A stretch of DNA of 32,599 nucleotides from an uncultured Clostridia bacterium (GTDB lineage: Bacteria > Bacillota > Clostridia > Christensenellales > Aristaeellaceae). The notes beneath the pieces were generated by a model, which was not told where the DNA came from, did not search any database, and was given only the letters and a program-made list of their open reading frames with translations. Below, piece after piece: positions 1 to 32,599 of this stretch. The stretch covers positions 1-32,599 of the forward strand of contig CAMENN010000024.1 in assembly GCA_945928315.1 (NCBI GenBank). The letters are read 5' to 3'. The first letter of the stretch is position 1; every line of letters begins with the position of its first letter. Position numbers and translations under genes: made by a program.

Positions 1-1963
1 TGTTGTGGCAGAAGATGCCGCCGTTCTCCTTGTATCCCGGCGGATAGGAGCTGATTTCGCCCAGCTCCACGTGATAGCGCGTGTAGGGCGGCGTGTGAAT
101 CGCTACGCCGTGCTCACTGAGCAGGCGTTCCCGCACGGAATCGAGCGCCTGCTGCGCATAGCCCTGCTTAACGCCCACGCCCGCCATGACGAGGAAGCCC
201 TGCGGCTCGATGTAGATCTGCCCCTCGTCGCACTCGTGCGAGCCGACCTTGTGGCCAAATGCATCATACGCGCGCAGGAACCACGCGCCGTCCCAGCCGT
301 GCGCGAGCACAGCCTGCTCCATCGCGTCGCGTCTGGCGGCGACGGCATCAGCCTCCTCCTGCCAGCCATAGAGGCGGCAAAGCGCCTCGTAATCCGGGCA
401 GACGCCCACGAACATGCCCGCGATGAACAGCGATTCCGCCACGCCGGATTCGTAGTTGGCGGTCGTCTGGAAGCTCTCGCCGGGCGTTTCGGAGAAGCAG
501 TTGAGGTTCAGGCAGTCGTTCCAGTCCGCGCGCCCGATGAGCGGCAGGCCGTGGGGGCCCAGGTGCTCCAGCGTGTAGTGGAAGCTGCGGCGCAGGTGCT
601 CCATCAGCGGCTCGGCGAGCGACTCGTCGTTGTCAAAGGGCACGGACTCGGAGAGGATGGACAGGTCGCCCGTCTCCTTGATATAGGCCGCCGCGCCGAA
701 GATCAGCCACAGCGGATCGTCGTTGAAGCCGGACCCGACGTCAAAGTTGCCGCGCTTGGTCAGCGGCTGATACTGGTGATACGCGCTGCCGTCCGGGAAC
801 TGCGTCGCGGCGATGTCCAGCAGGCGCTCCCGCGCGCGGGCCGGAATCAGGTGCACAAAGCCCAGCAGATCCTGCGTGGAATCCCGGAAGCCCATGCCGC
901 GCCCGATGCCGGATTCGTAGTAGCTCGCCGAGCGCGACATGTTGAAGGTGACCATGCACTGGTACTGGTTCCAGACGTTGACCATGCGGTCAAACCGCGG
1001 CTCGCCGCTTTGCACCTGGCAGGTGGAGAGCAGGGCGTCCCAGTACCCGCGCAGCTGCGCCAGCGCGCTGTCAAACTGCGCCTCGGTTGCAAACTGCTCC
1101 ATCAGCGCGTAGGCGGGCGCCTTGTTGATGACGCCGGGCGCGATGAACTTTTCATCCTTCGGGTTTTCGCAGTAGCCCAGCAAAAAGATGAAGCTCACGC
1201 GCTCGCCCGGCGCAAGCGTGCCGTGCAGATGGTGGCTGCCGATGGGCGCCCAGCCGCTGGCGACGGAGTTGCGGCTTTGCCCCTCGAAGACGGCGGCCGG
1301 GTGGTCAAAGCCGTTGTACGCCCCCAGGAAGCTGTCGCGGTCGGTATCGAAGCCGTCCACCGGCGCGTTGACGGCGTAGACGGCATAGTGGTTGCGGCGC
1401 TCGCGGTACTCGGTCTTGTGGTAGATCGCGCCGCCCTCGATCTCCACCTCGCCGGTGGAGAAGTTGCGCTGGAAGTTGGTGGCGTCGTCCTGCGCGTTCC
1501 ACAGGCAGAACTCCACAAAGCTGAACAGGGCGACGTCCTTGGGCGCGTCCGTGCGGTTGCAAAGCTCCACGCGCGTGACCAGGGCGGGAACGCCGCGCGG
1601 CACCATCGACGTCTGGCGCACGAAAAGGCCGTTCTTTTCGCCGGTGATCGTCGTGTAGCCCAGGCCGTGGCGGCACTCGTAGGCGTCCAGCGGGGTTTTG
1701 ACTGGCATCCAGCCGGGGGTGAAGACCGTGTCGCCGTCCTTGATGTAGAAATACTGTCCGCCGGCGTCCGTGGGCACGTTGTTGTAGCGGTAGCGGGTGA
1801 TGCGCAGCATGCGCGCATCCTTGTAGAAGCTGTAGCCGCCGCCCGTGTTGGACATCAGGGTGAAGAACGCCTCGCTGCCCAGATAGTTGATCCACGGCGA
1901 GGGGGTGTCCGGTCGGGTGATGACATATTCACGGGACGCGTCGTCGAAATGGCCATACTCCAT
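1..1963 (-). CDS. Cellobiose phosphorylase, GH94 (3' end cut by window edge)
   Basis: This is a cytoplasmic enzyme that splits cellobiose with phosphate into glucose and alpha-glucose 1-phosphate. The minus-strand start at 1963 has an AAAGGAGGCG ribosome site just upstream. About 654 codons are visible; the family is usually near 810 residues, so roughly the last 155 lie outside the window. The N-terminus ([15 protein letters not shown], then PWINYLG) and internal stretches such as [29 protein letters not shown] and [19 protein letters not shown] agree closely, from memory, with clostridial cellobiose phosphorylases rather than cellodextrin or chitobiose phosphorylases. The motif [10 protein letters not shown] carries the presumed general-acid Asp at about residue 483. 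Its divergent position next to a LacI gene and a sugar transporter fits cellobiose uptake and phosphorolysis. Exact substrate preference within GH94 is inferred. Confidence 0.93.
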
Positions 1964-2015
1964 GGCGATTCGCCTCCTTTGACAGTGCGGTCAGCCGGTT
2001 TTTCGCGGGTTTTGT

Positions 2016-2029
2016 CGAAAACGTTTTAG
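2016..2029. promoter_or_regulatory. LacI-type operator O1
   Basis: CGAAAACGTTTTAG contains the perfect palindrome AAAACGTTTT with a central CG, typical of LacI-family operators. It lies about 26-39 bases downstream of the predicted phosphorylase transcription start, where a bound repressor would block elongation. It differs by one base from O3 at the lacI promoter. Confidence 0.7.
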
Positions 2030-2061
2030 CCCATACCCGCGCAGCAGATCGCTTTTCCAAC

Positions 2062-2090
2062 AATATACCGCATTTCCGCCGGGAAAGCAA
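2062..2090 (-). promoter_or_regulatory. Promoter of the cellobiose phosphorylase gene
   Basis: On the minus strand a TTGCTT -35 box (2085-2090) and a TATATT -10 box (2062-2067) are separated by exactly 17 bases. Transcription would start near 2055 and leave a leader of about 90 bases containing a LacI-type operator. Confidence 0.65.
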
Positions 2091-2118
2091 GGGTTATTTC
2101 CCGATTCCCGGTGAAAAA

Positions 2119-2134
2119 CCGAAAACGTATTCGG
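2119..2134. promoter_or_regulatory. LacI-type operator O2
   Basis: CCGAAAACGTATTCGG is a near-perfect 16-bp palindrome with a central CG. It shares the CGAAAACG half with O1. It lies upstream of the phosphorylase promoter and roughly midway between O1 and O3, so it may serve as an auxiliary or looping site. Confidence 0.6.
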
Positions 2135-2236
2135 TTTCCGTGCGATTTGCGACCTTTTTTTGAGGAGTTTTTCGTGACATGTGCAGGGTTTTTCCCGTCC
2201 TTCAGAAAGGATCTGACAAAAATGTGAAAAAAGGTC

Positions 2237-2265
2237 TTGCAATCTTGAGCGAGCTGCCGTATAAT
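2237..2265 (+). promoter_or_regulatory. Promoter of the lacI-type regulator gene
   Basis: TTGCAA (2237-2242) and a perfect TATAAT (2260-2265) are separated by 17 bases. The -10 box contains the ATG at 2264, so that ATG cannot be the translation start of a transcript made from this promoter. Confidence 0.8.
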
Positions 2266-2272
2266 GAGTTCA

Positions 2273-2286
2273 CGAAATCGTTTTAG
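2273..2286. promoter_or_regulatory. LacI-type operator O3 at the regulator's own promoter
   Basis: CGAAATCGTTTTAG matches O1 at 13 of 14 positions. It sits at the expected transcription start of the regulator gene, indicating autoregulation. Confidence 0.65.
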
Positions 2287-2320
2287 ACCCGAAGGAAAGT
2301 GTGGTGCATCCCCCTTGGCC

Positions 2321-3334
2321 GTGACCATCAAGGAGCTGTCCGCGGCCTGCGGGCTGTCCGTTTCCACCGTGAGCAAGGCGCTCAACGATTATCCCGACGT
2401 CTCCAGCGAGACGCGCGCGCTCGTGCGCGCCACCGCCGACCAGCTGGGCTACCGCCCCAGCGCGCTGGCACGCGGGCTCAAAATCGGGCGCACCTTCAAC
2501 CTGGGCGTCCTCTTCGATACCGAAGACGGCGGCCTGACGCACAACTACTTCTCGCCCGTGCTCGAGGCCTTCAAATCCGAGGCCGAGCGCCGCGGCTATG
2601 ACATCGCCTTCATCACGCACCATCTGGGCAGCAGCCCGATGACGTATCTGGAGCACTGCCTCTACCGCAATGTCGACGGCGTGTGCATCGTCTGCTCCAA
2701 ATTCGAGGAGCCGGAGGTGGTCGAGCTGGTTTCCGGCCCGCTGCCGGTGGTGACCATAGACCACGTCTTCCACGGGCACAGCTGCGTGGAGTCCGAAAAC
2801 CGCCAGGGCATGACCGAGCTGACGCGCTACATCCTCTCCATGGGGCACACCCGCATCGCCTACATCGAGGGCAACAGCGCCTCCGTCACCACCGTGCGCC
2901 TGACCAGCTTCCTGCGCACGATGCAGGAAGCCGGCATCGGGGTACCGGAAAGCTACCTCGTGCAGAGCATCTACCACAACCCCGCCGCGGCCCGCGCGGC
3001 CACCGAGAAGCTGCTCGCCCTGCCCGAGCGCCCGACCTGCATCATCATGTCCGACGATTACGCCGCGCTGGGCGGCATGGAGGCCATCCGCGCGCACGGC
3101 CTGCGCATCCCGGAGGACATCTCCGTCGCCGGGTACGACGGCGTGCCGCTGCTTCAAATGTGCCGCCCGCGGCTGACCACCGTCGCCCAGGATACCGCCG
3201 CCATCGGCGAGGCTGCCGCGCGCAAGCTCGTGCACCTCATCGAGCAGCCGCGCACCACCTTCCAGGAGACCATCTCCGTTCCGAGCCGGCTGATTCCGGG
3301 CGAGACGGTCGGTCCCGCGCCCGTGGGCGCCTGA
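2321..3334 (+). CDS. LacI-family transcriptional regulator of the cellobiose locus
   Basis: This is a DNA-binding repressor of about 338 residues. The N-terminus (TIKELSAACGLSVSTVSKAL, then NDYPDVSS) is the LacI helix-turn-helix and hinge start. A periplasmic-binding-protein-like sensor domain follows from about residue 60, with typical segments such as NLGVLFDTEDGG, TIDHVFHGHS and SVAGYDGVPL. The open frame extends upstream to ATG 2264, but that codon lies inside the -10 box and the first 19 residues would be read through operator O3. The GTG at 2321 gives a normal LacI N-terminus, although its ribosome site is weak; TTG 2315 is an alternative. Three matching operators between it and the divergent phosphorylase indicate that it controls both directions. 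Cellobiose or a derivative is the likely inducer, by context only. Confidence 0.88.
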   Translation: MTIKELSAACGLSVSTVSKALNDYPDVSSETRALVRATADQLGYRPSALARGLKIGRTFNLGVLFDTEDGGLTHNYFSPVLEAFKSEAERRGYDIAFITHHLGSSPMTYLEHCLYRNVDGVCIVCSKFEEPEVVELVSGPLPVVTIDHVFHGHSCVESENRQGMTELTRYILSMGHTRIAYIEGNSASVTTVRLTSFLRTMQEAGIGVPESYLVQSIYHNPAAARAATEKLLALPERPTCIIMSDDYAALGGMEAIRAHGLRIPEDISVAGYDGVPLLQMCRPRLTTVAQDTAAIGEAAARKLVHLIEQPRTTFQETISVPSRLIPGETVGPAPVGA

Positions 3335-3396
3335 TCCGCAGATTCTCCTTCCGCGAGTGCATCAGGAAGGACGATCATAAAAAGGAGGAACACGTC

Positions 3397-4749
3397 ATGA
3401 AAAAGAGTCTGTCCCTTGTGCTGGCGTTTGTGCTGGCGATGACGATGCTCGTGGGCATCGCGTCTGCTGAGGAAGGCAAGATCCTCAACATCTGGTGCTG
3501 GAACACCGAGTTCCAGAGCCGCTTCAACGACTACTATCCCGAGGTCAAGGAGATCGCGGAGGACAAGTCCACCACGACCCTGAACGACGGCACCATCGTC
3601 AAGTGGACGATCAACCCGAACGAGAACAACAACTACCAGAACAAGCTCGACGAGGCGCTCCTCGCACAGGAGAGCGCCGCGGCGGATGAGAAGATCGACA
3701 TCTTCCTCATCGAGGCGGACTACGCGCTCAAGTACGTCGATTCCCCGTTCACGCTGGACGTGCGCGCGGACATCGGCCTGACCGATGAGCAGCTGGCCGG
3801 CCAGTACAAGTACACGCAGGACATCGCCACCGCCGATGGCGTCCTCAAGGGCGTGACCTGGCAGGCGACCCCGGGCCTGTTCGCCTATCGCCGCTCCATC
3901 GCCAAGGACGTGCTGGGCACCGACGATCCCGCCGAGGTGCAGGCCGCGCTGAGCGACTGGGACAAGTTTGACGCCGTGGCCGAGCAGGCCGCCGCGAAGG
4001 GCTACAAGATGCTCTCCGGCTATGATGACAGCTTCCGCACCTTCTCCAACAACGTCTCCGCGCCGTGGGTGGACGGCACCACCGTCAAGGTCGATGCCAA
4101 CATCATGAAGTGGGTTGAGCAGACCAAGCTCTACACCGAGAAGGGCTACAACAACAAGTCCTCCCTGTGGAACGACGTGTGGGCTGCCGACCAGGGCCCG
4201 GACGGCAAGGTCTTCGGCTTCTTCTACTCCACCTGGGGCATCAACTTCACCCTGCTGGGCAACTCTCTCGCGGACAGCAACGCGCCCGCCGAGGTGGGCA
4301 ACGGCATCTTCGGCGACTACGCCGTGTGCGAAGGCCCGCAGCCGTACTACTGGGGCGGCACCTGGATCTGCGCCGCTGCCGGCACGGACAACGCGGAAAC
4401 CATCAAGGACGTCATGGCGAAGCTGACCTGTGACAAGGACATCGCGCTGGCGATCACCACCGACACGCAGGACTACACCAACAACGTCGAGGCGATGGAC
4501 GAGCTGGCCAGCAGCGACTACGCCTCCGCGTTCCTCGGCGGCCAGAACCACATCGCGCTCTTCGCGAAGGCCGCGCCGAACATCGACATGAGCAACGCCG
4601 GTCCGTACGATCAGGGCTGCAACGAAGGCATCCAGACTGCGTTCAAGGATTACTTCGACGGCGTGGTCGACATCGACACCGCGAAGAAGAACTTTGAAAC
4701 GATCATCATGGAGAAGTATCCGGAGCTGACCGAGGTCGTCTGGCCGTAA
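3397..4749 (+). CDS. Extracellular sugar-binding protein of a CUT1 ABC transporter
   Basis: This 450-residue exported protein would capture an oligosaccharide, probably cellobiose or short cello-oligomers judging from the neighbours, and deliver it to the two permeases downstream. The start follows an AAAAGGAGGAA ribosome site. Residues 1-25 form a signal peptide ending GIASA before EEGK. The mature protein starts with ILNIWCWNTEFQSRF, the usual opening strand of family-1 solute-binding proteins, and has segments such as FLIEADYALKYV and GVTWQATPGLFAYRR near the ligand cleft. There is no lipobox cysteine at the cleavage site, which is unusual for a Gram-positive binding protein. It follows lacI by 62 bases and probably shares its transcript. 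A GC-rich hairpin after the stop may trim the message so that it is made in excess of the permeases. Confidence 0.88.
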   Translation: MKKSLSLVLAFVLAMTMLVGIASAEEGKILNIWCWNTEFQSRFNDYYPEVKEIAEDKSTTTLNDGTIVKWTINPNENNNYQNKLDEALLAQESAAADEKIDIFLIEADYALKYVDSPFTLDVRADIGLTDEQLAGQYKYTQDIATADGVLKGVTWQATPGLFAYRRSIAKDVLGTDDPAEVQAALSDWDKFDAVAEQAAAKGYKMLSGYDDSFRTFSNNVSAPWVDGTTVKVDANIMKWVEQTKLYTEKGYNNKSSLWNDVWAADQGPDGKVFGFFYSTWGINFTLLGNSLADSNAPAEVGNGIFGDYAVCEGPQPYYWGGTWICAAAGTDNAETIKDVMAKLTCDKDIALAITTDTQDYTNNVEAMDELASSDYASAFLGGQNHIALFAKAAPNIDMSNAGPYDQGCNEGIQTAFKDYFDGVVDIDTAKKNFETIIMEKYPELTEVVWP

Positions 4750-4782
4750 GCCCGCGTTTCTCCGATCACCCATGAAAGCAGG

Positions 4783-4812
4783 ATGGGGCGGGCGTTTCGC
4801 CCGCCCCATTTT
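4783..4812 (+). terminator. Hairpin after the binding-protein gene
   Basis: A 12-bp perfect stem (4783-4794 with 4798-4809) has a TTT loop and is followed by only four T residues counting the stem end. It probably acts as a partial terminator or 3'-end stabiliser between the binding protein and the permease genes. Confidence 0.55.
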
Positions 4813-4873
4813 CCATTGGACAGGGAGGCTCTGTGTTTTCCCGCAGCGAGGCGGAAAAAGACAAAGCCTTCCA

Positions 4874-5160
4874 CGGCGGGCTGTGCCCGCTCCCACTTCC
4901 GAAGGAATCTACAGGTTCTTGCGAGTCGGTGCCCGCTGCACGGCGCTTATGTGCTGATTCAATCCGTGCAGCGGCGGGCTGTGCCCGCTCCCACTTCCGA
5001 AAAGCTTTCAGATTCTTGCGAGTCGGTGCCCGCTGCACGGCGCTTATGTGCTGATTCAATCCGTACAGCGGCGGGCTGTGCCCGCTCCCACTTCCGAAAA
5101 GCTTTCAGATTCTTGTGGGTCGGTGCCCGCTGCACGGCGCTTGCGTGCCAGTCCAATCCG
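4874..5160. repeat. 97-98 bp tandem repeat, three copies
   Basis: Three tandem units begin at 4874, 4972 and 5069. Each opens with CGGCGGGCTGTGCCCGCTCC followed by CACTTCCGAA and ends near CAATCCGT. Copies 2 and 3 are almost identical; copy 1 differs mainly just after CACTTCCGAA. Each unit contains the short hairpin GCGGGC-TGT-GCCCGC, and across unit borders GCTGCACGG pairs with CCGTGCAGC. The array fills the gap between the binding-protein and permease genes. A related core occurs at 11711. One reading frame is open through the array and joins the permease, but this looks accidental. Confidence 0.85.
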
Positions 5161-5206
5161 TGTCCAAACCCGGCATCCCATCATGAAAAAGGAACAGGTG
5201 AATGCT

Positions 5207-6133
5207 ATGATTGCCAAACCGAAGAGACGCTCGGTCAGCTACGCAAAATGGGGCTATATCTTCATCGCGCCGTTTTTCCTGGCGTTCTTCATCTTCCAGC
5301 TCATCCCGCTAGCGTCTACGATCTACTACAGCTTCTTCGAGTATTACCGCAGCGGCCTCAAGGTCATCGGACCGAACTTCGTGGGCCTGCAGAACTATGT
5401 GAAGCTGCTGAGCGCTGACCTGCCCAAGTACATGGGCAACACGCTCATCATGTGGATCATCGGCTTTGTGCCGCAGATCGTCGTTTCGCTCCTGCTGGCG
5501 GTCTGGTTCACGGATACGCGGCTCAATCTGCGCTGCCAGCCGTTCTTCAAGACCGTCATCTACATGCCCAACCTCATCATGGCCTCCGCGTTCGCCATGC
5601 TGTTCTTCACCATGTTCTCGGACAACGGTCCGGTGAACACCACGCTCATCTCCCTGGGCATCCTCAGCGAGCCGTTCCGCTTCCTCTCCAGCGTCGCAGG
5701 CACGCGCGGGCTGGTCGGCCTCATGAACTTCCTCATGTGGTTCGGCAACACGACCATCCTGCTGATGGCCGCCGTCATGGGCATCGACCTTTCGCTGTTC
5801 GAGGCCGCGGAGATCGACGGCTGCACGCCGTGGCAGACGTTCTGGCGCATCACCATGCCGCTCATCCGCCCGATCCTCGTCTACGTGCTCATCACCTCGC
5901 TCATCGGCGGCCTGCAGATGTTCGATGTGCCGCAGGTGCTCACCAACGGCAAGGGCAATCCGGACCGCTGCGCCACCACGATGATCATGTACCTGAACAA
6001 CCACATGTTCAGCAAGAACTATGGCCTGGCGGGCGCGGTTTCCACGGTGCTGTTCCTCATTTGCGCGGTGCTCTGCGTGGTCGTCACCAAAACGCTGGAC
6101 CCGGTGGACAAGAAGGGAGGCAAAATCAAATGA
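5207..6133 (+). CDS. CUT1 sugar ABC transporter permease (MalF/UgpA type)
   Basis: This 308-residue integral membrane protein forms half of the import channel. It begins MIAKPKRRSVSYAKWGYIFI and has about six membrane helices. The cytoplasmic EAA loop (EAAEIDGCTPWQTFWRI, about residues 199-216), which contacts the ATPase, is present. I chose ATG 5207, preceded by AGGTGA; ATG 5183 is an in-frame alternative. Extending the frame to 5048 would translate the tandem repeat, so I rejected it. It overlaps the next permease gene by ATGA. No ATP-binding subunit is encoded nearby, as is common for CUT1 systems that share an MsmK/MsiK-type ATPase. Confidence 0.92.
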   Translation: MIAKPKRRSVSYAKWGYIFIAPFFLAFFIFQLIPLASTIYYSFFEYYRSGLKVIGPNFVGLQNYVKLLSADLPKYMGNTLIMWIIGFVPQIVVSLLLAVWFTDTRLNLRCQPFFKTVIYMPNLIMASAFAMLFFTMFSDNGPVNTTLISLGILSEPFRFLSSVAGTRGLVGLMNFLMWFGNTTILLMAAVMGIDLSLFEAAEIDGCTPWQTFWRITMPLIRPILVYVLITSLIGGLQMFDVPQVLTNGKGNPDRCATTMIMYLNNHMFSKNYGLAGAVSTVLFLICAVLCVVVTKTLDPVDKKGGKIK

Positions 6134-6984
6134 TGAAGCATCGTGCGCCCGGACGGCTGCGCGCGCGCCGCGCCGTCGCCTATGTCTTCCTCGCGTTCCT
6201 GTGCGTGCTCTGCCTGTTCTTCTTCTATGTGCTGGCGATCAACGCCACGCACTCCCACTTTGAGATCCAGCGCGGCTTCTCCTTCCTGCCCGGCAGGTCG
6301 CTGCTGACGAACCTCAAAAACGTGCTGAGCGACGCCAACCTGCCGGTGCTCTCCGGCATCCGCAACAGCCTGATCGTCTCCGGCATGTCCGCGCTGCTGG
6401 CGGTGTACTTCTCCGCGCTGACGGCGTACGGCATCCACGCGTACGATTTCAAGCTGCGCAAGGCCGCGCTCGCGTTCATTCTGCTGATCATGACGATGCC
6501 GACGCAGGTGTCCGCGCTGGGCTTCTACCGCCTGATGTCGCGCATGAAGCTCACCGACACGCTGACGGCGCTCTTCCTGCCGAGCATCGCCTCGCCGACG
6601 GTGTTCTACTTCATGATCCAGTACATGAAGAGCAACCTGCCGATGGAGATCATCGAGGCGGCGCGCATCGACGGCGCGAGCGAGTTCGGCACATTCAACC
6701 GCATCGTGATCCCGATGCTCAAGCCGGCGATGGCGGTGCAGGCGATCTTCTCGTTTGTCGGCGCTTGGAACAACTACTTCGTCCCCGCGCTCATCATCAA
6801 TTCCAGCAAGAAAAAGACGCTGCCCATCCTGATTGCCCAGCTGCGCAGCGCGGACTTTTTGAAGTTTGACATGGGTCAGGTGTACATGCTGATCGCCATC
6901 GCCATCCTGCCGGTGATCGTGGTCTACCTGTGCCTGTCCAAGTTCATCGTCGCGGGTGTCGCGCTTGGCGGCGTGAAGGGATAA
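6130..6984 (+). CDS. CUT1 sugar ABC transporter permease (MalG/UgpE type)
   Basis: This 284-residue protein is the partner permease. The start at 6130 overlaps the preceding stop in an ATGA arrangement and has a GGGAGG ribosome site, implying translational coupling. It has six predicted membrane helices, the first being YVFLAFLCVLCLFFFYVLAI. The EAA loop reads EAARIDGASEFGTFNRIVIP at about residues 176-195, and the C-terminus VAGVALGGVKG is typical of MalG-type subunits. A strong terminator follows, closing the lacI, binding-protein, permease, permease unit. Confidence 0.93.
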   Translation: MMKHRAPGRLRARRAVAYVFLAFLCVLCLFFFYVLAINATHSHFEIQRGFSFLPGRSLLTNLKNVLSDANLPVLSGIRNSLIVSGMSALLAVYFSALTAYGIHAYDFKLRKAALAFILLIMTMPTQVSALGFYRLMSRMKLTDTLTALFLPSIASPTVFYFMIQYMKSNLPMEIIEAARIDGASEFGTFNRIVIPMLKPAMAVQAIFSFVGAWNNYFVPALIINSSKKKTLPILIAQLRSADFLKFDMGQVYMLIAIAILPVIVVYLCLSKFIVAGVALGGVKG

Positions 6985-6997
6985 ATCCAGCGTACAA

Positions 6998-7032
6998 ACA
7001 GGGAAGGCGCCGGCGGCGCCTTCCCTGTTTTT
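6998..7032 (+). terminator. Rho-independent terminator of the transporter operon
   Basis: A 14-bp perfect stem (6998-7011 with 7015-7028) has a GGC loop and is followed by a run of T residues. It begins 14 bases after the last permease stop codon. Confidence 0.9.
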
Positions 7033-7040
7033 GGTTGTGT

Positions 7041-7071
7041 AAAAAGCCCGAACGGCAGGCCGCCGTTCGGG
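7041..7071 (-). terminator. Terminator of the GH3 gene
   Basis: CCCGAACGGC (7047-7056) pairs with GCCGTTCGGG (7062-7071). Read on the minus strand the stem is followed by CTTTTT, which suits the convergent GH3 transcript. A further 11-bp stem (7178-7188 with 7204-7214) lies between it and the gene but lacks a T run. Confidence 0.7.
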
Positions 7072-7245
7072 TAAAGGAGAAGATCGCCGGAAGCCAACGC
7101 CGTTTTTGCTGTTGCAGACGGCCTTCGAGTGAGTTCTCGCAGGCCGCCCGTTCACGCCGGCACCGGCGAAGGAGAGACCTCCTGCCGCGCCCTGCGAGGG
7201 ACAGCGGCAGGAGGCTTTGCCGTTCGTTGACGGAAGATGACCGCG

Positions 7246-10200
7246 TTATGGATCAACGCGCTTGATATTCACCACGCGATCCGCGCCGTCAAACACGGTG
7301 ATGCGGAAGTAGGAGCTGCCCAGTCCGCAGACGTTCAGCGTGCCGTTGCCGTCGATGCTCAGCCGCTCGTGCGCAGGCAGCGTGCGGGGCATCGCAACCG
7401 TTCCGGCCGCATTGTCCGCCGCATACACGTCGGAGACGATGCGGAAGCCGTCGACGTTCGCCGTCGTGATCACCGGAGCGCCAACGCCGCCCGTCAGCTT
7501 CACGACGATGCGCCGTCCGGCCAGGCCCTTGTCAAACAGGTTCGTCTGCTCCGACACGTTCTTCGCCGCGGAGGTGAACGCCAGCGTGTAGCCCTCGGCG
7601 CCGAAGTCGCGGTCCTTCGCGACGCTCTGCGCTTCGTCCTCGCCGGTCTTCACCCAGACCTCGTAGGCCAGCGTGTTCTCCTCGCCACCCTCGAAGCGCA
7701 GGTTCAGGCTGGTCAGCTTGTAGTCCGCGCCGAGGTCGATTTCCATCCAGTCGCCCCAGGAGGCGCCGGTCCAGGCGGTCGTCTCGTCGAGGTCGAACGC
7801 AGAAGCCGCATTCTCGCCACCGGAGACCGTCACCACGCTGTTTGCCGCGATGTCCGCATCCACAACCGTGTAGACCGAGGTGGTCACGCCGTCCTCCGCG
7901 GTCACGCGGATCTGCATGCCCGGCATCACGATCACGTCCTCCGCGACGGGGTTGCCCGCCGCGTCGAGCAGCGCGTAGGTCTGGTTGTAGTCGCCGTAGA
8001 TCGCGCCCATCAGCTCCGAAGCCGGGATCGCATCCCAGACGCGGACGGTGTGGTTGTCGTTTCGTGCGATCACGTTGTCAAGGCCGATGTTCAGCTTGGT
8101 CGTGTAGACGAAGTCGGACGTGGTCAGCGCCTTGCCCTCCTCTGTCCAGGCGACGAAGCGCAGCACGCGCTCGGTGGAGCGCTGCAGCTGCCAGCGCTGC
8201 AGCTTGCCGCTGGCCAGCGCCGCGCGCAGCACGTTCGGCTGACCGTCGCCCCACGGCGCCTTCAGGTCGTTGCCGCCGATGATCTCGTCATCGTGCTGGG
8301 AACCGCTGAGCATATCGCCGAGGAAGTCCGTGCCGATGAAGCCGCTAAAGCCCCACTCGTTGCGGGTGATCTCCGTCAGCAGGTCATGGCTGGACATGCA
8401 GGGCTGGCCGTTGATCTTGTTGTACGCGGACATGAGGGAGACCTCCGCGCCATTCTTGATCGCGATCTCGAAGCCCTTGAGGTAGATTTCGCGCAGCGCG
8501 CGCTCGGACACCTGACTGTCGCCGCCGCCGCGTCCCGTCTCCTGATTGTTGAGCGCGAAGTGCTTGTACTGCGCGCCGAAGCCCACGCTCGCCGTGCCGT
8601 TCGCCAGGCACGCGGCCGTCCAGCCGGCGATCAGCGGGTCCTCGGAGTAGTACTCGAAGTTGCGTCCGCAGAGCGGATCGCGGTGCAGGTTCATGCTCGG
8701 CGCCTGCCACATGCTCATGTCGAAGCGGCGCGCCTCCAGGCCCATCGCCTGACCGACGGCCTCGAGCAGCTCCTTATTCCACGTGGACGCCTGCATGGTG
8801 CCGCACGGGAAGAACGTGGCGTTCATGTCCGGATCGTCCGGATTGCCGTTGTTGAACTGAATGCCCGCCGCGCCGTTGGTGGAGGCCACCATCGGCTCGC
8901 CGTAGATTTCAAGACCCGCGTAGCCGCTGCGGTGTCCCTTGTCCGGTTCCGGCACCGTGCCGCCCACCAGCGTGAACAGCTCGTCGTCCGTCAGGCGGGA
9001 AACGAAGGTGATCAGCAGGTCGTCGTTCCCCTGCGCCATCGCCTCCATGACCTCCGGGAAGGTGATGAACGGGTCGTCGGAGGCCGGCGGGTTGGCGTAG
9101 ATTTCCTCCGCCGCTTCCGGCGTAGCCGCCGCGTTCACGGTCTGGCGAAGCGGCTGCAGCGTGCCGTTCGAGGTCAGGCGGGCGGGAAGATTCTTTACAT
9201 CGGGCACGAGCTGATGGCTCAGCTGCTCGACCTCTTCCAGCGCGGCGAGCGTGTAGGTGCCCGCCAGCGCGTTGCTGCGCACGGAGTTGCCGACATAGAA
9301 GGCGTACTCGCCCGCCTCCAGCACGTAGGCCGCCTCATGCTCCTCACCCGTCGCGCCGAGGTCGTCGTAGGACGCCATGTCGTCGAACGGGAAGGTGATG
9401 GTCACATCCTGCGAGCCGCCGGGAGCGATTTCGCCGGTCTTGGCATAGCCAACCAGCTCGCGGGCGGGCTGGGTCAGCGCGCCCTCCGGCACGCTGCAAT
9501 ACACCTGCACGACCTCCTTGCCCGCGTAGCGGTCGCTTTCGTTGCGGACGGTCGCGCGGACGGTGACCTCGCGGTCGCGTCCCTCGCCGGTGACCTCGGC
9601 GCTCACGTTCTCCATGACGAAGTCCGCGTAGGACAGGCCGAAGCCGAACTCGTACGCCACCTGATCCTGCACGCCGGGGAGCGTCTCGAAGTAGCGGTAG
9701 CCCACGAAGATGTCCTCAACGTACTTCGCGCTGCCCTTCTGCGCGAAGGTGCCGTAGGCAACGCTCGGGTAATCCTTGTGCGCATACGCCCACGTGTCCA
9801 CCGTCTTGCCGGAGGGATACGCGTTGCCCAGCAGCACGTCCGCCATGGCGTCGCCACCCTCCATACCCGGCAGGGAGACGCACAGCGCGGCGCTAATCGC
9901 CGGGTCATCCTTGATCCAGCCGGTCTCGATGACGTACGGCACGTTCAGGATGACGACGATCTTCTTGAAGCCCGCCGCTTTGATCTGCTCGACGAGCTGC
10001 TTTTCCACGTCGCTGAGCTGGAAGTTGCCCGGCGCGTCCTGATAATCCGAGCCCTCGGAGGACATGCGCGCGAGCGTCAGGATCGCGGTATCGGCCGCCG
10101 CAGCCGCCGCGGCGACGTCCTCGTCCGTCAGCGGCATCTCGCCGACGTCGTTGAGCACCTTGCCCTGGCTGCTGTCCATCATCAGGAAGCCGTTGACACT

Positions 10201-10614
10201 CGTGTTGTTCGCGGTATAGAAGTCGGCGTACTTCTCATGCAGCCCCTCGTACAGGCTGATTTCGCCGGCCTCCTCCTTCGCCAGCAGGCCGTCCCACAGG
10301 CTGTGGGCATAGGCCGTGATGAAGCTGCCGGAGCCGCCGCCGCCGTACACGTAGTCGATCTGGCTGAGTCCGAAGACCGCCACGGCATCGCCCTTCGCCA
10401 GCGGCAGCGCCTTCTCGCCGCCCTCCACGGGTTCGTTCTTGAGCAGGATCATACCCTCCTCGGCGACCGTGCGGGCCAGCTCGCGGGAGGTGGTCTCCTT
10501 GCCTTCATAGGTCACGACGGAGTAATAGGCCGAGGCCTGCGGGATGCATGCGAAGAGCATCGCCGCCGCAAGCGCCAGCGCCATCACCAGTCTGAGTCTT
10601 CTCTTTGTCTTCAT
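7246..10614 (-). CDS. Exported GH3 beta-glycosidase, permuted domain order, with C-terminal F5/8 type C domain
   Basis: This 1122-residue secreted enzyme probably releases glucose or another sugar from the non-reducing end of beta-glycosides. The start at 10614 follows an AAAGGAGA site. Residues 1-29 form a signal peptide ending PQASA; LFAC at residues 20-23 is a poor lipobox. The alpha/beta sandwich normally C-terminal in GH3 comes first (LLKNE at about 56-60), then an FN3-like domain after EFGFGLSY (about 322-455), and only then the TIM barrel (about 560-840) with KHFALNNQE and the presumed nucleophile Asp 763 in GFIGTDF. The same inverted order is known in Ruminococcus and Butyrivibrio GH3 enzymes. 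A beta domain and a discoidin-like (CBM32-type) domain at about 925-1045 follow, probably binding carbohydrate. Exact substrate is unknown; the nearby cellobiose phosphorylase favours beta-glucans. Confidence 0.92.
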   Translation of the reverse strand: MKTKRRLRLVMALALAAAMLFACIPQASAYYSVVTYEGKETTSRELARTVAEEGMILLKNEPVEGGEKALPLAKGDAVAVFGLSQIDYVYGGGGSGSFITAYAHSLWDGLLAKEEAGEISLYEGLHEKYADFYTANNTSVNGFLMMDSSQGKVLNDVGEMPLTDEDVAAAAAAADTAILTLARMSSEGSDYQDAPGNFQLSDVEKQLVEQIKAAGFKKIVVILNVPYVIETGWIKDDPAISAALCVSLPGMEGGDAMADVLLGNAYPSGKTVDTWAYAHKDYPSVAYGTFAQKGSAKYVEDIFVGYRYFETLPGVQDQVAYEFGFGLSYADFVMENVSAEVTGEGRDREVTVRATVRNESDRYAGKEVVQVYCSVPEGALTQPARELVGYAKTGEIAPGGSQDVTITFPFDDMASYDDLGATGEEHEAAYVLEAGEYAFYVGNSVRSNALAGTYTLAALEEVEQLSHQLVPDVKNLPARLTSNGTLQPLRQTVNAAATPEAAEEIYANPPASDDPFITFPEVMEAMAQGNDDLLITFVSRLTDDELFTLVGGTVPEPDKGHRSGYAGLEIYGEPMVASTNGAAGIQFNNGNPDDPDMNATFFPCGTMQASTWNKELLEAVGQAMGLEARRFDMSMWQAPSMNLHRDPLCGRNFEYYSEDPLIAGWTAACLANGTASVGFGAQYKHFALNNQETGRGGGDSQVSERALREIYLKGFEIAIKNGAEVSLMSAYNKINGQPCMSSHDLLTEITRNEWGFSGFIGTDFLGDMLSGSQHDDEIIGGNDLKAPWGDGQPNVLRAALASGKLQRWQLQRSTERVLRFVAWTEEGKALTTSDFVYTTKLNIGLDNVIARNDNHTVRVWDAIPASELMGAIYGDYNQTYALLDAAGNPVAEDVIVMPGMQIRVTAEDGVTTSVYTVVDADIAANSVVTVSGGENAASAFDLDETTAWTGASWGDWMEIDLGADYKLTSLNLRFEGGEENTLAYEVWVKTGEDEAQSVAKDRDFGAEGYTLAFTSAAKNVSEQTNLFDKGLAGRRIVVKLTGGVGAPVITTANVDGFRIVSDVYAADNAAGTVAMPRTLPAHERLSIDGNGTLNVCGLGSSYFRITVFDGADRVVNIKRVDP

Positions 10615-10783
10615 CGTGTCACAATCTCCTTTCCTTTGTTCGCATGAACTGCGCCTGGATACCGCCTGAACCTCCTTTCCCCGTCCGGCATACCGCAGGA
10701 AAACCGGCCATCCGCACAGCGCCCGGCATTCCATCCGGGGACGCCTTGCGGAAGGTTTCTTTCCAAAATTGTTGCCGGTCATC

Positions 10784-10860
10784 TTGTGCTCTAGTATGCC
10801 ATATGGTATAATGGTTGAGCAAATCTGTCGCATAATCGTCAAAAACGACAGAATTGATTA
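10784..10860. promoter_or_regulatory. Divergent GH3/araC control region
   Basis: The 337-base gap 10615-10951 holds no gene. On the plus strand TTGTGC (10784-10789) and TATAAT (10807-10812) are 17 bases apart and could drive the AraC gene. On the minus strand TTGCTC (10817-10822) and CATACT (10793-10798) overlap it and could drive GH3. Just downstream, CTGTCG and CGACAG form an inverted repeat around a 15-base AT-rich spacer (about 10825-10851), a possible regulator site. The -35 boxes are weak, so the promoters are tentative. Confidence 0.45.
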
Positions 10861-10951
10861 TCTTCATCATATCGAACACAAAGCGCTTCTTCCAGTCATT
10901 TTTCCCGCTCTTTTGTTCCTTTTTTCATCATCAATTATATTTTTATAGCTT

Positions 10952-11701
10952 ATGAAGAGATGTGACGTTGCGTTCGGCGAATGGAAGCCGGCGCGCAATT
11001 CCGGCAGAGTCGGCAATATTTCACTTTGCCAGCGCGTCCTTGTTGCGTGCTGCAACAAATCCCCTGCGCAGCTTGAGGCGCTGATGCGCTCCTATCAGGC
11101 GGACGACAGGCTTTTCCTGCCCTCGAACGCGGATGCGGAGGAAGTGGAATTTGCGAAAATGCAGATGAGCTTCTGCAACGCGTATCTGTATCTGCAGTTT
11201 ATGCATATGAGCGGCGCGTCCAACACCCACCTGGAATTCATCACGGATACGATCAACCTGCTCATCAGCCGCTGTGCCACCGCGCAGGACATCAACCGGA
11301 TCATGCCGACGCTGTATGTCGGCTATGTCGAATACTACGCGACGCGCATTGCCGACAGGCAGCAGTATTCCCATCTGGTCTGCGACGTGCTCGACCGGCT
11401 GTACTCGGTGTTCTTTTCCGGCTATGACGCGCAGACGCTGAGCGTCGCGTCCCTGGCGGAGCAGTTTCACGTCTCGGTGAAGTATCTCTCCACGCGCTTT
11501 ATCCGGGAAACCGGATGCGCACTGAGCAAGCAGATCAACGAAATCCGCATCTATTTCGCCAAGGTCTATCTGGAGCGCACGTCGCTTCCCCTGGCGGAAA
11601 TCGCGGAGCGATCCGGCTTCAGCAGCCAGAACTACTTCGCGCGCCGCTTCAAGGCCAGCGTCGGCATGTCGCCCCTGCAGTATCGCGCGCAGGTGCGGTA
11701 A
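10952..11701 (+). CDS. AraC-family transcriptional regulator
   Basis: The 249-residue protein ends in a two-part AraC helix-turn-helix domain (about residues 155-247). The first helix pair lies in VASLAEQFHVSVKYLSTRF, and the second in LAEIAERSGFSSQNYFARRF followed by the family ending GMSPLQYR. The N-terminal 150 residues are mainly helical and not a cupin sensor I recognise. ATG 10952 has no good ribosome site, but an in-frame stop lies just two codons upstream, so the gene cannot start earlier; the true start may be later. Divergence from the GH3 gene suggests that it controls that gene. Confidence 0.82.
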   Translation: MKRCDVAFGEWKPARNSGRVGNISLCQRVLVACCNKSPAQLEALMRSYQADDRLFLPSNADAEEVEFAKMQMSFCNAYLYLQFMHMSGASNTHLEFITDTINLLISRCATAQDINRIMPTLYVGYVEYYATRIADRQQYSHLVCDVLDRLYSVFFSGYDAQTLSVASLAEQFHVSVKYLSTRFIRETGCALSKQINEIRIYFAKVYLERTSLPLAEIAERSGFSSQNYFARRFKASVGMSPLQYRAQVR

Positions 11702-11710
11702 ATACCAAAG

Positions 11711-11738
11711 CGGGCAGTGCCCGCCCCCACCTCCGAAC
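11711..11738. repeat. Dispersed relative of the 4874-5160 repeat core
   Basis: GCGGGCAGTGCCCGC followed by CCCCACCTCCGAA matches the opening of the tandem units (GCGGGCTGTGCCCGC, then TCCCACTTCCGAA) at most positions, including both arms of the hairpin. It starts about 10 bases after the AraC stop codon, again in an intergenic position. Only the first third of the unit is present. Confidence 0.6.
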
Positions 11739-11800
11739 AGCCCGGTCAGGCCATGTCCCTCGCCGCTCGCCGCACGATGCTTTGACACAATTTCCCATAT

Positions 11801-11835
11801 AGAAAAAAGACTCCCGCTGCATGCGGGAGTTTGCT
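11801..11835. terminator. Bidirectional terminator between araC and the ABC exporter operon
   Basis: ACTCCCGC (11810-11817) pairs with GCGGGAGT (11823-11830) around a short loop. On the minus strand the stem is followed by CTTTTTTC, making it a good terminator for the exporter operon; on the plus strand TTTGCTATTCTT follows for araC. The rest of the gap 11702-12053 contains no gene I can support. Confidence 0.75.
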
Positions 11836-12053
11836 ATTCTTGATGAAGAATTTCGGGAAAGACGGCGTGACGCTGTCGGAGCCTGCCTGTCCTGGCGGGC
11901 GGCGCGGTACTGCGCCGGGGGATACCGGCGTGCGCCATGAACCGCCGGCCGCCCTCCTTCTCTGCCCCGGCACGCTTCCTCGTTCTGGCGCAGCCTTTTC
12001 TTCACTGAACCGGGACTTGTTTTTGAGTCAGCCCGCTTGCCGCGGACAGGCCC

Positions 12054-13709
12054 TTATCCTGCCTGCGGAAGCAGATACACCCGCCCGTCGCAGCGGTTCA
12101 CGATTTCTTCCTCGTGGCTGATGAGGAGAATCGTCTTGCCGGGATGGGCCCTTCGGATATTGGCCATGATCTGCACAGCCCTTTGCTTGTCGATGGCTGA
12201 GAACGTCTCGTCCATGATGATCATCGGCTTCTCCTGCAGCAGTGCCCGAGCCAGCACGAGCATCTGGCGCTGGCCGCCGGAGAGCCGCAGCCCGCCCTCC
12301 TGAAGCCGGGTATCCAGGCCGTCGGGCAGATCCGCCAGCCACTCGTCGCATGTGCAGATCCGCAGCGCGGCCTCCAGCTGTGCCCTTTCAACCGGGGCGC
12401 GGCAGCCGACGAGCAGATTGTCCCGAAGGGTTCCGGCGATCAGCAGGCTCTGCTGCGGAAGATATGCGATTTGCGCACGCAAGGATGCTTTGGAAAACAC
12501 CTGCAGCGGCTTGCCCGCCAATGTGATGCTGCCCTCATAGGGATAAAAGCCCAGCAGCGTCTTGACGAAGGAGGTCTTGCCGCATCCGGATGCGCCGCAC
12601 AGCGCGGTCATCTGCCCGGCCTTGAGGAGCAAGTCGCGCCGCATGGGCAGCTTCTTCTCCGGTGAAAAGCACAGCACCGCCTGTGACGCGCAGACCTCTG
12701 CATGCGTGCAGGCCTCTGCGGCGTTCAGCCCCGTCTGCAGATCCTCCTGCGCCAGCGACAGGATCTCCTCAACGCGGCCCAGCGCGGGGAGATAGCCGCG
12801 CAAAGTGATCAGCGTGCTGCCCACCAGCGTAAAGGCAGAGACGATCAGGCCGGAGAGCTGCAGGATATAGACCACCTGCGCGGGGGCCATTTCGCCCTTC
12901 TCCAGCGCGAGGATCGACAGGAGCATCACACCCACATACTGCAGCATCGCGGCTCCGCCGCTCACCATCTCTGCGCCGCCCTGGATCGCAGCATCCCGCG
13001 CGCCCGCATCCAGATACTGTGCAAGCCGTTGCTGTGCATGGCCAAGTACGCCGCGCTGCGCATGCATCAGACGAATGGCCGGCCCGCAGGTCAGGCATTC
13101 GCCGGCCGTCGTGAGCAGAGCGGCCAGCAGGGCCTGAATCCTGCCGGAGACGCGCTTTTTCTGCCGGCTCATGCCGCTCTGCAGCGCAAAGGACGACAGG
13201 CCCAACAGCAGCAGAAAGATGGCGATCGTCGGGCGCACGAGCCATATGCTCACAAACGCACCCACGCCCGCGCCGCCGAAGATCAGCGGTGCGAGCAGCG
13301 AGGAGCGATAGAGGTTCTCCACGACACCCATGTCGCCGTTCAGCCGGGCAAGCACCTGGCCCCGGCCGGCGCCCAGCTGCTCCACCTGCCACAGCGGCGC
13401 ATGCAGGATGCGATGATACGCGCGGCTGCGCAGGTCGTTTCCGATGCGCTGTGTGCTCATCGCGTGAACATACTTGGCCGCAGCATCGACAAGCAGAAAC
13501 GGAATCAGCAGCAGGATAAACCGGCCCGTATCCCGCAGGAGGCCGGCCGGGTCCCAATGCAATGCAGCCTCGGCCACGCGGCCCGTCAGATAGGCCGTCA
13601 GATCGTTGATGACAAAATAGCGGCAGGAGACAAACAGCGAACTCAGCAAAAATGCCGCGCGGGCGGGCCGGGCATAACGCCACAGCCTCTTGAGCACCTG
13701 TCCGTTCAT
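12054..13709 (-). CDS. ABC exporter half-transporter (fused membrane and ATPase domains), second gene
   Basis: This 551-residue type-I ABC exporter subunit has about six N-terminal membrane helices (to about residue 310) and a C-terminal ATPase. Visible motifs are Walker A GASGCGKTS near residue 373, signature LSGGQRQ near 475, Walker B followed by the catalytic Glu (IIMDET) and the switch His in LLISHEEE near 531. I chose ATG 13709, with GGGGAGGAAACGC as ribosome site, over ATG 13724, which lies within that site. It overlaps the upstream gene by ATGA, so the two are translationally coupled and probably form a heterodimer. The exported substrate is unknown: there is no peptide, bacteriocin or regulator gene beside it. 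Confidence 0.88.
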   Translation of the reverse strand: MNGQVLKRLWRYARPARAAFLLSSLFVSCRYFVINDLTAYLTGRVAEAALHWDPAGLLRDTGRFILLLIPFLLVDAAAKYVHAMSTQRIGNDLRSRAYHRILHAPLWQVEQLGAGRGQVLARLNGDMGVVENLYRSSLLAPLIFGGAGVGAFVSIWLVRPTIAIFLLLLGLSSFALQSGMSRQKKRVSGRIQALLAALLTTAGECLTCGPAIRLMHAQRGVLGHAQQRLAQYLDAGARDAAIQGGAEMVSGGAAMLQYVGVMLLSILALEKGEMAPAQVVYILQLSGLIVSAFTLVGSTLITLRGYLPALGRVEEILSLAQEDLQTGLNAAEACTHAEVCASQAVLCFSPEKKLPMRRDLLLKAGQMTALCGASGCGKTSFVKTLLGFYPYEGSITLAGKPLQVFSKASLRAQIAYLPQQSLLIAGTLRDNLLVGCRAPVERAQLEAALRICTCDEWLADLPDGLDTRLQEGGLRLSGGQRQMLVLARALLQEKPMIIMDETFSAIDKQRAVQIMANIRRAHPGKTILLISHEEEIVNRCDGRVYLLPQAG

Positions 13710-15313
13710 GCGTTTCCTCCCCATGTCAGCACGTCGTCGGCATCATGAAGCAGGCGCAGGTCGTGCGTGATCACCAGCACGATCTTTCTGCGGCTCAGCG
13801 CAGCAAGCACCTTGCGCATCCCTTCGCAGTGTTCGTCGTCCAGCGCAGCGGAGGGTTCATCCAGGATCATGATCGGCGCATCGCGCAGCAGCGTCCTGGC
13901 AAAGGCCAATCGCTGCCGCTGCCCGCCGGAGAGCATGCCTCCGTTTTCCGCCAGCTCGGTATCGTAGCCGTCATCCAGCGCCATGATCTCCTCGTGGATG
14001 CTCGCCATCCTGCACGCCTGCATCGCCTGTTCGCGCGTGGCGTCCGGCTGGCACAGCCGCAGGTTTTCCAGCACGGTGCCCGCGAACATCACGTTCTCCT
14101 GCGGCATCACGGCAATCAGCTTTTCCCTGTTCTGTGCATGGAGGCTTGCGGCATCCAGCCCCAGCAGGCAGATGCGCCCCTGCTGCGCCTGCAGCTCACC
14201 GCAAAGCAGGCGCACGAGCGTGCTCTTGCCCGTGCCGTTCGCGCCCCGCAGGATATGCAGCCTGCCCGGGCGCAGGCAGAGCGACAGATCACGCAGCACC
14301 GCCCTTCCGTCCGGATAGGCAAAGGAGACGCCCTCCAGGACGATGCCCGTATCGGTGGGCGTGATGTCCGCCGGCGGCGCTTCAGGCGTTTGTATCAAAT
14401 ATGGCTCCAGGGCTGCGAGCGAAACGCTGCATGTATGCAGCGCCACGACGGTATTTTCCAGGCACATCACGGGATCGACGATGAAGTTCATCAGCGAGAT
14501 GATCGTGACCATCTCGCCTGCGGTGATGCGCCCCGCAGCTGCCAGAAAGCCGCTGACCACGAGGATGGTGATCTGCATGCCGAACGCGCTCAGCACGGAG
14601 GGCATCGTCAGCAGCGTGGCGGTACGGGTAAGCGCCTTCCTTTTATCATACAGCGTTTCGAGTGCCGCGTCGTAATCCGCGCAGAAGGCATTCTCCAGTG
14701 CATTGGCCTTCACGGCCTCCATGCTCTGCAGCCCGGCGGCTGCAGCCTGATTCACGCACTCCACTTCCTTCATATATTGCCGCCGCTCCTCCTGCTCGCG
14801 CCGGCTGAGGACGCGGATGAAGAACGTCGGCAGGATGGATACGCCCACGATGATCGCCGCGGCCGCGGGATTGATCGAGGCGATGACCACCGACGCGAAG
14901 ACATAGCAGCACAGGTCGCCGGAGACTTTGGAGACGAAGCGATGGACCGCCTGCACCAGCTCGGTCACATGGCCCGAAAGCTGGCTGGTCACCTCGCCCA
15001 GGGTGATCCCATCCTGATCGCCGATGACCAGACGGCGGTATGCGCCCTGATAGAGGCTGCTGCGCATGCGATGCACGAGAAGCTGTGCGCCATAAGCCTT
15101 TGCGCCGCTGAGCACGACGAACAGGGCGATGCCCGCCAGCGCATTCAGCGCCAGCGGGCCCAGTTGCGCCTCGCCCAGCAGCACGGCATCCAGGCTCGCA
15201 CCCAGCATACTGCGCAGTGCGATGTTGACCAGCACCAGCAGGGCAGACGCCGCCAGCGTCAGCGCAATCCACTTCCGATGCGGCCTAATCAGATTGAGAA
15301 CATTCTCTTTCAT
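13706..15313 (-). CDS. ABC exporter half-transporter, first gene
   Basis: This 535-residue partner has the same build: membrane domain followed by ATPase. Walker A is GANGTGKST near residue 353, the signature LSGGQRQR lies near 460, Walker B and catalytic Glu are IMILDEPSAALD, and the switch His is in VITHDLRLLHD. Both subunits therefore keep the key ATPase residues, unlike heterodimers in which one site is degenerate. The ribosome site (AAGGGAAGC) before ATG 15313 is moderate. It is the promoter-proximal gene of a two-gene operon. Drug, lipid or peptide export are all possible. Confidence 0.88.
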   Translation of the reverse strand: MKENVLNLIRPHRKWIALTLAASALLVLVNIALRSMLGASLDAVLLGEAQLGPLALNALAGIALFVVLSGAKAYGAQLLVHRMRSSLYQGAYRRLVIGDQDGITLGEVTSQLSGHVTELVQAVHRFVSKVSGDLCCYVFASVVIASINPAAAAIIVGVSILPTFFIRVLSRREQEERRQYMKEVECVNQAAAAGLQSMEAVKANALENAFCADYDAALETLYDKRKALTRTATLLTMPSVLSAFGMQITILVVSGFLAAAGRITAGEMVTIISLMNFIVDPVMCLENTVVALHTCSVSLAALEPYLIQTPEAPPADITPTDTGIVLEGVSFAYPDGRAVLRDLSLCLRPGRLHILRGANGTGKSTLVRLLCGELQAQQGRICLLGLDAASLHAQNREKLIAVMPQENVMFAGTVLENLRLCQPDATREQAMQACRMASIHEEIMALDDGYDTELAENGGMLSGGQRQRLAFARTLLRDAPIMILDEPSAALDDEHCEGMRKVLAALSRRKIVLVITHDLRLLHDADDVLTWGGNA

Positions 15314-15451
15314 ATGCTTCCCTTACCCTGTTTTCGGCATGTTCGCAGGACCTCTCCGGCGGAGAATGCCCGCTTCCGGACGCTGCTTTCAATCTAGCCG
15401 GATTTCTCCTGAATCCTCCTTCGTCAGGAATCTGATATTCCCTGTTTTTTC

Positions 15452-15480
15452 ATCATAACAAAAGCACCGTGAGATTTCAA
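15452..15480 (-). promoter_or_regulatory. Promoter of the ABC exporter operon
   Basis: TTGAAA (15475-15480) and TATGAT (15452-15457) on the minus strand are separated by 17 bases. The leader to the start at 15313 would be about 130 bases. The interval 15314-15616 holds no gene otherwise. Confidence 0.7.
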
Positions 15481-15616
15481 GTGTTTTGTTCATGCATTTG
15501 CAAACAATCCATGCAGGACTGCAATGCATCCCGGACACGGAGAGGCTTGCAGCCGGCATTATACCGGCAGGAAAGGAATGCTCCGAATCCGGCAAAGGGC
15601 AGAGCTGATCGGCATT

Positions 15617-16059
15617 CACTCAATTTCCACAATGCCGTCCTCCTTCACGGTAACGGTCATGCCGTCCTGCACATAGCGCAGGAACTCCTCGCCGAGACAG
15701 TCGATCACCGGCATCCGGCTGCCCTCCAGCCACACGTCCTGCAGGATGGCTCCGGCCGCCGCCAGCGAGTCGATCGGCTCGGAAAAGAGCATGCAGGCCG
15801 GCTGACGGTGCATGGAGCAGGCGCAGTAGAGCACCAGCCCGCCCGTGGTGGAACCGATGGTGCGCGGCAGGCAAAGCGCCTTCCCGGCCATGGGCTTGCC
15901 GTAGAGATCAGGATTGTTCTGGTCGCCGCAGGTCGCCTTCTTGTCGCCGAACTGCAGCGCCTTCTGGAAGGATGCCAGCGTGTTCAGCCCGCCATGGCTG
16001 ACCAGCGCCGGCGCGCTGACGGTGCCCTTCGCGACCACCCGTCCTGTGAATTGCCTCAT
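15617..16059 (-). CDS. Aconitase X small (swivel) subunit, DUF126 type
   Basis: This 147-residue protein is the swivelling domain that completes the active site of two-subunit aconitase X enzymes. It opens MRQFTGRVVAKGTVSAPALV, the usual DUF126 beginning, and has the serine-containing loop TIGSTTGGLVLY where the family has a GSSSGS-type segment. Its start overlaps the stop of the large-subunit gene by ATGA, so the two are coupled. Bacterial members include cis-3-hydroxy-L-proline dehydratases. The substrate here is not fixed by sequence. Confidence 0.88.
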
Positions 16060-17333
16060 GCCCGGTCGCCTCCCTTCGTGATCTGCGTGAGAATTTCATC
16101 GTCGGTGTAGTAGCGCGCGCTGGTATAGGTGCGCAGCTTGTTGCTGGAGGTAATGACGGGCATCCGCTCGCTGAGCGGGTTGTTCATGTACATCAGCGGG
16201 CAGATGTAGGAGACGATGACGCCGGTCTTCCTGAGGCGCTCGGCATAGGGCGTTGCATTGAATCGCTCAATGACCGCGGGCGCGGCGGTGAACACCGTGG
16301 GGATGACCACCCGGCTGTTTCCGGCCTCCTTCAGCCCCTGCTCGATGCGCTCCGTCCATTCCGTCAGCTGATGCAGGCTCATGTGCGGGCAGCCCATGAA
16401 GCAGAGCTTCGGCTTCGCCTCCCGTTTCTTCCAGATGACGGGGTAGGAATTGTAGACCCGCTCAAGCTCCGCGTCGTCGATCACATAGACCTGCGCATCC
16501 GGCAGAATCAGCGACTCGCCCTGTGCAACAGCCTCGGGCGTAATGCCCGCCACGTGATACAGGCCCACCGCGCCGTTGGAGGCCGCCGCCGCGCCCATGT
16601 CCTTGAGGTACGCCCGGGCGTCCTCGTCAAGTGTGCCCAGCCACCGGTCCAGGCCGCGGATGTAGGGCACGTCCTCCATGACCTTCATGCCGATGGCGGA
16701 GCCGAGCAGCTGCGCCTCCGGCTTCTTCGTGGTGCGGATGTCGACGATCCATTTCGCCCTGCGTCCCTCGTCAGTCAGCAGGCCGAAGCGCGGCACGAAG
16801 CCGCAGATCGCGCCCATCAGGTCGATGATGCCGGAGTTGCGGTTGCACCGCGCCGCCAGCACCGAATTGGCATAGACGACAGCGGAGGACTCCGACCAGG
16901 AGAGCACATCGCCCGGCTTCGGCGTGTTGCCCACCTCCTCCATATAGCAGGTGCAGGTGAAGGCGTCCCTGTCCATCAGGCCGAGCTTTTGGAGCTGCCC
17001 CTCGTAGAAATCCTGCCTGCTGTACATGAAGTGCTTAAAGATGACGTCCTGCAGAAAGCTGCTGGGCACGTTTTTGTCCAGCGGTCTGGGATCGGCGGAG
17101 AACTTCACGCCGGAGACGGCCCCCTCGGCGATGAGCCTGTCCATCAGATCATAGACCGGGGTCAGCGCCTTGAGCCCGAAGGAAGTCACCAGATGGTTGT
17201 ACTTGCCCGTCACGGGAATCATCGCATCGGCATGGTAGAGCTCGCCGTAGCGCACCAGCGTCTCCATGACCTTCGCCATCGTCTCGCCCCGGCTGCCCGC
17301 CAGAATGTTCTGCTGCTCCTGTGTCAGCTGCAT
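16056..17333 (-). CDS. Aconitase X large (catalytic) subunit, DUF521 type
   Basis: This 425-residue subunit is a hydro-lyase that removes water from a hydroxy acid and carries an iron-sulfur cluster in characterised relatives. Candidate cysteine ligands are Cys127 and Cys129 (FTCTCYMEEVGN), Cys163 (AARCNRNSG) and those in CFMGCPHMS and YICPLM. The stretch WSESSAVVYANSVL is characteristic of the family. I chose ATG 17333, with ribosome site GAGAGGAGG, over an earlier in-frame ATG that would overlap the upstream gene. It lies 13 bases after the 2-enoate reductase gene. Known functions are cis-3-hydroxyproline dehydratase in bacteria and a mevalonate-pathway dehydratase in archaea; the neighbours suggest that a 2-enoate is produced here. 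Confidence 0.9.
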   Translation of the reverse strand: MQLTQEQQNILAGSRGETMAKVMETLVRYGELYHADAMIPVTGKYNHLVTSFGLKALTPVYDLMDRLIAEGAVSGVKFSADPRPLDKNVPSSFLQDVIFKHFMYSRQDFYEGQLQKLGLMDRDAFTCTCYMEEVGNTPKPGDVLSWSESSAVVYANSVLAARCNRNSGIIDLMGAICGFVPRFGLLTDEGRRAKWIVDIRTTKKPEAQLLGSAIGMKVMEDVPYIRGLDRWLGTLDEDARAYLKDMGAAAASNGAVGLYHVAGITPEAVAQGESLILPDAQVYVIDDAELERVYNSYPVIWKKREAKPKLCFMGCPHMSLHQLTEWTERIEQGLKEAGNSRVVIPTVFTAAPAVIERFNATPYAERLRKTGVIVSYICPLMYMNNPLSERMPVITSSNKLRTYTSARYYTDDEILTQITKGGDRA

Positions 17334-17346
17334 CGTATTCCTCCTC

Positions 17347-19401
17347 TCACTTGATCGCCATGGCGACCTCATAGGCCCGCCAGATGACGCTTCTCAGATT
17401 GCCCACCTTCCGGCAGTCGCCCACCAGATGCACCCGGCCGCCCTCCTTCGCGATGGGCGCAGGCAGGTACCCGGCGGAGCTGATCACGCTGTCGCAGGGC
17501 AGCTCGACGATGCCCACCGGTCCCTCGCAGACGATGCTGCCGTCCTTCACTTCCTTGAGCCGGGTGGTCAGATACACCGGCACCTCGTGCAGCGCGAACC
17601 ATTCCCGCAGATAGGAGCTGTTGGCCAGACACACGCCCTTCTGCGCGATGAGGTCGTCCTTCATCTCGACGATGGTGACCTCTTTTCCCGTAAGTGCCAG
17701 CTCGTAGGCGATTTCGCAGCCGGTCAGCCCGCCGCCGACGACCGCCACGCGCTGCCCGACCGGCGTGCCGGTCAGGAAGTCGCACGCATCGATCATCCGC
17801 TCATGGCCCGGCACATTTTTTAGCACCCGGGGCACGGAGCCGGTCGCGACGATCACCTGCTGCCCGTCAAAGGCGGACAGCTCGGTGATTTCCTTGCCGA
17901 AATGCACCTCCACGTTCAGCTGCTCCATCTGGCGGATATACCACGAAAGCAGCTCGCGGAGCTTGCCCTTGTAGCTCTCCGCGCTGGCGGCGATGAAGGT
18001 GCCGCCCAGCCGGTCGCTTCTCTCATAGATGACCGGCCTGTGCCCGCGCAGCGCCAGCACCCGCGCCGCCTCCATGCCGCCGATGCCGCCTCCGATGATG
18101 GCGACGGTCTGCGGGCGCGCCGTCTTCCTGATGTAGTGCTTGCTTCGCTGCATGGTTTCGGCGTTGACCGCGCAGCGGGCCAGATGCAGGGAATCCATCA
18201 GGTCCTGATCGTTGGGCACGCCCTTGTAGTGGCACATGTTGAAGCAGCCGTTGTGGCAGAGGATGCAGGGGCGGATGTCCTCCCGCCTGTCCTCCATCAG
18301 CTTCGTCACCCACGCCGGATCGGCGAGGAAGGGGCGCGCAAAGCCCGCGCCGTCCAGCTCGCCCGCGGCGATGGCCTCCGCCGCGGCCTCCGGCGTCAGC
18401 CGCCCGGCGCAGACGACGGGAATGTCCACGAAGCGGCTGATGTGGCGCACGTCCGCAAGGTTGCAATTCTCCGGCATGTAGATCGGCGGATGCGCCCAGT
18501 ACCACGCGTCGTAGGTGCCGTTGTCGCAGTTCAGCATGTCGTAGCCCGCGTCCTGCAGGAGCCTTGCGGCAAGCTCGGATTCCGCCATGTCGCGCCCGAC
18601 CTCGGTGTAGCTTTCGCCGGGAAGCGCGCCCTGCCGCAGCCCCTTGGTCCTGGAGACGACGCTGTAGCGCAGCGACACGGGGAAATCCTGCCCGCAGGCG
18701 GCCTTGATGGCCTGCACGATCTCCGCCGCGAAGCGGTAGCGGTTCTCCAGTGAGCCGCCGTACTCGTCGGTGCGGTGGTTCACATATTTGAGCGTGAACT
18801 GGTCGAGCAGATAGCCCTCGTGCACCGCGTGCACCTCCACGCCGTCCACGCCCGCAGCCTTCAGCAGCGCGGCGCTTTGGGCGAACGCGTCGATGATCTC
18901 CTGAATCTCCGCCTTCGTCATCTCGCGGGAGGGCACTTTGTCGGACCAGCGGTTTTCCGCCGGGCTGGCGGAGGCGGTGATCCTGTCCAGGTCCATAAAG
19001 GGCTTCGAAAGCACGCGCAGCGCCGGGTTGGTGTACAGCGTCTCCATCATGCTGCTGACGGTGAAGGAGCGCCCGAAGCCCGCCGTCAGCTGCACGAACA
19101 GCTTCGCGCCGGTCTTGTGGAATTCCGGTATCCAGCGCGCCAACTCGTCAAACATCCGCGTGTTCCTGTGCAGCCACTGGCCGAGCATGGGGTTGTACAC
19201 CGGCTGGCAGCCCGGCAGCACCAGACCGGCGTTGTTTTTCGCCACCTCCATCAGGAAGTCCGCGCCTGCACGGTCGAAGTGGTTCACCTCCATCCAGCCG
19301 AACAGATCTGTTCCGCCCATCGAGGTCATGACAATGCGGTTCTTGATCTCGACCTTTCCGATTTTCCACGGGGTAAACAGCGGCTTCAGCCTTTCATCCA
19401 T
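17347..19401 (-). CDS. 2-enoate reductase-like flavoenzyme (Old Yellow Enzyme / 2,4-dienoyl-CoA reductase family)
   Basis: This 684-residue cytoplasmic flavoprotein would reduce an activated C=C bond with NAD(P)H. It has three parts: an FMN-binding TIM barrel (about 1-370), an iron-sulfur cysteine cluster in CILCHNGCFNMC with a further Cys in ARCAVN, and a C-terminal FAD/NAD(P) domain with VAIIGGGIGGMEAARVL and VAVVGGGLTGCEIAYEL. The segments VHAVHEGYLLDQF, NHRTDEYGGSLENRYRFA and YDAWYWAHPPIY resemble clostridial 2-enoate reductases more than fatty-acid 2,4-dienoyl-CoA reductases. I chose ATG 19401, with GGAGGAAAAGCG upstream. It lies 35 bases after the hydrolase and 13 before aconitase X. 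Bile-acid BaiCD/BaiH-type activity cannot be excluded. Confidence 0.88.
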   Translation of the reverse strand: MDERLKPLFTPWKIGKVEIKNRIVMTSMGGTDLFGWMEVNHFDRAGADFLMEVAKNNAGLVLPGCQPVYNPMLGQWLHRNTRMFDELARWIPEFHKTGAKLFVQLTAGFGRSFTVSSMMETLYTNPALRVLSKPFMDLDRITASASPAENRWSDKVPSREMTKAEIQEIIDAFAQSAALLKAAGVDGVEVHAVHEGYLLDQFTLKYVNHRTDEYGGSLENRYRFAAEIVQAIKAACGQDFPVSLRYSVVSRTKGLRQGALPGESYTEVGRDMAESELAARLLQDAGYDMLNCDNGTYDAWYWAHPPIYMPENCNLADVRHISRFVDIPVVCAGRLTPEAAAEAIAAGELDGAGFARPFLADPAWVTKLMEDRREDIRPCILCHNGCFNMCHYKGVPNDQDLMDSLHLARCAVNAETMQRSKHYIRKTARPQTVAIIGGGIGGMEAARVLALRGHRPVIYERSDRLGGTFIAASAESYKGKLRELLSWYIRQMEQLNVEVHFGKEITELSAFDGQQVIVATGSVPRVLKNVPGHERMIDACDFLTGTPVGQRVAVVGGGLTGCEIAYELALTGKEVTIVEMKDDLIAQKGVCLANSSYLREWFALHEVPVYLTTRLKEVKDGSIVCEGPVGIVELPCDSVISSAGYLPAPIAKEGGRVHLVGDCRKVGNLRSVIWRAYEVAMAIK

Positions 19402-19436
19402 CGCTTTTCCTCCATCCTGCGTTCTATTTCTGCGGG

Positions 19437-20627
19437 TCACAGCGCAAACGTGAACCACGCCTCGGGATCATCATAATTCTCATTGGGCACCCAGTCAACG
19501 GTTTTGTTGGTCAGATTGTAGACGGCGCTGTGGATGGTCAGGTGCTCGCCGGAATTGTGGTTCCAGCTTCTTCTGCCCACAGAGGCCAGCACATCCATGG
19601 CCGCGCGCTCACCCTGCAGCACGCCGCCCGCGGCCATGAGCTGACCTTCGATGTGGCGGTAGCGGTCAAGGCCCTTCTGATCCTCCTCGCTGGCATAGTA
19701 GCCCGGCTGAATGACGAAGTTGGTCACCCACTGGGTGTCACTGGCGCCCTCATTTTCGCCAATCTGCGCGTCCTGATCGCTCACGGTGATCACCAGCTGG
19801 CGGGCGGAACCGTCCGTATCGGCGGCGTCCGTACCAGCCACCCATTCAAAGATCGCGCTGCGCCCGCTGGCGTCCGCCACCATGTAGTGGTAGGAGGTCC
19901 CGGCAGAGTCGTGCATGTCGTAGGCCTTGGCAATCTCCACCGCCTCATCCAGGTCGTCGGCGTAATCGAGCACCAGGCGCAGGAAGGTCGTCGTCGTCAT
20001 GTCGGGCCTGTCCGTCTGCTGGTCGGTCGCGACCACGTTTCCCTCGGGGCCCTGATAGGTCATGTACACACCGCAGGCGACGCCCGCGTCGTTCATGCCG
20101 TCCAGCGGCGCATAGACCGCCGCCAGGCAGGTGATTTTGTCAATCAGGCCCTCGACGTCGGCATCCGCGTCCATGCCGAGCAGCCCCAGATCCGCCGTGG
20201 AGATCGTCGCGTGGCGGCCGTTTCCGCCCTCCGTGCGCACGATGCAGGTGTTGGTCTTTTTCATATCGTAGTTGCGGGCGAAGAGCGCGTCCCCGTCCGC
20301 GGTCCGCGCCGTGAAGGAGGAGCAGCCGATCTCCGGGTTGTCGATATGCACGGGGATCAGGCCTTTGGTGATATGATCCACCACAAAGGAGATGAGCTCG
20401 GAATCGTTTGACACGCCGCCCTGCGCGATGAAATCCTCCAGATAGAAGCCGCCCTTGACGTTCAGCGCATACACCGCTCCGTCCATATGCGCGTCGTTGC
20501 GGTCGCGGATTTTCTGGAAGCTGGCGACGGAGGCCAGCTCGTTGTGCCAGAGGACAAGGATGCCTGCCGCCGCTGCTGCGAGCAGCAGGACGAGGATAAG
20601 CGCGATGACTTTGACGGTTTTCTTCAT
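19437..20627 (-). CDS. Membrane-anchored or exported linear-amide C-N hydrolase (Ntn type, C45/C59-like)
   Basis: This 396-residue protein probably cleaves an amide bond in a small acylated substrate. A hydrophobic segment at residues 6-27 (VIALILVLLLAAAAAGILVL) is a signal anchor, placing the catalytic part outside the membrane. The presumed nucleophile is Cys102 in IGCSSFTAR, followed by the family motif FARNYD (about 116-121) and DGMNDAGVACGVYM. Acyl-CoA:6-aminopenicillanate acyltransferases and bile salt hydrolases share this fold. In this subfamily the Cys lies well inside the precursor, so processing at 101/102 would be needed for an N-terminal nucleophile; I cannot see whether it happens. 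The ribosome site is AAAGGAAGC. Two TetR-type operators lie immediately upstream. Confidence 0.8.
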   Translation of the reverse strand: MKKTVKVIALILVLLLAAAAAGILVLWHNELASVASFQKIRDRNDAHMDGAVYALNVKGGFYLEDFIAQGGVSNDSELISFVVDHITKGLIPVHIDNPEIGCSSFTARTADGDALFARNYDMKKTNTCIVRTEGGNGRHATISTADLGLLGMDADADVEGLIDKITCLAAVYAPLDGMNDAGVACGVYMTYQGPEGNVVATDQQTDRPDMTTTTFLRLVLDYADDLDEAVEIAKAYDMHDSAGTSYHYMVADASGRSAIFEWVAGTDAADTDGSARQLVITVSDQDAQIGENEGASDTQWVTNFVIQPGYYASEEDQKGLDRYRHIEGQLMAAGGVLQGERAAMDVLASVGRRSWNHNSGEHLTIHSAVYNLTNKTVDWVPNENYDDPEAWFTFAL

Positions 20628-20652
20628 GATGAGCTTCCTTTCTTTTTCAATC

Positions 20653-20672
20653 TCAGCACATGGTGTGCTGTA
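20653..20672. promoter_or_regulatory. TetR operator copy 1, upstream of the hydrolase gene
   Basis: TCAGCACATGGTGTGCTGTA is a 20-bp palindrome matching two other copies at 20718 and 21358. It lies 26 bases before the hydrolase start codon. Confidence 0.75.
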
Positions 20673-20717
20673 TGGTGTTTGCAGGGGAAATGCTTCTTCC
20701 GGATGCGATGCCGTCTG

Positions 20718-20737
20718 TCAGCACACTGTATGCTGAA
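20718..20737. promoter_or_regulatory. TetR operator copy 2, between tetR and the hydrolase gene
   Basis: TCAGCACACTGTATGCTGAA matches the shared palindrome TCAGCACAcnGTGTGCTGA with one arm change. The centre is 65 bases from copy 1. No clear -35/-10 pair was recognised in this 132-base gap, but two operators imply a regulated promoter here. Confidence 0.75.
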
Positions 20738-20747
20738 CGTGCATGGG

Positions 20748-20775
20748 AAAAGGGAATCCTCACGCCCGGATTCCC
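20748..20775 (-). terminator. Terminator at the end of the tetR gene
   Basis: GGGAATCC (20752-20759) pairs with GGATTCCC (20768-20775) around an 8-base loop and is followed on the minus strand by TTTT. It overlaps the last codons of tetR, so tetR and the hydrolase operon are probably separate transcripts under one regulator. Confidence 0.7.
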
Positions 20776-21338
20776 TTGAGGAATATGCCGAAGCCGTAGT
20801 CAAACCGGCGAAGCGCTTCTTCCTTGCTGAGGTTTCTGGCCATCGCGTCGGCGTTGAAGCCCCGGATGAAGCACCAGATGGCGTAGCTCAGGCTGTCTGC
20901 GTCCAGTTCGGGCGCGACCTGCCCTTCCCGCTGCCCGGCAGCGATGAGCTTCTTGATCTCCGCCGTCCACCAGCGGAAATTCTCCTCCGAGGTCGAGTCG
21001 CTTTCAAAGACAAACTGGCTGAGGTTCTCCTTGCAGTCGTAGGAGGCAATCACGGTCTGTGCCGCCACCTGCCGGACATGGGTGAAGAAGTCCGTCCCCT
21101 CTGGCCGGGGGAGCGTGAGGCTCCTGCGCACCTCGCGGATCATCTTCTGGTAGACCAGCTCCAGCACCTCGTCGATATTGTGGAAGCGGTTGTAGAAGAC
21201 GCGGTTGGTGATGTCCATCTCCCGGAGCACGTCGCGCACGGTGAGCTTCTGCGTATGCTTCTGCCTGGCCAGCCGCTCGGCGCAGGAAAGGATTTCCTCG
21301 GAGACCTCATCCCAGATTAAGGGCTGTTCGGATGCCAC
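20760..21338 (-). CDS. TetR/AcrR-family regulator of the hydrolase, enoate reductase and aconitase X operon
   Basis: This 192-residue repressor starts at GTG 21338, preceded by GGAGGGGAGAGG. The N-terminal DNA-binding domain contains LTVRDVLREMDITNRVFYNR followed by FHNIDEVLELVYQKM, the usual TetR helix-turn-helix with the aromatic FYNRF turn. The C-terminal ligand domain ends with DYGFGIFLKGIRA and is not close to any specific effector class I know. Three copies of one palindrome lie only around this gene and the next operon, so autoregulation and control of that operon are strongly suggested. The inducer is probably the pathway substrate. Confidence 0.88.
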   Translation of the reverse strand: MASEQPLIWDEVSEEILSCAERLARQKHTQKLTVRDVLREMDITNRVFYNRFHNIDEVLELVYQKMIREVRRSLTLPRPEGTDFFTHVRQVAAQTVIASYDCKENLSQFVFESDSTSEENFRWWTAEIKKLIAAGQREGQVAPELDADSLSYAIWCFIRGFNADAMARNLSKEEALRRFDYGFGIFLKGIRA

Positions 21339-21357
21339 CCTCTCCCCTCCCCTCCGC

Positions 21358-21377
21358 TGAGCACACAGTGTGCTGAC
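21358..21377. promoter_or_regulatory. TetR operator copy 3, in the tetR leader
   Basis: TGAGCACACAGTGTGCTGAC is the most symmetric of the three copies (core AGCACAC-A-GTGTGCT). It lies between the tetR transcription start and its GTG start codon, indicating autoregulation. Confidence 0.78.
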
Positions 21378-21415
21378 CGATGCTTCCGCTCTGCTGATGC
21401 AGAGCGGTCAAAAGC

Positions 21416-21443
21416 ATCATATCATATTTTTCCTGTTTGTCAA
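21416..21443 (-). promoter_or_regulatory. Promoter of tetR
   Basis: On the minus strand a perfect TTGACA (21438-21443) and TATGAT (21416-21421) are separated by 16 bases. Transcription would start near 21409, upstream of operator copy 3. Confidence 0.78.
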
Positions 21444-21510
21444 GGGATGTTTTTTGCAGGTCATCGGCGTGTTCATCCCTGCGGCTCCTTCCATTCATCA
21501 CGGCGATGCG

Positions 21511-23250
21511 CTATCCCTTCCTCTTTCGTTCTGCCACCCGGTTGAAAACCAGCAGCGCGGTCGTCGTCAGCAGCACGGCCATCGCCATGCCGAGCGAAAC
21601 GCTGCCCTGCTCAAATTCCCGGTTGATGTAGGTGGACACGACGAGCGTATTGGGCGGCGCAATCAGGCTGGCCGTCACCAGCTCGCGGAAAGCGATGATG
21701 AAGATCATCATCCAGCCCGCGAGGATGCCGCGGGCAATCATCGGCAGTGTGATTCTGAAAAACACATAGGCGGGCGATCCGCCGAATACGCGCCCCGCCT
21801 GCAGGAGGCTGTCGCTGATCTGCGTGAACGCGGAGGTGACATACTGCACGGTGTAGGGCAGGTACAGCACGACATAGGCCAGCACCATGATGCCCAGCGT
21901 GTTGTACAGCGGAATCACCCTATAAATCGCGTTGTAGAAGAGCATGATGCCGATGACCAGCACGATGCCCGGCAGCATCTCCGGCAGCAGGCTGATGCCT
22001 TCAATCGCCTTCTTGAGGAAGCCCCTCGCCCGCCGCGCGGCGACGACGGCGGCCGTGCCCAGCACGGAGCAAAGCGTGGCCGAGGAGGCCGCCAGAAACA
22101 GTCTGTTGCCGATGGCGGAAAGGGCCCTGGGCGTCGCCAGCAGATCCCTGTAGTGCTCGAGCATGAAGTTCCCCGCGGCAAGACCGTAGCCGCGCAGCCG
22201 GATGAGCGAGGTGGCGATGATGGAGAAGTACGGCACGCCGATGGCGACGAGCACCACCAGCGCAATCCATGCCCACGCGAGTGCAAGGCCGGCGGGAGAA
22301 AGGATCGTCCGTGCGGGGTGGGTGCCCTTGCCGGTGATGAGGCTGTAGCTCGTGCGCGCGGTGATGTGGTTTTGCAGGAGCCACATGACCATGCAGATGC
22401 AGATGAGGATGGAGGAAGGACTGGCCGAGCGCCCGAAGCCGATTGGCGACGTTGTGGAATAGCGGTGGATGTCCGTGGTGAACACGTCAAAGCCGATGCG
22501 CCGCCCCAGCGTGTACGGCGTGCCATACTCCGAAAGCGTCTTGACGAAGACGAGCAGCGCGCCGATAGCATAGTTGCCGGTCAGCAGCGGGGCCAGGATC
22601 CTGCACAGCCGCCGTCCCGGACGCGCGCCGAAGACCGCGCCGCTCTCCTCGAGGCTGGCGGGGATGCTCAGCATGGCGTTTTTCAGCATGGTCATGAGGA
22701 ACGGAAAGACGTGCAGGCTCATGACCAGCACCAAATCGCCGAAGCAGAAGAATCCCTCCGACCATCTGCCCGTGAACGGGAAAAGCTGCTGGAACAGACC
22801 GCGCTTATGCATGAACAGAATCCAGCCCATCGAGGCGATGTACGGCGGCGTCATGAAGGGAATCATGAACACGATGTCAAGCCATTTGTGGCGGGCGAGC
22901 TGCGTGCGGGCGAGCAGGAACGCCGTCGGCAGCGCGATCACGCTGGAGAGCAGCACGACGCACAGGCCAAGCAGGAGCGAATTGAGGATGGTGCTCACGT
23001 TCCGGGCATCGGCTATCGTCGCAAGAGCCCGATACAGGTCAAGGCGGCCATCCGTGATGACCGCCCTGGCAAATACCTCCACGCCGTACGTCCGTTCCAG
23101 CTCGAGAATGCCCTGCGCGTTTTCCTCCGTCCACGCCTTCGGTTCCCAGGAGCACAGCTGGCAGCTGTCAAAGCCGAGCCTTTGCAGCCTTTCAAAGCGC
23201 TTCCGCACCTCCGGGAGCGACGTGAAGTTAACGAGCGTTCCGATTCTCAT
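21511..23250 (-). CDS. Chimeric two-domain ABC permease (FbpB-like) with an isomerase-derived N-terminus
   Basis: The 579-residue product has two unequal origins. Residues 1-59 (MRIGTLVNFTSLPEVRKRF, then GFDSCQLCSW, then TEENAQGILELERTYGVEV) look like the start of a sugar-phosphate isomerase/epimerase TIM barrel and keep that gene's ribosome site (GAGGAGGCGCATC). From about residue 60 (FARAVITDGRLDL) the protein becomes an iron/polyamine-type permease with two permease domains: ILNSLLLGLCVVLLSS onward, a first EAA-like loop at EESGAVFGARPGRRLCRI and a second at LQAGRVFGGSPAYVFFRI. The usual first membrane helix of such permeases is missing. No ATPase or binding-protein gene is adjacent. It may be non-functional despite an intact frame. 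The frame extends upstream to 23406, but only 23250 has a ribosome site. Confidence 0.75.
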   Translation of the reverse strand: MRIGTLVNFTSLPEVRKRFERLQRLGFDSCQLCSWEPKAWTEENAQGILELERTYGVEVFARAVITDGRLDLYRALATIADARNVSTILNSLLLGLCVVLLSSVIALPTAFLLARTQLARHKWLDIVFMIPFMTPPYIASMGWILFMHKRGLFQQLFPFTGRWSEGFFCFGDLVLVMSLHVFPFLMTMLKNAMLSIPASLEESGAVFGARPGRRLCRILAPLLTGNYAIGALLVFVKTLSEYGTPYTLGRRIGFDVFTTDIHRYSTTSPIGFGRSASPSSILICICMVMWLLQNHITARTSYSLITGKGTHPARTILSPAGLALAWAWIALVVLVAIGVPYFSIIATSLIRLRGYGLAAGNFMLEHYRDLLATPRALSAIGNRLFLAASSATLCSVLGTAAVVAARRARGFLKKAIEGISLLPEMLPGIVLVIGIMLFYNAIYRVIPLYNTLGIMVLAYVVLYLPYTVQYVTSAFTQISDSLLQAGRVFGGSPAYVFFRITLPMIARGILAGWMMIFIIAFRELVTASLIAPPNTLVVSTYINREFEQGSVSLGMAMAVLLTTTALLVFNRVAERKRKG

Positions 23251-23316
23251 GATGCGCCTCCTCATATGCCTTATTTCTCCGGCGCACAGCAAGCCCGCCG
23301 GGTTTTTGCCGATTTC

Positions 23317-23322
23317 ATTATA
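23317..23322 (-). promoter_or_regulatory. Possible -10 box upstream of the chimeric permease gene
   Basis: A perfect TATAAT on the minus strand lies 67 bases upstream of the start codon. The matching -35 (TTACTT at 17 bases) is weak, so this is tentative. Confidence 0.4.
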
Positions 23323-23374
23323 CGACAGAATGCGCGCAAAAGTAATCGCGCAGGCGTGCGCTACCGTGCAGTCA

Positions 23375-23398
23375 TGTGCACAAAATCGTGATTGCACA
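23375..23398. promoter_or_regulatory. Inverted repeat in the divergent gap, possible operator
   Basis: TGTGCA (23375-23380) and TGCACA (23393-23398) are perfect inverted arms around a 12-base AT-rich spacer. The site lies between the chimeric permease and the exported flavoprotein and could be a regulator site for the latter. No nearby regulator can be assigned to it. Confidence 0.35.
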
Positions 23399-23505
23399 AC
23401 ACACAAATCTTCACTGACTTTTTGCAGTTTATGGAGGAATTCTCCCTTCTTTCACGAATAATGCCATCAAAAGCCGGGCGCAGTCCCGGTATAAGGAGGA
23501 ATACC

Positions 23506-25419
23506 ATGAGGAAATGGACTACCCTGCTTCTGGCACTGCTGCTGACCGTCATCATGTCGGCGGCAGCCTGCGCGCAGATCGCTCTGCCGGACGGCACTTA
23601 TGCCGGTGAGGGCAGCGGCTTCAACCTGACGGTGATGATTCCCGTCGAGGTTGAAATCAAGGACGGCGCCATCGCGGCCGTGACCATCGGGGAAAATGGG
23701 GAGACGATGGGCATGATCGCCACGGCGAAGGACGTCTATCTTCCGCGGGTCATTGAGACCCAGAGCCTGTCCGTAGATGCGGTGACCGGCGCGACGCTCT
23801 CCTGCGTCGGCGTGCGGCTGGGCATCGCGGACGCGCTGCAGAAGGCCGGCGCGGACGTCTCCGCGCTGTACGTGGCGATTCCCAAAAAGGACGCCGAGGA
23901 AACCTATGACACGGATGTGCTCGTCGTCGGCATGGGCTCCTCCGGCACGACCGCCGCACTGGCAGCCGCCGAGGCGGGCGTGCGCGTGCTGGCCATCGAC
24001 AAGGCCGGCAAGTGGGGCGGAACCGGCGCAACCACCTCCGGCCCGTGCAGCGTGAACGCGCCGAGCCAGGTTGCCGCGGAAATCGCCGAGTGGAAGGACC
24101 CCATCAACGGCGTGCGGACCAAGCCCGCCGGCGAGCAGCTGGTTGACGCCGAGGCGCTCTTCGCCGAGTGGACCGGCTACACGACCGTCGACGGCGTGCA
24201 GGGCGCCAAGCCGGAGATCATCCGCAAGGTCATTGACGAGAGCGGCGAAACCTGCGACTGGCTGCAGAGCTACGGCTTCCAGTTCAACCCGGCGGTCGGC
24301 TTTGTCGGCGGCAAGTGGGCGATCTTCTCGTCCTACACCGGCAACAAGCAGCTCACCGAGAGCTTCTTCGCCTCCGCATATGACCGCTTCACGCAGATGG
24401 GCGGAGAATACATGCTGGAAACCGAGGCGACCTCGCTCATCATGGACGGCAACCGCGCCGTGGGCGTGCTCGCCCAGAAGGCGGACGGCACAAAGGTCAC
24501 CATCAACGCCAAGGCGGTCATCCTGTGCACGGGCGGCTTTGCCGGCAGCGCACAGATGCAGGAGACCTACTATGGCGAGGCGTACAAGCTCTACGGCATG
24601 TACACCAACGACGGCAAGATGATCAAGTCCGCCATCGACAACGGCGCGGCCACCCGGGCCATCGGCATGTATCCGATGAGCCACTTCGTCGCCCCGACCG
24701 TCATCACACGCGCGTTCTCGCCTGCGGACAACGACATCCCCTACGGCCTCATCTGCACCAGCGAAGCCATGGCCGTCAACCGCAAGGGTGAGCGCTTCAT
24801 CAACGAGAGCGGCATCGCCATGAACGCGTTCTATCAGGGCAACGTGTTCTACACCATCTACTCCAAGGAGCAGATCGACATTCTGCGCGAGCAGGGCCTG
24901 AGCGCGGCGGCCAGCGGCCGTTACCTCAGCCAGGGCGGCGTTGCGGCAGATACCCCGCTGACCAACATCGACGCGGTCATCGAGCTGGGCTGCAAGGGCG
25001 GCTACATCTTCAAGGCCGCCACGCTGGATGAGCTAGCATCTGCCATCGGCGGCGAGATGAGTGCGGAGAACCTCAAGGCCTCCGTTGCGGGCTACAAGCC
25101 CGACGGCGACGCCTTTGGCAAGCCCGCGGAGAAGTTCGCGCGGCTGGGCACAGTGGCACCGGATTCCGAATACTACGTCGCCTTCGCCGGCGCGCCCTAC
25201 ATCTACAGCACCACGGGCGGCCTCGACGTCAACGAGAGCTTCCAGGTGCTCGACACCAACGGCGAGGTCATGCCGGGCCTGTACGCCTGCGGCACCGACT
25301 CCATGGGCGTCCTCTTCCACGAGGACAAGGCTTACACCAACTACGGCGGCTGCGCGCAGGGCTACTGCTTCGTCTCCGGCCGCGACGCCGGCGCCATCGC
25401 TGCGCAGGAAGTCCAGTAA
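23506..25419 (+). CDS. Exported FMN/FAD flavoprotein reductase (fumarate/urocanate reductase family)
   Basis: This 637-residue protein probably reduces an organic electron acceptor outside the cell membrane. ATG 23506 follows AAGGAGGAATACC; the longer frame back to 23392 is unlikely. Residues 1-23 form a signal peptide ending ACA before QIALPDG. Residues about 28-115 are an FMN-binding domain whose motif VDAVTGATLS offers Thr97 for covalent FMN attachment by an ApbE-type flavin transferase, not encoded here. From about residue 137 an FAD-binding reductase domain begins (DVLVVGMGSSGTTAALAAAE), with VILCTGGFAG and the C-terminal GLYACGTDSMGVL. Relatives reduce fumarate, urocanate, cinnamate-like acids and others. 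The C-terminal half does not let me name the acceptor. Confidence 0.88.
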   Translation: MRKWTTLLLALLLTVIMSAAACAQIALPDGTYAGEGSGFNLTVMIPVEVEIKDGAIAAVTIGENGETMGMIATAKDVYLPRVIETQSLSVDAVTGATLSCVGVRLGIADALQKAGADVSALYVAIPKKDAEETYDTDVLVVGMGSSGTTAALAAAEAGVRVLAIDKAGKWGGTGATTSGPCSVNAPSQVAAEIAEWKDPINGVRTKPAGEQLVDAEALFAEWTGYTTVDGVQGAKPEIIRKVIDESGETCDWLQSYGFQFNPAVGFVGGKWAIFSSYTGNKQLTESFFASAYDRFTQMGGEYMLETEATSLIMDGNRAVGVLAQKADGTKVTINAKAVILCTGGFAGSAQMQETYYGEAYKLYGMYTNDGKMIKSAIDNGAATRAIGMYPMSHFVAPTVITRAFSPADNDIPYGLICTSEAMAVNRKGERFINESGIAMNAFYQGNVFYTIYSKEQIDILREQGLSAAASGRYLSQGGVAADTPLTNIDAVIELGCKGGYIFKAATLDELASAIGGEMSAENLKASVAGYKPDGDAFGKPAEKFARLGTVAPDSEYYVAFAGAPYIYSTTGGLDVNESFQVLDTNGEVMPGLYACGTDSMGVLFHEDKAYTNYGGCAQGYCFVSGRDAGAIAAQEVQ

Positions 25420-25474
25420 TCCGGCTCGTTGCCCGGTCCTGCGGCTTGTCCGCACGACCCATAAACAGGACGGC

Positions 25475-25512
25475 AAAACCTCCGTATGCCTCGCGCATAC
25501 GGAGGTTTTTTT
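25475..25512. terminator. Bidirectional terminator between the flavoprotein and the response regulator
   Basis: An 11-bp stem (25479-25489 with 25495-25505) has a five-base loop, is followed by seven T residues on the plus strand and flanked by AAAA on the left. It can stop both convergent transcripts. Confidence 0.9.
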
Positions 25513-25542
25513 GTGCCCGGCAAGCCGACGCGTCAGAAACGG

Positions 25543-26787
25543 TTAACCGCCTTTCCGCGTCTCCTTCCCGCCTTGCTCCTCCCGCAGTTGCTTCACCGAC
25601 GCCTGAAACGCGCTGGGCGAGAGCCCGGTTTCCCGCTTGATGAAGCGGTTGAAGTAGGAGCGGGAGGCAAAGCCCACCTGCTTCGCCGCCCACTCAATCG
25701 TCACCTGCGGGTCCTGAAACAGGCTCCTCAGCCGCTCCAGCTTGCATACGGCGATGTAGCGCCCGAGCGACTCGCCCGTCTCCATGCGGAACATCCGGTT
25801 CAGATAGTCGCCGTTGTAGCCCGTCAGGTTGCCCAGCTGCGTCAGGCTGAGGTCGTCCTTCAGGTGCTCCTGAATGTAGCTTTGTAGCTTCTTGCACAGG
25901 TTCACGCTCTGCGCCGGGCCGTCGCCCAGCGTGTAGACGAACGAGTCCTCCAGACTCACGGCACTGAGGGTGCTGAAGGTCTCCTCCACCCGATGCAGCA
26001 GCGCCGCCAGCACCGCATCCGCCTCGTTGATCGCGCACATCACCATCGACAGCTTGAGCCCCTCCAGATCGTCGACGACATTGAGCAGCCTTTCCAGCAC
26101 GCTGCTGTGCCACGAGAGCGGATGCTCCTCCTTCCACAAAAGCAGCCAGACCAGCGCGCCGCTCTGCGTTTCAAGCAGCTGCTGCCCCACGAGCTCCTCG
26201 CCGAAGTACTTGGGAATGACACCCTGCACGTTCCGGGGCATCCCGCCCTCCTTTCCCGCGCAGTAGAGCAGCGTGCCGTGAACGCCGCGCGCCGGGTCGA
26301 TGCCGGGCAGGTCCGTCAGCCGCATTTCGCCGGTCACGCGGATCGCCTTCACACTCTCCCCGCCGTTCCCGGAGAAGAAGGTGTGAAACAGCCGCTTGAT
26401 CTGCTTCTCCTTGCGGATCTCTTCCAGTGCCTTGTCGATCTGCGCGTTCAGTTCCTGATCCGATTCCGTCTTGAGGATGTAGGAGGACGCACCGTTGCGC
26501 ATCGCCTCGAACACATAGTCAAAGTCCGCGTGGCCCGTCAGAAACACCACGCGGCAGTCCCGCTGCTCCTGCCGAACCCTGCGCAGCAGCTCCAGGCCGC
26601 TCATGCCCGGCATGCGGATATCCGAGATCATCAGGTCGATGCGCGTCCGCTTGAGCACGGCCAGCGCATTCAGCGCACTGGAGGAGGTGTACAGATCGAG
26701 GTCCGTTCGCGCCCCCAGCAGCAGGGACAATTCGTCCGTCACGCAGGCCTCGTCATCCACCAGAAGCACACGAAAAACCCGCTCCAT
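25543..26787 (-). CDS. YesN-type response regulator (receiver plus AraC helix-turn-helix)
   Basis: This 414-residue regulator activates or represses genes when phosphorylated by the adjacent kinase. The receiver domain (about 5-120) has acidic residues Asp11 and Asp12 (VLLVDDEA) and the presumed phosphoacceptor Asp56 in MISDIRMPG. The C-terminal 100 residues form an AraC DNA-binding domain with SLTQLGNLTGYNGDYLNRMF and AAKQVGFASRSYFNRF before the ending GLSPSAF. ATG 26787 overlaps the kinase stop by one base (TGATG) and has AGGAGGAAGC upstream. Such pairs usually control a neighbouring sugar transporter; here the only candidate is the truncated permease upstream. Confidence 0.92.
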   Translation of the reverse strand: MERVFRVLLVDDEACVTDELSLLLGARTDLDLYTSSSALNALAVLKRTRIDLMISDIRMPGMSGLELLRRVRQEQRDCRVVFLTGHADFDYVFEAMRNGASSYILKTESDQELNAQIDKALEEIRKEKQIKRLFHTFFSGNGGESVKAIRVTGEMRLTDLPGIDPARGVHGTLLYCAGKEGGMPRNVQGVIPKYFGEELVGQQLLETQSGALVWLLLWKEEHPLSWHSSVLERLLNVVDDLEGLKLSMVMCAINEADAVLAALLHRVEETFSTLSAVSLEDSFVYTLGDGPAQSVNLCKKLQSYIQEHLKDDLSLTQLGNLTGYNGDYLNRMFRMETGESLGRYIAVCKLERLRSLFQDPQVTIEWAAKQVGFASRSYFNRFIKRETGLSPSAFQASVKQLREEQGGKETRKGG

Positions 26788-28517
26788 CACGCTTCCTCCT
26801 GTCTTTTGATCGTCAGGCAGGCGCACAGCCCGCCCAGCTCCGAACGCCGCAGCGCCAGATCACAGCGCGGGTCCGCGTAGAAGATGGCCAGCCTTTGGTG
26901 AATGTTGTTCAGCGCATGGCTGCCGTCCGTTGCGTCAAAGAGCTGCTGCATCCGGCTGAGCTTTTCATCCGTCAGGGTGTTGCCGTTGTCCTCCACCAGA
27001 ATATGCAGGAGCGCGCCATCCCGCGTAAAGGATAGCCGCAGCATCGTCTCGTCATCGTTCTCGTGGATGCCGTGCTCCAGCACGTTCTCAAGCAGCGGCT
27101 GAAGGATCAGCCGGGGCACCTTCCAGTCCCGGCATTCCTCCGGGACCTCCTCCACCTGCGCGCTGAACCGGTTGCAAAAGCGCATGAGCTGGATGTTCAG
27201 GTAGCTCATGGCGTGCTTGTATTCCTGCCGGAGGGTGAGCACGTCCTGCCGCTGGTCGGTGATGTAATGGAAGTAATCGCCCAGATAGCGGCAGAGCTTT
27301 TCGGAGGCCTCCACATCCTCGGACTTGACCAGATGATGCAGCAGGTAGAAGCTGTTGTATAGGAAGTGCGGATTGATCTGCGCCTGCAGGTGCCTCATTT
27401 CCGCCTTCTGCAGCAGAATGGTCTGCTTGTAGCTCTTGTCAATCAGCGTTTCCAGCTGGTCCGCCATGCGGTTGAAGTGGCGGGAGAGCCGGTTGAACTC
27501 GTCCGTGTAACCCGGCTCCAGCCGCGTGCTCATGCAGCCCGCGCCGATCCGGTCAAACGCATCAAGCAGGTCGTGCAGCGGCCTGACGACCATCCGCCAC
27601 ATGCTGCACAGATAGAGCGCCATCACAATGAACGCCGACAGCGTGAAGATCACCGTCAACCGCTGAAGCCGGATAGGGAACGCATAGAGCTTCTGCGCGT
27701 CGATCATCTGCACCATCAGGCACTGCCGGCTCTCGCCGACGCGCCTGCCCACAGCCACATACGCGCGCCCGTCCACCTCCACGTCGCAGAAGCCGACCTC
27801 ATCCCCATGGAAGGGGAGCGCAAGCAGCTGTTCTGCGCAGTCCGTCCGCCCGGAGGTGGAATACACCAGCCCGGACGGCTCGTGGATGAACAGCGTGTCA
27901 TCCCCCGGCGCGTTGAGCGCGCTGAGGTTGTTCAGGATGTAGCTCCGGCTGATCACCGCCTGCAGCACATAGGTCGGCTCCGTCTGCCCCTGATAGCTGG
28001 ACACGGGAATCATGTAGTTGACCGTCAGGTCCCCGTCAAGGTTTTCCAGCGGCCTGCCCTCGGAGCGCACGCCGCTCAGCAGCCCCTCCAGCGTCTGCTT
28101 ATCCACAGCGGAGATGGTGTGGTCCTTCGGGGCGGACAGGCGAAGCTGCAGCGGGAAATCATACAGATACAGCTGCCCGATGCTCTGGCTGTTCAGATAC
28201 AGGCTGTCCAGATAGGCCATGGCGTCGCGGACGGCGACATACCGCTCCGCGGGCGACATGGTCTGGTAATAGGTGAAGAGGTGGGTGATCTGCGTGCTCT
28301 GCGTCGCGCATTCCAGCTGATAGCGGATGTGCTCGAAATCCTCCTCGAACTTGCGGCTCATGTAGTCAACATTGGCCGCCGTGGAGGCGTTCAGCTCATT
28401 CTTGACCACCGAGCGGCTCCAGGAGAGCAGGCAGAGCAGCACACCCTCGAGCACGAGCAGGCAGATCAGGAAGATGAGGAACAGCCGGAAATACGCCGTG
28501 CGACGGAACAAGGTCAT
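26787..28517 (-). CDS. YesM-type sensor histidine kinase
   Basis: This 576-residue membrane kinase has an N-terminal helix (about 10-33), a large extracytoplasmic sensor region (about 35-280), a second helix around VIFTLSAFIVMALYLCSMW, a HAMP segment (VRPLHDLLDAFDRIGAG), the phosphorylated His384 in QINPHFLYNSFYLL, and an ATPase domain with LILQPLLENVLEHGI and the glycine-poor ATP loop ILVEDNGN. The domain order is that of the LytS/YesM family, which senses extracellular sugars through partner binding proteins. The start at 28517 has AAGGGGAGGG upstream. It follows the truncated LplC-type permease on the same strand by 156 bases, with only a hairpin in the gap. Confidence 0.92.
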   Translation of the reverse strand: MTLFRRTAYFRLFLIFLICLLVLEGVLLCLLSWSRSVVKNELNASTAANVDYMSRKFEEDFEHIRYQLECATQSTQITHLFTYYQTMSPAERYVAVRDAMAYLDSLYLNSQSIGQLYLYDFPLQLRLSAPKDHTISAVDKQTLEGLLSGVRSEGRPLENLDGDLTVNYMIPVSSYQGQTEPTYVLQAVISRSYILNNLSALNAPGDDTLFIHEPSGLVYSTSGRTDCAEQLLALPFHGDEVGFCDVEVDGRAYVAVGRRVGESRQCLMVQMIDAQKLYAFPIRLQRLTVIFTLSAFIVMALYLCSMWRMVVRPLHDLLDAFDRIGAGCMSTRLEPGYTDEFNRLSRHFNRMADQLETLIDKSYKQTILLQKAEMRHLQAQINPHFLYNSFYLLHHLVKSEDVEASEKLCRYLGDYFHYITDQRQDVLTLRQEYKHAMSYLNIQLMRFCNRFSAQVEEVPEECRDWKVPRLILQPLLENVLEHGIHENDDETMLRLSFTRDGALLHILVEDNGNTLTDEKLSRMQQLFDATDGSHALNNIHQRLAIFYADPRCDLALRRSELGGLCACLTIKRQEEA

Positions 28518-28580
28518 CCCTCCCCTTCCATTGGATGCCGTTTTGCCTCTCGTGCGCAGCGCCGGAAATCAAATCCGTCC

Positions 28581-28611
28581 CAAGCGCAGGCCGCCCGGCA
28601 GCCTGCGCTTG
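28581..28611 (-). other. Hairpin between the truncated permease and the kinase gene
   Basis: CAAGCGCAGGC pairs with GCCTGCGCTTG (11 bp) around a 9-base loop. There is no T run on either strand, so it may process or attenuate a shared transcript rather than terminate it. Confidence 0.5.
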
Positions 28612-28673
28612 AGACTTCGATTCCTGACCTCACCGCGCTGTGCGCCCTATGAGGTATTTGACATCGGATAGGC

Positions 28674-29342
28674 TTATTCCTTCACGCTGCCGCGCACCAG
28701 GCCCTTCGCGAAGTACTTTTGAAGGAACGGGTACACGCACATGATCGGGAAGATCGCCAGGAAGATCTTCGCGCCGTTCGCGCCGTCGGCCGTCGTGTTG
28801 GCGATGGCATCCTCGATGCTGTTCGTCTCGCCCACGGCGCTGTCGACGATCACGATGGAGCGCAGATAGGTTTGCAGCGGCTTAAGGTCCATGTTCTTGA
28901 TGTAGAGCATGCCGTCGAACCATGCGTTCCAGTGCTGCAGCAGAATGAACAGGGAAATCGTGGCGATGGCCGGCTTGCACAGAGGCAGAATGATCTTGAC
29001 CAGCGTGGTGAAGTGCCCGGCGCCGTCCACGAAGGCGGATTCGGAGATCGCCTCCGGCAGCTCCTTCATGAAGTTCATCATCAGGATGATGTAGTAGGTG
29101 TTCACCGCGCAGGGGAAGATCATCGCCCAGAACGTGTTGAGCAGCCCCGTATGCCGGACCACCAGATAGGTCGGGATCATGCCGCCGTTGAAGAGCATGG
29201 TGCCCATGAAGTAGGCCACGAAGAACTTTCTGGCGGGGAACGCGGAGCGCCGCAGCGACATGGGATACGCCGCGAGGATGGTCATCAGCAGCGAGACCGC
29301 CCAGCCCACGATGGCCCGCTCAAGCATAATTCGGAAGGCCAT
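28674..29342 (-). pseudogene. LplC/YtcP-type sugar permease lacking its N-terminus
   Basis: The 222-residue frame corresponds to the last three quarters of a CUT1 permease of the LplC/YtcP group, normally about 290-300 residues. The remaining part is well kept: YPMSLRRSAFPARKFFVAYF, NGGMIPTYLVVRHTGLLNTF, the EAA-type loop SESAFVDGAGHFTTLVKI and the ending YFAKGLVRGSVKE. About 75 N-terminal residues with the first membrane helix are missing, and the ATG at 29342 has no ribosome site. Its partner LplB permease and binding protein are absent. The break coincides with the beginning of an inverted permease fragment at 29349, so I call it a rearrangement remnant. Confidence 0.75.
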
Positions 29343-29348
29343 GCAAAA

Positions 29349-29617
29349 GGAATGTGTTATGCAGGATCACGCTGCCGATGATTGCCCGCAGCATCCCCGC
29401 GGGCTGGATGATGATCTTCATCATCGCCTTCCGCGAGCCGGAGACAGCCAGCCTGATCGCGCCGCCCAATACGCTCGTCGTGTCCACCTACATCAACCGG
29501 GGATTTGAGCAGGGCAGCGTTTCGCTTGGCATGGCGAAGGTCGTGCTGTGCGTTCTGCTGACAACGGGCGCGCTGCCGGTCTTCAACCGACTGACCGCGC
29601 GAAAGAAGAAGGGATAG
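29349..29617 (+). pseudogene. 3' fragment of an FbpB-like permease, inverted copy of 21511-21776
   Basis: About 88 codons encode the C-terminal end of the same permease family as the chimeric gene, on the opposite strand. Both carry RITLPMIAR, AGWMMIFIIAFRE and SLIAPPNTLVVSTYINR, and both end shortly after VFNR with a lysine/arginine-rich tail and TAGCGCA. By eye the DNA is nearly 90 percent identical, with a 9-base insertion in this copy. Similarity begins abruptly at ATGTGTT near 29349. There is no start site, so it is a relic or a silent cassette. Confidence 0.8.
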
Positions 29618-29797
29618 CGCACGAAGGGATACGCGCATTTGTCCGCTGCCTGTCGGGAATCGATGGGAATCGGTTCCCGGTTTTCAACGATTGCATCTCC
29701 TTCGTCCAAAGACGTGATCGCTACACCTTTTGTCTGCCCGAGTTTCCGCATCAGAACGGTTTCCATTCGGGGTGAAAGACATTTTGTTGAAAACCGC

Positions 29798-29843
29798 TTG
29801 ACAGCTAATGAGCATTAGCGTATAATAGCTAATTCTCATTAGC
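29798..29843 (+). promoter_or_regulatory. Promoter with twin operators for the tetR-flavodoxin operon
   Basis: TTGACA (29798-29803) and TATAAT (29821-29826) are both perfect and 17 bases apart. Two operators overlap them: GCTAATGAGCATTAGC (29804-29819) fills the spacer and GCTAATTCTCATTAGC (29828-29843) lies at the transcription start. The reverse complement of the second differs from the first at one position. Binding of the TetR protein encoded just downstream would shut the promoter fully. Confidence 0.88.
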
Positions 29844-29862
29844 AAATCGAAGGAGGGATTTC

Positions 29863-30489
29863 ATGGGCACCAAACAGCGGATTCTTCGGGAAGCGCTTCG
29901 CCTGTTTTCGCAGAAGGGATACGACGCGGTGAGCGTCGAGCAGATCGCGGACGCCGTGGGCATCAAGGCGCCGTCCCTGTACAAGCACTACAAGGGCAAA
30001 AGGGACATCTTTGACGCGATTTTTGAGGAAACGGCGAAGCGGTACGGGGAATTCACGGACTCCATCTCCGTCCATATGGGGGATTCCGATCAGGATCTGG
30101 CGGTTTTTGGCGCCATCACCGCGGATACGCTGGCGGAGAAGGTGCGGTCTCTGATCGCCTACTCTCTCCACGATGAATTCGTCAGCCAGCTTCGGCGGCT
30201 GGTAACCATCGAGCAGTTCCGCTCCCCGGAGCTGTCGGCGCTGTATTCCCAGCGGTATGTGGCGCAGATTCAGCAATACCACGAAGGGCTGTTCCGGCGG
30301 ATGATCGCGGCGAGCGTCATTCGCAGGGAAGACCCGGAGCTTCTCGCGCTGATGTACGATGCGCCCATTCTGCTCCTGCTGGGCGAATGCGACCGCCACC
30401 CGGAAAAGGAGCAGGAGATCATGGACACGCTGGAAGGGCATGTGCGGCTGTTCTACCGGCTCTTCAGCAAGCAGCCGCCAGAGGAATGA
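29863..30489 (+). CDS. TetR/AcrR-family regulator of the flavodoxin operon
   Basis: This 208-residue repressor has a textbook TetR N-terminus: KQRILREALRLFSQKGYDAV, then VEQIADAVGIKAPSLYKHYK, then GKRDIFDAI. The C-terminal ligand domain is of the type that follows flavodoxin-linked regulators and gives no clear effector. The start follows GAAGGAGGGATTTC. Its own promoter carries two near-identical operators, so it represses itself and the three genes that follow at short spacing. Confidence 0.92.
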   Translation: MGTKQRILREALRLFSQKGYDAVSVEQIADAVGIKAPSLYKHYKGKRDIFDAIFEETAKRYGEFTDSISVHMGDSDQDLAVFGAITADTLAEKVRSLIAYSLHDEFVSQLRRLVTIEQFRSPELSALYSQRYVAQIQQYHEGLFRRMIAASVIRREDPELLALMYDAPILLLLGECDRHPEKEQEIMDTLEGHVRLFYRLFSKQPPEE

Positions 30490-30501
30490 GGAGGAAAGCA
30501 T

Positions 30502-31026
30502 ATGATTCAGGCCATTGTTTACACATCGAACACCAGCAGCACAGAGCAGTATGCCCGCCTGCTTGGACAGGAAACGGGACTGCCCGTCTGCGCTCTCACG
30601 GAAGCAAAGAAAGCCCTCAATTCCGGGACGCAGATCCTCTATCTGGGGTGGGTGATGGCCGGCAGCATTCAGGGCTATGCCGATGCGGCAAGGCTCTTCC
30701 AAATTCCCATGGTCTGCGCCGTGGGCATGGAGCCTGACGCAAAGCAGCAGGAGCTTCGGGAGAAAAACGGCATCCCTCAGGATGCGGCGCTTTTTGCCCT
30801 GCAGGGCGGCTATTCTCCCGACAGGCTGCACGGGCTACAGAAGCTGATGATGCGCATGTTCACCGGCAGCATGGTCAAAAAGCTGGCGGCAAAGGCGGAC
30901 AGAACGCCCGGGGAGGACGACCTGCTGGACCTGATGCAGCACGGCGGCAGCCGGGTCAGCCCGGAGAAGCTGACCGTGCCGCTCAAGTGGTGCCGTGAGC
31001 ATCTGGGAGGCGCCCGCCATGAATGA
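30502..31026 (+). CDS. Flavodoxin-domain protein
   Basis: This 174-residue cytoplasmic protein begins MIQAIVYTSNTSSTEQYARL, in which TSNTSST is the flavodoxin phosphate-binding loop for FMN. It then has ILYLGWVMAGSIQGY at the place of the second FMN loop. The C-terminal part (about 110-174) is helical and extends beyond classical flavodoxins, as in flavodoxin-domain proteins of the HemG-like group. The ribosome site is GAGGAGGAAAG. It starts 12 bases after tetR and overlaps the next gene by 8 bases. A role in electron transfer to the membrane proteins encoded downstream is inferred. Confidence 0.85.
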   Translation: MIQAIVYTSNTSSTEQYARLLGQETGLPVCALTEAKKALNSGTQILYLGWVMAGSIQGYADAARLFQIPMVCAVGMEPDAKQQELREKNGIPQDAALFALQGGYSPDRLHGLQKLMMRMFTGSMVKKLAAKADRTPGEDDLLDLMQHGGSRVSPEKLTVPLKWCREHLGGARHE

Positions 31027-31654
31027 GAAGCTGGCGCGCCATCTGGGCTGGCTGGGGCTTGTGAGCCTGCTGTCCTATGCCGCCGCGGTGATCTTTTCGC
31101 CCCTCGCCTATCCGGGTTACGACTGGATGGCGCAGGCGGTCAGCGACCTGTCCGCGGACACCGCCCCGTCACGGGTGCTTTGGAAACGGCTGAGCGCGCT
31201 GTACATGCCCTGCGGCATCGTCTGCGTGACCCTGTGCTGCATCACGATCAAGGATCATCTCAACCGGGCCGTGCGGACAGGCATTGGCCTGTTCGCCCTG
31301 ATGAACTGGGTTTCCGCCGTGGGCTACGCCATGTTCCCGCTGACGCAGGCCGGGATCTCCGGGCAGCTTCAGGATGTGATGCATTTGATCATCACAGCGG
31401 CGGTGGTGCTGCTGTCCATCGCCTCCCTGATGCTCATCGCCTGCGGGGGCCTTTGGCAAAGAGCCTGCCCCGCGCTGGGCGGATGGGCGCTGGCCGCGCT
31501 GGGCCTGATGATCGCCGGGGCTGTGGGGACGGCCGTTGCTGCGCGTGCATACTTCGGCATCCCGGAGCGCTTCAGCGTGTTCGCATGCACCGGCTTTACG
31601 GCGGTGCTGGGCATCTTTGAGAGCCGGGGTTGGGAAAGGCAGGAGAATCCATGA
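31019..31654 (+). CDS. DUF998 family membrane protein
   Basis: This 211-residue integral membrane protein has about six hydrophobic helices and the DUF998 opening: a first helix (GLVSLLSYAAAVIFSPLAYP), then GYDWMAQAVSDLSADTAPSR, then LWKRLSALYMPCGI. Function of the family is unknown. The start at 31019 has GGGAGG upstream and lies within the end of the flavodoxin gene; its stop overlaps the next gene by ATGA. This tight coupling to two flavin-binding proteins suggests a membrane part of a redox system, although no cofactor-binding motif is visible. Confidence 0.85.
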   Translation: MNEKLARHLGWLGLVSLLSYAAAVIFSPLAYPGYDWMAQAVSDLSADTAPSRVLWKRLSALYMPCGIVCVTLCCITIKDHLNRAVRTGIGLFALMNWVSAVGYAMFPLTQAGISGQLQDVMHLIITAAVVLLSIASLMLIACGGLWQRACPALGGWALAALGLMIAGAVGTAVAARAYFGIPERFSVFACTGFTAVLGIFESRGWERQENP

Positions 31655-32067
31655 AAAAATTCGGGAAAGCGCTGCTGGTGCTCGCATGCATCATCGGCGT
31701 GACCGTTGCCGGCGTTTGCCTGGTGATGGAAAAACAGATCGAAAACATGGCTCAACAGCTGGACGCGGTGCCAGTCGCTACACCGGAGCAGGTGGCGGAC
31801 GGCACCTATGAGGGCACGGCGGAGACTCCGCTGGTCAAGGTCACTGTAGAGGTGAGCGTGCAGGACCACGTCATCCGGGATATCCGGCTCCTTCGACACG
31901 AAAATGGGCGGGGAACACCGGCAGAGACCATGCTCTCGGAGATGCTGCGCCGCAATACCAGCGAAGTGGACACCGTGTCCGGTGCGACCCTGTCCAGCAA
32001 GGTCATCCGCGCCGCCGTGCGGGATGCGCTGGCAAAGGGTATCGCGTATTATACTATTCTCAAATGA
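31651..32067 (+). CDS. Membrane-anchored FMN-binding domain protein
   Basis: This 138-residue protein has an N-terminal hydrophobic anchor (about residues 6-25, ALLVLACIIGVTVAGVCLVM) and an extracytoplasmic FMN-binding domain beginning at DGTYEGTAETP. The motif VDTVSGATLSS offers Thr113 for covalent FMN attachment by a flavin transferase. LLVLAC may resemble a lipobox (LAC at 11-13) but sits very early. The ribosome site is GGCAGGAGAA. It is the last gene of the tetR, flavodoxin, DUF998, FMN-protein operon and the likely outer electron acceptor of that chain. Confidence 0.88.
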   Translation: MKKFGKALLVLACIIGVTVAGVCLVMEKQIENMAQQLDAVPVATPEQVADGTYEGTAETPLVKVTVEVSVQDHVIRDIRLLRHENGRGTPAETMLSEMLRRNTSEVDTVSGATLSSKVIRAAVRDALAKGIAYYTILK

Positions 32068-32070
32068 AAA

Positions 32071-32191
32071 TGGCACAAGATGCGAAGCGAGTTTTTCATT
32101 CTGGCGGGCGGGAATGGAACGAGGCGTAGCAGCGCTACGGTGAGTGGAATGAGCGGACGCCAGAATGGAAAAAGCGCGAGTAGATGTGCCA
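32071..32191. repeat. 121-nt palindromic element (long imperfect hairpin)
   Basis: The element is bounded by perfect 7-bp inverted ends TGGCACA (32071-32077) and TGTGCCA (32185-32191). Inside, CATTCTGGCG (32097-32106) pairs with CGCCAGAATG (32158-32167), next to TTTTTC/GAAAAA arms. At the centre CGTAGC (32125-32130) and GCTACG (32134-32139) flank an AGC loop. It begins three bases after the FMN-protein stop codon and has no T run after it, so it is unlike an ordinary terminator. It may be a mobile palindromic repeat or a structured RNA. Confidence 0.7.
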
Positions 32192-32247
32192 GTTGAATTT
32201 GAGAAGAGTATTAAGCAGATTTCCCGTCGGAAAAGAGGGATAATGAC

Positions 32248-32511
32248 ATGAAAGACAGCCTGACAAAGCTTTGGAACCATTTGAAAGCAGATGCGCGGCA
32301 GGACAACATGACCAAGGCAAAGATCGCAGTACAGACCGTGCAGCATGCGCTGACCGGGATTGAGGCGGTCGCGTCTGTAACTCCTTCCCTACCCAAGGCA
32401 GAACAGGAAACATCGCTGACGAAGCATTATGTGCTTGCCCAGTACCGCGGGAACAGCCGTAAGCTAGCAGGACGACTGTTCGTTCTGCGAAAAAAAGGGA
32501 TGATCGCATGA
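32248..32511 (+). CDS. Hypothetical protein of 87 residues, not recognised
   Basis: A small open frame has a plausible ribosome site (GAGGGATAATGAC) at good spacing. The product is basic, with no signal peptide, membrane segment or motif I recognise; the C-terminal end YRGNSRKLAGRLFVLRKKGM is lysine/arginine rich. The DNA looks less GC-rich than its neighbours. It could be a small cytoplasmic protein or a broken gene. The remaining bases 32512-32599 hold nothing I can support. Confidence 0.4.
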   Translation: MKDSLTKLWNHLKADARQDNMTKAKIAVQTVQHALTGIEAVASVTPSLPKAEQETSLTKHYVLAQYRGNSRKLAGRLFVLRKKGMIA

Positions 32512-32599
32512 AGACGAAGGGATGCTAATCGATGAGTATCTTCTTCCCGAAAGCTTCATCTGTCCGTATCCCCATCTTCGTATACGCTCTTGATATAGA

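Follow-up and report, generated by a model that had tools for sequence, protein, structure and literature searches.

A conserved pairing of two-subunit aconitase X with an OYE-family flavin reductase, with a possible role in the dehydroxylation of free 3-hydroxy fatty acids

In the genome of an uncultured Clostridia bacterium, a tetR-type gene stands ahead of genes for an amide hydrolase, a flavin reductase and the two subunits of an aconitase X (AcnX), and the question is which of these proteins belong together and on which acid they would act. The stretch analysed (hereafter the window; 32 599 nucleotides, contig CAMENN010000024.1 of assembly GCA_945928315.1) carries all five genes on the minus strand. 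The tetR-type regulator gene (20760..21338, GTG start) is followed by the gene of a C45/choloylglycine-type N-terminal-nucleophile amide hydrolase (19437..20627), by that of an OYE-family Fe-S/FMN/FAD reductase of the BaiCD/bilirubin reductase/2-enoate reductase superfamily (17347..19401) and by those of the AcnX large (16056..17333) and small, or swivel, subunits (15616..16059). The gap between tetR and the hydrolase gene is 132 bp and the next ones are 35, 13 and -4 bp; the gene order, single strand and spacing given in the first-pass annotation were all borne out by the coordinates. Families were assigned with Pfam. The large subunit matched PF04412 at 299.6 bits (cut-off 31.5) and has the conserved catalytic residues; the small subunit matched the swivel domain PF01989 at 44.4 bits (cut-off 27) and has the general-base Ser within a Gly-Ser-Thr-Thr motif. 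The reductase matched PF00724 (178.5 bits, cut-off 27) and Pyr_redox_2 PF07992 (95.1 bits, cut-off 26.1), and the hydrolase matched AAT PF03417 (34.0 bits, cut-off 23.2) and CBAH PF02275 (26.2 bits, cut-off 20.4). The regulator scored 27.5 bits with TetR_C_13 (cut-off 27) and 20.6 with TetR_N (below the cut-off of 24), and its assignment to the TetR family is marginal. The window genome (2.94 Mb, 189 contigs) has a single AcnX, and a full-length AcnX was found in one of the 28 other genomes of the genus that were searched (G013).

The reductase contains the Fe-S cysteine motif and its best solved match is chain 6qkg (164.5 bits). It reached 332.8 of 750 bits with the BilR-long model and 314.9 of 825 with that of BaiCD, so far under both cut-offs that it is placed in a separate subfamily. 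A bile-acid reading, in which a BSH-like amidase would work with a BaiCD-like OYE, was set aside because of this distance from the BaiCD cut-off and because the AcnX residues suit a hydroxyl group adjoining a carboxylate.

The unit that is conserved is smaller than the one first proposed: it consists of the OYE-family Fe-S flavin reductase and the two-subunit AcnX. It was delimited in the best 80 of 582 AcnX loci, taken from named genomes with AcnX identities of 72-88%. An OYE gene lay upstream of AcnX, on the same strand and within 500 bp, in 64 of these 80 loci (median distance 26 bp), a count that takes in partial or split OYE copies (e.g. L041, L051 and L090) and two loci with a second OYE type (L079 and L099). 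Among the others, one had an OYE gene at 658 bp, ten had room for one and lacked it, and five were cut by the contig end. The small subunit gene adjoined that of the large subunit in 79 of the 80. Thirteen genomes of the 15 OYE-less loci were searched, and ten encoded an OYE of at least 50% identity elsewhere; G640 and G642 gave matches of merely 33-34%, and none was found in G641. Thirteen genomes of the order or class searched alongside all had an OYE at 56-61%. The regulated operon uniting an AcnX dehydratase with a flavin reductase was supported; the gene set proved conserved for AcnX and OYE, and the hydrolase failed this test as a member of the operon. A search of openly licensed PMC papers (titles and beginnings of abstracts) found none on an AcnX-flavin reductase pair, which agrees with the earlier statement that the combination is undescribed and is not proof of absence.

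Co-occurrence was then counted in the order to which the window belongs (200 genomes), where AcnX had 28 matches, or 27 once G040 (29% identity) was dropped. An OYE of at least 55% identity was present in 24 of the 27 AcnX-positive genomes vs 17 of the 173 AcnX-negative ones (Fisher p 5e-17, a value that shared ancestry inflates). Of the three exceptions, G539 and G623 had the second OYE type directly beside AcnX, so that an OYE of either type, linked or unlinked, was present in 26 of the 27; none of either type was found in G605. This second subfamily substitutes beside AcnX in several lineages, which requires a minimum of three changes on the tree of AcnX (labels assigned by hand). In a sample of 398 genomes of the phylum, AcnX had 30 matches. 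Six genomes besides that of the window had an AcnX 39-68% identical over nearly its full length and were treated as the same clade; the OYE gene was adjacent in five, in the order OYE-L-S or L-S-OYE, and on the same contig in the sixth (G329). Eight AcnX-positive genomes of one family, 0.9-1.3 Mb in size, all had an OYE, unlinked in seven. The mirror-tree correlation of AcnX and OYE was 0.58 (90 pairs), against 0.29 for the best of 500 permutations; it could stem from shared ancestry. By adjacency and co-occurrence, unlinked cases included, reduction by OYE appears to be functionally coupled to AcnX, and OYE looks like an obligate partner. The exceptions are the genomes named above that lack a close OYE and Rhodococcus opacus PD630, which has no annotated OYE within 15 kb of its AcnX.

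Import had also been proposed as part of the unit, and the neighbourhoods did not uphold it. Gene families within eight genes of AcnX were surveyed at 73 of 83 loci (ten were dropped; families were named by eye): no family outside the core was common, and no transporter-like family other than core members occurred in more than eight of the 73. An alanine-symporter-like protein (8/73) and a GlnQ-like ATPase (7/73) recurred at varying places. A sugar-symporter-like protein, also named by eye, lay within 6 kb of the unlinked OYE gene in eight of 20 regions, five of them syntenic and of the Mogibacterium type.

The amide hydrolase is accessory to this unit. A search with its single sequence gave no match; a profile search retrieved choloylglycine hydrolases and penicillin V acylases, with an E-value of 1.2e-11 to 4wl2. 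The protein has a hydrophobic N-terminal segment, and about 100 residues precede the putative nucleophile Cys102. The PF02275 match starts at this residue (profile position 1 being the nucleophile Cys) and was found in 12 of 12 homologues with an E-value of 0.001 or better; Cys102, Arg118, Asn119, Asp121 and Asn179 are invariant in them. With the C45 model NF040521 the score was 76.8 of 85 bits, under the cut-off. An intact C45 gene accompanied OYE-AcnX in the window and in one locus of the same genus (L022, without a tetR match) only. L026 matches the window at 87-89% identity in OYE and AcnX and has just remnants of the hydrolase gene between tetR and OYE. Relatives were present in eight other genomes of the 200 in the order, and the nearest ones (G621, G601 and G630) are in genomes without an AcnX match. 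This deletion remnant in a close relative and the occurrence elsewhere without AcnX make the hydrolase an accessory. In these three genomes C45 is accompanied by a MarR-type gene, and in two of them by a DegV gene as well. In other genomes C45 is linked to OYE-AcnX by a common MarR operator.

A motif scan placed three palindromes in the window, upstream of tetR (21358..21376), between tetR and the hydrolase gene (20718..20736) and closest to the hydrolase start (20653..20671). The consensus CAGCAYACnRTGTGCTGA, with up to two mismatches, had three sites in the whole window genome, all at this operon, and its reversed control had zero. TetR relatives precede OYE-AcnX in L026, L054 and L090 (71, 49 and 47% identity). 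The palindrome was also present upstream of tetR in L026 and L090, and L026 has a variant of it between tetR and OYE; in L054 none was found in the stretches scanned. A further copy in L090 (at 11772) falls inside the first residues of the AMP-ligase ORF called after AcnX, whose true start is likely to be later than called. The TetR protein of the window would act at the three local predicted operators.

Several relatives appear, from their predicted sites, to place the same genes under a MarR-type regulator. The operator was defined at the MarR-C45 genes of G621, G601 and G630 and at one MarR gene near OYE, that of L066; the palindrome upstream of these genes is TTGTTGAnnnnTCAACAA. With up to two mismatches it had 35 sites in 2.2 Mb of loci, whereas three shuffled half-sites had 6, 14 and 12. 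It lay upstream of OYE in nine of 63 regions; 100 shuffled half-sites averaged 0.08 such regions and never exceeded 1. Among the nine, the sites of L079 and L099 are weaker and lie farther from OYE, and some of the hosts are related. The palindrome precedes MarR-OYE in L053, L071 and L087, and a reductase-like gene before OYE in L048. The exact core was then searched in 30 genomes, many of which had been chosen for the motif at their locus: it had 44 sites in 19 genomes, and the control had none save in G646 (three) and G645 (four). Assigned by eye, 29 of the 44 lay at OYE-AcnX, C45, MarR-DegV, FakA-MarR-DegV, AMP-ligase, DegV, DegV-ALDH or ADH-ALDH-C45 genes, five at Crp/Fnr-like genes, where the sites probably belong to another regulator, and ten elsewhere. 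Thirteen of the 29 were what had led to their genomes, and the 31 other sites divided into 16 at fatty-acid, C45 or MarR-DegV genes, five at Crp/Fnr-like genes and ten elsewhere (also by eye). In G950 and G945, the site stands before FakA-MarR-DegV, the C45 set and the OYE-AcnX set alike.

The proteins of this candidate regulon were scored against known families. The putative FakA kinase matched PF13684 (FakA-like_C) at 263.7 and 239.4 bits (cut-off 23); that of L275 reached 600 bits with YloV (cut-off 396.1) and 506.3 of 975 with the FakA_VfrB equivalog, under the cut-off. The DegV protein matched PF02645 (231.7 bits) and scored 117.3 of 350 with FakB1, under the cut-off. The putative MarR-type protein of L275 had no Pfam match at 1e-10; it matched MarR/SlyA proteins of the PDB with an E-value of 3.7e-8. 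AMP-ligases of the MarR regulon share 55-65% identity with the one found at the L090 TetR site, and by this likeness the two regulators seem to share targets. In enterococci, FabT (MarR family), FakA and FakB handle exogenous fatty acids (PMC9083066 and PMC12594616).

As a MarR operator is shared with fatty-acid genes, 3-hydroxy fatty acids come first among the candidate substrates. This fatty-acid link is new in the present analysis and was absent from the earlier annotation. We infer for the operon two reactions, in this direction. In the first, AcnX would remove water from a free 3-hydroxy acid and so form a 2-enoic acid; in the second, the OYE flavoenzyme would use NAD(P)H to saturate this acid, neither CoA nor ACP being involved. 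The substrate would most likely be an environmental 3-hydroxy fatty acid, which, in genomes that have it, the membrane-anchored C45 amidase would cleave off amino lipids or N-acyl amides. The saturated product would enter membrane lipids by way of FakA with a DegV/FakB-like carrier or by way of an acyl ligase, under the control of MarR in several relatives and of TetR at its three operators in the window. The role of enoate reduction as an electron sink, proposed earlier, is possible. These components differ in strength. That AcnX and OYE form a dehydration-reduction module is highly probable. A fatty-acid setting for the module is favoured by a little, and may extend from the relatives to the window. 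That AcnX acts on 3-hydroxy fatty acids is a tentative assignment, and the whole chain from dehydration-reduction of these acids to lipid reuse, which is the best overall explanation, is held with somewhat less than even confidence. More tentative still is a CoA/ACP-independent salvage in gut Firmicutes, in which AcnX and the enoate reductase would remove the 3-hydroxyl of free 3-hydroxy fatty acids derived from other bacteria's lipid A, amino lipids and N-acyl amides, with C45 as supplier and FakA/FakB-like kinases as receivers. In that salvage the AcnX-positive gut Firmicutes with genomes of 0.9-1.3 Mb, likely fatty-acid auxotrophs, would be included. PMC12803199 reports 3-hydroxy N-acyl amides in gut bacteria, which was counted for the fatty-acid reading. 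Counted against the fatty-acid reading are the window genome itself, with zero exact MarR core sites and no MarR operator at the operon, and a fabF loss that does not separate AcnX carriers from other genomes. As a discriminator, fabF loss was rejected (25 of 27 AcnX carriers vs 30 of 35 others, in 62 hand-picked genomes of the order, with over-cut-off matches alone taken as presence of fabF). Also counted against the reading are L054, where a TetR gene comes with no palindrome in the stretches scanned, the 15 of the 31 sites above that lie at Crp/Fnr-like genes or elsewhere, the AcnX of R. opacus, and the AcnX-positive genomes in which OYE was absent (G605 and G641) or matched at only 33-34% (G640 and G642).

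The AcnX pocket bears on the substrate from another side. The clade was aligned with the T. kodakarensis (Tk) AcnX (7CNR) and with type I enzymes from plasmids; residue roles were those assigned in PMC8184944. The three cysteines of the [4Fe-4S] cluster, which the window protein probably binds, are kept, together with the general-base Ser and with the Glu and Ser that hold the 3-hydroxyl and the carboxylate. The C-terminal-side Lys and Tyr are also kept; they were matched through the type I rows, as the Tk sequence used stops at residue 342. Most landmarks of the two known substrates, cis-3-hydroxyproline (see below) and phosphomevalonate, are missing: for the latter, the phosphate loop residues differ and the Tk Asn79 position is an invariant Asp. 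These missing landmarks agree with the description, in PMC8184944, of types IIc-IIf as uncharacterised and without substrate landmarks; PMC10040528 likewise has several two-subunit subclasses without assigned function. The substrate of the same two-step module could also be a short-chain, aryl or amino-containing beta-hydroxy acid of small size, the fatty-acid link being indirect and the reduction maybe an electron sink. Known AcnX substrates are small (PMC8184944), which counts against a fatty acid. So does the invariant Asp (Asn in phosphomevalonate dehydratase), which a lipid tail leaves unexplained and which could hold a cationic or polar group. The pair is also kept in very small genomes, and AcnX of Rhodococcus opacus PD630 (47% identity, no annotated OYE within 15 kb) has a 3-carboxyethylcatechol dioxygenase gene set at a distance of about 5 kb. 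Plasmid records matching AcnX numbered 160, all below 60% identity; among the 40 of 160 listed, only those of R. opacus reach 47% and the other 38 are below 30%. An Actinomycetota sample searched for Rhodococcus-like contexts gave one match in 296 genomes, a Collinsella. Against a small acid stands the operator common to FakA, DegV, acyl ligase and amidase genes in the relatives, and this alternative is less probable than the fatty-acid reading and the most probable of its rivals.

The surroundings of R. opacus AcnX and of L160 point to aromatic acids or proline. In L160 a proline racemase gene (541 of 556 bits, near the cut-off) adjoins AcnX, and ornithine cyclodeaminase-like and ProX-like genes, named by eye, are nearby. 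AcnX might dehydrate a 3-hydroxyproline, and OYE reduce the product to proline. The C3LHyp dehydratases are AcnX proteins (PMC5144071 and PMC8184944), and the equivalent of Thr72 is retained in the small subunit. In the clade, Val, Leu and Phe take the places of At Asp203, Trp35 and Ile206, the score with the equivalog NF051439 (141.1 of 700 bits) is under the cut-off, and the supporting gene context is confined to L160. Reduction of an enamine acid by an OYE would be unusual, which also counts against this improbable route. Identity of the window AcnX with hydroxyproline dehydratase was set aside on these absent landmarks, and the route survives as a low rival. Identity with phosphomevalonate dehydratase was rejected, as the phosphate loop and Asn79 are absent.

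Equally improbable is that the module works in a fatty-acid setting on other acids or in the other direction, for example by hydrating or detoxifying unsaturated acids. The regulon evidence suits it as well as it does the dehydration of 3-hydroxy fatty acids, and aconitase-type reactions are reversible (PMC10040528); the conserved residues for the carboxylate and the 3-hydroxyl favour chemistry adjoining the carboxyl group. That AcnX and OYE lack any functional link and travel together by chance or common descent is very improbable, given two gene orders, co-occurrence even when unlinked and the second OYE subfamily beside AcnX (at least three changes), even with counts inflated by shared ancestry and with a few AcnX-positive genomes in which no OYE was found.

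If the AcnX-OYE route on 3-hydroxy fatty acids is true, a thioester-free dehydroxylation would be added to bacterial lipid metabolism, gut Firmicutes could use the 3-hydroxy lipids of Gram-negative neighbours, and the retention of the pair in very small genomes would be accounted for. One AcnX clade gains an obligate-looking partner, two regulators with defined predicted sites and a testable substrate class.

Each component resembles a known system in part. The closest solved match of the AcnX large subunit is phosphomevalonate dehydratase (type IIb, archaea; 7CNR/7CNS; E 2.8e-41): both have two subunits, three [4Fe-4S] cysteines, the Glu, the Ser and the general-base Ser, whereas its phosphate loop and Asn79 are not kept in the window protein, which is paired with a reductase where the archaeal phosphomevalonate route uses a decarboxylase (PMC8184944). 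The type I cis-3-hydroxyproline dehydratase has the fold, the catalytic Glu, Ser, Lys and Tyr and the Thr72 equivalent in common with the window AcnX; its Asp203, Trp35 and Ile206 are replaced, and the window protein has the [4Fe-4S] cysteine pattern and not that of type I. Choloylglycine hydrolase, penicillin V acylase and C45 amidases are alike in the nucleophile Cys and the Arg/Asn/Asp pattern; the window hydrolase differs from them in its hydrophobic N-terminal segment and in the roughly 100 residues that precede the Cys. The FMN barrel, Fe-S cysteines and FAD/NAD domain are common to the window OYE and the BaiCD, bilirubin reductase and 2-enoate reductase group. Finally, the relatives share with the FabT-FakAB system for exogenous fatty acids palindromic sites and DegV genes, together with a putative MarR-type gene and a candidate FakA gene; unlike in that system, the candidate MarR site also stands before OYE-AcnX, C45, ADH-ALDH and acyl-ligase genes, and the window operon uses a TetR-type regulator.

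Gene order varied at the loci carrying aconitase X (AcnX). At four Mogibacterium-type loci (L089, L095, L100 and L091), a C69-type dipeptidase gene was found immediately 5' of AcnX, in the position that the flavin reductase (OYE) gene occupies at other loci, and OYE was sited elsewhere, away from AcnX. The C69 model scored 585.9 bits in L089, over the curated cut-off of 250. At two other loci (L048 and L074), a 2-dehydropantoate 2-reductase-like gene preceded OYE within the operon; in L048, the MarR operator, a palindrome first defined mainly upstream of the MarR-C45 genes of relatives, was located upstream of this gene. In L090, the OYE gene beside AcnX (7888-9967) was split into two pieces in different frames, either because the gene is broken or through an error in sequencing.

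The MarR core motif also adjoined Crp/Fnr-like genes at L264, L265, L268, L269 and L273, three of which carried a divergent ferredoxin-like gene (both gene types named by eye). At these genes, the motif is probably a similar site of another regulator. In L263 (1066-2091), a MarR-type gene with the operator was followed by a gene judged aldolase-like by eye, which had no NCBIfam match at 1e-30.

Near tetR in the window, the first ~60 residues of the ABC permease ORF (21511-23406, - strand) resembled the start of a sugar-phosphate-isomerase-like protein, a name assigned by eye (38% over 58 aa against the one in L263). The ORF thus has the look of a fusion of two genes, or of a chimera left by a deletion. 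A flavoprotein gene with FMN- and FAD-binding domains (23392-25419, + strand) was located 2 kb from tetR. Its vinyl phenol reductase-like product scored under the cut-off of that model (158.6 of 600 bits) and is a possible second enoate-type reductase.

Among 62 genomes hand-picked from the window's order, fabF scored over the cut-off in only 7. The usual route of fatty-acid synthesis therefore seems to be unavailable to most of the order as sampled.

Finally, a different AcnX type (30%) was found in L163 (genome G245), adjoining aldehyde ferredoxin oxidoreductase-like and UbiX-like genes (both named by eye). The surroundings of this bacterial AcnX gene recall the archaeal mevalonate route.
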